Origin: Roridomyces roridus
Taxonomy: Eukaryota > Basidiomycota > Agaricomycetes > Agaricales > Mycenaceae
Direction of reading: 5' to 3'
DNA length: 64,000 nt
Assembly: GCA_029378245.1 (NCBI GenBank)
Contig: JARKIF010000011.1
Coordinates: 248,001-312,000, forward strand
Shown: positions 1-64,000 of the stretch, piece by piece
Layout: every line of letters starts with the position of its first letter
Position numbering within the stretch: the stretch's first letter is position 1
Notes under the pieces: model-generated
What the model saw: only the letters and a program-made list of their open reading frames with translations
Databases searched by the model: none
What the model was told of the DNA's origin: nothing
Made by a program: the position numbers and the translations under genes

Positions 1-542
1 CGAAAATCTTCTAGACGCTCGTCATGGTCTGTGCATTCCCTCTTCTGCCAAAGAATCTGACACCAGCCAATCTAGAGTTTGCGCGAATTGGCCTGCATCA
101 CCGCGACAGATTGTTTCTCCGCATTCTCTTGTACATGGATTATCTCCGTCTGCGGGTACCGATTGCCTTGGCCATGATTCGGTTTATGGTCGAGAACCCC
201 GATACACCCCTCTTTGTGGACTTTGACTATAGGCGTGGGGCCGTGCAGGTCGACGTCTTTCCCCTCTCAAATTGGGATGGCTCGAAAATTCTACTTCCGC
301 ACTCGCAGCGCTTGGCGCGTGCTAGTGGACGTCTTATTGCACACGCGATACGTATCGGGTGTGGGAGCAGTACATTCCATACTATCTGGCCGTTGTGTGC
401 GTCGACGTCCCAGTTCTATGATGGCTTGAAGGACATCGCAAGGATGGCCGGGGGACTGGAGGACCCAGAGCTGGAGCCTCGGGTTTTGCAGTTAATCGAA
501 GGGACGAACGAGAATGGTGTTGTGGGTGTTTATTACGGGTAA
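1..542 (+). CDS. hypothetical protein, last exon, runs off the left edge
   Basis: An open frame of 172 codons runs from an ATG at 24 to the stop at 540-542. The bases just before it read TTCTAG, a good acceptor site, and the frame stays open after it, so this is more likely the last exon of a gene that begins left of the window than a complete gene. The product is soluble-looking, with an Arg/Leu-rich helix near residues 25-50 and an acidic C-terminus. I recognise no family. Confidence 0.45.
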
Positions 543-657
543 TCTAACGACTAGATAGGTACAATAAAATACGGAACGGTGAGACACTCTCTCCTTTCTT
601 GGCTCGACGCGGCCCATTGTGTGGCCGTGTTTGTATCCCTTCTCCATCTGCTGTCAC

Positions 658-1318
658 ATGGAATCATTGAAATACGCGCTTGTGCTCGTCCTGCCCGCTG
701 CCTATCTCGCCCATTGGTATCTATCGACTGCACCCGCACCCTCCGCCCCTTCTGAGCCCGCCCCCGCCGCTGACGACAAGGAACCCGCCAAATCGGTCAT
801 GTCCGCTCCACGCGACGACCTCGCCCCACCCAAGGATGATCCCTTCACCCAGGCAGAGCTCGCTGCATTCGATGGGTCCGATCCGAGCAAACCCATCTAC
901 GTATCCATCAAAGGTCTGTTCGACTCGCGTCCCCGCTCCTCACTGCCACGTCGCCCCGTACCCACGCCACGTACTCAAGCATATCCACGCAGGCACTGTC
1001 TTTGACGTTACTCACAAAGCGGAGGTTTACGGCCCCGGCAAGTCGTACAGCATATTTGCGGGCAAGGACGGCTCTCGGGGGCTGGGACTCTCGAGTCTCA
1101 ACGTGGAGGATGCTGTACCGGATTATAGTCCGCTGGATGCGAAGCACAGAAACGTGCTGGATGATTGGTATGCGTTTTTCTTGTGAGTAGTGACTCGTTC
1201 CTTTCCATCATCTATTTCTCAAGCTTAGCCGATGCATGGCAGAAAACGGTACAACATCATGGGGCGAGTGACCGACCTCCCCGAGATCCAGCCTGCGCCA
1301 GCGGACGAATCAGAGTAG
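658..1318 (+). CDS. Dap1/MAPR-type cytochrome b5-like heme-binding protein
   Basis: Three exons fit: 658-913, 993-1182 and 1243-1318. The protein has a hydrophobic N-terminal anchor (ALVLVLPAAYLAHWYL), a Pro/Ala-rich linker and then the damage-response/MAPR domain. The signature is clear: YVSIKG, TVFDVTHKAEVYGPG, YSIFAGKDGSRGLGLSSL, and DDWYAFF..KRYNIMGRV at the C-terminus. Family members (yeast Dap1, mammalian PGRMC1) bind heme through conserved Tyr residues, sit in the ER membrane and support cytochrome P450s such as Erg11 in sterol synthesis. That role here is inferred from the family. The start is the ATG at 658, which precedes the membrane anchor. Confidence 0.9.
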
Positions 1319-1855
1319 TCTTCTGAATAGAACGATCCCCCTTTGTTTTTCTTCTGGTATGTCGTGCGTCTCCATCGTTATCGCAAAAAGCATTCCTTGG
1401 ATACCATTGCTTCAAGTGTCGAAACTTTATCTGTGTTCCTGCGTGCCTCCTTCCATCCTGCCGTAGACGCTGACAAACCGTAGTGCATACGATCGCGAGT
1501 CCCTCAGTCAGTCTATTTGAATCTTCGTAGGACGTAAACTTGGTGTAAAGCTTCTCCCAACCCGACCTCGTGGTATTGCCACACATATGCTGAAGCTTCA
1601 CACGCAAGCCCGTTCGACTGTGGCTCGGGTGACTTTGTGCAATTTTTTCGCCTACAGCGCGAGCTAGTTGCTGATAGCACTGACGCAAAATTACTGGCAA
1701 CTACAATATGTACGAGTACTAAGTAACCGCAAGAGCTCCTCCGAAATTTTGGGTGAAATTCAAATTTGATTTCCGATCAAGCTCCGCCGATCAAGTTTCG
1801 CATCACGTGCCAATCACGGGTCGTTCCTTTCTTGCTCTAGATCTGCACCATCATC
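1319..1855. other. intergenic, no gene seen
   Basis: Only short frames without recognisable motifs. It separates the Dap1-like gene from the next plus-strand gene and probably holds the terminator of the first and the promoter of the second. Confidence 0.5.
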
Positions 1856-3666
1856 ATGGACTGCTCCTCTGTGCCACCGTTGGGCAGCGAGACTCTCATG
1901 TCTCTACCCGTTTCTTTTATCGCCGGTTCGCGTGGCCTGTCCTTCGAGGTCTGTTCTTCCCGCCCAAGACGGACGCCTTCTGACACGACCAGCCAGGAAG
2001 TCCGGTTTCTCGACTATCAAGCATCCTACCGAGAGAAGCGTCGCCCTCCACTCCCTTGCCCACCCTATCCCACCGATCCGACCGTGCGCACCAGCGAGGG
2101 CCTCCCGCCTCTCTTCGTCCCTGGACCTCTTCCAGCGGCTGCCCCGAATCCATTCCTATCCCACAGCGTAGCGAGTATCAGATCAAAGTATGGTTCTCAA
2201 GTGCGTCTCCTCATCTCGCCGCTCCGTACTGCCTCATATCTACTCCATAGCCTTCGCACCAACTCGTCGCCGTACTCGCGCATGCTCTGGACGATGCCGA
2301 ACGGACGCTCAACTTTCTCTTGCAACCGTGCACTCCTTCACCTCGCCCGCCCACCTTGCCGAATTCCTATCCTTCTATCTCTGTCAGTGCTCGTCCGACG
2401 CCTCAGCTCTTTTCAAGTACACCCATCGGAGGCGAAGGTTTTTCCACCACGTCGCCGACTTGCTTTGCCAGCAAAGCGAGTTCGTTTTTCCTTCCCACCA
2501 GTATGCTCGCCACGGAAGCAAACTCCAACTCGAATTCGAATCCCTTCGGTGTCGCGTCGTCCTCGATTTCGTCCGCCCACACCGAGATTTCAAGCTCGTG
2601 TAATCCCGGTCCATTCAGGCCCTCGTCTAGCACTGGTCCCTTCGGTTCCGCAATCACGGGCCGCACGACTCTTGATCCCAGCACAGCGCCGACTACCCTA
2701 CCCAGCAAAACGGCTTCATTCTCCCTTCCTATCTTCGGTGCTCGCCCATTCGCGAGCCCTCTCCTGCAATTGAGATCCAAGACGAATAGTAATCCCTTCA
2801 ACATAGCGGCAACGTCGGTGTCGAGCAGGCCCAGTCCGAATCCACTCGGCGTCCGAGGCAGTCATGCCCTCCCCTCCGAAGCTTCAAGTCTAGGCGTCTC
2901 CTCGACCAACACCACTCCCGTTCCTGCGACTCCCGTTCCTCGATCTAGTATTCGCCCCCACGTGGAACCTCGAAGTGTCCTCCACGAACGAGTCGAGTCT
3001 GGATATCCCCCTCATCCTCATCCCATCCCCACCTTGGCCGCAGTATCAACAACAGACGATACTACATCTGGTACTACACCGTTCCAAAGGCTGTTGAGGG
3101 GTACGGGAACTCCATTCGCAAACCAGAATACTTTTTGCCTTGCTACGGCTTCCAATGCACCTGTTGCCGGTCAAGACAGACAGGCTTTGGCCACAGATCG
3201 CTCCGCTTTTTCCTTGCCGCGGCCTGCACCGGGTGATGCGGGCAGGGAGCTCTTTGCATTTGGGTACGGAGGGGAGGGAGGTATCGCTCCGTCGGCGCCG
3301 GTTGCCAAGTCCAAAAGCGTGAAGAAGGCTCGCAGCTACGGTGGAAAGTGGCGGGGTAGCAGGGCTTTTCAGAAGCAGGTTCGACCGCGAGTTGGATCGG
3401 GAGCGTCGAGGAGGTTGTCGGTCAGTACGATGGTGAGTGCTCATTGTTGATACTCTTGCACCTTTTCCTTTCTTCCTCGAACCTTCGCTGATAATCCCAT
3501 GCAGACGAGGGAAAACTTGAACCAGTCTCCGCCGGCGATGCGTGTGGGAATGGGGATGTATTCGGATGCGATGGTGCGTGAATCTAAAGTGGGCAGACGT
3601 GGTTTTTGGGGAGAACGGGTGGGAATGGGGTCGGGAAGGATGGTGGGGAGAACGAGAGGATGGTAA
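1856..3666 (+). CDS. Ser/Pro/Asn-rich low-complexity protein with NPF/FG-like motifs
   Basis: Exons 1856-2200, 2251-3432 and 3505-3666 join in frame (introns of 50 and 72 bp, GT-AG), giving about 563 residues. The protein is low in complexity, rich in Ser, Thr, Pro and Asn, with scattered NPFG, GPFG, NPFN and FAFGYG motifs reminiscent of FG nucleoporins. The last part is basic (KSKSVKKARSYGGKWRGSR, then a Gly/Arg/Met-rich tail). No catalytic domain is visible. FG-nucleoporin kinship is only a suggestion, because composition alone can produce such motifs. The fact that three exons join cleanly supports a real gene. Confidence 0.6.
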
Positions 3667-4718
3667 GGTCGATGAGCGGTTGATTTATCTTTGGATGGAT
3701 TTGTGTGCGTATTTAGACGGCTGTATATAGACTGGATTGTAGAACGCTGGATATTCTGCGGTGGTTCATTCAATCCGTTGAAGCTCAGGAACTTGGGGGA
3801 TATAGCGGATAGAGAACCATCACGGGAGAAAAAAACTTGTCCTTGATATTCGTTGGCAACGGCAACGGATGGATTCGAACCATCAACATTGGACTGGAAT
3901 TGAAGACATAACAATGGTCACCGCCATGTAAATTGACTCATATATACCATTCGGTTCTTTCCTGCGACTGGACCAGGATGTTCGGCGCTTTGTGCGTTTG
4001 ATTGAAAGTTCATTGCCCATTTAAAACTCTGGTGTTGATTTCCAAGTCGGTCCTCAGAAGACACCGCATGCCCGTTCAAGTCAAAGGAAGAGATACGTGC
4101 ATCAACGACGCGATGAAGGTGGGCAGCTAGGTATAGTCCAATACTCGGAGACTTCGGAGATGTATCAGATTGCGGAAGAACGCATACATTAGATGCGAGA
4201 CGAGCCTAGCCAGCAACAATCTTCGTGGAGTATGAAACTCGTCCCTGAACCGTGTCGTTGTACTAAGTACGAATATTCAAGGGAGAGATGGTGGTTCGAC
4301 TCCACTCGAAGTAGTAGAGGTGGTAAAATCATTTCTTCTTCTTCTTTTGCACCCAGAGACATTAATTCCATTGCGATCATGTTCGGTGTCTCTTGCAGTC
4401 CTATGTGCACTGGAGTGCATGGTCTGCATCCACGTTTAGGTCACGGTTGGTTGGGGGAAACTCAGTTCGACCCTGGCTCGAGTGATCGGATGGGCCTGGC
4501 TTCACGAGCATTTTTGCCCTGGAACTACCTGCCCGGACTGGGGACACAGTGGCAAGAGTGATATTCTGACTGGCAGTGCAGGCGACGTGTGCCAATTCCG
4601 AAATAAAACCGAGTTGAATTCAAACTGATATCTTCACCTACAATCGTAAGGAACAGCCAACAAAAAGAAACACTTCCCAAAACAAGACCCTCTTTACTTT
4701 TTTTTTAGAACCCGCAGC

Positions 4719-6287
4719 TCACAACCCAGTGACACCATTTGCCTGCGGACAAAACGTGACCTCATATTCGACGTCCTGGTCCGTCATGCACGACTTTTCG
4801 CACTGGAAGATGGCGGTGCCGCTTGACTCGTCGAAGGGGTACACGAATGATTTGGGGCAGCTGGATTCTGCGGAATGGTGAGCGGTGATTTCGACGAGGG
4901 GAGGGAGGGAGGAGAGCAGGACTGACTGAAGTAGTTGTAATGCTCGACGCCTGGAAATGAGATGATCTCAGTCAGCCGCAGGGAGGAACCGAGGCAGAGG
5001 AGGAGGTACCTGAAGTCGGACACGTAGATTGGGAATTGAACGAGCCTGCGAATAAAACAGTGAATCATTTACGGCAAGGAACGAGGGATTATACGTACCT
5101 GTGCAGCAGTTCGAGGAGTTTCCTATTGTACGAGTTGGTTCAGTCACATTTGGTGCGTGGGCTACGGAGCTGGTAAGAACTTGTGCGACTTACCCGGATT
5201 GCCAGCCAGCGCGTCGACCAAACATGCGCTCTTGCAGCCGACGGGAACGCCATCAGAATCGAACGGGCCTGCAAGATCCGGAGGGCCTGAACGGTGTCAG
5301 CGGTTGCACATCGCGCAGGGGCTCATACGATACACACATTGAGTGACAAGATCGACTGGGCAAGACGCGAAGGGGCAGGCGCAGGTGTTAGTGATAGAGA
5401 TGCTAGGGAGATATGAGCGTGAGTGAGTATGGTATGAATTATTTGGGTGGAACGTACGGGAGATTGGTCCCATCGACAACGGAGACTAGATACATCAGCT
5501 TCCCGCTTTCAATTGAAATTGAATAACGCACCAGTGTAGATGTCTTGGTCACCAGAAAAATCGAACGTCGCGAGAGTCGCCGGTGGGACGCCCTAAAGGA
5601 GCACAACTCAGGTCTCATACCAGAGCTCCACTATGCGCGGACTCACCGTGCCCGTGGTTATATTGCAGACCTTGATAGTCCCAATCAGACATTCTGGAGT
5701 AAACCTCAAGAAGAAAGGGATGCGCACCAAACCTCCATTGCAGCCTCCAGTAAGGCAGGAATTCGGACCTGGGTTGGTGGAAAAATCACAGTTGCGGCGG
5801 CCCTGAGAATTCGTTAGCGGATCTCGCTCTCAGCGAGCTGCTCAAATGCATACCCAAACGCGACCGTTCTGAAATTCACGTCAGAAAACAAATGAGTTGT
5901 TGAGGTTGTCTAACGGAATGGATACCCAATTGTCCGGAGTGGAAAAAGTAAGGTCAGTGTTAGGTAGGGCTTCCCAGCTACGAATCAAGTCAGCCTCACT
6001 CTCAGCGTCGAGGATCATATATTCATACCCGGGCGGCTGCTCCGGCTGGCCTCCGCTGGCGGTAAAGAACTAAAGGATGTCGCAAGTTCAGATGATGGCT
6101 GGTTGTGGCAACATGACGTTCGTACCGCTGGCCTTGGGGTGAGTTAGAGGCATCCTGCATAGTAAAGAATTATAGGTGCGCACCAGATTGGGAAAGAGCA
6201 GGCATTGACGACTGTGATGAAGCGGTCGGCGGCGACGGTCGAGACCATCGCGAGAGACAAGGGGAAGAAAACTGCAGCGTATTTCAT
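4719..6287 (-). CDS. thaumatin-like protein (PR-5 family), secreted
   Basis: Minus-strand gene with about ten small exons, from the ATG at 6285-6287 to the stop at 4719-4721. It begins with a signal peptide (MKYAAVFFPLSLAMVSTVAA) followed directly by DRFITVVNACSFPIW, the classic thaumatin N-terminus. Further exons read NFRTVAF, RNCDFSTNPGPNSCLTGGC, GVPPATLATFDFSG, SISITNTCACPFASCPVDL, NSSNCC and the C-terminal FVYPFDESSGTAIFQC...VEYEVTFCPQ. The many Cys residues match the disulfide-rich fold. Fungal members are secreted and some hydrolyse beta-1,3-glucans; the activity here is not shown. The exon order is clear, but individual splice junctions in the 5.0-5.3 kb part were placed by eye. Confidence 0.9.
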
Positions 6288-7693
6288 GCTCGCTGGGGGT
6301 CGAGTTCGACTTGATCCTCGAGTCAGTCATTGCGCGCCTTTTATCCTGGTCACAGGCAACGATCTAGACTGGAATCGAAATGATAGTACCTTGATCTCGT
6401 CTAAGCGTGCCGCTCTAGAAGGTCATTTCGAACATTTACTGAGTTCTGCATCCGCTTTGTGGCCGCCTAGCCAGTGGGAGGGCGAGAAAAACCCGGTTAG
6501 CTGGGTGAGGGTGGGCGTGTACGTCGTAAATGGCACGACTCAGGGGGATACGTATCAGCGTTGACAGTCGACGACGCATTCATTGCCTCTGTCGGGTGTC
6601 GTGGGGTGTCATGCGTCAAAGATTCGGATGTGATGCGCGCACAGTGTTATCTGCAGGAAACTGGACAGATAGACGCTGCATCTCCTAAGCTGTAGGAGTC
6701 GAATTTGAAGCAAAGGATGACGGAGAAAGGAGGACCGTTGCCAGTATCAAGTGTTTTCTCCAAAGATGATGCTTTTAAAGAGATATGTAGAATGGGGAGG
6801 GAGCCTATCGACAATTCGGTCGGTGCAGAATCTTGGGGATCAAGACTTGAATCAGACTCGTGGGCGCGGTGAATCAAGATGGGAATGGCAGGGGCAGGGG
6901 CAGGGACGTCTGATGGACCAGAGCTCGGGAACGTTTTGGTCGGAGCAGCAGGACAGTCTTCGGATTTGAGACATCAGAAGAAGAATTGGGGTGGTCGTCA
7001 GCTTCGGCAGACATCTTGCTGGGATCTGTGGTGTGACGGGGTGCGGCCTCGTCTATGAGGATCGTGGAAAGGGTCGACGGGCGTGGGCCTCGATTCAGCT
7101 AGCGGATGGTGGATGGGTGGGCTCCGCCAGGTTACCAGCGCGGAAGAGAGACAGAGAGGCCCGTCGACAAAAGTACTTAGATCGGACCAGTCGGTGGGTG
7201 TCAAAGGTATGAGGGGAGAATGTCACGCGGCAAATGAACTGATTCTTCGAATCGAGTAGAGCTGGTTCATGCGCGATGGACTAGTGCAGGCAAGATGGAG
7301 GCGAGAAGAAGAAACCAGATCATTTGATCGGCAATGAGTCATCCATCAAGGGTATCACGTGGTCATCGCCTCTTGTTCACGACCACCATCTCAGCGATTC
7401 CCAGGACCCACATCGATGCTTCGACTGGCTTCAACATTTTGACACTGCCAGTGGCGACTGCTGGTGACATTTCAACACCCTGGATACCTCCGCGGAGTGG
7501 ATGCCTCCGAGTGGCCGTACGTCGGATCAAGGGATTTCAAAGCGATCGAATGCGATTCCCGATGGTTCGGGATTCGACGCATTTTGCTCTTTATTAAGCG
7601 CCCATGGGTGCTTGGTAATGAGGTCGTGGCCCGGTTAAAAGGGCTGGATAAACGCCTTCTTCCTTCATCCGATCCATCTCCTCGATCTTCGTC
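6288..7693. other. intergenic, no gene seen
   Basis: About 1.4 kb between a minus-strand and a plus-strand gene, hence a shared upstream region for two divergent genes. It contains Gly- and Arg-coding shadows but no frame with a recognisable domain or a convincing exon chain. Confidence 0.5.
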
Positions 7694-8559
7694 ATGCCTG
7701 CCAAAACCGTCTACCTCAGTATGTTCTCCTGTTTATCAATTCGGCTTGATCCAGTAACATGATTTTCAGTCACCGGAGCCAACCGTGGCATTGGCTACGT
7801 CCTCGCAAAGACGATCGCAGCGCGCCCAAACACCATCGTCTTCGCTGGCGCTCGGGATCCCACCGCGCAGTCGCTCACGGAGCTCGCTGCGACCCATTCC
7901 AATGTTCACCCCGTCAAGGTGGTTGCGGCGGATAAGGAGAGCAACGAGGCTGCCGTCGCTGAGATCCAAAAGACTGCCGGTCAACTAGATGTTGTTATCG
8001 CCAACGCAGGTATGTTCTTTGCTCCTCTGACGGATCGGAAGCTCACCGGATGCATTCAGGCATCTCCAACCACTTCGGCCCGGTGGGCACAACGCCAGTC
8101 TCCCAGTTCAAAGAACACTGGGAAGTCAACACCCTCGGCGTCATCGTCCTCTTCCAATCCGCCCAAGATCTCCTCCTCGCCTCGCCCACCGGCGCACCCG
8201 TCTTCGCGCTCATCTCCACCGCCGTTTCCTCCATTTCGCAATTCTTCAATGCGACCGTCAGCCCGTACGGCTCGTCCAAGGCCGCGGCCAACTTTATTGT
8301 CAAGGCCCTCGACGCCGAGAACCCCAAGCTCATTTCGCTGGCGATACATCCGGGCTGGGTGGCTACTGATATGGGGAATTTTGGAGCGAAAGCTTTGGGG
8401 ATGGGGGAGGCGCCGATTACTGTGGAGGCTTCGGTCAACGGGGTTCTGTCGAGAATTGACGGGGCGACGAAGGAGAAGACCAGTGGCAAGTTCTTCAACT
8501 GGTCGCGCTCGTCTGCGGGAAACATGTGGGATATTGACGCGGAGGAGATTCCCTGGTAG
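7694..8559 (+). CDS. short-chain dehydrogenase/reductase (classical SDR)
   Basis: Exons 7694-7718, 7770-8009 and 8060-8559 give 254 residues, the normal SDR size. The Rossmann motif TGANRGIG lies near residue 10, the structural NAG motif closes exon 2, the active-site Ser falls in LISTAVSS, and the catalytic YGSSK (Tyr-x-x-x-Lys) follows, with HPGWVATDMG after it. These are hallmarks of NAD(P)-dependent classical SDRs, close to the sniffer/norsolorinic-acid-ketoreductase-like group of fungi. The substrate cannot be read from the sequence. No biosynthetic cluster surrounds it. Confidence 0.93.
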
Positions 8560-9690
8560 ACTATGTAATTGTAAATAATACTAAAGAGAACTCACTTTTG
8601 ACTCATGCCATGCCGATTCGGATATTTTTCCACCGGAGACTGATCGGCCGTTTGAACGGTTCCAGTCGAGTCACGGAGCCGCATCGAAATAGACTGTATT
8701 CTCCTCCCAATGACCAGCTCCGTCACGGCACGTCGATGCCCGAGTCGCCGTCCTCCTGTACGAGCCTCTCATCAGCTATCCGATACGGTGGATGGCTCGG
8801 ACTGAATGTACAGGCACGCCCAGGACCATATATACTGCAGCAACGGGCCCGCATCTCGTTGCGTAACGTTCCGAGATACGACAGCTGGTCAAGCGTGCGT
8901 GTGTCCTCCTGAATCTTTCAGTTTCTCATCCTCTTGGACGGTTGTTGAAATGAGCTCTCAACGTGCGCGATTTCATCCAGCTTAACGTCTGGCCAACGGA
9001 TTAGACGTAGCCCGCCGGCGCGGGACACTCCCAACTTCAAAGAACGTCAAGCCGATCGAGTCCCTTCAAGTGGAACTGCTGACTCTTGGCCAGAGTTTCG
9101 ACGCCAGGAATCTCATTGGGCTGTGGACTGGCAGAGTCAATTCATGACCATCCGGCGGGGTCTTCCTCGATTTAAGTGCACTGGGCGGTGTCTGCCCGTC
9201 CTTGGTTATTTTGATGAACATGCAGACTTCTCGCCACGGCAACTGCCGGCGGACGAAAAATGGGTAGCAACGATATTACTTACTTTGCTACAGGTATTCT
9301 TATAATATGCGGAACAAGTTGGATTTATTTGGAAGGGAGGGATATCGATGCGCGCTTACGTCGTACGTACCCCTGCTTCTTCGCTTTCTCCCGCAACATG
9401 ACAGTTTGAAAGCTCATCCATCCTCCTTTAGACAATGGTTCAAGTGAGCTTACCGCACCGCGATGAATGCCTTTCAAACGTTCGCGATTTCACCTAGCTT
9501 GACGTCTGGCGTAGCCCGCGCGGTGGCTTTTGGTAATGGCTTTTCCCTTCGGACGTCTCGCGTCTCACTCTCCGCTCCATCTCGGTCGACGTCGGTGGGA
9601 TTATGGGTCTACGTGCCAGAAGACCGTCGATCCGCTCACTGCACCCCGGGTATATAACTACTGACGTCCATCACTCTCTCCCTCCAACCA
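8560..9690. other. intergenic, with a diverged ~90 bp duplication
   Basis: No gene seen. Two stretches, roughly 8915-9025 and 9405-9530, share the order CTCATCC, GTGAGCT/TGAGCT, CGCGATTTCA, CTAGCTTGACGTCTGG (with substitutions) and TAGCCCGC, so one is an old copy of the other. Both lie upstream of the alpha/beta-hydrolase pseudogene and may be duplicated promoter DNA. Confidence 0.4.
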
Positions 9691-10745
9691 ATGTTCGTAT
9701 CTTCCATCGTGTTCAACCCAGGGTCCGCCGACGATGCAGATGCACTAAAGTTGACTGTCAAGCGCTACACTCAAGAGGCAACCGGCGTCTCCGCGATCGC
9801 GAATGGTCTCACTCTGCTTGGTTTACACGGTGCTGGATCTCGTGAGTGATTCCACGCGGAATCATGATCATGCTCATGATCCGTTTTTGACTGGTTGAAG
9901 ACAAGGAATAATGGGATCCCATTCTTGAGCGGATTGTCGCCGCCCAGGCTGTCAACATTCGCGAAGCGTTTTACAGGGAATTTGGAGCCGAGCGGGGTTA
10001 GCTATCATCATCGTCAACGTCGACTCAACGCCCGACGTACGACGTGGGCTTCTCGTGAGGAGGCTTTCGAATATATGCCGAACAAGTTTATTCCATGATT
10101 GAAAACGCACAGACTCACGGCTTGCATGATGTCGTCGGCTCTCCCGATGGGAACTAGGTGTGTATCTCCGCCAGCAAAACACAGGAGATCAGTGCGTATA
10201 GGAACGTCCCGCCGCATTTGGAGGCGGTGGATCAATCTAGGCGAATTGCGAAGCGAGTACCTGTCCATTTTATCTATGGTGCCCGGAACGATCTCGTGTG
10301 CGTGCGGTTTCCCTCCCAATCTAATACCCTGGTTGCGCAGAAGCCATACGAGCCATTGGATGGCTTTTTTGACGTGCGCGTCATATGGCTAATTTAGGTG
10401 AAAAAGCCATTCAATGGCTCCAACGAGCCAATTTTGGCAGAGTGGAGCCATATGACGCGCACGGCCAAAAAGCCATCACGTGGCTCATATGGCTTCTGCG
10501 CAAGCTCTCTAATGTCCCTGAAATTTTTGGGCCAGGCCTGCCGAGTCGCAAGAATCCATCTTAGATCCAAGACAGGGTCTCGTAGCGTCGTCTATCCAGC
10601 GTGTTCCGCGTGCGGGGCACATGGTACGTCCCATGTTACATAAGATACCTTATACATATATCCTCAATACCCACAGGTGCTGCAAGAGAACCCCGATGGT
10701 TTGGCAGAGGCGATGAGTGATGTGCTGGAGGCTGGAGCAGCTGAG
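9691..10745 (+). pseudogene. alpha/beta-hydrolase pseudogene
   Basis: Exon 1 (9691-9841) reads MFVSSIVFNPGSADDADALK then KRYT and GLTLLGLHGAGS, the N-terminus of a fungal alpha/beta hydrolase family. After a 59 bp intron the frame continues HKE-stop-WDPILERIVAAQA: the TAA at 9909-9911 stands where relatives have Gln or His. Further on are VPPHLEAVDQSRRIAKRVPV and HFIYGARNDLV (10215-10300), and the end of the family, VLQENPDGLAEAMSDVLE, at 10677-10730. Between the last two blocks a 171 bp foldback element is inserted. The middle of the gene, including the nucleophile region, is unrecognisable. A dead gene, judged from the stop, the gaps and the insertion. Confidence 0.85.
10333..10503. mobile_element. 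171 bp foldback MITE inside the hydrolase pseudogene
   Basis: The two ends are inverted copies of each other for about 58 bp (10333-10390 and 10446-10503), starting TTGCGCAGAAGCCATA and differing at only a few positions, so the whole element can fold into one hairpin. It is rich in AGCCA/TGGCT and codes for nothing. The target duplication is not clear (a GCGC on both sides is possible), so the superfamily is undetermined. Confidence 0.8.
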
Positions 10746-10793
10746 CACGGAAATTGCGGAGAAGCGCTCGCAGGTGTCAAAACTGCAAACCTA

Positions 10794-10821
10794 GGGGGGG
10801 GGGGGGGGGGGGGGGGGGGGG
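10794..10821 (+). repeat. poly-G tract, 28 G
   Basis: An uninterrupted run of 28 G between the hydrolase pseudogene and the GH11 gene. Homopolymer length in an assembly is often unreliable. Confidence 0.9.
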
Positions 10822-11034
10822 TGTACAGCCAGCATCCGAGAGTTTCTCACATGCGCGATTTCCATCGCAACGTGAATTTGAAAAGCCAGCGTCCGAGTGT
10901 CCAAGCCCTTCTCCCGAGTCCTGGTGACATGGCCATGGCCAGAGATTTTAATCCTGCCAACATTCAACCGAACCCATGTCGAAGTTCTCCCGGGCGGACC
11001 TAAATAGCTCTCGTTTTGAGAACGCCCGCGGAGA

Positions 11035-11840
11035 ATGCGCCCTCTCATATTCCTCCTTGCCGCAGCGTTTCGCAGACCCTCAACGTCACCGGCACCGACG
11101 ACCATGATCTCTACTATGCATTCTGGGCGCCCGACGGCGCCAATGTGACGATAACCAATTACAATTACTACTACTATGGTGAATACACCATCCAGTGGGG
11201 CGAGAACAGCGATTTCTTGGGCGGGAAGGGATGGCAAGTTGGTTCTACAGAGTAAGAATTTTGATATCGAGTGCATTCACGATTCTTAAACTCGCCGTAG
11301 GCCCCTGCAATTTTCAACAAACCGTCTGTTCACGGGCAATGGAAGCAGTCTGGTACTCTACGGTACCAGTACTGACCCGGCCGTGGAATATTTTATCGCT
11401 GAAGACGTCGGCCCACTGACAGCCGCGCGACTCGCCGCTCAGCCGGTCGCTGGAACGCTCACGGCAGATGGCTCCTTGTACAACATCTATCAAACCACCA
11501 GCCAAGCGGGATCAACACAATACTGGAATGTCAGGCAGACACCGCGCGGAGGGGATACACTCACGGTGGCGACGCACTTCGCTGCCTGGGAGGACCTCGG
11601 GATGCCCCTCGGCACGTTGGGCGCACAGCTCGTGGCGGTGAAGAGTGATGGGCCTGGGAATGCCGCTGGCAGTCTATCCGCCTCGGTCGTTGGTGTCAGT
11701 CATCGCTTAGACCTTCCTTCCGTCGGATTTATCTCTTTTTCAGTGCTCAGAAATGTGCGCATAGTGCGGAGGGCAGGGATGGACAGACGGGACTGACTTG
11801 CGAGGCAGAGAACATGTATTTTTCGAATTGTTTCCAGTAG
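11035..11840 (+). pseudogene. decayed GH11 endo-beta-1,4-xylanase with CBM1 remnant
   Basis: The GH11 jelly-roll core is easy to see: DLYYAFWAPDGANVTITN, GEYTIQWGENSDFLGGKGW, a 49 bp intron (11252-11300), then LVLYGTSTDPAVEYFIAED, ADGSLYNIYQT, QYWNVRQT, THFAAWEDLGMPLGT and QLVAVKSDG. The nucleophile Glu (VEYFIAE) is kept, but the acid/base Glu of the family motif VA(V/T)EGY is Lys here (VAVKSDG). A signal peptide (MRPLIFLLAAA, from 11035) lies in a different frame from the domain. After the core, a cellulose-binding CBM1-like tail (GLTCEAENMYFSNC, stop 11838-11840) also cannot be reached in frame by the visible splice sites and has three rather than four Cys. Three separate lesions argue for a pseudogene. 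Confidence 0.8.
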
Positions 11841-12036
11841 ACAGCTTTCGAGTTCAAATGCTGTTTGTCGGGCCTGGCTGGCCTACTGGAAGAGAAATCA
11901 ACAAGTTTGAATCGCCGCCGGACCCACCGTGTCTTTCCAGAGGGCATAATAAAAGTAGTTCCATCAATTTGAACCTTCTTTACATACAACATTTTGAATG
12001 TACACAGATACATCTTTCGTCCATTGAGAGAAATCC

Positions 12037-14490
12037 TCATGGGAAGAAAACATGATCTATGATAAACTGCATACCCTCCTCGCGGAAGTTCTGGAAATAA
12101 ACCCGTCAGAATCGGACTTGCCTCAAACAGAAGGGGTAAACGCACATCCTGTTCAACCATAGATCCTTGAGTTTGCCACACCATATTCGCGGCTTGCTCG
12201 GAATACTTGGGCCAATGGATCTTCGAGGCGACTGCGAATTCGAAACAAGATCAATCCCAAACACCCCAGAAGGTAAGTATGCTTACTGTTGGCGTTGTTC
12301 GGATCCCCCGTCGCGATGAATGCTGCCCAGGACGCTGCCATATACGAGCCGAGGAAGCGGTCTGCGATGGGAGCTCCGGCGCCGAGGAAGGTTGCGGTGA
12401 AGTGGTTGGTGACCCAAAAGGCGATACTAGACGTGAAAGATTCAATTGCGACTCCAGCCAGAGCGCCGCGACGCACTCGTCATTTTGGAGGTTGAACACG
12501 TAGGAAACCTCGAGGAAGTGAGAGATGTAATCGATTGGTGCGAAACTCGTATTCCACGGTACGTGGTTAAACCTGCGTAGGGAAAAAATAATTGTACATT
12601 GAGCACGAAGGCAAACAAAGACCAAGAAAATCGACGCACCTGTACTTGAAAAACGGCACCTGGGATGATATCTGCTGTGCAAGCCAACGCGGGCCTCTGT
12701 CATCCCATTAGGCCTGTTAATTCACACTGCGAGAATAAGAGGAAAAACGCACGCAGCCATAACAATATCCCCATTCGCAGCTGCTACCCTCTTATTCTGC
12801 GTCCCAGGCGGGCTACCCGCAGGTTGTAAATCACCGGTCTCGAATGGGCATCCCAAACCGGGAACGTCGGGGTACAGCGCGAGGAGCGGCATCTGCGCCG
12901 CGGCGGGTGCGTTGAGGAGTGCAGCAGCTTGAGCGGTGGTGTTGGCGCCGAGGGCGGAGAAGGAACGACCTTCGTCTGTGTTGCTGCCGACCTGTTTGTA
13001 TTGTAGATTAATCGGGCAGCAAGGAGAGGAGGTATAACGCACGATAAATGCAACTCGAACCCATTGCCCATCTTTGTAGGCCTGGAAAAAGCCGGGCACG
13101 TTGATGAAATCGCCGTCAAAGACAAGCCCCGTCCCACCAACAGAGTTCTCCCGGAACTCATCGATCGGCAGCGCACGGATACACGCCAGCTGCTGCTCCT
13201 CAGTGCCATTGGCAGTGGACGCGCAGGAAGTGTTGGCGATCAGGTTATTGAAAGTCTTTTGGGACGCAGCGGATGTGGCGAGGCTGAAGTTACCGCCGCC
13301 GGTGCCGCTCTCGGCGATTGCTTGATGGAAGAGTTTGTCATCGCGTCCAGCAAAGGCGATTATTTGGGCGTGGACGCTGGTAGCGCCGGACTGTGAACTC
13401 GGATTCGAACTGGAGATATTCATGCGCGGATAAGGAACTCACACTACACAGGAGAATGCAGTCAAATTCAGATGTCTCAGTGATAGTTTTGACGTACCTC
13501 TCGCCTTGGATCGTAACGCGCCTGAGAGACCAGGAATCAGCCAAGACAGAGGTGTATCTGATATAAACATACGTGGGGTCTCCACCAAACTGGGCGATGT
13601 TTTCCTGCACCCAATGCAGCGCCAGCCGTTGATCACGAACACCGAGATTCAGGGAACCTTCGTCTTGCAGTGCTTTGCCACCTAGGAAACCGAGGGACGC
13701 GAGACGATAGCTGAATTGGTTGGTTTAATTCCGATTAAGCGGACCGGAAACACTTACTTGATGGACACGAAGACGATCGGATGCCCATTTGAGATGGAGG
13801 CTTCGACAATCCAAGAGCCGTTGTAGCGGAAGTCAGCCTGGGAATGAGTAAGCCTGCATTCGAAAGGATAGATTCACCATGGACGAACGCTTCCACCGGT
13901 CGTCTAGAACACGTTCAGTGTCGATTCCCGTTTTTTTATTGTGTACCTCACCAGACCTCCACCGTGTATCCACACAACGACTGGAACGGGCGATTTCTCA
14001 GACACGCCGGTAGGACGAATAACGTTGAGTGTCAAGCAGTCCTCGGAGTTGGGGAAGCCGCTGTTGTCGTCCTGGGTCTCATGAGCGAGTATACAAAGAC
14101 AGTCCGAAGCAAGGTACGCACGAATCCAGTGGTGAAAGCAGACCAGCAGTGAGGACTGTACGCCGTGGCATCCAGAGTCCCAAAGGAAGCGTTGCTGAGT
14201 GAATAGACGTTAGCTCGTGGGAGGGATGAAGGGTTCGTGGAATGTAGCGCACATAGAGCGCGGCGGCCGCAAGCGAAGGTCCCCGACGGGCGGTTGAGCG
14301 TAGGGGATACCGAGGAATATGCTCTGGCTGAATTGAGGCAGGCCAATACCGCTGTGGTGAGTGAAAGTCAGTTCCAGCTGTATCTGAAGGACGCGACGCA
14401 CCGAACAGTTCCATTCTTGATTGTGACGGTAGGTTGTTGGGCAGTGACGGCTGCGACACCGAAAGCTGCGAGAAAAGTGGCCAAGAGCAT
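12037..14490 (-). CDS. type-B carboxylesterase/lipase, secreted, probably damaged
   Basis: Multi-exon minus-strand gene. It opens with a signal peptide ([19 protein letters not shown]) and shows the type-B order: [41 protein letters not shown] (oxyanion hole), [44 protein letters not shown] (nucleophile elbow), NTDEG (acid Glu), YRFN and [10 protein letters not shown] (His region), [13 protein letters not shown] and the C-terminal [17 protein letters not shown]. It should hydrolyse carboxylic esters outside the cell. The elbow GESAG is not clean: splicing at the nearest acceptor (CAG before TCCGGC, near 13390) loses one base, while an acceptor further upstream inserts five residues between GES and SGATS. 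Relatives run straight through, so this gene may be inactive. Confidence 0.87.
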
Positions 14491-15470
14491 GATGGTGCGC
14501 CTTGCTTGAGAAGTGGGTTGCTGGAGCCCTTTTAATATGGGAAGTCAGCTGCAAGAAAAGACGATCGAAACCGTCAGGTGACGGTATCAGGTGGCCATGG
14601 AAGAAGGATGGTCCGAGGGGCGGAGCCCCGCAAGACGGCGGCCGGCGCCTTGGCTGCAGAACATCTGACGCGCCAGAGAAGAGTCGAGGACCTCAAAAAG
14701 AAATTTTCCAAGGCACATCGGCAGAGCACATCCCGGGGTGTGTCGACTCGGTCCAGGACATCGTCGACTGCTAAGGACAGGAATAGCCCAGAATCGGCGC
14801 CGACGACAGCAGAGTGGGTGGGCATATTCATTGTCAAGCAGCGGCTGTCGTGGTTGCCACTGGTCGCTGTCAAAGGCGGTGTTTGGTCCCCGTCACGGCG
14901 TGACTCACACGTCAGCACAACGTCAGCAACTCACAACTCTTCCTCGACAATTGCTCTCCTCTTCTGAATACTGAACGAGCTCTCCAGTAAGCGTTGTCGG
15001 CCCGGTTTGCCAGGTTCAATCGATTTCTGTACCGCCTACTACAACTTGCTCGCGGAATTGCATTGAGAGGTATTTTATCTACATAAGTACACACAGGGTG
15101 TCGTCCTTGGAAATGCGGTGCCGTTTCCGCACAGACGATCCAAAGGACTTGTCACAAACTTGTCACTGGGGTTGAGGTTTCGTCTCGATCCAGCCTCATT
15201 CCCGCGTCGGAGTATCGAATGGTATGCTCAAAGAAACTACACGTTCGCCAGTAAATCCGCATGCAATAAAGTACACAGTCATTTCGTTGGCTATCGAATT
15301 CGGTCCCCGCATTCCCTCGTATTCACAGTGTCCTAGCGATCTTCTTTCTCGCGCTATATGTATTGAACAATGAAAATGACCAGAGAAAGGATTGTGTCAA
15401 CGGCAAGACGAAACGTGAACGCCAGTTGGACGCGAGCCACAATCTTATTATAAGGAACCACATACAAATC
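14491..15470. other. intergenic, no gene seen
   Basis: Upstream region of the carboxylesterase and 3' flank of the MDR gene. Short basic frames only, with no domain. Confidence 0.5.
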
Positions 15471-17015
15471 TCATATAAAGTTCACATTTCTGGGCTCTAT
15501 TCTTTGCTCACTATCCGCCACCTGAATGACCACCTTCCCAACACGCGTCTGGCTCGACATATAGCGATAGGCATCCGGCGCCTGCCCAAACGGAAACTCC
15601 CGCGGGTCGACATATGGGTGGACGTCCTGTGCCTCGATGAATGCATTCGCCGCTTTCAACCTATCGCGTGTTCAGCAATCAGCAATCCATGAAAGAGAAG
15701 AAGCAGGGCGGAACGCACCGAGCCATGCCGCCGATGACAACCCCGCGCATACAGAGGTGTTTCATTATCGCAAGGATGGGTATTTGTTCCAGGTCGACTG
15801 GGGTGTGCTATATATAAATGCGTGGATCGGGGTCGTTTTAAGTAGGGGAGAGAGGGAAGACGAATAGGGCTGACGCACCACCATCACTCCGACAATTTGA
15901 ACCCAACCTCCGAAGGCGCAGGCTTTCATGGATTGGACGAGTGAAGCTAGGCCACCGATCTAAGTGAAAATATGAGTAGGCGGACAATGTAACCAGATGA
16001 AACTGACGTCAATGACCACATCTGCTCCTCGGCCGTTTGTCTTTCCGATGCCCGTGAGTTAGGAATATCCGATGCGAGGAGGGCCATAGACCTACGATCT
16101 TCATCACTTCTTCGTCAACCTTGGGCGTCCGCGCGTAGTTGATGGTATGCTGAGCCCCAAGCTCGACCCCAACTGCAAGCTTCTCGTCGGACGAAGACGT
16201 GAGGATAACGATGGCGCCGGCGGCGACGGCGAGCTGCAGCGTCAATCTGCAGATCCAATTAGAGATTAGTTGTCCGCGCTCAGGGCCCACGTACATGGAA
16301 ACACCCGAGGTTCCCTGGACGAGGACAACGTCCCCACGTTTGACGGGTACAGGCCCAAAGAGCGCTGCGTGCGCTGTGGCAGCCGCACAGGGTAAAGCCG
16401 CGGCTTCCCGGTACGATAGGTGGGCTGGGAAGCGGACCAATCTGTCTGGCTGCACAAAATTTTCATCTGAAGTCGAAACCAAAGAAACAGACACGCACAT
16501 CCGCCTCAAAAACCTTGAACTGCGCCAACACGCCGTCAATCTCCGCTCCAAGGTCACCCAACACCGATCCGGGCATGACGTAGTTAGCGCAGATCCGATC
16601 GCCGACAGAGAATTGGGTAGGGTCGACGGAGGATCCGACGGCCACGATCTCCCCGGCCATGTCCGAGCAGGGTACGGTTCCCGGCTTGACTCTGTGGATT
16701 TTTTTATAAGTACTTATGTTGCCTGCAGTGTTCATACGCACGGCATGGGGAATTTCCCCTGCGCCACCATGAGATCGCGATACTGTCGCCGCCGGGTAAA
16801 TCAGACGAAAAAAATTAGACCAACGGTCGAGGATCCGCACCTGGAGTGAAACTGCATGGACTTTGACGAGGACTTGAGATGAGCCGGGAGTCGGCGTTGG
16901 AACCTCGGTGAGCGTCAGCGACTCGGGGCCTTTGAACTGTCCATGTAATGTAAGACAGGGGCATTGGGAAGGACGAATGACGCGGACGAACCTCGTTTAA
17001 GCGGTACTCGAGCAT
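15471..17015 (-). CDS. zinc-free MDR oxidoreductase, quinone oxidoreductase-like
   Basis: Begins at the ATG at 17013-17015: MLEYRLNE, a short intron, FKGPESLTLTEVPTPTPG, SQVLVKVHAVSLQ, an intron, YRDLMVAQGKFP, an intron, KPGTVPCSDMAGEIVAVG, FSVGDRICANYV. Later exons give RFPAHLSYREAAALPCAAAT, GDVVLVQGTSGVS, a nucleotide-binding strand with LAVAAGAIVILTSSSDEK, GAQHTINYA, and the C-terminus FPFGQAPDAYRYMSSQ with VGKVVIQV. This is the medium-chain dehydrogenase/reductase layout; the Cys/His set of the catalytic zinc is absent, as in zeta-crystallin-like NADPH:quinone reductases. It shares a 402 bp upstream region with the methyltransferase at 17418, so co-regulation is possible. The substrate is unknown. 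Confidence 0.9.
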
Positions 17016-17417
17016 GGTCGGGGAATCGAGATAGAAAATGTGCGCGTCGCGGGCAGTCGGTTATATACGCTCCGCTGAGCTGAGCAAGCAACTTTGGTGA
17101 GGGCGACAATCCCGAAATGATCGGAAATCATGGACTTGACTCAGAGGAGCGAGTTGGAGCTCGAGACAATGAATCGGACGAAACACAAGCGGCTGCGGAG
17201 ACTCAGAGGGTGTAACAAACGAATGGCCTGTGAAAGCAGAAGGACTCGAGTCGGCTGTCAGAATCGATCAATCAGTTCCGTTCCTTCGGATCAATGATTT
17301 CATCAATGGAGTCAGATCGAGTCATACTCCCGGAGCAGTATTACCCGGATTCGATCACTCGAGGAGTGATATAAGTAGCTCGACGCCTGACTCGATACCA
17401 CTGTCTTCTCCTTTCCT
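17016..17417. promoter_or_regulatory. bidirectional promoter region of MDR and methyltransferase genes
   Basis: The 402 bp between two start codons facing away from each other. A TATATA motif lies on the minus-gene side near 17062. On the plus-gene side ATATAAG sits near 17369, about 50 bp before the methyltransferase ATG. Shared control is an inference from layout only. Confidence 0.5.
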
Positions 17418-18359
17418 ATGACCAGCTCCCTCGCAGCCAAAATCGCCCTCCTCTCCGGATACGGAGCGAGCTCTGACGGCCCCAGTATCGCACAAGCGCA
17501 ATACCGTATCGACCTTGTCTCCAAGTGGTCCAGTTACATCAAGCCGGGTGCGCGGGTCCTCGAACTAGGATGTGGGCAAGGCGATACGACGCTCGTACTC
17601 GCCGAGGCGGTGGGTGAGAACGGGCATGTCGATGCGGTGGACCCGGGACCGTTGGATTACGGTGCGTCGTCGTCTATCGAAGAGTATTCACTCTTGTGCT
17701 GACTCGGAATTCTGGCAGGCTCACCAAAGACGCTCGGCCAAGCCCACGACACCGTCTCTGCCGGCCCACTTGGCCAGCGCATCTCGTGGGTCCACGCCTC
17801 ACCACTCGCCTTCCTCGCCGAAAACCCGACAAAAAAGTGGGACGCTGTGGTCCTCTCGCACTGCCTGTGGTACTTTTCCTCGCCATCCCTCATCACCGAC
17901 ACCCTACGCACTCTGGCTAAGCACACCAAAGCTATCTGTATCGCAGAATGGAGCTTGGAATCCGGAAGTCGGGCGGAGGCGCTCCCGCATGTCCTCGCAG
18001 CGATGACACAAGGCGCGCTGGAATGCCACAAGCCCGTTGGTGAATCGGCGGTCAACATTCGGACTCTCGTCTCGCCTGCGCAGATCGTTCAGCTCGCTGC
18101 CGATGCGGGGCTTCGTGTCGTTGTCGACTCCGAGGCGCGCGTTGTGCCCGGGGTAGATGTGCATGATGGGAGATGGGAAGTCGGGCATGTGTTGACAGAG
18201 CGGTTTGCGCAAGAGGTGCAGCAGTTTGTGGGCGATGAGCGAGAGAAGGGGTTTGTGTATGCGTTGCGCGATGCTGTGAGGGCGAATGCGCCGAATGGGG
18301 TGAAGGCTGTGGCGAGTATGGATGGCTGGGTCGTGGTTTTTGAGCCGGTAGATGTTTGA
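17418..18359 (+). CDS. class I SAM-dependent methyltransferase
   Basis: Two exons (17418-17661, 17719-18359) give 294 residues. The SAM-binding motif I is VLELGCGQGD near residue 50, followed by the acidic loop VDAVDPGPLDYG, and motif IV-like WDAVVLSHCLWYF at mid-protein. The C-terminal half is helical (IVQLAADAGLRVVVDSEARV) and ends in GWVVVFEPVDV, typical of fungal small-molecule methyltransferases. The acceptor substrate cannot be told. The gene is divergent from the MDR enzyme, and the two might act on one small molecule. Confidence 0.92.
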
Positions 18360-19098
18360 ATCAGCACAAAAGATGTCGTACATACTTACTTGACTTGGAG
18401 CCTGCCACCAGACTCGCGTTTGAGTGGCACGATTCCATTCGCATCGTAGACACAACGGAAGTGATCTACCCAACCCCTTCGAAACCGATTTGGGCTGTCG
18501 ATACAACCCTCAAGCTTCGAGGACAAGAGAGGACAAGTAAGCATCGTAGGTGTTGCTAGCGCTCCTTGAGCCGACCGATGGCGTGATGTGTACTCGAGAG
18601 AGAGAGACCTGTGTAGTCGGTTGGGGTGGAAGTCGCCGCAAGGAAGTAGGTAGTACGCAAGGCAGCCGCAAGAGGTCTCGGAGGAAAAGCGATGTCGACG
18701 TCTTGGCATGAAAGACGGAGATATCAAATTCTGATCCGATTACACCTTTCTTACCGAACGCGCCGACATGTTCGGAGTTCCAGTCCTTTCCCAAACGAAC
18801 GGTCTGCGGCGACTTCTATTCCCACTCACCAATCTAGTTTGTCGGAAATAATGAGATCTATTATCAGACTCGTGATCTCTGATGGGGTCTATAAAAGGCT
18901 ATAAGAGCACGAGACCAGTTGATCAGAGCCAATAAGAGCCCCATTGATTTGATAAACAAATTGAGCCAAATCGGCTTGACGGCACAGTGAGTCTAGACTA
19001 AAGCAAACAAACATCACAAAATACAAAAACAACGGCCCCACCAGGCAGCACACATGTTTTCCTAGCTGCAATACATCATCCCTTGATCATCCCTGACC
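18360..19098. other. intergenic, no gene seen
   Basis: 3' flank of the methyltransferase. Contains an AT-rich block near 18880-18960 with repeated (CT)ATAAGAG(C) words; a similar wording recurs near 31850-31920. No gene is supported. Confidence 0.4.
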
Positions 19099-19583
19099 TC
19101 ATACAGACCACTGGAGTTCGGGCGAGATGCGAAGAAGGAGTTGATATTGGTCGAGATGTGCCTCTCGCAGTGCAGGCTGCTGAGGGTCAAACTGCCACGG
19201 CGAGGCATCAACGTCATCCGGGAGCGAAGCCCTTCAGATAGAATCAATGGCTGCAATAGAGAGCCCGAAACTTTGAGACACACCTGAGATCTGCGTACAA
19301 CCCCACAATGTATTGGCAATACTCCGTCACACGTAGGTAACCCCGAACAAGGTTTGTGTACTCCTCCTGGCTCCGTATGTTTGAACGGAGTAGCTCCTTA
19401 TACGCGGCATTCCCAGAGCGGATGAGCTCTTGTGCACTTGCGTTCTTGAGAATAGAAATTGAAGTGACCTAGAACACCCGTTTCATGTTGGCCACAATAA
19501 GCTTTTCACCAAGGATGGAAACTCACATGCACACCGGAGGAGCCGGGGTGTGAAAGCGGGTCGGTGGATTCCAGGTCAGTCAT
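19099..19583 (-). CDS. small hypothetical protein, helical
   Basis: Exons 19527-19583, 19284-19468 and 19099-19231 join in frame to 124 residues. The start is the ATG at 19581-19583 (MTDLESTDPLSHPGSSG). The middle exon is strongly helical (NAAYKELLRSNIRSQEEYTN, LVRGYLRVTEYCQYIVGLYA). The second acceptor (CTGAAG, 19232) was chosen because the nearer CAG leads to an immediate stop. No known domain; such short helical proteins are common lineage-specific genes in mushrooms. Confidence 0.5.
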
Positions 19584-19680
19584 GGAGGCAGAGGCGGGTG
19601 AGGCAGACCGTGTGGTCGAGACTCGACATGGTGGTTTGGTTTGAGTCAACAGTGTATCACGGGGACAGTCACACATTGCC

Positions 19681-19910
19681 CAGCAGCTCGTGACATGTGA
19701 CAGACTCTCTTTCTTTCGTCCTAGCCGGAACGGACAGCTTGCTCAATCGACTCGGCATCGGCGTTGTCTACCATGGCAAACAACCGCCTCAAGCCTGCTG
19801 CCTCACAATGAACCGCAGGGAGGAGCAGACACTGGATGATGTGGCATCCCGCAGGTGCGTCGCTGACTTCTACGGCCCATTCTCCACCTCAAAATCTTCA
19901 GGCTGGACTA
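19681..19910 (+). pseudogene. gene fragment, copy A of a dispersed duplicate
   Basis: Alongside CAGCAGCTCGTGAC and CTTTCTTTCGTC words in the 5' flank, it contains coding-like DVASRRCVADFYGPF. The same order recurs at 29088-29310 on the same strand with many substitutions, there as LDVASRRCVADLYDTILAL. Neither copy forms a full gene. The two flank the BTB/integrase/TET-like block. Confidence 0.5.
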
Positions 19911-19939
19911 TTTTCGCCCTGCTATCTCCCTACCTTGAG

Positions 19940-20075
19940 TCCTATGGTGTTCATTTTGTACATTTAATAAGAACACACAAGTTTCGGAACACACGCACAT
20001 TTTGTCGGCAACACACACATTTTGTTGGCAACACACAGCTTTCAGGTACCACACACAACTTTTTTTTCACACTGC
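19940..20075. repeat. ACACAC-rich imperfect repeat
   Basis: Short imperfect copies of GGAACACACGCACATTTTGT / GGCAACACACACATTTTGT in tandem just beyond the BTB gene's stop codon. It might mark an element end, but no matching inverted copy was found. Confidence 0.5.
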
Positions 20076-20085
20076 TCTATAAGTA

Positions 20086-21035
20086 CTAGCCTGGAATACC
20101 CATGGATTTCAGCAACTGAGTCACTGCTGCGTCTATAATTCTCTCCTCTTCCTTCAAGATACTGGGCTTATCATCCGAATCCTGCAAGCCATCACATGTA
20201 CGGCGATGGCACTCGACGTTCATGGCACCATGGGGATAGGAAGGGAGGCCAGCTAGAACCAGGCAACCAGGCTCCTCATCCCGCAGGAGTGCACCAAGAA
20301 CGCCATCGGTAGATTTCCACATCCCATCCCACTGCATCTGACAGTACGCATGGTTACTGCAAGAGTTACTGTGATTAACGACCACAGGGGCAAATGCAAG
20401 ATCAATACGCGTCTCCAACACCTTCTGTTGCACTTTTGCCAGGGTGAGAAAAGCAACAGAACCAATGAGATACTCCTCCGCAGGTTCAAAGTCGTTGAGA
20501 CGCATCACTGGCAGCAGGGCCTCGGGACTGTCCAGACCATTCTTGGCCCAGTCTATACCACGTTGGACAACGAAGTAATGGCTGAGCTTCAGAATGGCGC
20601 AAAGAGTTTCAGGACTGGGTTTCAGGACCATCCAGCTGTGGCGGTAAGCTCTTGTTCCATTTGCTTGAATTTGGACTCACCCTTGGGTGAACATGAAGTC
20701 GAGAAAAACCTCAATCTCCTGGGCACGGAATTGCGGGGGAAGAGTGAGCGCTTTCTCATCGCAACTGCCGTCAAGCCCTAAATCCTTGGCTTGCTGCAGC
20801 CAACTCTTGGTATCCCCCGTCTCCGTCAAAACCTGCATTCCCTCTTGAGGGAGGCTCAGCATTGTTTGAAAGAACTCGCTGGAGGCTATCATGGTGCCCC
20901 GATAGACATTGTAGAGAGTGTCAGATCCGTCGCCGGCCTTGGAATGGAGTTAATTTATGCAGCTTGGAAATATGCAGGGTCCACCTTTAAAATCAATGAG
21001 CCATCAATGAAGTAGAGCTTGGGATGTCTGGCCAT
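20086..21035 (-). CDS. BTB/POZ-like domain protein
   Basis: Three exons from the ATG at 21033-21035: MARHPKLYFIDGSLILK, an intron, then AGDGSDTLYNVYRGTMIASS, FFQTMLSLPQEG, LTLPPQFRAQEIEVFLDFMF, a 46 bp intron (20635-20680), and SPETLCAILKLSHYFVVQRG followed by a helical C-terminal region ending in KEEERIIDAAVTQLLKSM. The order (N-terminal strand, hydrophobic 'LYRV' helix, 'LPP..ae..vFL.fmF', 'e.l..iLkLshyf') is that of the expanded BTB family of mushrooms, whose members are thought to act in protein-protein contacts. Its start lies only 48 bp from that of the divergent integrase gene. Confidence 0.8.
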
Positions 21036-21083
21036 GGAGGAGGGAAGGGAGAGTGACCGATCAAGTCTTTATTTTCGTCTTCC
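21036..21083. promoter_or_regulatory. 48 bp shared start region, BTB and integrase genes
   Basis: The two start codons (21035 minus, 21084 plus) point away from each other with 48 bp between, so their promoters must overlap each other or the coding ends. A compact divergent pair of this kind is usual inside mobile elements. Confidence 0.5.
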
Positions 21084-23098
21084 ATGATCACCCATCTTCC
21101 GGACCACCTTCCCCCTCTGCCAGAAACGGAGCAAGGCTGGAATGCCAATATCACCACTGGGTATCAAGTCCTAGAAAACGCGTACACCCACGCGTTGCAT
21201 GCCTTGCGGAGGGAGGACAGCGACACACTGCGTTACCGAATTATATCCTCCAACATTCTCGACAATCTGCTTCCTGTCCTGGAGCAAATGGAAATCGACG
21301 TGCCAGGGGATTGGGCTTTCAGCTGCGCCAATCTCTTGGGACCTCTGGTGTACGAGCTCCAAATGTCTGCATTATCGGCCAAGGGGGTGTGCGTCTCATA
21401 ATTTCCCTTTCCCTACTTGATGCTAATCCCATTCAAGAGAACGGGACAATGTAGTTTTACTGCAGCCTGTTACTGTGGAAAGCTCATCCAATAGAGGCCG
21501 CCCTCGCAAGGAGGTTAATCCAGACTACCTCAAGGAAGCCGTCGCTCCCAATCGGAATATCAAGCTTGGCAAACTTGCTTCTGCTCTTAAAATCCACCGC
21601 CACACTTTGCGCAAACGTCTCAGAGAGCTGGGAATATCTCAGCGTTTCCAAGACATTGATGACGATGCTCTTAACCTCATCACCCGTCAATACAAGGCCA
21701 AGAAACCCACCTCCGGTCTACGATACCTTCAGGGATACTATCGGCGTCATGGGCTTCGGGTTCAGAGGGAAAGGGCCAGATTGTCGCTCAAGAGGGTTGA
21801 CAGCCTTGGGCAGATTCTGCGGCGCCGCCTGGCTTTACGTCGCCGAAGATACAAGGTGCCCAGACCCAACTACCTTTGGCACTGCGACGGGCACCACAAG
21901 CTCATTTGGTGGGGTATTGTCATCCATGGGTTTGTGGACGGCGAGTAACACCCAGTTGTTATTGTGTTCTTCCTTACAATGCATCTCAGGTTACCGGCCT
22001 CAAGGCCAGTACCAACAGCCGTTCAGCAACTGTTCTCGAGGTCTTCCTTGACGCCATTCAGCAATATGGCACTCCCTCCCGAATGCGCGGTGACCGGGGC
22101 GGTGAAAATACCAAAGTCGCCATTTGGATGGTAATGCATAGGGGACCTGGCCGTGCATCTTTCATGTGGGGCTCGTGCGTCATCTCTTTCCCATTCCATT
22201 GCAAGTCCGACATCTTTCGCAGCTCTACAAGAAATACAAGAATTGAGCGGCTCTGGGTGGAAGTCGGTACACAGTTTGCAAGACGCTGGCGTGGTTTTTT
22301 CACCAGACTCGGGCGCCTACATCGGCTTGACCGCAAGAACCCAGTCCACCTCTGGTTACTCCATCGGCTGTTCCTTCCAGAAATAAATGAAGACTGTACG
22401 GAGTTCCAGGAGGAATGGAATCTGCACCCTATTCGCGGACCTGGCCTGACCTCTGACCAGAGCCCTGCCGTGAGCCATGCCTTATTTCCGGGTTCTCTTT
22501 TATTGATGGTCCGTCCCAGGACATACGTTTCCTTGGCCAGTTGACAGAGGGAGTGTACCGTGAGGATCCACTGGACGGAATACATCCAGACGCCATCAAC
22601 AGGTACTACGGCGTGGAAGGGCGGCGTCTTCGGCGCAGTAGAGACCAAACCGGTGCTGGTGTCTCCGCGGATGAAGGCCAGGAGGATAGCGACCGGGAAG
22701 AAGTGGAGGAGGTGGAGGAGCTAGAGAATCGCATTGCGGCCGACCTGAATAGCAACATTCGCCATGCTCCTGTCAAGGTTGCTCACCACTTCTCTCCCTT
22801 CAAGAACGCCCATGTGGGGCAGCAGTTTCTGCTTCTAATGGAATCTGTCCTGGAAGAGGTTGAGCACGCGCCTGGAGGATATGGAGTTCTTTCTGAGGAG
22901 TGGGAGGAAGAGGAATACCCCGAAATAGAGGTGTTCTGCCCTGGGACAAGAGGGAAGGAGGTAACTGCTATCCTCCCTCGGGGCATCTGGTATCCACGAG
23001 CAGTAGCTTGGGCGAGATCTTTAGATCTTCTGTTGCGCGTTCAGCATGAGTTGGGTGAAGAATCGGATGAGGGGGAAGCAGATTCAGATTCAGACTAG
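21084..23098 (+). CDS. DDE integrase (rve-like), basidiomycete transposon family
   Basis: Helical N-terminus (MITHLPDHLPPLPETEQGW), intron, helix-turn-helix-like NIKLGKLASALKIHRHTLRK, then the catalytic core: YLWHCDGHHKLIWWGIVIHG (first Asp), RMRGDRGGENTKVAI (second Asp), an intron at 22174-22222, TRNTRIERLWVEVGTQF (Glu), HLWLLHRLFLPEINEDCTEF, an intron (22470-22520), DIRFLGQLTEGVY, DAINRYYG and an acidic tail ending ...ADSDSD. All three acidic residues of the DDE triad are present. The joint between HGFVDG and VTGLKASTN (about 21945-21995) could not be spliced in frame with visible sites, so the copy may carry one lesion. Whether the BTB gene travels with it is not known. Confidence 0.75.
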
Positions 23099-23139
23099 TA
23101 TATATGTATCAATAGCGTCGAATGTATCAATAGTGTCCA

Positions 23140-24340
23140 TGGCCAGCGATGATGCGTTCTGGCGGTACACATGAGAGGATGAACAGCTAGGGGAAGGTAA
23201 CTAATTCAGACATGAGCCTGATGTACAAGAATCAGAAGAGATGGACGAACTTAACTGCTGCCCTGGCAGACTCGACGCCCCTTGCCGATGCGACTTCTGT
23301 TTCAATGGCCATAGAGTAGATGCACCAGGAGGGGGATCATCTAGGGGAAGAGAACGAACCCAGACTTGAGTGGAACGGACGAGAACTGGGTGTGTTAGAC
23401 ATACCTGAGCGAAATGATCTCAAAGTGATGGGATGGCGCGCGCAACGACCGATAGCGATGCGCTCAGTCCCCATAAGGCTTGGTGAGCATTCAGACCAGA
23501 GGTGGGAGATATAGGGGAAGGGAACGGGCCCAGACTTGAGTGAAATGGACGATAATTGAGGTACCTAAGTGAAAACACAGTTATGAGCTGGCACACTTGA
23601 CGTCAGATGGCGTTCCGCTCAGTCCGCAAACATGTTTTTGAGTACACGCATCAGGAGGAGGCCATCTAGGGGAAGAGAACGAGCTCAGACTCGAGTGGAA
23701 CGGACAAGAACTGGGTGAGCTAGACGTACCTGAATGAAACAGTCTCAAAGTCATGTGCTGGCAAACTCGACGTCGGATGGCGACGCGCTCTGGCCTCATA
23801 CGGCTTGGCGAGTGCATGCACCAGGAGGGGCCCATCTAGAGGAAGAGAACGAGCTCAGACTCGAGTGGAACGGACAGGAATTAGGTGGGCTAGACGTACC
23901 TGAATGAAACAGTCTCAAAGTCATGTGCTGGCAAACTCGACGTCGGATGGCGACGCGCTCTGGCCTCATACGGCTTGGCGAGTGCATGCACAAGGAGGGG
24001 CCCATCTAGAGGAAGAGAACGAGCTCAGACTCGAGTGGAACGGACAAGAATTAGGTGAGCTAGACGTACCTGAATGAAACAGTCTCAAAGTCATGTGCTG
24101 GCAAACTCGACGTCGTGGCGACGCGCTCTGGCCTCATACGGCTTGGCGAGTGCATGCACCAGGAGGGGTCCATCTAGGGGAAGAGAACGAGCCCAGACTT
24201 GAGTGGAACGGACAAGAATTGGGTGAGCTAGACGTACCTGAATGAAAGTCTCAAAGTGATGAGCTGCAAACTCGACGTCCGATCGTAATGCGCTCTGTTG
24301 CCGGATGACTTGGTGGATATGTAGGTGGAAGGTAATAGAT
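23140..24340. repeat. tandem array, ~170 bp units, seven or eight copies
   Basis: Units contain TAGACGTACCTGAATGAAAC, CTCAAAGTCATGTGCTGGC, CTCGACGTCGGATGGCG, GGAGGGGCCCATCTAG and GAACGAGCTCAGACTCGAG. The TAGACGTACC word recurs at 23721, 23891, 24061 and about 24228 (spacing 170, 170, 167); more diverged units are seen near 23240, 23396 and 23557. The central copies are nearly identical while both edges are diverged, as expected when an array homogenises from the middle. 170 is not a multiple of three and no reading frame persists, so it is not coding. Confidence 0.85.
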
Positions 24341-24997
24341 TCTAGGGAACAAAACGAGGTCAGCCACGAAGAAAACGCATAAGGATTGGGGGAGATACAC
24401 TCACATGAGCGAGAATGTATCCAGAGCGCATCTGAATCCACCTTCCCTCGGAATCCCTTGGTCAAAACCCTCTCGGGGACGGCTTGCGACCAGGATCTAC
24501 GTCCCAGCGGCTTGCTGTCGACATGGTGGCCACAGCTCATGCAAGAGAATGGGGCCGGGACCGGGGAGGAGGGAAAGATAGTTGTTGATTTGGCCGGAGT
24601 GCAGGTTTGGAGTTGAAGGTCATGTCTACCAAGTGCGGCATAGAGTCCAAGGCCAAGTCCTACTGTTCAATTAGAAATGGGAACGGCCAAAAAGTGTATC
24701 AACACGCACCCGAGCCAGCCCTCTCCAGGGGCTACAATGGTCCAATGTTAACTAGCGTGGCACCGTCGACATGACTTGATTGGGAGTCCAAATACGGTGG
24801 GATGGATGATGAGGGTCCGGAAGTGGAGATGGAGGAGGAGGAGAAGATGTATCTGTTTGTCAATCAACAAACGCGTCGCTTGTCGACTGCCAGCTCACCC
24901 ACTACGCGTTCCTTGTCTTGTCACACCTTTAGGGCCGTGACTTGACGTGTCGAAAAAATACGGACGTCCGTAACTGTGGCCAGCAACTCCAACTTCC
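24341..24997. other. intergenic between tandem array and TET-like gene
   Basis: No gene seen. The first ~100 bp look like one more worn repeat unit. The rest is the upstream region of the gene at 24998. Confidence 0.4.
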
Positions 24998-27900
24998 ATG
25001 CCCAACGTCTTCATCCCTCCCGAATTGGCTGATGCTATCTTGAATCTCCAGTCAGGAGCATTACCTACCGTCTTGACAGAGCTGCAGACCCGCGTCCAGC
25101 AGGCACTGACACCGAGCACGCCACATCTCCAAGAGCTGCCCTCAACGGCAGTCAACCACCCATTTAGTAGCCAAATTGCTCAACAGGCACCGACGCCGAG
25201 CTCACCACATCTCCAAGAACTGCCCTCAACGGCAGTCAACCACCTATCTAGTCGACAAATTGCACCCCTTCCTCGACGACCCCGTGCACGTAGTCTTCCC
25301 GTATATCCTAGTGAGTACTCTACACGCTGATTTTGGTAACTTCCTGCTCAACTTCCTGCTTAATAGCTTTGCAAGGAACATTGGCCCTCTCTCCCTTGCA
25401 TATGATGACTACCCCGCGTCTTCCACCTCCGACCAATGAGCCACTCTTCCTACCATGCACTCCAACGCCGTCTGCATCACCATCCTCTTCTCTTTTTCTG
25501 AGCCCTCTACCGGCCAGTTCCCCCACAGTCCGCGGGGACACCATCTCCCCAATCAAAACGGGAAAGCTCTTTCCACTCAGCAGCCTACCCATTCCTCGTC
25601 TGCCATCACCAATCACCGGCTTTCCATTTTCCATGGACTCCCCCGTCGTCTTGGGTAAACGCCTCCGCTCCGAATCCTTGGATAGTCAAGGCGATGTATT
25701 TCAGAGACGCCCTCGCTCTCACAGAGTGCCCGAACCAGACCTTGACTTTGTCGATCCCTGGGACATTCCTCTTCCGGTGGATGACCCCATGGGCTTGGAC
25801 GATGACCAGGATGGCTTCTACTCTTTCGACATGGATGACGATGATAGCTTCTCCCCTCTCAACATCCACTATTCGGCTCACGACGAGGATTCAGATGGGG
25901 ATGCGCACTCGGCAATGGAGACTGGGGACGAGACTGGGGACTTGGAAATAGAAGGGGATGCAGACCTGAGGGATACTCCTCCTCGCCCCAAATTGTGGAT
26001 TACCCTTCCTCCCCCAGGGAGTGAGAGAAGGCGGCCTGAAGAGGGAGAGGGAGATGACGATGGAGAAGAGGAGGAGGAGGGTGACGGAGAGGGAGAGGGA
26101 GAGGGAGAGGGAGAGCAAGATGAAGACTATGAAGAAGGGGGAGGGGGAGATCAAAGCGAACCTCCTGCCAAGCGTCCTCGACCTCGACGCCGCACAGGGC
26201 GTGCACGTTCGCCTTGCCCACGTAAGGGTGCTGCAAAACACAAGACAGCCGCCCAGACCGCTGCTGCCATTGGCAAGATGCCTTGTGAGGACGCCGCATG
26301 TCAGACTTGCGCACCGGGTGTATCTTCCAAGAAATCCCAGGAACCCAAGAGTCGGGGCGGCAGGAAGAAGGGAGGGAAAGGGGAAAAAGTACCAGCGGGC
26401 TGGGTTCATGACCCAGAGAACGGGGTTGTTACAGAACGCGCTGGCAAGTTATTGTCAGACCTTTTGCATGTGTTTGGCAGCAAACGCCGGGCGCAGCTGG
26501 ATGACGTCCTCTCTTCCATCACCACTCCTGACGACATTCCCTCTTCCACATCCACAGACATCGGGGTCACTTTAGCCGCAATCAAAAATCTAGAGACAGG
26601 TGTACGGAAGCGGGAGCTGCATTGGATGATGGCCTTGGTGCAATTGGCCTTGAATGTCCACAGGTAAAGCCATTCCTTCTCTGGCAATTTATTTCTGATA
26701 TCAATTCTATCACAGTGTCCGAGAGGAGAACGGGATGAGGTCCAAGACAACCAAGGACAAGCTCACGGATGTTATACTTACCCAGAGATACGCGCCCACC
26801 GTCAAGCCCACCACCTTTCGGGACTACCTCAGTGCCGGCAAGAAGCTGGCCGTGTTGTGTGCGGGAGGTGAGAATTTATTAACCACGCGCCTTCTCTCCA
26901 CTCACATTTCATGGAGGAACATTGTATATTTTGCCGATTATTGCGGCTTTGGACTTGCGAACTCAATTTCTTCGCAACGCAACAGAGGAGGACATCATAT
27001 CCTTAGCCTCCGCACTCAGGCGTGTTAAGCGTACGCATCTTCTACTTCCCTCCTGCTTATCTTATCCCACTGTAGATGATCTGTGGCTACCTATGGTGCG
27101 ACGCCTCATGATACCCATTTACCACATGCAGAACACCTCCACCTATCTTGATTCATTACAACTTCATTACATGGTGCCCAAGCCCATTGGTGCCGAGGCT
27201 GAGACGATATCCTTTGGCTTTGGAGAGATAGAGAAGTGGGACAAGATTTTTGATAGTCTGGTAACGCAGTGAGTGCTCATGACATCTCTCTCTCTACCCT
27301 TTTCATATAATTCAGATATCCTGCATTGCATTATCGGTCCCCAGAGTGGAGCAAGCAGAACGTACCTCAATGGATACATCTGAGCAACCCTCTTCTGGCA
27401 CCGCTCCGGGTTATCAAGTCTCCACTTCAATTTAAGAAGAAGCCATGCCCCGTTAACCGCCACAACCGAGAAAGCTTCCCTGAGGAACAGAGAGAGCTTG
27501 CTTCACAGGCGCCCGAGGTCCAAGACTTGGCAGATTTACAGCACAAAGTAGGCCCATAGTATTCTAACGCCATATCTGACTTGTATACTCCAGATTGACA
27601 ACCTCCATGCCGGCGGGGAGGCCACATTGGGGGAGTATATCCATATCGACACTGATATCCTTGGTGGGTACGTGTTATTCAGCCAATTTTCCCTCGTTTT
27701 CCTTTGACTGTTTGCAGAGACGCTCTCAAAATTGTTGACGACAACGGCAAGTTCTTGTCGCTGCTGTTCACCCTGCCAGAAGACTACCAGCAGCGCTTGA
27801 CTGATGCGCTGGTACACGTCCACACCTTCATGCCTGAAGAGTATGTATGGTGCGACTCTCAGGCTCCTGGCTACCAATATACGGCGTGGCACTTCTCATG

Positions 27901-28581
27901 GTTCGCACGATATGCTGAACAGCTATGTTTTTATACACAATCAAGAAATATGCACTGATTTATTGCACAGGGTGATGGGGCACCGGATGGGCATCCTTAC
28001 GAGTTACGCAAAGACCACAATGGGCGTTGCAACCTTGAACAACGCCAGCCGCATCGGTCCAAGGACATGAACAACGTCGAGCAGTACAATGCCATGGTGG
28101 AAGCCTTTACCGATATCTTTGAGCTAGTTCGCGACGCTGTGAGTCTTCTTCACTATCATTGAGTATAACTGTCTGATTTTGGTACAAGCTCAAGGAATAC
28201 CTTCCTGATGAGTACGACCAGCTCAGTATCTACATGGAGCACCTTCCCTTGGACGCTTCCTCTCCCTGCTATCCACTTGGTGGATTTGTGCTCAATGTGC
28301 GAGTCTGCACCTGGGCTCACCAGGATGGCGGTGACAATTTGCTGTGTTTTGTTATACCCTTTGGCAACTTTACGGGGGGAGGCCTTTGCCATTACGAGAC
28401 TGGCTTTTGCTTTGGTCTGAAGCAGGGCGACGTTCACGCTTTCCCTTCCTGTGATATAACACATTTCAATTTGCACTTCAAGGGGCTGAGGGGAGGGCTA
28501 GTGCTTCATTCTGATAGGTACGGCGAATCCTGGGTGCGGGACTGTAATGGATGGTCCGCTTCGGTAGTTAGATACTCTTAG
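24998..28581 (+). CDS. TET/JBP-like 2OG-Fe(II) dioxygenase, large basidiomycete form
   Basis: About ten exons, roughly 1,000 residues. Exon 1 (24998-25310) holds a duplicated block, HLQELPSTAVNH twice. Exon 2 (25367-26663) is low-complexity: acidic runs (a GAG/GGA microsatellite near 26080-26120), a basic nuclear-type stretch (AKRPRPRRRTGRARSP), and a small CEDAACQTC motif. The middle exons are helical (KLTDVILTQRYAPT, FRDYLSAGKKLAV, IPIYHMQNTSTYLDSL). The C-terminal domain has WAHQDGGDN (HxD iron ligands), LCFVIPFGNFTGGGLCHYE, LKQGDVHAFPSCDITHFNLHF (distal His) and LVLHSDR (Arg for 2-oxoglutarate). This matches the fungal TET/JBP group, which oxidises 5-methylcytosine and is known to be expanded and transposon-linked in mushrooms. 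Assignment rests on motifs, not a search. Confidence 0.7.
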
Positions 28582-28739
28582 CATATTTTTTCAAATTTTT
28601 TTTTTTGATTAATGGGACGGCGGAAACAAAACCGATATACTATTGTATGTAGCGAAGGTATTGAGTGTGGAAAGCAAGTGAAAAGGAGAGTGGTGATATA
28701 TGAGACTAAAATAAATAGTTAGGGTAGGAAACGACGAGC

Positions 28740-28961
28740 AGTATCACTTTAGCCACGGCGTGAGCGCTTTCCAGAGCTTTCCAGACCCCATCTTCTGGAA
28801 GCGGGACACACCGCTTGAGCCAGATCCCGTTGGAGCAGGACCAAAAGCGGTAGAGGTACCACTTCCTATGGATGAAGGGTAATCTGGAATGGGTGCGTTC
28901 CATGAGGGGTAGGTAAATGACTGGGCCAATGCTATATGCTGCGCCGCAGCCCCGATATCCT
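28740..28961 (-). CDS. orphan 3' exon on the minus strand
   Basis: After an acceptor-like TTTGTAG at 28962-28968 (minus strand), an open frame reads DIGAAAQHIALAQSFTYPSW, then GSGTSTAFGPAPTGSGSSG, and ends KLWKALTPWLK at the stop 28744-28746. The upstream exons were not found; DNA further upstream matches the duplicate fragment instead. Likely a broken gene end. Confidence 0.3.
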
Positions 28962-29087
28962 ACAAATCTGAATATTCCGTGTCCGTGAGATTTCTGAAGT
29001 GCCGATTTCCAACAGAGTGCACTACAAGTGCATGCTGCATGAAATTCTGTGAATCACGGGGCGTGACACCAGTCACGCACAGCCCAG

Positions 29088-29310
29088 CAGCTCGTGACGC
29101 TCATCAGTCCCTTTCTTTCGTCGCATCAACATCACATCCAGAACGGCCACTGGCCAGCTCACTCAATCCACTTGCAATCACCATTGTTGGCTACGGAAAC
29201 CTTGCGGAAACTAACTACCTCAAGTTTCGGAAAAAGTTGTGGAGGAGAAGGCGCTGGACGTGGCATCCCGCAGGTGTGTCGCTGACCTCTACGACACCAT
29301 TCTCGCCCTC
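29088..29310 (+). pseudogene. gene fragment, copy B of the dispersed duplicate
   Basis: Direct-orientation homologue of 19681-19910 (shared CAGCAGCTCGTGAC, CTTTCTTTCGTC, GCATCCCGCAGGTG). The peptide LDVASRRCVADLYDTILALKA is slightly longer here. Function unknown. Confidence 0.5.
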
Positions 29311-30041
29311 AAAGCCTGTAGATTTGTCAGTTTCGGTACACTTCCTTGAATCCTTGATGATGAATGTGTGTAAACGCAGGCCATCTCCATGATCCATAGA
29401 TAGTCATGGTGCAGATGGACACTTGCTCACCGTAAGTATCCCTAAACCCATCAGCCCGATTCCCACTGCAGAGCAGGGCCTTAATACGCACATTCTCCCC
29501 CTCCCTCTTGACCGATTCAGGCTGTTTGCTCACACTCTACAGGTAGTACCCCATTACTTTTTTCAATGTGTCCAGCCGCACATCCATGGTGTGGGTTTCT
29601 CAATTCGCTCCCTTCCTTTCTCCATCCTTCACCATCTGTAAAGTGCCGGCAAGAGACTCACTCATGGAACTCCCAAGCCGCGTCTGTCTTCCTTCTCTGC
29701 CGCTCTGATTGATCCCTAATGTTCCTTGCTCAGATGTATTTGACATCCACCCGCTCATTGTCAGTCATATGTCCCGTGCACACCCTTTCAGTCGCCGCCT
29801 TATCTGCGCATTCAACTTGAATCCTACCCTTCCAGCCCATCAAGCTGAAATTCATGACCAGAGTCTATAACCCGAATGTGTCGTCCGCATCTGGTGCCGT
29901 CGGTCTGGACACTCATCCTCAAAGACACCTAGTCACCCATGCTTACCCTCAAATCCACCCTGATCTCTCTCCCAAGTCTATTGTCCAAATAATGTGCAGG
30001 ATGTCAGGGTTACTACACAACCAGCAAGCACAGATTTGACA
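29311..30041. other. no gene seen
   Basis: Pyrimidine-rich DNA with scattered CAG/GT pairs but no chain of exons I can support. Confidence 0.4.
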
Positions 30042-30540
30042 AGATGCCGACAAGGATGTACGCGCAGCCGCCTGGCGCTGGTGTTGCCAAGGAGGATACT
30101 TTTGCTGCGGAATCGACCAGTTTGAGGCCCTGGGTTTCCCCGAGTCAAAGCGGTGCGTCCTTAGCTCCTCGCTTCTCCGTCGCCACTTACCCATCCTGTC
30201 TTTCACTTTTGTAGGTTGACGTCCTATACCGGCCAAACTACGGCGGCGCCAACGTTGCACAGATTACGGAAGATCACGTCGTCGAAGACCTCCTCAAGTG
30301 AGCGTAAAGGATCGAAATGTACATTTTCTCACGTAACCCTTTCTTGTATGTTGTCGCTATCGTCAAATCACCTCTTGCATCTCTGCTGAGGCGCCTCTCC
30401 TCCATCTTCTCCCCGCCTCGAGGGTCGGAGTCGAGGCACTGGAACTTCTCGCGTTTATTTCGTACCCGTTGAGGGCCGTTGTTTGGACCGTTTGGTGCAG
30501 GGGGAAAAGCAATAGAACCCGTGCCAGCGAGTATGGGTCT
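30042..30540 (+). pseudogene. possible gene remnant, unknown family
   Basis: An ATG at 30050 begins MPTRMYAQPPGAGVAKED. After a plausible 60-70 bp intron a frame reads VDVLYRPNYGGANVAQITED and HVVEDLLK up to a GTGAGC donor at 30299. Later ITSCISAEAPLLHL and a hydrophobic stretch follow to a TGA near 30540. The phases do not match at the first joint, so I call it a remnant. No family recognised. Confidence 0.25.
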
Positions 30541-31248
30541 TGACCCGACCCGGAATTCGATGGGTTTATGGGAGGCTCCATCTCAATTCCGTGAATTTCC
30601 TTCAGCTGCAGACGAAGACTGCCTCAAAGTAGAGTAATCTAGTTAATATCTCGGGGTTCTGAGAGACATTGAAGCAGCGGTGACAAGCTGGATATCACCA
30701 GGACGGTGGCGGTTTTCGTTTGGCAATCACTTGTAAAGTTGTATGTCTCTTCCGGCGCCTCGGTTTCGTCAAGGTTAGAATACTCCCAGCTGTAACATGC
30801 GTTCGACGCTTCCAGCGCCCAGGAACCATCAGGGAAAAGCGATAGAGGACGGGCTACATTCAATTTCACACTTTTAACTGACTTGATTCAGAGAGTTCAA
30901 GAGTCACTCATAATGACTGGCATTCACAAGTTCGGCAGGCCTCAGGTATTCCAAATGCTCCACATCAAGTCTTCCAGGTCTGCATGATTGATCCATCCAT
31001 GCATGTCCGCTCATTTGGTAGATGGCTTCAGCTGAATGACCTCCTGCAACCTCAACTCTATTTGTCCAACCTAATACTCCAGTACCGGCAGGCTGATTGG
31101 ATGTTTAAATCTCCGGGATTTTTGGAATTTAACAAGGTCTGTAGTTCAATCAAAATGAATCAATTTCGGAGTGCTACGTACGATACAAGGTAACTATTCG
31201 ACCAAAGCCCATGGTAGTTGAGTGCCCCACCCGTGCCCCAGAAAAATC
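30541..31248. other. no gene seen
   Basis: Short frames only. Confidence 0.4.
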
Positions 31249-31725
31249 TCAGTTCGCGACGGACCAAGATGGCGGGCTCACATCGAGTCGCCAGTTTTGG
31301 AAGAGTGTAAGAAGATGCCGTAGGGCGGCATCGAGGCATGGCAAGGCCCACTGGATGGATTCAGCCATGAGAGCTTGTGTCTCAGTGGAGTCAGGCATGG
31401 CCGGTCGGATTGAAGCATCACAGGGGGACGGGGCGGAGAAGCAGGCAGGTGAGTTCCCGTGCAGGATGTCGATAAGTTAACCATGCCGACTCACCTGGGA
31501 TGTGATCAATGCCCGGTATACGTCCGCCACTTCGTCCGCCAGCGATTCGAGTTCCATCACCGTCGAGTAACTGGTGTGCCGATTGCCGTTTGCGGTCGTG
31601 TGTCGCCGACTCGCTGGACACAATTGAGCGTCGAGGGAGTCACTGGTATGGCCATTGATTGAAGTTTGAAGGCCAGAGGAAAAAAGAGTCGGATGGTCAA
31701 AGGTAGGCGCTCCAAGTGCTCTCAT
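31249..31725 (-). CDS. small hypothetical helical protein
   Basis: A 231 bp first exon (31495-31725) ends STVMELESLADEVADVYRA at a GTGAGT donor. A 114 bp intron leads, in phase, to ALMAESIQWALPCLDAALRH and LLTLFQNWRLD, then either a stop at 31249 or a further donor at 31281. The helical pattern resembles the small protein at 19099-19583 without clear identity. Gene status uncertain. Confidence 0.35.
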
Positions 31726-32720
31726 TGCTCAGCAGTGGGCGGGTGGGAGGTCGGAGACAGTGCAACGGAGGCCGGAGGTGGGGCGATGAGCCTATTGGGT
31801 GTTTGTAAGAAACCCCGGGTCTCTTGCAAGCCTCTTACAAACAATTCTCGTGACTTATAAATCTCTTATCAAAGCTGTGTCTCTTACGTTCTCATGGCTC
31901 TTATAATAGCTTATAATCAATTATAGAGCACCACACTTTTTTCCGACATTGGGTTCTATTGGTTCTTGTCAAGGTCACCTCGAAGTAACTTGGGTCAAGT
32001 GAATTTTTCCATTCCGTACTCCCACTGCGTAAGTCAACACGTTCGTGGGTTTCATTTTTAGATCCTGCTGCCGGGATCAGGATCTTCTGGAGACCGTGCG
32101 CGTGGTCGAACGAGTCGGAGTGTCGGTATTCATGGATGGTGATATGATAAACCTTCTTGTTCGATACCATGGAATGGCTGAAGGTAGTGTGTTCCAATTA
32201 TCCCAGCTCGGGTGCAAGAATGCCTGGGATCGAACGTCACACAGGCGATTTGGGAGTGCTCATGGCGCATCAATGTTGTGTGATATTCGCATGATGCGCT
32301 TCGAGCAGTGCCAAAGCCGCAATTACAAGACTACTTTCTACATTATACAAATTGTCTTGGACATTATTAACAGAGTCTGAAAGCGGGGTCAAATTCGAGA
32401 CAACGCAGAGAAATCGGAAATCCACTCACACAAATAAGCATTATTCTTGAATTTGCACCTGGGAACGACGCGTGTTTATGTGACTGTCGCAACCCCGGCC
32501 GAGTACTTGACCGCAAAGTCGGCGGAGATAAACTGTCGACGTCTAGATTCAGTTTGGCATGGACGAGGAGAGAGGGAGGACGAACGATTAGATGGTGTAG
32601 TTCGTGACTGTAAAGAATGCTGCAAGGCAAGTCTCAGAATGTGGACTGACATGTAGGACCATTGAAAGCGAACCAGTTGGAGAGCGAGTGGCTGCTTGCG
32701 TGGCAAAAAGAAGCATGATG
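31726..32720. other. no gene seen
   Basis: AT-rich words (CTTATAA, TTATAATAGC) near 31850-31925. Otherwise unremarkable. Confidence 0.4.
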
Positions 32721-33575
32721 CTATAGCGGTCGCGCCCCGAGATGCTTGACAACCTCTTCTTCCGGTGTTCGAAGCTCGAAGAACTGAATCCCAGACATCG
32801 TCGACGACGACCCCCTGGATCTTGGGGTACCCGGCGGCAGAGAGAACCGATAGCTCGCCAGGCGCACGGGCTGGCGCAGTGCCAACGACAACAGCAGCGC
32901 GTCCAACACGAGCTCAGCGCCGAGCACAAAGGGCAGTGTCCTGCGATCGTCGTCGTATATGGGACCGGCGATCTCGAACACCCCAAGCTCGATGTTGCCT
33001 GCAGAAAGGTACGGCATCGGGTCAGTCCCTCTGCGGGGTTTTGCTGGGAAAAGATGGAAGCGAAACGAACCGGATACAATCTTCCAAGCGACAGAAGATC
33101 CCGGGCCCCGCGTACGGCCGTGGAAAGCCAGACATACGGCATAGCTGTGGCGGATTTGGTTCGTGCCGCCGTACTCGTGCACCCATTGGAACGTTTGTTG
33201 AATTTCGGATGTGCCGAAAGGGAAGGAGGATGGAAGAGGGTAGTTGGGGCGGGGGAGAGGCAGCCCCAACTCGACGTGCCGTAGCCAGTTGCTGCCGACC
33301 CCGGCGAGCCATGCGTGAGCCCAGTCGCGCAGCTCGTTTGTAATGGCGGTGGCGTACTGCTCGTAGTCCATCGAGCACGCCGGGATGGGCGGGACTGGGG
33401 ACTTGGATCGCCGAGTGGTGTCCGGTAGCGATTCGGGTGTCGGTGGGCAGACTGGGGGTGGCGTACACAGTCGGAATGTAGGAGGAGTGGCTGGGGGCGT
33501 TGGCAACTGAGCGCTGAATCGGCCCACATCGCAAGGTGAGGGTCGCCGTACGTTTGAATCGTATGTGTCGGACAT
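32721..33575 (-). CDS. hypothetical protein, 284 aa, intronless
   Basis: One uninterrupted frame, unusual for this locus. The first 70 residues are Pro/Thr-rich (LPTPPATPPTF, TPPPVCPPTPESLP). The rest looks folded: YATAITNELRDWAHAWLAG, TSEIQQTFQWVHEYGG, SYAVCLAFHGRTRGPG, GNIELGVFEIAGPIYDDDR, FVLGAELVLDALLLSLALRQ and an Arg/Ser-rich stretch before FFELRTPEEEVVKHLGARP. The balanced C-terminal composition argues for a real gene. I do not recognise the family. Confidence 0.6.
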   Translation of the reverse strand: MSDTYDSNVRRPSPCDVGRFSAQLPTPPATPPTFRLCTPPPVCPPTPESLPDTTRRSKSPVPPIPACSMDYEQYATAITNELRDWAHAWLAGVGSNWLRHVELGLPLPRPNYPLPSSFPFGTSEIQQTFQWVHEYGGTNQIRHSYAVCLAFHGRTRGPGSSVAWKIVSGSFRFHLFPAKPRRGTDPMPYLSAGNIELGVFEIAGPIYDDDRRTLPFVLGAELVLDALLLSLALRQPVRLASYRFSLPPGTPRSRGSSSTMSGIQFFELRTPEEEVVKHLGARPL

Positions 33576-35061
33576 GGTGTTGCGCCAAGAGAGCGGGTAT
33601 GAAACGAGGCGATCGCGGGGTTTATAAGTAGCTGAGTAGCAAGGAGGCTGTCAAATTACTGCCGCGAAGATACCTCTCAGGTGAGGAAGTGTTATGAAGA
33701 CGGCATTTCTTTGTGGGGATCCACGCAGAGCCAATGTGACGGCTGAGACAACGGCGTAGTTACAGTGGAGTGGAGCTTCAGGGCGGATACAAAGTAAGTT
33801 CCGATAAATTGGCATCGGGAGAAGGAAGAGGATGATGGTTCGTTCATCGTTGGACATCCTTGACCCGGAGTGTCTGCAGGAGTCTTTTGACCAATGTGAC
33901 GGTGGCCGAACGCCGGAATTATATTTCCTGGGCAGACGCAATGGGAGATCAGACGGTAGCCATGCTTAATCTTAAGTCCTACATGGGAATGCCGTAGTTT
34001 GAGGAAGGATTGATGCCTTGGATTGAGTGCCTGGATGGACGGCGCGAGGTCCGTACAGACCCGGTAGCAGCGAAATGGCGGGACGGACATACAGTCCCGG
34101 TCAAGCGTAAACGCCGAATATCTTGCCCGAGTTTCGAGAGGCGGTGCGAGAAATCCCAAGCCGGTTAGATGTGCCGTTGATGCTCCACACACGCCGTCGG
34201 AAAGGCAACTGCAAGTACTTTGGAAGTACTTAAGTGCCTTGGCCAAATCTCCGTAAAGTTGCCCGTGAGAAGAATGACGACAGAGCGCGGGCTTTCGAAG
34301 TTCCCCTGGCCAAATTCTTGACGACGCTGAAGGATTGCTGGACCCAGATTGCCGTATTCGGAACTTCGCAGATATCATATTTCCGTCCTGGACTTGATTG
34401 TATGGAGCCGGAAGCATTAGGAAGAGGGATGACGAAGCCAAGGCAGCCAGGAAGTGAGGATTTCGCCCCGCTCTGAGTGCCCATGCATCGAGGTTGTCGC
34501 GGTTGTTGTCTACGTGGCAAACAGATCAGATGGTCACGAGCAGTCACGAGCGGAGTTTGCACGATGACATTCGGAGTCGGAATCTGAACCTGATGTTTGA
34601 ACTCCAGACTCCGATCGCATTCAAGCCCGGATAACACCAGGAAGCCGCGGTGATCTTTCGCTAAAAATCCAGAAATGTTCCGTGTCAGGAACGGGCCGCA
34701 CAGCATCATTAATGAAGGTCATCGCAACGCCCATGTGCAGATCTCACTATGATAGTCCATCCTGGGGGGGGGGGGGGGGTTGCTATTATGGTCCTCATAC
34801 CAGTTCCTGCGGTGCACGCAGAGTGTGATCTCAAGATTGGGATTGAGTCACCGACCGCGACAGCTGTTACTCGAACTTACTGACTCGTTTTCTCTGTATT
34901 GACTCGTTTTCGCCGTTCGAAGGTAGGAGCTCAACAGCATACTTCAAGTGTGATCCACGCTTAGAGGATGAGATATTACTACGAATTACATGGCGCAGCA
35001 ACGCTCGAGAACACATATAAACAACTGCTTGAGCTCGAGCTTAACCCAAACCATAGAAATC
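33576..35061. other. gene-poor stretch with a 16-G tract
   Basis: No supported gene. A run of 16 G lies at 34764-34779. A 249-codon minus-strand frame (33692-34441) has erratic composition and no domain. A TATA-like ACATATAAAC near 35013 belongs to the next gene. Confidence 0.45.
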
Positions 35062-35776
35062 ATGTCTTCCTCTGAATCGTCCAACCGCGTGTCCATTGCC
35101 TGCGCCAATTGCCGAAAGCGCAAGGTCAAGGTAACTGCCCACTTGTTTCCTCTGCTCAAGAATCTCATTCAACCTCCTCAGTGTATCACAAGTTCCTCAG
35201 CGGCACCCTGCTACCGTTGCAGAGTGAAGGAACTCAATTGCGAGTATATTGCGACGGAGCGGCAGGCGCGCTCCACCGTTCCGGAGAATCCTATCTCTCC
35301 TCACGAGCGCTCGCCAACGTCGGCGGCCAACCAGCCAAACTCGAGCCACCGCTCTTCCCGCGACCCTCCGATACCATCATCGTACACGACGCCGTCGACG
35401 CCCGCTCACGGAAATGCCCCACGCATGAATCCCGATGCCGGCGGGCTGTATCGCCCAGTTCATCAGCGTAGCAGCCCCACAAATTTTATTCCTCAACACC
35501 TCCCGTCGCACCCGAATTTCTACCACAGCGGGATGAGCGTACCCCCGGCACAGGTCCCCACTGATCCATATGGCCAGCCATACTCAACACCGTATCCATC
35601 AACATTTTACAATACCCCCACACACCAGCCGGCGCCGACGCCGCATGTCAACTATGCATCGAACTACCAGTAGTGAGCCCCTTCTTTCAATGTGGCATCA
35701 ATCGAGTTCTGATCAATTGTACAGCCCGTGCATGTGCCCGCCAGGCCCCTGCTACTGTGGTGGGTACCGCTATTGA
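35062..35776 (+). CDS. small Zn2Cys6 protein with C-terminal Cys tail, paralog 1
   Basis: Exons 35062-35130, 35182-35669 and 35725-35776 give 202 residues. The N-terminus is a binuclear zinc cluster, ACANCRKRKVKC followed by CYRCRVKELNCEY, the fungal GAL4-type DNA-binding motif. The middle is Ser/Pro/Tyr-rich and disordered (SPHERSPTSAANQPNSSHRS). After the last intron the protein ends with a compact Cys motif, PCMCPPGPCYCGGYRY. There is no fungal transcription-factor middle domain, so it is far shorter than usual Zn2Cys6 regulators. A TATA-like box about 45 bp upstream supports the start at 35062 over the in-frame ATG at 34990. Its paralog lies 2.6 kb downstream. Confidence 0.85.
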
Positions 35777-38395
35777 CTCGGATTTGCTTCTCTTCACAAT
35801 CTCCTCCGAAATTCTTCTGGTCAACCTGACTGTAATAAACTCAGAACTGTGCATGTATGTAAAGTAGTACTTGCCTCAATGACGGGATGTCGAATTCCCA
35901 ACACGGTACCGAGGCTCGATCTCGCATGTTCTCGACGTGAAAGATTGATCGGCTGTCGCCAAAACATTACCGGCGCTGCCGCCCACTAGCCGATATGGAG
36001 ATCATGTCGCGGCTCCAGCGGCCAACGAATAAATACGCAAATCCGTGATGTGATGCGATTAATATCATGATGCCTGCAAAAGTTACTTCCGAGTCTGGTG
36101 TATTGCTTCGACCAGAACTGGACCATCTGGTGTTTGAGACAACCACCGTCGTCGTCGTGCCTGCGGCTTCCGCTTCCACAGAAATGAGTCCACTCGGCCG
36201 AAATCGAATGCAAGTAATCGGATGCGATTCTGGAATCTGGAGTCTGGACACGCCAATTCAAATCAACCAGAGTCAAGATTCAAGAAGGTTCCGTGGATAG
36301 AAGCCACAGCTTGAATCTTGCAGGAAACAGAGCTGTAGCGGCCGCGTTCACTGGAAGACGGAGCTCCAACATATGTTGTCACGCTCACTGCCTCAAAACC
36401 GAACTTACCGATACCGGCGGCATCCGACACTGGGCGCTCGCAGATCACTCTGCTGCCAGCAAGTGATATCTGTCCGCCCTAGCGGGGCTCCGTCTCTCCG
36501 TGCCGGTCTGCTTGTGCAGCGGTAAGCAATTCAGTTAGACAGGCAGACGAGCTCTGACCTCTGGCGCGGCTTGCCACTTCAGGAGATTGAAGCCACCTCG
36601 GTTCAACAGATTCAAACTTCACCGGCACGCCATTGCCGCGGTTAACTTGAAATGACTGTCTCTGATACATGAAAAAGAACGGAAACCGAGTCACAAAGTA
36701 TATGCCAACCAGCGCTTCGTCAAGATATTGTGGGCTTAACATGCGCTTTCCGTGTGAAGAGCAGAAATAGCAATGTTCGTACTACTCTGTTCATGGATTG
36801 CCACCTGACCCATTTCTTCTCTGCTAGTTTCGCGGAAACTATGTAAATCCAACCAAAACTGAGGCTCAGATCCCGAATGATGGTGAGCGCCGGTAGCTTT
36901 ACAACATACGGATTCTGTCCATCATCAGAAGTCTAATAACGTATCCCGGCTGCAGTTTTACGCTCCCCGTCCAGGTCCGGGCCTTCCGGCGCCTCATGTT
37001 GAGTACAGGTTGAGACAAAGGAGACACTCGGGTGATCACAACTTTGCGGGATGTATGGTGCTGAACGCGAGTCCGCATTCTGCAACGAATACGGCAAGCT
37101 CGCACTGCATATGCGGCCGTATCTGACCGTTAATTTTTTTTGGTCTGGTTAAATTGGAAACAAACGTTCTTAATATATCTTTTCGAAGTGGAGCCTCCAA
37201 TGCACCCGTTTACGGTTTGAAGATCGTGGTGTCAACATGTCCGAGCTTTTAGGACTTGAGCGGTTGCCAAATTCTTTCCTGCTCCACAAGGCAGACTGAA
37301 AGGATTTCGGAGGGGTTTGTTTTGGGCGAAGGGACCTAGCTCCCGATGAAAGTGACGAGCAAACAGCTGACTGCCAGATTTTGTCGGTGTTTGAATCGGG
37401 AATTGAAGCTCAAAGGTTCGGAGGGGAGTATCAGGTTGGTACTGCTTTTCGGCGGGATTTTCCGTAACTGTTTTCGGAAGACCCACTTGCCAATGATAAA
37501 TCGCGTTATCTATGGTGCATTGGAGTGGCAACCGTGAATCATTGGGCGACGAGAGTGATTCATGTCGTGTATCGAACCAATCAAGTGCGTTGACGTCCAC
37601 GAGGCCACGTCCTCGTGTGTGGATCAGGCATACTTGGTCTAATTTCCTACTATCTGCAGTGCATGCTCGGCCTGGTGCGATCCGTCGTGGTCGTTTCAGG
37701 CTATGGGATCACCCGGCTCGTGTCATCAAGCTGGAGCTGCATGCTCCAAAGCCAGGCATTTATCGGTGGCAAGGTGGCCATGTGAGCTTATTACTCGCGC
37801 AGAAAGATGCGTAGGAGCACCAAGGCTACAATCAAGCCTTTATTTGCGCCTCGTAACACCTTGCCGACAGATGCGACAAGCACCCGGACGATATGGTGCT
37901 GCGGGATTGATGCCGGCTTCGACGGCAGCCAAATGATCTGCCTTTTGAGATCAATCATCTTGTGATCTTACAAAGCAACAGTTGGACTGCGTCTGCGGTT
38001 CGATTGAGTCCCTCCAGTTGGCAAGATACCGTTCTCCATCTGTTCCTCACACTCTTGATATGCACGACGTGGACACGTGAGAAGTGCACCAACTTCCGAT
38101 CAGGCGCCCATGTCGCCTCAAATGACTTAGGCCAATTCAATCACTTGCATTTGCTCTTCGTCCTGACTCCGGAGTGATGGACGCCTGAGTGCAATCGAAC
38201 ACTTGATGGGGTCATTTCGACTTCAGTACTTGTGGTAATCCGCACGCGGTTGTCAGGCCGAGGGTCCAACATCCCTGAGTGGAATGTGTAGAACTGGTTT
38301 GATCCTCGTATATTCACGGAAGAGAGGTATACCACAACAAAGGGCGCTGAAAAGTCTTTTATAACTCGACCCAGCAATCTTCAAACCAATCAGAA
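35777..38395. other. no gene seen between the two Zn2Cys6 paralogs
   Basis: 2.6 kb with only short frames. No relic of a third paralog was found. Confidence 0.45.
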
Positions 38396-39237
38396 ATGTC
38401 CACCTGCGAAACTACTCCCTTCCGAGTGTCCAGAGCCTGTTCCAACTGCCGTCGACGGAAGGTGAAGGTACAGTTTTGCATCATTCGCAGGAATCTAAAG
38501 CAACGCAAAATTGACAGTGCATGACGGAGTCGACGGATACACCATGCTACCGTTGCCGAACAAACGGGCTGGTTTGCGAATATATCCCCACAAAGAAACA
38601 GGCAGCTGCGCGATCGAAAAGACCCAGATCCAATGCTTCTTCTGCAGGAGAACGAGCCGAACTCGGGCCTTTTCATAATCCGAATATCGGTCAACATGGC
38701 GGCGGCGTCTCCACGGTCAGCCCCCCCGGTTCTTCGTTGCCGGACCCGGAAGCAGGTCCACTATATCGACCACCCTACCAACGCAGTCTCATAACATCCT
38801 CATTTAATCCGATCCCTGCTACAACTCCAGCCCACGAGCTGGTCCAGGCGGCTGCGCCGCTGTTCCGATCCTCATACCCAATGCAGCCCATTGGCAGCGG
38901 AGTTGAACAAAGTTTCAATCCTCCGCTACTGGACGAGTCACAGCCCGTGTATCAACCCCGTTTGAACACTCCACCGCCAGGGGTACCCATGTTCGATGCT
39001 TTCCCTGCGGAGTACCCATCGAGTTTCTATAATGATCCCGAACACGCTCTCAATCGGCCAACGGAACAGGTATACCCTTCGAGCTTGGGATGGCAGCTTA
39101 CAGCGCCTAGCGTTGAATCTTCCTAGTCAGTTATACTCCTTCAACCCGCTTTCTCAACCCTCATCAACATCTAATACTTGATTAGCCCTTGCATCTGCCC
39201 GCCGGGCCCGTGCTTTTGCGGTGGATCTCGCGAATAA
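38396..39237 (+). CDS. small Zn2Cys6 protein with C-terminal Cys tail, paralog 2
   Basis: Exons 38396-38467, 38518-39125 and 39186-39237 give 243 residues, with the same exon plan as paralog 1 and a last exon of exactly the same length (52 bp). The zinc cluster reads ACSNCRRRKVKC then CYRCRTNGLVCEYIPTKKQA. The middle is disordered and has drifted, but PEAGPLYRPPYQRS and YPSSFYND match DAGGLYRPVHQRS and YPSTFYN of paralog 1. The tail is PCICPPGPCFCGGSRE. Likely a nuclear DNA-binding protein; targets unknown. Confidence 0.85.
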
Positions 39238-42200
39238 ATCACTGCATTCCGCCGGGGTGTAGGCACAGACTGTGCCTATGGGGATAGGCTCAGTTAGGCA
39301 AACTTGTCTATTTTTCATGTTAATCTGACCTCTGAGGGGGCTCAACGAGGTCGGGAACTTGTTCTGGAGGTCCCCCGAGCCCTCGAATACATCAAAGGTC
39401 CGGTTAGATTCGGTTTACAGCAAGCAAACTCTCACAGCTGTCAATTTTGGCGCTGCCACCGGATTTAAGGCCCACCGGCAACACCGGCGCGATTCAAGCC
39501 ATTTATTTTGGAATCTCACCTCTGGGTCATCATGGCAACCAACAGCCGACACGATTTTCCGCCCCAGGGCGTGTGAATGCGTGGTAGTCAACGGGGAGAG
39601 CGAAAATGGCGGGCAATGTAGGCACATCGTAGGCACAGAGTCGGCTAAGCCAGGCACAGTTCTGATTTTCTTGCTTAGGCACAGCCAAAATTGATGTGCC
39701 TAATGGGGTCGGCACATGTCAGTACTGCTAGAAATAGCTTTGCCTACACGGTCGCGGAATGCAGTGAATGGGATCTTGAACACACATGTACAAGCCTTGG
39801 TCTATCGACTGCCGAATTGCTATCTTGCCCCATGCCACTAGCGTGTACGACTGTCGACAACGATCCCGACGATGGTCCATATCCGGGCTTCAGGGTCCTT
39901 AACGGTTAGATCGCGCACTATTTCATCTGTGGCTCAAGCCACAACAGCACATCAGTTCCGGTCGGCGCATCACATTTGCTCAAATGACTTACGGAGAGGA
40001 TTTGATCCTTCGCTCGGAAAACCCCCGAAACGCAGATCGCGGGATGCCAGGATATGCACATATGTTTGGGTGTTCGGCCGTTGTTCTTCTGATCGCGGGT
40101 CCCACTACTATTGCGAAATTCTTCGGAGATGCCTCTGTGACACGCCGATTTAACCCACCCTGAGGTCGAGCGACGACGCCTCAGGCCTCAGCAGTGTTCG
40201 TCACGGGTTGGGTGACCCGCAGCGTGTCACGGTTACAGGGACCTGCGAGTACGGCGGGTACCCGCAGCAACCCGTGGGAACAACCCAGATACCGCCGCAG
40301 ATGCGCTCGGTGTGCGCTTTGAGGACGGTGGATGTCTAAACAAGTAAAATTGACAGCAGTCAGGCCGCCGGTGAGTCTCCAGTACCATGCCGCTTGATCA
40401 GAAGTTGATCAGCAGCAGTTGATCAAAGCCGACAATTAATGAGTTCGACTTATCGTCGTTTCTCCAGAAAGTTTCACTCATCTTGCAAGTATAGTTTGTT
40501 GCATGATTCCATGGTTTTGACCTCTAAACTAATTGACAGCTCCAAAATCTGCCGCGGGTACCACGGGTCACGGGTGACCCGCCAACCCGCCGCCAAACCC
40601 GTACCCGTACCCGCGATGACGGGTACGGGCCATCGCGCAAATACCCGCGGGAGACCCGGGACGATCAAGCCTCAGCCTCCGGCGCACATTGGTCAATCAG
40701 CATCATGACGAACAGCAGTTCAATTTAGATGCAAGTTTCCAGCGACTACTTCTCCTCGTGCTCCGATACAATTGATGGACCTCATCAATTGGCGAACATC
40801 TGGACGACGGTTGAGCTGAGCCCGAAGTCAAAGACATCGCATACCTCCGACCATCCGTCGGGAAGGGTTCCGGTTGAAGTCAGCGCGCCCGAATCAAACG
40901 TCAGGGAAAGTCGCAGTCTACAACCATCTCTGGAAACTAAAATTGTCTCAAGGTCGTCATTCCACGGGATAGACGAATGTATGCATCCTCGGATCTCCGT
41001 CCCGCCGCCGGTACCTACCTGCTTCCTGTGGCGCAATTTGCCTCTGCCTATCTGCTATCCAGTTGCGCCGCTGTCGAGATGTACAGATTCTGTCAAGTCG
41101 AACCCTATGAGGCGGCGCAAATTCACATATACCTGGACCATAAATTGCAAAACTGCGGCACATGTACGAACAGGACGTGGGAGCGGGAGCGGTGCGGCAT
41201 TCCGACTTTGTCTACATCTCCGTTCTCGTAATTGAGCTCCAAATTGATTGAACTCCCCCAGGTTTGATTTTCGGCCACGCACCATCAAACTTACGACCTC
41301 ATGAGTGGAGTGTGAACGTCGATCCTCAAAGACATCGGGGTGCTTATCTTGCAATAGGAGTTGATGTGGGAGTTTTTCCAAGTGCGATGCTCGGGATGCG
41401 ATTTTCGTCGGCTTTCATTGCGTTCGGCCTCCGCGAATGAGGTCGATTATTTGGTAAGTGAGTGAGTTGCTGCCGAGTCCTGCGCACCCGCGTCGCTCTC
41501 GCCCAAACTTTATTTGAAATGTTATTATACCTGCAACGGAGTTCACGGACGAATCAGCCGACGCAAGGATTCCAAACTAGTGCTACTTACCCGTAAACGA
41601 CGCATGATTTATCTATCTATTCGGAGTGCAACAAAATGCGAGGTGTTCCAGATTGTATTTTCGTATGTACATAGGTCGCCGCAACGGAGTTTTCATAGTT
41701 GGTATTTTGAGCCAGGATATGTGCAGAGTGTCGGAGAGTGAAACTGTAAAGGAGAGTACACTAGCGAGGGTATTGAGAAAGGATTAATGAACCTGTTCTT
41801 GATCAGCTGTGAGATTGGAGCTGCAGCCGGGCTCACACGGAGTGCAGATGATGGGGAATGTCGGGGTCGTCCAGAAGGTCGGTGCCTTGTGTGCGAATTC
41901 CGCTGGTGTGTATACGATTCTGGAGTCAACATTGGAAGCGAGACCCAGGGTCGAGCGTCCCCGGCGGCGAAGAGTTGGTCAAAGCTACTAATACTTAGTC
42001 CTACGATCGCGGAATGAAGGCCTGCTCACCGGTTGCAATGGTCGAAGAACAGCAGCTGTATCACCCGTATAGACTAGCCTGAGCCCCGTCACCAAATGAG
42101 ACCTTGTAACCGCCGAAGACTCAGCCGTAGTGTTGAATTTTAGCTCGGTCGACGAGAAACTCTCCTGTGAAGTCGGAATGAAACGCACCATCCGTATTTC

Positions 42201-42607
42201 CGGAGGATAAAGTGTGGCGGTTTAGCGTAGGACAGTAAGGAATAGTGAGGATCGATCGAGGGAAAGTGCTCGCATCTGCATTCAGGGCCAGCCCCGAGCT
42301 GAGTCAATTAGATCCAAATGCCACACGATGCCGATGCCAGAGAGTTGAGCATGAAGAAGATATTGCGAGCAAATGCCGGCTGTCTCTGTAGCATCGAAGG
42401 ACTCGGATCCAGGTTGACCAAGTTTTGTCGGGGAAGATTCAGATGATTCGGGCCAGATGTTGATGAGTCAGATTCTGGTGCAACGGCATGGCATATGTGA
42501 GCGAGCGAGAACCATTCATCGTCGTACTGTAGGCCAGGGAATATGACTCGAGACGGTCTCAGACCCCGCGACTTTCGGTTTCTCGGGCTGTTCAGCATGT
42601 TCTCGAG
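39238..42607. other. gene-poor stretch with repeat relics
   Basis: No supported gene. Near 39255-39715 the word TAGGCACA/TGTGCCTA recurs in both orientations, suggesting a worn small element. An ACCCG-rich element follows (separate entry). Confidence 0.45.
40175..40690. repeat. ACCCG/CGGGT-rich worn inverted-repeat element
   Basis: Both ends are dense in CGGGT/ACCCG words (for example GGCGGGTACCCGCAGCAACC at 40253 and CCGTACCCGTACCCGCGATG at 40599), in opposite orientation, with related outer flanks carrying GCCTCAG on both sides. The inner 200 bp is AT-richer and unique. Probably a degraded non-autonomous element; exact ends and target duplication not found. Confidence 0.45.
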
Positions 42608-43201
42608 TAGTGATGTTCAGGGCTCGGCTCGGCCTGGAAGCCTGGGCTTGGGCTCGGCTTTGGGCGGCTCAGGCTCCATATTTCCCAGGCCCGAGCCCGA
42701 GCCCTCTCCAAGCTGAGCCAACCCCTAAGCCCGGGCTCAGGCCCGGGCTTGTGATCTCATCGCAAGCCAAGTTCCAGCCATGAATGTTTTCTTGGATTTT
42801 TGACGCAGATACAGGCAATAATCCATCCTAAACAATATTGGTTAAATTAGTGAACTTAATTTGGGCGGGGACACAATCTCACACCTCTCTGGTGTTTGCC
42901 GAGGCACCGCGAGCGCAGATCCGTTACAGGTACGTGCCACGGATACCGATCAGACTACGGCTAACCGTGCCGATCACTGCCGAAGCACAGCGATGAGCAT
43001 CGCAACAGCTTCCGATGAGGTGATATCAAATATGATGACAGCCGAGCAGGCCCGGGCTTGCAGGGCTCGGCAGGGCCTGGAAATCCTGAAGCCCGAGCCC
43101 TGAGCCCTGTGGAGCCTGACAGCGGGCTCGGCTCGGCTCTGTCAAGCCCGGGCTCGGGCTTGTCGGGCTCGCGGGCTCAGGCCGAGCCCTGAACATCACT
43201 A
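42608..43201. mobile_element. hAT-type MITE 1, 594 bp, with 8 bp target duplication
   Basis: The ends are perfect 20 bp inverted repeats beginning TAGTGATGTTC. Beyond them the arms stay rich in inverted GGGCTCGG/CCGAGCCC words. On both sides stands TTCTCGAG, an 8 bp direct duplication. Eight-base duplications and TAG/CAG-starting ends are hallmarks of the hAT superfamily. No coding capacity. Confidence 0.9.
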
Positions 43202-43215
43202 TTCTCGAGATTCAG

Positions 43216-43603
43216 TAGGGTGTGGTTTTTAACTCTGGTTTATTAACCGGTTAATTAACCGGCGTTTATAAACACGGTTTTTAAATGTTTGGGCAAAATC
43301 ATCAGTTTATAAATGCCATGACATAATCGCTGGCGGATCAAATGAGCTTTGATCCAGGCCTGATCACCGTCTGATGTGCCTTTTGGGAACAACCATGGCC
43401 TCTTGGGGGCCAATGATGGGCTGTGGATGTGCACAGAGGACTACGGGAGGAGGCAGAGAAAAGCCCGAGCAAAAAAATCATCTGCAAAGCCATTTTGGGG
43501 CTTTCTGGGGGCTGCTTTATAAACCGGTTTATAAACGGGCCGGTTTGCAAACCAGGTTTATAAACCGGTTTTTAATGGCTGGGGAATTAAAAACCACACC
43601 CTA
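43216..43603. mobile_element. hAT-type MITE 2, 388 bp, with 8 bp target duplication
   Basis: Perfect 17 bp inverted ends (TAGGGTGTGGTTTTTAA), inner arms rich in AACCGGTTTATAAAC words, and AGATTCAG directly repeated on both sides. It begins 14 bp after MITE 1. Removing both elements and one copy of each duplication restores a simple host sequence TTCTCGAGATTCAG. Non-coding. Confidence 0.9.
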
Positions 43604-43882
43604 AGATTCAGATCGTGACAGAGGCTGCGAAGACGCCATCGGAGCACACTGGCACAGTCGTCTGAATTGTGCATATCCAGGAAAAGAGGATAGATTGATC
43701 AGATTGGCTGGATTATGATATCGACAACGCCCGCCTTCGGAGGACGCTGGTGAGACGACTCCAGCATGATGAGGGTCAGGAGAAAGGACAAATGGGGAAG
43801 GAACCAAACACAAAGACAGGCGGACAAACAATCGTCTTCCTTGACCACCACCTTGCCACCACCTCGGCCACAGCGGCTCACC

Positions 43883-45387
43883 ATGTCCAAGAAGCCCACG
43901 GCGACATCCACCAAACCCGCCTCGTCCAACTGGCTTGCACTTCAGAAGGTTTCTACCGCCCCACGCACTTTTTTTCACATCTCACGCCGATTTTTTTCAG
44001 ACCCTGCCGAAAGCCCCGCGGAAACGGGAGAGGGACTCTGAGGACGTTCCAAGAAAGCGCAGGAAGATCGAGCGCGATGAATCCGTCTTGAGGCCTCCCC
44101 CTCCCCCTCCCAGTGCGGCCCCGATGAATCGGGACAATGGACGAGTGGACTTGGGCTCTGACGAGGTCAAGAATGGCGAATCCCTGGCGGCGCTGCGGAG
44201 GATGATTCTAGGGGAGATAGAGTACACGGAGGCGCAGCAGCTGTGAGTTATCTTCCACCTCCCTCCTCCCATGCGTTTCAATCTCACTCTCATCGTGGCA
44301 TTCATGCAGTCCCGGCAAGTACCTCGCCCTCGATTGCGAGATGGTGGGTGTGGGTCCTGAAGGCGCCGAGTCCGTGCTTGCTCGCGTCAGTCTAGTCAAC
44401 TTCCATGGCGCTGTCCTCCTGGATGCTTTTGTGAGACCGAAGGAGCGGGTGGTGGATTACAGGACGGAGTGGAGTGGTGTCAGAGAACGGGATATGGTCA
44501 ATGGTGAGTGACTCCTCTACACCATGCGCATCCTGCGACCTTCCTTGGGTCACGTCCACCGTCCTTTTCCTGCCAAACGTTATCTCGGTGTCTGATATCT
44601 TGCCAGCCCGCCCGTTCGCAGAGGTCCAATCTCAAGTTTCCGAATTGATCAAAGACCGTATTCTCATCGGACACGCCTTATTCAACGATCTCAAGGTACA
44701 CCACCCGTTCCTCCTCCTTCCCGACTCCCGATGCGCTGACATTCAGACTTACAGGCTCTTCTCCTCGACCATCCCCGCCCGCTCACGCGCGACACTCAGT
44801 CTTATGCGGGACGCTTCAAGGTCAGCAAGAGCAAGTACGTCGCGTTGCGGAATCTCGTCCAGCAGGAGGTGGGGGTGACGATTCAGGGTGGGGAGCATTC
44901 TAGTGTGCGTTCCCTTGTTTTTTCTTTCTTACAAGGACTGACTTGCTCATGATAGGTAACTGATGCGCGTGCGACGATGGCAGTGTATCGCCTTCACCGG
45001 CGGGAATGGGAGAAGGGGAGTGTGGGGCTTCGGGGGATGGCTGCGTCCATGAAGGGCAAGGGGAAGCCGCTTGTAGGGCAGGAGGACGAGGACGTTGGTG
45101 AGGAGAGCGGGGGTAACGACGATGACCACGAGCCCGCCCTGCCGACCAAGAAGAGGTTAAATAACGAGAAGACGAATACGGTGAAGGACAAGAAGGGGGA
45201 CGGTTTTCCTGGCGGAGGGCGCAAGGGCGTGAGCTCGGGGCTGGGGGTGATCGTTCGTCGGGCGGGTGGGGGTACTGAAGGGAGTCGAGGGAAGGAGATG
45301 AGTGAGGGTGGTCGAGCGAAGACCAAAACGGCCTGGTGGAAGGAGCTCGGGAACGGGAGTGGCAAGAAGGGGTCCATGAGGTTGTAG
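43883..45387 (+). CDS. REX4: REX4-like RNA exonuclease (DEDDh family)
   Basis: Exons 43883-43948, 44001-44242, 44310-44503, 44607-44695, 44755-44904 and 44956-45387 join in frame. After a basic N-terminus ([19 protein letters not shown]) the exonuclease domain shows motif [14 protein letters not shown] (Asp and Glu), motif [22 protein letters not shown] (Asp) and motif [22 protein letters not shown] (Asp; the His/Tyr position is in SKSKYVAL or this helix). [20 protein letters not shown] before motif III is typical of REX4/XPMC2. Yeast Rex4 is nucleolar and takes part in rRNA processing. The C-terminal tail is long, Gly/Lys/Glu-rich and disordered. Confidence 0.9.
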
Positions 45388-45664
45388 GCAGTCGACGACG
45401 GAACAGCGTAACTGTTTGTGTTCTTTATGTGCATCAGCCTGCGTTCTGAACGTCTTCAGTAGCTACCCTTGATCATGAGCTACCCTCGTGTTCATGACGT
45501 TCGAGTCTCGCGCACAAAATGCTGGGTAATCTTACGTGATGCCGCTCTCCTCGTGCTGCTCGAGTCCGCCGTGGGATATGTCTGCTAAGTATTTCTCGCG
45601 GCCTCAACTCTTCGCACAGATCTAGAAGGCTGGGAAATTACTCCAAGATTCCTCGGCGCTGCTG
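45388..45664. other. 3' flank of REX4-like gene, no gene seen
   Basis: Short spacer before the MITE at 45665. Confidence 0.4.
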
Positions 45665-46391
45665 TATGGCAGGTATACTGTAGCAAAACCTGACGGGAAT
45701 TTACCCAAAACAACACAACTTGATTTGAAGAAAGAGCACAACCTGAAAAAAACGACACAGGTTCAAGTTTTGACACAAAAACGACACCACCCGAGTAAAA
45801 ACGACACAACCGAACTCAGCCATGAACTTCACAACAAGTTAGGATCACAATTTGGCAGACGGAACAAAATCGCCTGTGATCACATTTGATCCCCGGGTTG
45901 TTAGCATCACTATTTCCGGGATGTGAAAGGCATGCCGCAGCCCGCAACACGCCGCATGCTGAATGTGAGCAATCAATTCAAAGTTCATCTAGGGCAGAGT
46001 GTGTGGCGTGGTCAAGACCTTAGATCCATCCATGCCTTCTGGAAGCAGTCGTGAACACTGAAATCCAAAGTCATTGACGATTCAATTCACTCCAGGATGT
46101 GGGTTCCGCCGATCATCTGGGGACGGCATGATATTGTCGTGATAATCAAAGGCAATCATTTCGGCAAACTGAACCGAACCTTTTGAACCCAGGAGTCGAG
46201 TGGTTGTGCCTTCTGGTGTTGAACATGACAGTTGTGTTGAGTTCTTCGTCCATTTTTGAGGTTGTGTCGTTTTTTGTTAAGCCAACACAACCGGCTCCTC
46301 TTCTGGTCGTAAATGCCTATGTTGTGCTGTATTTCCTCCCAAAACCACTAGGTGTGTCAAAAAACAGTTTTGCTACACTATACCTGCCATA
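45665..46391. mobile_element. MITE with ~27 bp inverted ends and TA flanks, ~727 bp
   Basis: Left end TATGGCAGGTATACTGTAGC and right end, read inward, TATGGCAGGTATAGTGTAGC, both followed by AAAAC. The sub-terminal arms have inverted GACACAAC / GTTGTGTC words. Reading TA as the duplicated target would suit a Tc1/mariner-type element, but TGCT-like flanks leave other readings open. No protein is encoded. Confidence 0.7.
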
Positions 46392-47450
46392 CTGCTGCCC
46401 TGACTCTCTGCAAAGTGGCCTCTTCCGGGAACGCCTTACGCCTCCGTTCCGAGACCCATTGCTCTGGGATACCGTGATTGCAGAAGCGCCCGTGAGTTCC
46501 ATACAGAAAAAAGCCTTGGGACTTTCGAGATTCAAATATATCACCCATGTGTCCTTCTGTGTGCCCCGCATTCATGTTCCCCGTCACGCAGAAGGCGTCT
46601 TGACGCTCCTGACTATCTTGTGGGCACGGAATTCGACGATTGACTGATGTTCGGGACGCCGCAACGAATCGGCCGCCAAGCGGAAAGCCAGCAATGCGGA
46701 CATTGGACAAAGCCAAGAAAAAAGTTTTGCTACCGCGCAACGGAGTATAGCCGTGAGGAGGAGTCGAACTTCCGCACCCTGAACATTCGTTCAATTCGAC
46801 GGGTGGCACCACAGAGACGGTCCCTCGACAGCACGGTGGCTCTGAGTATGAGCCTTTCGGCTTGGACCACGAGTACACATCTCATCGTCGTCGGCGGAAT
46901 GGACAGCTCCGGGGCCGGACTGCTGGGAATGGAGGCAATCTTTTTTCGCGCATTTGTATGCGATTCGGAGGTGAACAAGAATTTCAAGCAAGTGACTCCC
47001 ATTGTCCAATTTTCGCCTGTTTCAACTCACAGTATGAAGCTCACATCGTCACCCGCTTGCACGGGGTGTTAACCTGCCAACCCTGCGCGAGTTGTTGTCC
47101 ACAGCAGGGGACTTCCCGTTCGATGTTATTCCGGAGTCTCGTTCCGGTCCGTGGCCGGACGAGAGGATCAGTCTATTCCTCTGTGTTTTGACACTGCAGT
47201 TGCGTGTTCCGAGTCTGGGGTCGCAAGATCATCCAGGCTTCAAAAGAAGAAAAAATGTTGGTGCGCAACAAAGGCCGGGGCCTGAATCGAACAGGATTCC
47301 ACCGACTTACATTCCCGGCGGCAGACGGCTCACAGGCCGAGCGCGATCGCGTGGCGTAGGGTAACATGTCTATAATCAGTGCTTAGAGTATTCTAAGAAA
47401 TTGCAAGTCGTCTATTATGTAGAAAGTCGATTCAATAATATGTCTTTCAT
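46392..47450. other. no gene seen
   Basis: Short frames only. A tRNA-like B box near 47285 was considered and rejected. Confidence 0.4.
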
Positions 47451-48397
47451 TCATGGCCTCAACCTAGCCTCCCTCATCGCAATCAACCGAGTCCAACCCG
47501 GCAACCCAAACATCCCAGGCAAACTTATCCAGAACGCCTCCCTCCTCGCATCATGCCACCCCGCTATCTCTTCCCAACACGACGCACACAGCGCGGACCC
47601 TGGCTCGGGTACCCAAGCCCGAAATATATTCATCGTCTCAAATAGCCACGCCGACTCGCGCAGTCGACTGAGCTGGCACCGTGTCCCGCCGGTGCAACCC
47701 ACTGGCTCAATTAGCCGCTGGCGGCCGTCACGCTCCTGAACCAAGGGAAGGTTGGCCGTGTTCATTTCATGCTCGGCCTTGACGAATAATAGTGGGTCGA
47801 TGTCGCCGTCAAGTTTGAGCCACTTGGTGCTCGTGCCCAGCTCGATGCAATAGCGGTAATACGCAAACGGGAGAATCCAGTCCAGCCTGCCGTGGCGGGC
47901 AAAGTGGATGGCATTTGCCGGTTGCTCGCGGGCGTGAGAAAGAGTGTTGTATGTGGGTCCGGTTATGAGGTCGAAGAGGCTGCTGGGGAACGCATCGGAG
48001 AGCAGGATGAGGGATTTCTGTCGCAGAGTCGGGATCTCGTAGACACCGCTGAGTTTGTAGACGGCAGCTATGGCATCAAAGGTGATTTCGTGGTTGAGGA
48101 CAGCATCGAAGTACCTGTCGGACGTGAATGGACTTTCGGTGTTGGGTTTTATGCGACGTACTCGGGAATGAAAACCGCGCTGAGAAAATGCAACGCTTCG
48201 GCCTCAGTCGGGCCTTTGACGAGGTACATGACGGGACAGCCATCGAGGATTTCGTGAGAGCCTGCTAAAGGTCGCGACGATATAGCTGCGAGCGTCTCGC
48301 CGTGGACACGGAATGCGACGCATCCATCGGGAACGCGGATGACCACGTTCGCGTTGGGAAACCAGAGGCGATCTGAGCGGAACTTCAACTGTGTCAT
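47451..48397 (-). CDS. BTB/POZ domain protein
   Basis: Two exons joined across 48115-48161 (donor GTACGT, so that FIPEY runs on to FDAVLNHEITF). Start at the ATG at 48395-48397: MTQLKFRSDRLWFPNANVVI, RVPDGCVAFRVHGETLAAIS, GCPVMYLVKGPTEAEALHFL (BTB core). The rest resembles the helical C-terminal part seen in many mushroom BTB proteins (AIAAVYKLSGVYEIPTLRQK, SLILLSDAFPSSLFDL, FARHGRLDWILPFAYYRYC), ending with a Cys-Trp region (CASCWEEIAGWHDARREAFW). About 300 residues. Presumed adaptor or interaction protein; no partner is indicated. Confidence 0.85.
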
Positions 48398-48707
48398 GGG
48401 AGAGAGAGGAGGAGGGGGAATGAAACGGACCCGAGCCTCAGCTTAAATACTTGCGGGACAAAGCATCGCGTAGACAAGGGAGGCTGCCTGCAGGCCACAC
48501 AAAGATGCCAGAGCAAGGCGGTGTGCGAGGCGGTGCATTTCCAAAGAACGAGAAAGAAACAAAGCAAGCACGCGCCTTTGTGCACACCGGCTGACATCGT
48601 TGGATCATTGAGATTAGTGTCAGCAAGTATCGGCTTGTTCCGCGCGTGAAGGGTATTACTTCCTGTGGAATGCTTGAATTTTTCGTTGGCCGGCGGCGCA
48701 GATGGAC

Positions 48708-49480
48708 TCACCAATGACAAGCGTTCACATCCAAGTTTGAACCGAGACCACGTTGAGTCTTGTTGAGGCAGTAAGTAGCGATGGAACGGGAGAGGTCTAT
48801 GGTTTGGTCGCCGTGAATTCGGAGAGCATGTGGAGAGAGATGTTTGAAATCAGAAAGTCCGGCACTCATAACTGGCGGCCGATCTCCTAAACACCCGCTA
48901 TTGCTTCGAAGTTCGAAAGGGATGTTATCCTGGAGGAGAGCTGCGAGAACTTATCAGTGGCCGGACGTCCTTCCGACAGAAGGTTAAATAAATCTAACTC
49001 ACGGAGGATGGGAAATCGCCCTCAAGGAATGCTCGGACGTCGATGGGGTTGTGCCAAAACTCGATCACACGACCACCCTCGAATGAATCGCAATGGAAAT
49101 CGCGGGTGTCATACCCCTCGGGGTTTTCTCTGCGTCGCGATGAGGAACGATGTCAAACAAGGAAGATGGATACACCAGGCCGTACCACGCAGTGGCACGC
49201 TTATGCTCGGGCACATCGGCCAAATTCGCTTCCTTCTCCTCGTCGGACGCGCGATCTCCATCGAATGCTGTAGAGTATAGGTACCCCGGCAATGCGATCT
49301 TCTCGAGAATGAGGTGCATGGGCCCCTCGCGTGTCCAAGATGGAGTCCAGACACCACCTAGATACGAGCTAGTCAGTGACAAAGAGGATCGAGGCAAACG
49401 AAGCCTATTAGAGGAATCGATGAATTCCCTTTCTTCAAAAGGCTTGAAGTACCAGTCGTTTGTTCGATTGCTGGCAGAAA
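48708..49480 (-). CDS. hypothetical protein, multi-exon, start not resolved
   Basis: Read on the minus strand: after an acceptor CTGCCAG near 49468, SNRTNDWYFKPFEEREFIDS, SLTSSYLGGVWTPSWTREGP, MHLILEKIALPGYLYSTAFD, TAWYGLVYPSSLFDIVPHRD, an intron, VIEFWHNPIDVRAFLEGDFP, an intron, DNIPFELRSNSGCLG, HALRIHGDQTIDLSRSIATY, ending LDVNACHW at the stop 48708-48710. The composition is protein-like throughout. I recognise no family. The true first exon may be among those at 49715-50030. Confidence 0.45.
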
Positions 49481-49714
49481 GAGAGATTGAAGTCAAAGGG
49501 GACCGGGAAGACAGGTGATGAAACGTTCATAGAAGGACAACAGTCATGGACGCCAAAGACGTCGGAGGGCAAAGGGCTTATCGCCGTCTTTAGTCTTTGC
49601 GAAGTCGTTATGAGTCCACGGCGCTGTTATTTCAAGAACGAGTCGCTGTTTCAGTGCATGCATCAGTTGAAGCTCGCCAAGGCAAGAAATTGACAGTTGC
49701 GCCATAGAGCGCCA

Positions 49715-50030
49715 TCAAGACGAGGAAATCGCCAACCCCTTCTTCTGCGCTTGAGTTTCGATGACAGTTGCCGGAGAAATGTAAGATTTAGAAGCGGTGA
49801 AGGCGTGGCCCAGGCGCAAGAGCTCTGCACTCAGTTTTGAGCGGAACACGGTGGTGGCTCGAGACAAGAGATGTGATTGGTCATCAGCCATCAGTGAAAT
49901 TTTCACACTTGCGACGGTCTCAAAGCCGCGATGCTCGTTCCGCACAGGACCTGCCACGTCCTCCTCTCGAGCAGGAAGGTCTGAGGCTTCAAGCTCCCTC
50001 GACAGGTCCCCGACGGACCCAGCTGTAATC
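49715..50030 (-). CDS. hypothetical exon(s), possibly 5' part of the preceding gene
   Basis: After an acceptor CCGTTCAG near 50035 (minus strand), a frame reads ITAGSVGDLSRELEASDLPA, NEHRGFETVASVKISLMADD, SHLLSRATTVFRSKLSAELL, RLGHAFTASKSYISPATVIE up to a stop at 49715. Good coding character but no family. Confidence 0.35.
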
Positions 50031-50039
50031 GCTGAACGG

Positions 50040-51010
50040 CCGACCAGAAAGGCACCCGCTTCTCACTCTGTCCCGAAGATCTTCCAGTGAAGGAGGGCTC
50101 GATTGTATGGGATTGGAACTGGCCGTGGAGCTGGGAGGTGCGTCATCCTTCCTCTTCCCCGTCCACCCCTCTATCGCGCCGAGCGTAGGCCCCCTGAGGC
50201 CCGAGTCGTGGCTAACCTCTTGTGCGTGGCTAACCTCGACTCCTGTCGGTTAGCCCACAACGAGGCGCTACCCTCGCCGTAGTCCCTCTCATACCCCTGT
50301 CTCGCTCCATCTGGTACCAGGACCCTAGCGCTGAGTGGGATATTATATTCCCTACTCGCGCACCCGCCGCTGCTGGCCGTGCCCAATCGTGCTCTGCGCA
50401 GTGACGGACGATCAGACCGCGTGCAGGGTGGGTCTGGTGGGCTGAGCCTTAGACTCTGCGTCGGGTTCTCAGTAGGCGGGCAATCTGAGGGGGACGTTTG
50501 CGTATGAGGAGGGGTTGGTGGATTTCGGACGAGAAGGGTGTGTGCCTTTCTTTAGTGCACTTTGCGGCACGCGTCGCTGCCCCCAGGGCGCGTAACTCGA
50601 TTCAGACTATTCTGAGGCCGTCGTGGCCAAGTCTAATTTTTTGGTTCTCCCTTCCACTCTTCGGAGCGGCGTGTATCGTGCGTTTGCTGGACTCGCAGGT
50701 ACGCCGCTGTTTTCCTGCCCGCATCCTTTCATTTCTGATTCGCCGCGTGGTTTGTTTTTGTTTCGTTCTGGGTGGTTCTCCGTCCTTCGTCTTAGTGCGG
50801 TCTATTTCGATATCATGAACAAAGATTGGGTTCGTATCGACGCTCTCTGTTCCCTTCATGTACAAACGTATACCCACTGTCCAAATGCCATCGCCTAGAA
50901 AATGCTATTCTCTTCCTTTCCGTAAGTTCCGACTCTCAACTCAGCGAGGTTTTCTTTTACTTGTGCTTGGTTTCAACGGGCAAACTTTATGCATAGGCCC
51001 AATTTACTGA
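50040..51010. other. no gene seen
   Basis: No exon chain supported. A frame SIWYQDPSAEWDIIFPTRAP near 50300-50360 is isolated. Confidence 0.4.
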
Positions 51011-51187
51011 CTACTCGTCGACAGAGTCAACCACGTCGCTTCCTTTGGCGACATTGCTTTCAATAATCGCGATTCCGTACCGTATCCAGGACTCAGTCAG
51101 GTCCCCTAGCTGCTGCAGCAACTCCAGCAGCTCCGCCAGAACCGAGACTCCTTTCGGCCATTGACTGATTTGAATGAGGGCGTAGAT
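51011..51187 (-). pseudogene. 3' exon piece of the ARM-repeat gene, cut off by the transposon
   Basis: Minus strand: ATCTAC (target copy), then 56 codons beginning ALIQISQWPKGVSVLAELLE and ending NVAKGSDVVDSVDE before the TAG at 51011-51013. It is in the same frame as the exon that stops at 56408 on the other side of the element: ...TRTSAIY continues into ALIQISQWPKG, as in intact ARM relatives (SAIYAL...WPDG). It is therefore the displaced C-terminus of the gene at 56408-58497. Confidence 0.85.
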
Positions 51188-51305
51188 TACGGTAAGCGAG
51201 ACGGTTGAGGTTCGTTTCCAGGTTGAGAGATGTCAGATGTCAAACCTGTCGGATAGATAACCGTGATAATCATCAATCTATCAGCAGCCGGGATGTTATC
51301 ATTGA
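51188..51305 (+). repeat. left terminal inverted repeat, 118 bp
   Basis: Inverted copy of 56290-56407 with three substitutions (T/C at 51223, A/G at 51286 and T/C at 51302). Starts TACGGTAAGCGAGACGGT. Confidence 0.92.
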
Positions 51306-51366
51306 GGCTACTCGGCCAACTCAACGGAAGTGATGTGGTATGAGTGCATCGAACATGGTATTCTAG

Positions 51367-52961
51367 CTACGCCACAGTCATTGCAACAGTCATATTAACA
51401 AACACATCCCAACCTGTTTCCATAGTAAGAGTGGGTTCTCCAATCTCTTCATAAACCCGGCATGCATACACATCAAACTCTGCCGTGAGGCCTGGCCAGC
51501 TTTGAAACTGTGATTTAGGACCTTCCTCACCACTGATCTGATCCCGCAGTGCATCAATTGCAACCTGGGGGACTTTGATTCGACAGTCAAGCGCCCCAAA
51601 CAGTTCAGGATACTCCATAGCGTGCGATGGGACATGCCCCGACGGCATTATCTTGTCGTGCTGGTGTCGAACGCGATGATTGTTCCACCAGTCGGCAAAA
51701 TCATCCAGTTCCCGCTGGATGAGAGGAGAAAAGATCCAATAGAAAAGAGGCCTACATTACCCAATGTAAGTCAAATCACAGGGCAGGCTGAGTTGATTAA
51801 ACTTACTCGTGTAATGGATCATGAGGGTTGAACAGATGCTCCGCCCGGCCTCTCAACAGATAATCCTTCAAATTCAAACCCAACTTCTCCTTCAAGTGCC
51901 GCCAAAATCCTTCAATTACAGTGTTATGAACACTCTTGATCAGGACATGGAATGGATATAGTGCTGGATCGATGTCGGGGGCATACATCTCTCTGACAAA
52001 AGAGGGTCAGCGGATGTGCCGCAAATTATGGACCACATACCTCAGTGCCGCCATAAATGCATAGATCCATCCAACCTCAGAACCCTTATCCGTCGTCAGT
52101 TGGATGGGAATGACTGCGATAAAAGGAATGCTTTGTGAGTGAACGGTCAGACACATCTGAGTTAAAGTACTCACATCCGGTGTGCTCAACAAAGTCAAGG
52201 AAAATGTGCCCCCCAGCCCCGGCGCTACGTATGTCTGGTAAAACTTTGATGAAAACCAGTGCATCGGTGAATTTGTCTTTGAATGCGTAGATGGAAAAGC
52301 CCACTCCACCCATGCGGAGAGCAGCAGGTGCGAGTTTCTCATGTCCATCACTACTAATTTCATAGTACGGACCACTCGCACGCAGAGGAACACGAATTAC
52401 GCGACGGTTCTTGCGGCCAGGGAAGCGAACTTCGAAGCCACCGGGGTAGTGTTCAACCATGATTTGGCGGATAAGATCACTTGCGGATTTTTCAGCTGAA
52501 TTGCTGTGGAGAAAATAGTAACACACCGGGGAGCAAATAGCATTTTGAGACGAAGTTGGTCTTTGATGAATGCCGGTCCACGCAGCTGAGCGGGATCCCT
52601 CTCCACCACATCAACAACGGCTTGTCTGACCTGGTCCACGGACAGCTTCTGCGTGCGCACACTGGCTTTGATGCCGAGCCGTTCTTTGAATTTGCGGAGA
52701 GAGCTTAGTCTGAGAAAAAAATCATCAGACAGCCAAAGCGGTAGCGAACATCGAACACACCTAATATGATACTTGAAATTGGACGCCAAAGCCGAAATCT
52801 GGTGCTCGCGACTTAATCCCTGCCGTGCATATTTGAGGAGGGCCTCCCGAAGCTTCTCATCGTCGGGAGCTAAGGAATTATCAGGATTCAACTGGGAGAT
52901 GTGTCATTGCAAACTCACGGTCTTGAGATGGATGCCCATTTTTGCCAGTAGGATTTGGCAT
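51367..52961 (-). CDS. DDE integrase (rve-like) of the kinase-bearing transposon
   Basis: Begins MPNPTGKNGHPSQD at the ATG 52959-52961. An intron leads to DDEKLREALLKYARQGLSRE, HQISALASNFKYHI, a helix-turn-helix-like N-terminal region, then LRKFKERLGIKASVRTQKLS, DLIRQIMVEHYPGGFEVRFP. The core has YYEISSDGHEKLAP (first Asp), FSIYAFKDKFTDALVFIKVL, IPIQLTTDKGSEVGWIYAFM (second Asp), KSVHNTVIEGFWRHLKEKLG (Glu), and the C-terminal ELDDFADWWNNHRVRHQHDK typical of basidiomycete 'integrase core domain' proteins. All three catalytic acids are present and the visible exons join without stop codons, so the enzyme may be active. It should cut and join the terminal repeats. Confidence 0.88.
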
Positions 52962-53571
52962 CGTGTTTGGTGGGTGCGTTATGAAAGGGATATTTTTCTC
53001 GCTGAGCTTTTAAGTCACAATATTCCGACGCACCTGGAAACATCATGGAGGTGCCGAGCGGACGATTGTATCGTCTAATGCACATCCCAACATGCCGGGG
53101 CCGTTGGTGGCTGACTGAGCATACAGGTGAGTAATCCTTTCAATTGTTGTTGAACTTGTGTTGAACAGCGGTTAGTCGATTGGGAAGTAATCATGCTAAT
53201 CATTCTATTAGTTGTTCCCTGTTCAAGCCCGTTCCAGTCCGTTGTTCAAGCCAAGCCAATTCTTGCAAAGCAATCCGGTCAAGTCCGTCCACCCGAATCA
53301 GTCCGTTCCAGTCCGTTGAATTCCAGTCGGCGGCTCATTCCCGTTCCACTCCGTAATTCACAGTTGGTCCAAGGTCCGTTCAAGTCCGTCTTTTTTTTCT
53401 TTTGCTTTGCACAACCCCGTCGACACTTACTCCGTTCAGCTGAAAGCGCATCACTGGCGCCGCCTAGGATGCTCAAGCTGCTCAAACTTAACCGACCATT
53501 CACGAGATTTAAAAGCACGAAGGTCCCTTCCCAGTCTTTCACTGAACTTCCCCCAAATAACTAACTCTGGA
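52962..53571. promoter_or_regulatory. central divergent promoter region of the transposon
   Basis: The 610 bp between the two start codons. The kinase side (53190-53380) is full of imperfect GTTCCAGTCCGT / TTCAAGTCCGT words, which could be binding sites or simple drift. Confidence 0.5.
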
Positions 53572-56065
53572 ATGACCGAGACCGCACCCTCCGAATGTTC
53601 CGACTGTGGGACCACTTTCCGTCTCCGCACCGATGACAGTATCTGTCAAAAGTGCGAGAAGTTGTCTCAGTTTAAACGCGACACTGCAGACTACCAGCAG
53701 CTTGAGGTAAGTGATCTGTGGACCCAACAATACCCATTCTGACTACTGTGTGGCAGGAACAACCGCAGTGCGCCTTTTGCGGCCTCACACGCCGCAACAA
53801 CATGCCGTTGATTGGCACCATCCAGACCTGTGGTGCTTCCCGCTGTGTCGACGAGGCTCGGAAGGAGAATGGTAGTGCCACTTCCGGCACCCAGGGTATG
53901 TTTTTCTTCTGTTCCTTTCTTCATTCCTACCTTTGATGACTGGGGCTAAGGCGGATCGACATCCAACAACAACAACACAAACAGTGTGCCGGAGACTTAT
54001 GAGGCCCGCGCTGCTGCCATGAAACAGCGCTTGCGTACTTCTGTGGGCACCACCAGAGCCGGCACTTCGTTGCACACGGCCGCTCTGATCTTCCACGAGG
54101 GAGGGACTGGTGGCCAGGCGGAGGATATGATTCGGCTTGCAGTAATGGTATGTTCTTCTCCTCCTCACAGTAACTGCCTGTTTGTTCAACTGAACATGTT
54201 GTAGACTCGCATGAGCGACTCAAAGGCAACCAATACCAAGATTGGCAACCTCATCAAGCTGTACCGGTCGTCCATCCCCATGCCAGGTATGTATTTCTCT
54301 TGCCAAAAAAAGTTTTCAACTCATCTAATGGTATTTGATAGACCTCGTTCAAGAAATTGTTGATGTTGTGTCGCCGCAATTTGTCAAGTACAAGCTTGGG
54401 ATGCTCCCACTTGAGATGTAAGTCCACTGCTCTCGTCTTGCGTACATACCTTTGATCTCATTCCATCTCATGTAGTGGCGACGTTGATCTACGCTGGTCC
54501 GGCAATCGCCTTCCCGAACCCAACTCAATGACCGGCAGTTTGGCCAATTTCTATATGATGCATTCCTCAACAACTGAGAAAATTGCGACGTACGTTAACA
54601 ATATTCCCAGTATCTTCCGCACCCTTGCCCGGGGCCATAATACGAAGCTACTCTGCCTCGAGTTGGTGGTGAACATGGACTCGGTGCGTGAATGCCTGTC
54701 TTATATTGACTCAGGTTTTAACTTTTCTTAGTACGGAGATCGTGAAGAGCTCGATGCGGTGGCACGCAACCTCAATGTAGACGAACCAAATTCTACCAGT
54801 CGAAAGCGCGCCATCTCGGGTACCAGTTCTGGGGGCCTCAGTAAGCGTCTTCGTGCACTGACCAATTCAAGTATGTCTATTGCGTGAAATTTCTACGGGC
54901 TTTGTCTCATCTTGTTTCTACTTTTTTCTAGACATCGGTTCAACCCTTGGGTCGCGCTTTGGTGCCGCCGGCTCCAGCCGCACTCCCGCACTTATGACAC
55001 CCAAGACTCAGTCGCGTGTAACACTTGAGAGATGTGACATCTCCGTCCATCCACCCCAGTACGAGCCAGAACTCATCCAGAAGTCTGGGCAAATTGAAGC
55101 AGTCATCGACGACGTGCATTTTGCCAAGGGCGGTTCCAAACTTGCATATGATGTGCGTGGTTAATTTGCATGGGCTGAACTGCAACTCATTTCTCCACCC
55201 AGATGACCTCTTTGTCAACGACAAGGAGGAACGCGCTGTTGCCAAGCGTATCTACCGTACATCCGATGACGATTCTCACTCGCTCTCTAACGGCGTGTCT
55301 GTGGTGCATAATCGTGCGCTACTTGAATCCGAGTGCCACCGTCTTGCTCTGGGCAGGGAACTCTTTGGAGATTTTGTGGCATATTGCAAGGAGATGGATG
55401 TTGCAATTTTTAACTGTGCGTCACCGTGACCCTTTCTCAAAGACTGCCCTAAACTATAGTCTAGTCATCGAGTTTTCCTCAGCCTACCTTGCCCAAGAGA
55501 TGCTGGTTCAAGTGACCCGCTCACCCAGCGTGGCCTCTGGCCTTGATAGCTTCGAGGATGAGGGAATGACGTGGATGGTTGAGCCCAAGCGTGCGGCGGC
55601 TGTCATTCAATTCACCTCCACACTCGACCACAAGGCTCGTGGCTCCGACCTCACGCACCTCACCATTCACAGCTTTGCACATTATGTGTTCGGTTCCGCC
55701 ACCGGAACACTTGTTATGGCTGATATTCAAGGAACCCCCGCTACGGTCCGTGGTCATGATGGTTTGGTTTTGTTTGATGTCATGACCCACACTCAAGACG
55801 GGTGAGTGTCTGTCCCTAGTCTCATTGCTCTAAATTAATGTTTTTATACAGGGGTTCCGGCCTTGGAGACTTTGGTTTCGAGGGTATTGAGTCTTTCATC
55901 AACACTCACCAGTGCAACCAGTTGTGCAAACGGCTCGAGTTTGACGACATCTTCCCCTTGGAGCTCCCGGCAGATATTCCGGGCCCAGATGCAACTGAGG
56001 CTTCTGGATCAGAGGGCGCGGGTCATGGTGAAGACGGCGATGACCAGGATGTCGGCGATGACTAG
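53572..56065 (+). CDS. alpha-kinase (MHCK/EF2K type) with N-terminal zinc ribbons
   Basis: About ten exons, roughly 640 residues. The N-terminus has Cys pairs in CSDCGTTFRLRTDDSICQKC and CAFCGLTRRNNMP...CGASRC. The middle is helical, with IFRTLARGHNTKLLCLELVV. A linker with SRKRAISGTSSGGLSKRLRA precedes the kinase domain: VIDDVHFAKGGSKLAYD, ALGRELFGDFVAYCKEMDV, SSAYLAQEMLVQVTRSPSV, FTSTLDHKARGSDLTHLTIH, LVMADIQGTPATV (catalytic Asp), LFDVMTHTQDGGSGLGDFGF (Gly-rich loop) and FINTHQCNQLCKRLEF, whose His-x-Cys-x3-Cys with an upstream His forms the structural zinc site. Members phosphorylate Ser/Thr in proteins such as myosin II or eEF2. The tail is acidic. It appears intact. Its place within a transposon is the surprise. 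Confidence 0.9.
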
Positions 56066-56289
56066 CTGTACTGAGTAGCGTGTCCGAACAATTGAGCTCT
56101 ACCTTTTTGATCTGCTTGTGATTTCATCACTGATTCCAAACTGAGCATTCTGGTATTGCTCAGGCTTACTGTTCTAATGTAGAGCACTTCAATCAGTGGA
56201 ACAGTCTTCATTTTACATGATTTGCGCAACAGACATCACATGCAACACACGCTCGGCAAATCATCTTGCCGAGTACGGAACAGAGATCA

Positions 56290-56407
56290 TCAGTGATAAC
56301 ATCCCGGCCGCTGATAGATTGATGATTATCACGGTTATCTATCCGACAGGTTTGACATCTGACATCTCTCAGCCTGGAAACGAACCTCAACCGTCTCGCT
56401 TACCGTA
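56290..56407 (-). repeat. right terminal inverted repeat, 118 bp
   Basis: Inverted partner of 51188-51305, 115 of 118 positions the same; followed by the target copy GTAGAT. Confidence 0.92.
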
Positions 56408-58497
56408 GTAGATGGCCGAAGTGCGGGTTATCGTATCCCGGTCACTGCAGGTTCAGATTCCCAGTCAATACTTACATTTGAATGACGAGAAGAGTTTCGA
56501 CTAACCGCAAAAGGGAGAGAAGCTTCTCACAGAGGGGGACATCCAGAATCTCCCGCAGCGCGAAGTCATACAGTGCGAGATTTTCGACCAGCATGCAGGT
56601 ATATTGGCGGACTTCAGCGATATTTGATGCGAAAAGGACCGATATGCGTGTTTGTAAGTGACCAGAGGCGACAAGAGTCTCTGCGCCGGCTGGCCAACGG
56701 GAAAGTTGGGCCAGTGTTTCTGCTGTTGTCCGTACAACCCTCTCGTCAATGTCCCTAATCGTAATTGCATTACTTGCAGCTTTCCACAAGGGAGACGCAG
56801 AAAACCGACCTCGTGGCATCCCATAACACTCCAATCGGGAGTGCCTCCAGAACAGAGTTGATAACATGCTCGTACTCCCCGCACGCCTCGCGTCTGTATG
56901 CCCGACGTGTGGACTTGTGTGTGACCAAATTCCAGATCAAACAGGATGCCCCATATCGGATATCCGCGCGCTCCGAGCAAAGCAAGCGAGGAAGGGTTTC
57001 GAGAACATTTGCTGCCACCAGAGTCGCTGCGCCGTCCGAATGCAGGTCTTCTGCCATCTTATTCAAGGCATACGCCGCTCTCTTGACGACGTCTTCCTTG
57101 TCTTCCCTGGTTGGCCATGTCATCAGTGCAAGTCTTTGGAGACTCGAAACGGACACGACTTACTTCAAAAACCCACACAACGCCGGAATGATCTCCGGTG
57201 CACAGGTATGGTACTGAGCCAGGTTGGCTACCAGGGAGCACATACAATATCGCAGGGACGAACATCTGGAGATCAAATCTGGGATATTTCGCAATATGTT
57301 TGCCTCGAGGATGATAACTGGGCCGGTGGGATGCTGGGAAAGTCGAAGTAACTCCATGATAGTGACATCCATTAAGGCTGGGCCCATGTTCCTAGAAAGG
57401 AAGAGTTTCAACATGGTTACCGAAGACGATATGTGGACTTCCTGTAGGTCACTTAGCCAATCCTCGATAGGTATTGCTCTCAGAAGAGCTGAAGCAGAAG
57501 AGGAATGATGTTTTTGTGCTAGAGTGTTGCATAGTTGAAGGACAGTATTTTGGTCCGCAGCTACCGCGACGATTGACGCTGCGAATTCCGGGCGCTGAAT
57601 CGCTTGAGCCAGTGCATCCGTGGCCTGGGCAATGACGTTCTCATCTTCATCCCTAGATAAAAGACAATAAATCATGTTGGCTTGCGAAAGACAGGGCGGT
57701 TATGCTCGCCGTAGTAGGTCCAACAACTTGAGCAGGGGGATTTTTTGCAAAGCTAGCTCCGCATTGTATTCTTTGTGTTGTATAAGGTCACCGATGAACT
57801 GGCATGTCTGCGATCTGATGGATGGGTTGCTGGACTGAAGCAACGTCCCTAAAATGTTCGGTCCGTCGCCGCTGGACATTGCGGATGTCACTTCAAGAAT
57901 GAAGTCATCGGTGGGGTCGATGTACCTGAAAAGGTGAGAATGCACAACAGTACCTGAGATCACTAGAGACATACCCTAGCGCGCCACTGAGTCTTGTGAA
58001 CCTCCTTGGCCTGAGCAATATCCCGCATGTATGTGAAAGTAGACTCAGAATCAGCGGAGGTGTCAACGCCCAGAGTTTCTCTTCTGCCAGGAATTGAGGA
58101 ACTCGGCTGAGGAAGGAAGAATGCAGTATCGCTTGTGCGTCGTCAGGGTCCCAACGAGCTCGGTCAGCCAGATGTTCCAGGACAGCGGTTTGCGTTCGAA
58201 GAGATACATATTTGCATCCAAGCCCATCCTATTCAATGGGATGACAGTTCAGATAAGCGTCCCACTCACAGCAGGTAGGACGAGAGATCTTCCAGCCCAG
58301 GTTGGGAAAGTTCTAGTGCGCGATTCGACTCGATGAGCCCAACAGCTTGTCGGTGGTACATGAATCTCATCAAGGGCTTTGAGGCCGAATGGAGGTTGAT
58401 CGTCGGGCCCGAGTTGAGCAAGGAATTGCTGTCGGACCACCAGCTATGGATGCTGGGACGAGAATCCTGGCGTTGGAGAGGTGCCATGGGATGGAGT
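56408..58497 (-). pseudogene. ARM-repeat protein gene, 5' part, interrupted by the transposon
   Basis: Starts at the ATG 58495-58497: MAPLQRQDSRPSIHSWWSDS, GPTINLHSASKPLMRFMYHR, QAVGLIESNRALELSQPGLE, the N-terminus of a large ARM/HEAT family of mushrooms. Following exons hold repeated helices (VTSAMSSGDGPNILGTLLQS, IRSQTCQFIGDLIQHKEYNA, LCNTLAQKHHSSSASALLRA, YCMCSLVANLAQYHTCAPEI, KRAAYALNKMAEDL, VVRTTAETLAQLSRWPAGAE, EVRQYTCMLVENLALYDFAL). The last exon reads DRDTITRTSAIY and then meets the transposon at 56407. Six codons of element sequence follow before a stop at 56387-56389, so a shortened protein lacking 56 residues might still be made. Function: protein binding, otherwise unknown. Confidence 0.85.
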
Positions 58498-58599
58498 GAG
58501 AGACGGGGTGAGGAGCGAATGCACAGCCCTGTACAGCGTCCAGTGACAAGACGTATGGTTCGGCTCATTCGGCGCTTGTTCGGCGCTGACAAGACACAC

Positions 58600-59260
58600 A
58601 GGGGGCAACGGGCCTGGCCTTTCATTCATGGCATTTGGCAGGCATTTGGCGTGCATTTGGCAGACCTTTGGCGTGCATTTGCCCATTTTCTTTGTTCTCT
58701 TTGTCAGAGCTTTCCACGTTCGGCTTGTGCTCGGCTTCCCGGCTTCACGATCACGTGATAATCACACGGGCGTTAGTCTCTTGTAAACAGACGCTATAAC
58801 ACTGTCACTCATTCTTCGTTGTGTTATCACGGGCGTCATATGCCCGCGACTTTGAGGTGTCACTCTGCATGCCTTGCCCTAGGATAGACACAACTTTCCC
58901 ACTGATTCTACCAGTTTACGGTGGGCATGAGACCAACAGTGAAGATTCTGGGCTGGGCCTGCGGCCAGCAACCATACTTGGCTATCCCAAGCCTTAATCA
59001 TGCAAAAAAGGATGTAAGATTCAAGCAAACCATACCAAGACGAACTTGTCAAGACTAGTCAGTCACTCACGCAGGACCTTAGACTGGTGTCACCACGTGG
59101 TTTATGAGCCGGGAAGCCGGATGTGCAACAGCGATGGGAAAATCTAACAAAGAGAACAAAGAGAATGGGCAAATGCATGTCAAAGGTGCGCCAAATGCAC
59201 GCCAAATGCCTGCCAAATGCCATGAATGAAAGGTCAAGCCTTTTGCCCCCAGTGACAAGT
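58600..59260. mobile_element. ~660 bp element with ~160 bp inverted arms
   Basis: The arms 58600-58755 and about 59100-59260 are inverted copies: GGGGGCAA, CCTTTCATTCATGGCATTTG, GCAGGCATTTGGCGTGCATT, CTTTGTTCTCTTTGT and CGGCTTCCCGGCT occur in the same order on opposite strands. Within each arm the word GCATTTGGC is repeated. The centre codes for nothing evident. Ends and target duplication were not fixed. Likely a foldback or MITE-type element. Confidence 0.75.
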
Positions 59261-59518
59261 GTACCGTGGCGCCGGGCTGTCAAAAGGGTCTCCGGTGTAT
59301 GGGAGACTAGGGGTGAGGAACCGAGGGGCAGCACGAAGAACTTCAGCCGCAAACATCATCTATTTGAGGCTTGAGCTGTGCGCCCGGTCCGACGGGCGGT
59401 CCGTATGGCGAATAGGTAGTCAACAGAAAGCCGGGTTGTAACTCGCCAATAGGCGGAATACGATATCGATGGAATCCTCGACGCTCAGCGACCAAGAAAT
59501 AAGCCCAAACTCCCTCCG

Positions 59519-61649
59519 TCAATCGACCCATTCAATTTCCCCACCCTCCCAATCCACCCCCGCCGCCCTCGGCTTATACTGACTCCCATCCACATGCAGT
59601 GCCTCCATCCTCGTGCGCACACTCCGATGCACCAACACCTTCCCTTTCCCCGTCGTAGGGACGTTTCTCCCCTTGCCAAAATTCCACTCAAACTTCCTGA
59701 AATGCGGGTACCGCACGCGGATGGGGAGCACCTCCAGGATCCACCAAGGCGGTTTCACCGCAAGCATGTCGTAAATCGGGGAGAGCGCGTCTTCGAGGTC
59801 GAGTTGTTCTTCGGATCTCCTCAATTTGGACGACTCGGTGAAGAATGGTGTGGGTTCAGGATCATTTTCGACGGGCGCGGGCATGGACTTGACTCTGGGT
59901 GGGATGGAGAGGATGATGGAGCCGACGCCGGAGAGGGCAGGCGGGCGCGGTTTGTGGACGGCGGATTGGGATAGGCTTTTGGGGTCGAGGCCGATATCGA
60001 GGAGTCCTTTGGACTCAAAGATGATGCCACTGCGAGCTTTATAGCACTCGCGGATCTAAAAAATGTGTGAGCTCGAGTGTGGTAGGAGATTGAACGAGCG
60101 AAATACCATCCAACGAAGAGGTATGCGTGCAAGATTGACTTTCACTTCATTCTTGACTGAGCCGCCGCCGACGTCTACAGGATTGTCAGCGGAGGGAGTT
60201 GAGTTCTTTAGATTCACTCACCGCAGTGACAACCAGCAAACCAAACCTATTCAACATCAGACAGTGCGGTCAACACAGAATCGCCACACGCACCTCTTTG
60301 ACATCCGTCTGCTCCTTGACATGTTTCGAATGCTTGCGCTCCAACTCAAGATGCATCACCTCATGATCAGTCGAGTGGATCTTGTTCGGGTGAGGACGAA
60401 CGTGGGGAGTGGTACCGGGTTTAGGTTTCTCGGCTACATGCTCTTCGACCGGGTTTCCCTGCCAAAAGTTGGGCTTGAACTTGACGCGACGCTCGTCGAG
60501 GGAAATGGCATGCCGGAAGGTGTGGACGATGGTGTTTGAGGTTGTAAAAGGAAGAGAGCGGGCGATGAGGCCGACGGAGCTGACTGTGTCCCTGAGAGAG
60601 AGTCAGACGGGCTCAGTTTGGGTAAGCGACCTACCAGACTCCCATGAACTCAATATCGACGTCGATGGAAAACGCCTACAAACGTTAGCCATGAAACAGA
60701 ACGGCAAAGAACGAAAAACCTGTTTGAAAGCGCTGGATTGAGCCCATCCGACGGGGTCTGCATTCAGAATAAGATGAGGCTTTTCATTGATGAACCGAGT
60801 TTACCGTCTCTAGTATACATCTTGTACGCGAACGGGACTTGTTGGTGGTTGCAAACGGGGAGCAGGCCGACCTGTGATGACGCGATCTCCAAGTCGATGG
60901 GATAAGAACGATGAAACGTACCTTGTGGATCATCCCCGCCAAGCTACGATGCCTGAGCACCCACGAGCAAACGCAAGAGAAACACACACCTTCGAGCAGT
61001 ATACGCGCCACGAGAAAACCCAAAGATGCAGATTCGGTCACCGGTGGTATCTTCAGAGCGGTCAGACACATCTGGGTCGACGCGTGAAAGATAGGACGTA
61101 CAATTCTGCATCAGAAACTCGTATCCCCCTGGCGATACGTCAGCTCGTAGATCTGTCGAAGGGGTGGCGCACGAACCCATAACATGCGCGTCCAAGTTCC
61201 ACGCAACAGCCTCGTCGAAAGCCTGTAGGTAAAAGTCGGCGGGCGGGGAGGCACTTCCAAGCTCGCTTCAGTACCTTGGAGATCTTGGAAAACAAGGGAG
61301 TGGCAATCTGAGGAGTCGTATAGGTGCCGATACCCGCTCTGCAGATTTGAATGAAAAAGGACGACGTGCACAGCTAGGCCACGCACTGGTAATATACGAG
61401 TTGCTTGTCTTTATCGCCTTTGCGGAGGATGGAGAAGAACTGGACGATATTCGAGTTGTCCGAGTCGAATTGGTCGCCAGTACCGTCGAAGCAGAGGATG
61501 AGGTTTCGGCCGGGAGGATTCGAAGGAGGGAAGGAGGTGGAGACTGGGCTAACGGTGATGGGCGCTCCATCGAAGACGGTGTGCGAGGTGCTCTGTGTAT
61601 CGGACGAAATCCCGCCCGGGGCCAGGACCGGGGGAGAGGCCTGGGGCAT
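59519..61649 (-). CDS. DUF2235 (Tle1-like alpha/beta hydrolase) protein
   Basis: About ten exons, roughly 540 residues, from the ATG 61647-61649 to the stop near 59519. After a disordered N-terminus comes GRNLILCFDGTGDQFDSDNS and NIVQFFSILRKGDKDKQLVY, the start of the DUF2235 domain; GDRICIFGFSRGAYTAR carries the GxSxG nucleophile; FMGVWDTVSSVG, HAISLDERRVKF, EVWFAGCHCDVGGG and LARIPLRWMVREC follow in typical order. Bacterial relatives (Tle1) are phospholipase effectors; the fungal proteins are widespread and uncharacterised. The last exon, LEDALSPIYDMLAVKPPWWI ... FGKGRNVPTTGKGKVLVHRS, matches the family C-terminus. Confidence 0.9.
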
Positions 61650-62322
61650 CGTCTGGGGATGAAACAGGAGGAGAGGCGAACGAGGGTGTTGTTTATAAGG
61701 AGCAAAGAAGCATTCGTGGCTTCCTTTGGCGTTTAGTCAAGATCAGACGTTAATGAACTCGAAGAAGACGCGGTACAGGGACGGACCCGTTCAAACCGCC
61801 TTTTGATCTCGGGTCCGGGAACACCCGCGGCGGTTCGTCGTTGCTGATGTACTGGAAATACTCTCTTGTTCTGTGTTGTATCTGGGAGCCAGCCATCACT
61901 GGAGTTCGTCATGGTGGTGCGAAGGAAAGCCGAGAAAACAAGTCAATACAAAGGATCGACATGTTGATGCCGAGCAATGTCGGCAACACGGATTCCAATC
62001 CTTGCATGCACGTTCGACCAGATACGTCCGCGGATCGCCTCGGAATTGCCCAAGCAAAGATGCCACAGCATCACCCACATCGGCTGAGGCTGAACGGGGC
62101 TTTAGATTCAACCATACTACACGATGCATGATGCACGATACTACCCAGCCATCGCTGTTCAAATTCCCATCTTCAGCAGATGAGATTTGTCACTGTTAAG
62201 CGTTTCCACATCTCTGCGCATCAATGAGTTCCAAAATGTTGGATCAAGGGGTGCTTACAGCTAAGGTTTTTAAATTCATTTTCGCACCGTTAACAATGTG
62301 CATTTCCCATCGTGGTGGCCGG
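61650..62322. other. intergenic, no gene seen
   Basis: Upstream region of the DUF2235 gene and 3' flank of the DUF6534 gene. Confidence 0.45.
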
Positions 62323-63647
62323 TTAACTTGTTGTTGACCCGGGATGAGCGAACAGCAGGCCGGTAGAGAATTTTTCTGTCCCGGAATTGCTCACAATCTT
62401 CGCACGGGAGTTTAGGATCACGAGAGCTGCGATTGAGTATGACTTGGCAAGAATCACAGATCCAGCCGCGTAATAGGGGCGGTTGGGAAATGCGAAGTAC
62501 AGCACCTCACTGAGTAGCGCAACCAGGGCTACAAAAGATAGATCAGATGAGGTTAATCTTAGGGCAGAGACGGTACATGCCCGTCATTGTGCCGGTCTCG
62601 ATAATCATTCGGATAAGCCTGGAAATGATTGCGTGTGCTTGGTGGAACTGAGTACTGCGTCTCAACAGCTGTAAATCGTGTCAGATGAAGTAAGCGGACC
62701 GAGGAAAGGAATGTTACGTAGTATATCATGAGCACTGCGATGATAATGTCCGTCAATGCTGATCCACCACCCCAAATCTGGGAGAACCATGTAAGTAGTA
62801 GCCGCAAAAGCTACAAAAAAACGGTTTACCACTGTCGTCACTGAGACGAAAGGGCTTCGGTGGATCGCAGCAATATCAGTGACTTGGGATAGCATTCAAC
62901 TTGAATTTGCTGCACATAGAGGATTTCCACGCACGGTGAATCACGAATATACCAGTTGCCAGTGCACCAATGTTGGCGCATAGTGCGAGCTATGAGAGTT
63001 GCGTTCTTCATCACAAGACTATTATATCGATTGAAAACGTACAATGGCAATCATGGCGGGAATCACCCAAGACTTGGACAGGATGTGAATCCGGTATGCA
63101 TAAAATGATTGAGTTGCAAAGAAAAACATTCAGTGTATGTGCAGAACCGCACAAAATAAGGAGCAAATGCTCACCGATGCCATTAACAATGCATGACATG
63201 TACCACCCGGTGCGAATCCTTGTTGCACCGGTTATATCGCCAAATCCAGGCCCATACATGGTGAACGCGTCGTGGATGAAAAGGCAGGTCATAAGCAACT
63301 CCAGAACATAGATTGAATAGACGAAGATCTTGGTCATCCACCGGTCGTTGGGGAACGCCAAAGAATATGTATCTAGGTGTTGAAACATTGAGACAAAGCT
63401 CATTCGGATAGAACTTCGCGCTCACATATCTGGACACTCAGAATACCGCAGAGACCGATATCCGCCAAGTAGACCAAAATCTATGTGGAATGTTCAATCA
63501 CTGTGTGGGCCGCATAGGCTAGCTGCCCACCATCGTTCCGGCTCTGTTGCACATGAGCATAGGGACACTCGAACAAGATATGAAAGATACTGGCATCTGG
63601 ATAACAGCAGTCTGAACTTCGGGAGGCGGAGCAGATATAGTAGGCAT
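62323..63647 (-). CDS. DUF6534-type seven-helix membrane protein
   Basis: Probable start MPTISAPPPEVQTAV (ATG 63645-63647). Exons follow with ILVYLADIGLCGILSVQIY (helix), LAFPNDRWMTKIFVYSIYVL and ELLMTCLFIHDAFTMYG (helices), TQSFYAYRIHILSKSWVIPA, ALALCANIGALATGIFVIHR, GSALTDIIIAVLMIYYV, LLRRSTQFHQAHAIISRLIR, MIIETGTMTG and ALVALLSEVLYFAFPNRPYY, AKSYSIAALVILNSRAKI. This is the DUF6534 pattern of basidiomycetes: a set of transmembrane helices with the cytoplasmic LLRRSR..F..t...i.rLIR motif. Two joints are doubtful: no AG acceptor is visible before the TQSFYAYR exon near 63130, and exon 1-2 is uncertain. Function unknown. Confidence 0.75.
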
Positions 63648-64000
63648 CTTTGTGCTCAAGCTCTGAGGAACTCGTATGAAGTATTTCATTTATAAGGTTC
63701 AGGAACGTTGAGTCACTCACGTTATGTAAAAATTCCTGGAAACGGCGGTGTTGGGGGACGAACACAAAGTCGCCGCTCTGGAACCCGCGGTTGGTTCAGC
63801 TTCCCATGCATAAGATAAGTAACTGTTCCGAGGCCGAGTGAAGAAGGTTCTCAGTCGCTAGAGCATAGTAAGCACAGGGATAAGAAATTGAAGTAGCACG
63901 ACAAACCGAAAGACAAGCATGGAAGGTGTGGCTCCCGCCCCCGCGAGTGTGGGACTTGCCAGGCACCAGCTGAATGAATATTAGACTCAGTGATGCGGAC
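63648..64000. other. right edge, no gene supported
   Basis: Contains a short minus-strand hydrophobic frame (MLVFRFVVLLQFLIPVLTML near 63920) that is too short to call. Confidence 0.4.

What the first reader, a model, noticed from the sequence alone, without database searches (positions are those of the whole stretch)
51188..56407. A cut-and-paste transposon whose only cargo is an alpha-kinase
Seen: 118 bp inverted ends with three mismatches, perfect 6 bp target duplication GTAGAT, and two divergent genes only, a DDE integrase and an apparently intact alpha-kinase with zinc ribbons. Known: alpha-kinases and rve-like integrases are both numerous in mushroom genomes, but I know of no description of one element carrying both. 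Inference: the kinase is spread by, or serves, the element (for example by modifying host factors or the integrase). This would explain lineage-specific bursts of alpha-kinases in Agaricomycetes.
Basis: partly seen in the sequence, partly recalled or inferred. Interest (0 to 1): 0.92.

Follow-up and report, generated by a model that had tools for sequence, protein, structure and literature searches.

The report
Jumping gene carrying a protein kinase
A small mushroom carries several nearly identical copies of a cut-and-paste jumping gene that encodes only its transposase and an alpha-type protein kinase; the pairing is already known from rust fungi, but here nearly every alpha-kinase found in the genome turns out to sit next to such a transposase.

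Summary
At 51188-56407 lies a 5,220-bp element with 118-bp inverted ends (3 mismatches) and a GTAGAT duplication. The genome (probably Roridomyces roridus) has five copies 99.8% alike: three with their own 6-bp duplications, two flanking a 6.6-kb host segment. One correction: the window's kinase is frame-shifted by 1 bp; the other four copies read open.

The pairing is not new. Ends, 6-bp duplication and divergent transposase/alpha-kinase genes match the IS3EU superfamily. Kojima 2025 states that all TET-bearing IS3EU families carry a TET/JBP gene between oppositely oriented transposase and alpha-kinase genes. This is a TET-less mushroom member.

Beyond the paper: 20 of 21 alpha-kinase matches in the genome lie within 0.6-7.2 kb of a related transposase, 19 divergently, covering all 8 kinase sequence clusters. 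None of 40 loci of the broader integrase family has a kinase within 32 kb. Kinase and transposase divergence correlate (Mantel r=0.65, p=0.0005); the one pair where both could be measured shows equal dN/dS (0.17). I read the kinase as a core gene of the element, not stray cargo. Its target is unknown; I favour a nuclear function serving the element.

The parts
51188..56407 (.). IS3EU-type DNA transposon, 5,220 bp, two genes
   Evidence: inverted ends and duplication; four further copies at 99.8% identity
51182..51187 (+). target-site duplication GTAGAT, left
56408..56413 (+). target-site duplication GTAGAT, right
51188..51305 (+). left terminal inverted repeat, 118 bp, starts TACGGTAAGCG
56290..56407 (-). 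right terminal inverted repeat, 118 bp, 3 mismatches to the left
51367..52961 (-). transposase (DDE integrase core), 7 exons, 427 aa in my model; candidate catalytic triad D156, D222, E265 (by subtraction from D164/D230/E273 of database model P0015)
   Evidence: gene model; PF24764; triad columns invariant in 16 aligned homologues; positions
53572..56065 (+). alpha-kinase gene, 11 exons; frame-shifted in the window copy, 653 aa in the four other copies
   Evidence: PF02816 E=1.4e-24; fold match to alpha-kinases
55208..55208 (+). approximate site of the 1-bp deletion private to the window copy
53596..53655 (+). first N-terminal Cys cluster (CX2C..CX2C), putative zinc ribbon
   Evidence: whole in 5 of 13 aligned homologues; coordinates by hand from the exon list
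53769..53846 (+). second N-terminal Cys cluster, putative zinc ribbon
   Evidence: whole in 6 of 13 aligned homologues; coordinates by hand from the exon list
54801..54854 (+). basic stretch RKR..KRLR like a bipartite nuclear localisation signal (motif recalled)
   Evidence: columns R303 and K304 nearly invariant, R305 invariant in 13 aligned kinases; coordinates by hand
55120..55930 (+). alpha-kinase catalytic domain (approximate limits, by hand); conserved K414, H543, D557, Q559, H602, C604, C608

Best explanation
This is a recently active, autonomous-looking cut-and-paste transposon with the hallmarks of the IS3EU superfamily. Shown by sequence: termini beginning TACGGT, 6-bp target duplications, five near-identical copies at different places, a DDE transposase gene and a divergent alpha-kinase gene. 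Inferred: the transposase binds the long inverted ends, excises the element and inserts it at a 6-bp staggered cut. The kinase is a long-standing second core gene of this transposon lineage, kept by selection because it serves the element. The mechanism I think most likely is a nuclear kinase (Cys clusters, conserved basic NLS-like stretch, conserved catalytic residues) that phosphorylates either a host chromatin or silencing factor or the transposase itself, raising expression or transposition of the element; of these I favour the host silencing/chromatin target slightly (about 0.3 against 0.25), because rust relatives are reported to have a TET/JBP gene between the same two genes. Target and direction of the effect are not shown.
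For: Copies: five copies at 99.8% with TSDs GTAGAT, GACCAG, GTCATG, plus a pair sharing outer flanks ATCGCC. Linkage: 20 of 21 PF02816 matches within 0.6-7.2 kb of a P0015-type transposase, 19 divergent; 8 kinase nucleotide clusters, each with a linked transposase in at least one copy; none of 40 loci into which I collapsed the 74 PF24764 matches lies within 32 kb of a kinase match. Four further elements, of three kinase clusters, with TACGG ends: C112 6,097 bp TSD GTAAGG, C101 2,770 bp TSD CACGAC, C146 with CGGTGAG on both sides, C223 with an irregular flank. Co-evolution: Mantel r=0.65, p=0.0005 for 12 linked pairs; r=0.51, p=0.010 for 8 pairs of this one genome. dN/dS 0.168 for the kinase and 0.167 for the transposase between C223 and C146. 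For 5 of 16 kinase clusters other than P0001 with a listed contig, a transposase hit has a contig of exactly the same length. Catalytic and zinc-ligand columns invariant in 13 kinases (roles recalled). In print: IS3EU termini, TSD and gene pair.
Against: The window's own kinase is frame-shifted. 11 of 31 P0015-type integrase clusters have no kinase match within 12 kb; ten of them are single matches of about 130-430 bp, but C480 is over 1 kb. A partial kinase match at C468 has no transposase. One family (C201) has both genes on the same strand. For L071 and L072 no inverted ends were found, for L069 only weak ones. In the 12 mirror-tree pairs the nearest relative is the same for both genes in 8, different in 4. 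IS3EU transposase sequences are not held, so placement rests on termini, TSD, gene pair and core domain; NCBIfam IS3 scored only E=0.21. No rust kinase was recovered in the homologue searches. Of five locus pairs tried, dN/dS was measurable for both genes in one. Nothing here tests the kinase's substrate.
Confidence: 0.8

Rival explanations
1. The kinase is passenger cargo of host origin that benefits the fungus (or nobody) and merely hitchhikes.
For: Alpha-kinases are reported as expanded in rusts, and one is among rust proteins listed as under diversifying selection in a paper on candidate effectors (passages of PMC4469406 and PMC4150398). The window copy with a broken kinase still sits between a clean TSD. 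Eleven of 31 transposase clusters show no kinase match within 12 kb.
Against: All 8 kinase clusters found in the genome have a linked transposase (the genome search scores only its best candidates), the two genes diverge in parallel and show equal constraint in the one measurable pair; no free-standing alpha-kinase lineage was found in this genome that could be the source.
Confidence: 0.12
2. Different transposons captured alpha-kinases repeatedly and independently, so the pairing is convergent.
For: C201 has a different gene orientation; nearest relatives disagree between the genes in 4 of 12 pairs; TET/JBP genes are said to have moved between fungal transposon superfamilies (PMC12730594, passages).
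Against: Parallel divergence of the two genes, and partners matching across species: the nearest relative of C101 is the same M. kentingensis pair for both genes, and of this element the same M. amicta pair. The divergent order holds for 7 of 8 clusters.
Confidence: 0.06
3. The kinase acts on its own transposase (phosphorylation regulates assembly or nuclear activity) rather than on host silencing.
For: One-to-one co-evolution within one genome is what a direct partner would show; no TET/JBP match was found in this genome (but its control rang nowhere).
Against: No physical evidence; co-inheritance alone gives the same tree correlation.
Confidence: 0.25

Closest known systems
IS3EU superfamily, TET+ families of rust fungi (Kojima 2025, PMC12730594)
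   Same: 6-bp TSD, inverted ends >30 bp ending TAYGG..CCRTA, transposase and alpha-kinase genes in opposite orientations
   Different: Here there is no TET/JBP gene between the two, the host is a mushroom (Mycenaceae), and 20 of 21 alpha-kinase matches of the genome belong to such loci
IS3EU/GingerRoot in general (Kojima 2023, PMC10045372, passages)
   Same: TA..TA termini, usually 6-bp TSD, DDD/E transposase related to IS3/IS481 types
   Different: The word kinase does not occur in that paper's main text
PF24764 (rva_4) integrases
   Same: Same Pfam core domain
   Different: The 40 stronger rva_4 loci of this genome have no alpha-kinase match within 32 kb
KDZ and Plavaka transposons with TET/JBP genes
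   Same: Fungal DNA transposons that carry an enzyme besides the transposase (PMC12730594, passages)
   Different: Other transposase types, 8-bp (Zisupton, Dileera) or 2-3 bp (Plavaka) TSDs, dioxygenase instead of kinase
Alpha-kinases MHCK A, eEF2K, TRPM7/ChaK, ALPK1
   Same: Catalytic domain by sequence; fold match to eEF2K, ChaK and ALPK1
   Different: N-terminal Cys clusters and a middle region for which no significant match was seen in the PDB searches

Membership tests
IS3EU | TA..TA termini, in rust families TAYGG..CCRTA | tested here: met
   TACGG..CCGTA in all five copies and in four further elements of three kinase clusters
IS3EU | 6-bp target-site duplication | tested here: met
   GTAGAT, GACCAG, GTCATG, GTAAGG, CACGAC; C146 shows 7 bp CGGTGAG, C223 is irregular
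IS3EU | terminal inverted repeats longer than 30 bp | tested here: met
   118 bp
IS3EU | DDD/E transposase core | tested here: met
   PF24764; D, D, E columns invariant in 16 aligned homologues; spacing 65 and 42 residues
IS3EU | transposase groups with IS3EU in a tree | not testable with these tools
   Repbase IS3EU proteins are not held; PDB search with the profile gave nothing, NCBIfam IS3 E=0.21
TET+ IS3EU of rusts | alpha-kinase gene opposite to the transposase | tested here: met
TET+ IS3EU of rusts | TET/JBP gene between the two | tested here: not met
   only about 610 bp lie between the two start codons; PF12851 gave no match in the genome (control rang nowhere)
Alpha-kinase (PF02816) | whole domain above curated cut-off | tested here: met
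   87.6 bits against 21.3, profile positions 1-185 of 185 (L009 copy)
Alpha-kinase (PF02816) | catalytic Lys and Asp and zinc ligands (residue roles recalled) | tested here: met
   K414, D557, Q559, H543, H602, C604, C608 invariant in 13 sequences
Alpha-kinase (PF02816) | kinase activity | not testable with these tools
   needs a bench assay

The most novel reading that the evidence does not exclude
In basidiomycetes the alpha-kinase family is essentially a transposon gene: a nuclear protein kinase is an obligatory accessory factor of a cut-and-paste transposon superfamily, used to license transposition or to switch off host silencing, and the large alpha-kinase expansions of rusts and mushrooms are the footprint of that transposon rather than of host signalling or virulence. 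Paired copies of it can also carry off host genes, here a segment with a DNMT2-like methyltransferase gene.
Probability: 0.4. Interest if true: 0.78.

Novelty: new member of a known kind. Interest (0 to 1): 0.52.

Why it matters
Alpha-kinases are reported as highly expanded in rusts (79 and 39 in two columns of a table of PMC4469406, passage, column heads not seen), and one is among rust proteins under diversifying selection in a paper on candidate effectors (PMC4150398, passage). If, as in this genome, they are the second gene of IS3EU-type transposons, counts of expanded kinases and effector candidates need re-reading as transposon content. It also poses a clean question: why should a cut-and-paste transposon carry its own protein kinase for so long?

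Tried and rejected
Rejected: unique or chance repeat (five copies); a gene interrupted by the insertion (longest open stretch across the empty site 71 aa); a TET/JBP gene in the genome (none found, but its control rang nowhere). The database transposase model P0015 uses a 23-nt intron; comparison with P0016 suggests a 47-nt intron and 427 aa. No allelic empty site for the window copy was seen: its left flank matched only itself. An alignment search meant to reach rust kinases returned 13 proteins, 12 named Mycena or Roridomyces and one unnamed (only the best 7,991 candidates were scored). The structure model is weak (mean pLDDT 58.9); all 15 fold matches with E<=0.001 are alpha-kinases.

Rows dropped: for the mirror tree I used 8 loci of the own genome, from 7 of the 8 kinase clusters (C223 and C146 are one cluster); L069 was dropped because the kinase profile found nothing there. 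M. rebaudengoi was found later and not included, so 4 of 5 same-contig pairs were used. Pairs of rows with fewer than 45 shared columns were left out (65 of 66 remained; 27 of 28 in the own genome).
Full report
What is there. The element runs from 51188 to 56407 (5,220 bp), flanked by GTAGAT on both sides. Its 118-bp ends match with three mismatches. On the minus strand lies a transposase gene of seven exons, 427 aa in my model (52961 down to 51367), with PF24764 at E=1.3e-11 (scored on a 435-aa version with a shorter intron). On the plus strand lies an alpha-kinase gene of eleven exons (53572-56065), PF02816 at E=1.4e-24 over the whole profile when scored on copy L009. The structure model of that protein matches only alpha-kinases (eEF2K, ChaK, ALPK1) at E<=0.001, 15 of 15, though its mean pLDDT is just 58.9.

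Correction. Compared with the four other copies the window copy has seven private changes out of fifteen variable sites inside the element: six substitutions and a 1-bp deletion near 55208, which shifts the kinase frame. The four other copies are open for 653 aa. So the kinase of this particular copy is probably dead, unless a weak alternative splice donor is used, while the family's kinase is not.

Copies. The genome of 90.8 Mb in 501 contigs holds the window copy and four more at 99.8% identity: C442:2498452-2503672, C113:90338-95558, and two on C113 at 735869-741212 and 747790-753133. The first two have their own duplications, GACCAG and GTCATG. A 185-bp foldback element with related ends lies on C122 and C46, flanked by ATCTAC/GTAGAT, apparently one insertion present on two contigs in opposite orientation. 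Database proteins equal to these two gene products, named Roridomyces roridus, lie on contigs of 3,151,343 and 1,162,843 bases, the lengths of C442 and C113; this is how I name the host.

A composite. The last two C113 copies face each other around 6,577 bp (741213-747789). Their outer flanks share ATCGCC, as if the whole 17.3-kb block had jumped. The enclosed DNA includes pieces of a C-5 methyltransferase gene (PF00145, E=2.5e-5 and 9.2e-5) that I read as DNMT2-like (my reading). The same DNA, apart from about 0.5 kb that is only in the C113 block and resembles a dispersed repeat, occurs at C491:556724-562817 (about 97%), and 5.2 kb of it at C455 (identity printed as 100). At C491 both ends of the homology fall on the inner element ends, and no piece of the element beyond chance 12-13-base words was seen in the 1.0-1.2 kb fetched around each edge; at C455 this holds for one edge only, the homology breaking off earlier at the other. 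Both copies also carry an extra piece of about 125 bp of inverted repeat at their inner ends. Composite transposition is the simplest reading; template switching during repair is not excluded.

How general. PF02816 has 21 matches in the genome. Twenty lie within 0.6-7.2 kb of a match to transposase P0015, 19 of the 20 in divergent orientation. One further partial kinase match at C468, seen only with P0001, has none. By nucleotide identity the 21 form 8 clusters; the single unlinked one (C20) is a 96.8% copy of the linked C257, so all 8 clusters have a linked transposase. Conversely, of 31 P0015-type clusters 20 have a kinase match within 12 kb and 11 do not; ten of the 11 are single matches of about 130-430 bp, the eleventh (C480) spans over 1 kb. 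The 74 matches of PF24764, collapsed by hand to 40 loci, have no kinase match closer than 32 kb; these include the 12 weaker P0015 clusters that I set apart as generic. A chance rate of about 0.5% per locus makes 20 of 21 untenable as coincidence. These genome searches score only their best candidates, so counts are lower bounds.

Other elements have the same kind of ends: C112 6,097 bp with perfect 26-bp outer ends and TSD GTAAGG; C101 2,770 bp, shortened, TSD CACGAC; C146 about 6.27 kb with CGGTGAG on both sides; C223 about 5.35 kb with an irregular right flank. C146 and C223 are of one kinase cluster. L071 and L072 gave no ends, L069 only a weak inverted repeat. L074 (C201) was not tested for ends.

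Co-evolution. Using pairs of linked genes, kinase and transposase identities correlate: Spearman 0.65, permutation p=0.0005 over 12 pairs; 0.51, p=0.010 over the 8 pairs of this genome, where host phylogeny cannot be the cause; 0.62, p=0.044 without this element and C101. The nearest relative is the same for both genes in 8 of the 12. Between C223 and C146, dN/dS is 0.168 for the kinase (171 codons) and 0.167 for the transposase (342 codons), with dS 0.76 and 0.72; of five locus pairs tried this is the only one measurable for both genes. Of 16 kinase clusters other than P0001 with a listed contig, 5 share an exact contig length with a transposase hit: M. amicta, M. kentingensis twice, M. alexandri, M. 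rebaudengoi.

What it works like. The termini, duplication and DDE core are those of a cut-and-paste element; the near identity of copies says recent movement. The kinase keeps its presumed catalytic and zinc-binding residues in 13 aligned homologues and has a conserved basic stretch like a bipartite nuclear signal (motif and residue roles recalled). I infer a nuclear kinase acting for the element. Its substrate is not known from any result here.

What is known. Kojima 2025 (PMC12730594; abstract, sections 4.1 and 4.2 whole, other passages) describes IS3EU elements of rusts with 6-bp TSD and TAYGG..CCRTA ends, and says all TET+ IS3EU families hold a TET/JBP gene between transposase and alpha-kinase genes, these two being in opposite orientations. 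Kojima 2023 (PMC10045372, passages) gives TA..TA ends and usually 6-bp TSD for IS3EU. My searches for alpha-kinase with transposon terms (of 333 and 272 partial matches only 20 and 10 were listed) showed me no other paper making the link, in an open-access library only; Repbase is not held. Rust alpha-kinase expansion is noted in PMC4469406 (passage) and one alpha-kinase among proteins under diversifying selection in PMC4150398 (passage); PMC5295586 lists the family in a table of enriched domains (passage). None of the passages I saw in these three connects this with transposons.

Verdict. Real, recently active, and a new mushroom member of a known kind. The genome-wide linkage is the part that should interest specialists.

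Noticed in passing
L011, L015, L012 (C113:735869-753133): Two inverted copies of the element enclose 6.6 kb of host DNA with pieces of a C-5 methyltransferase (DNMT2-like) gene; the same DNA lies without the element at C491 and, in part, at C455. Outer flanks share ATCGCC, suggesting composite transposition of a host gene.
   Followed up: partly
L013 and L014 (C122 and C46): 185-bp foldback element with about 86% similar ends and flanks ATCTAC/GTAGAT, a likely non-autonomous relative; the two contigs seem to show the same insertion.
   Followed up: partly
L012 585-850; L011 inner end: Inner ends of the composite copies carry about 125 extra bp of the left inverted repeat in tandem.
   Followed up: no
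window 52480-52526 (-): The database transposase model P0015 uses a 23-nt intron here; the homologue P0016 supports a 47-nt intron instead.
   Followed up: yes
window 21850-22439: A match to another PF24764 (rva_4) integrase lies elsewhere in the window (C13:269850-270439); the nearest kinase match is the element's own, about 33 kb away.
   Followed up: no
L074 (C201:565500-570500): The only linked kinase/transposase pair with both genes on the same strand; a related transposase at C480 has no kinase match within 12 kb.
   Followed up: no
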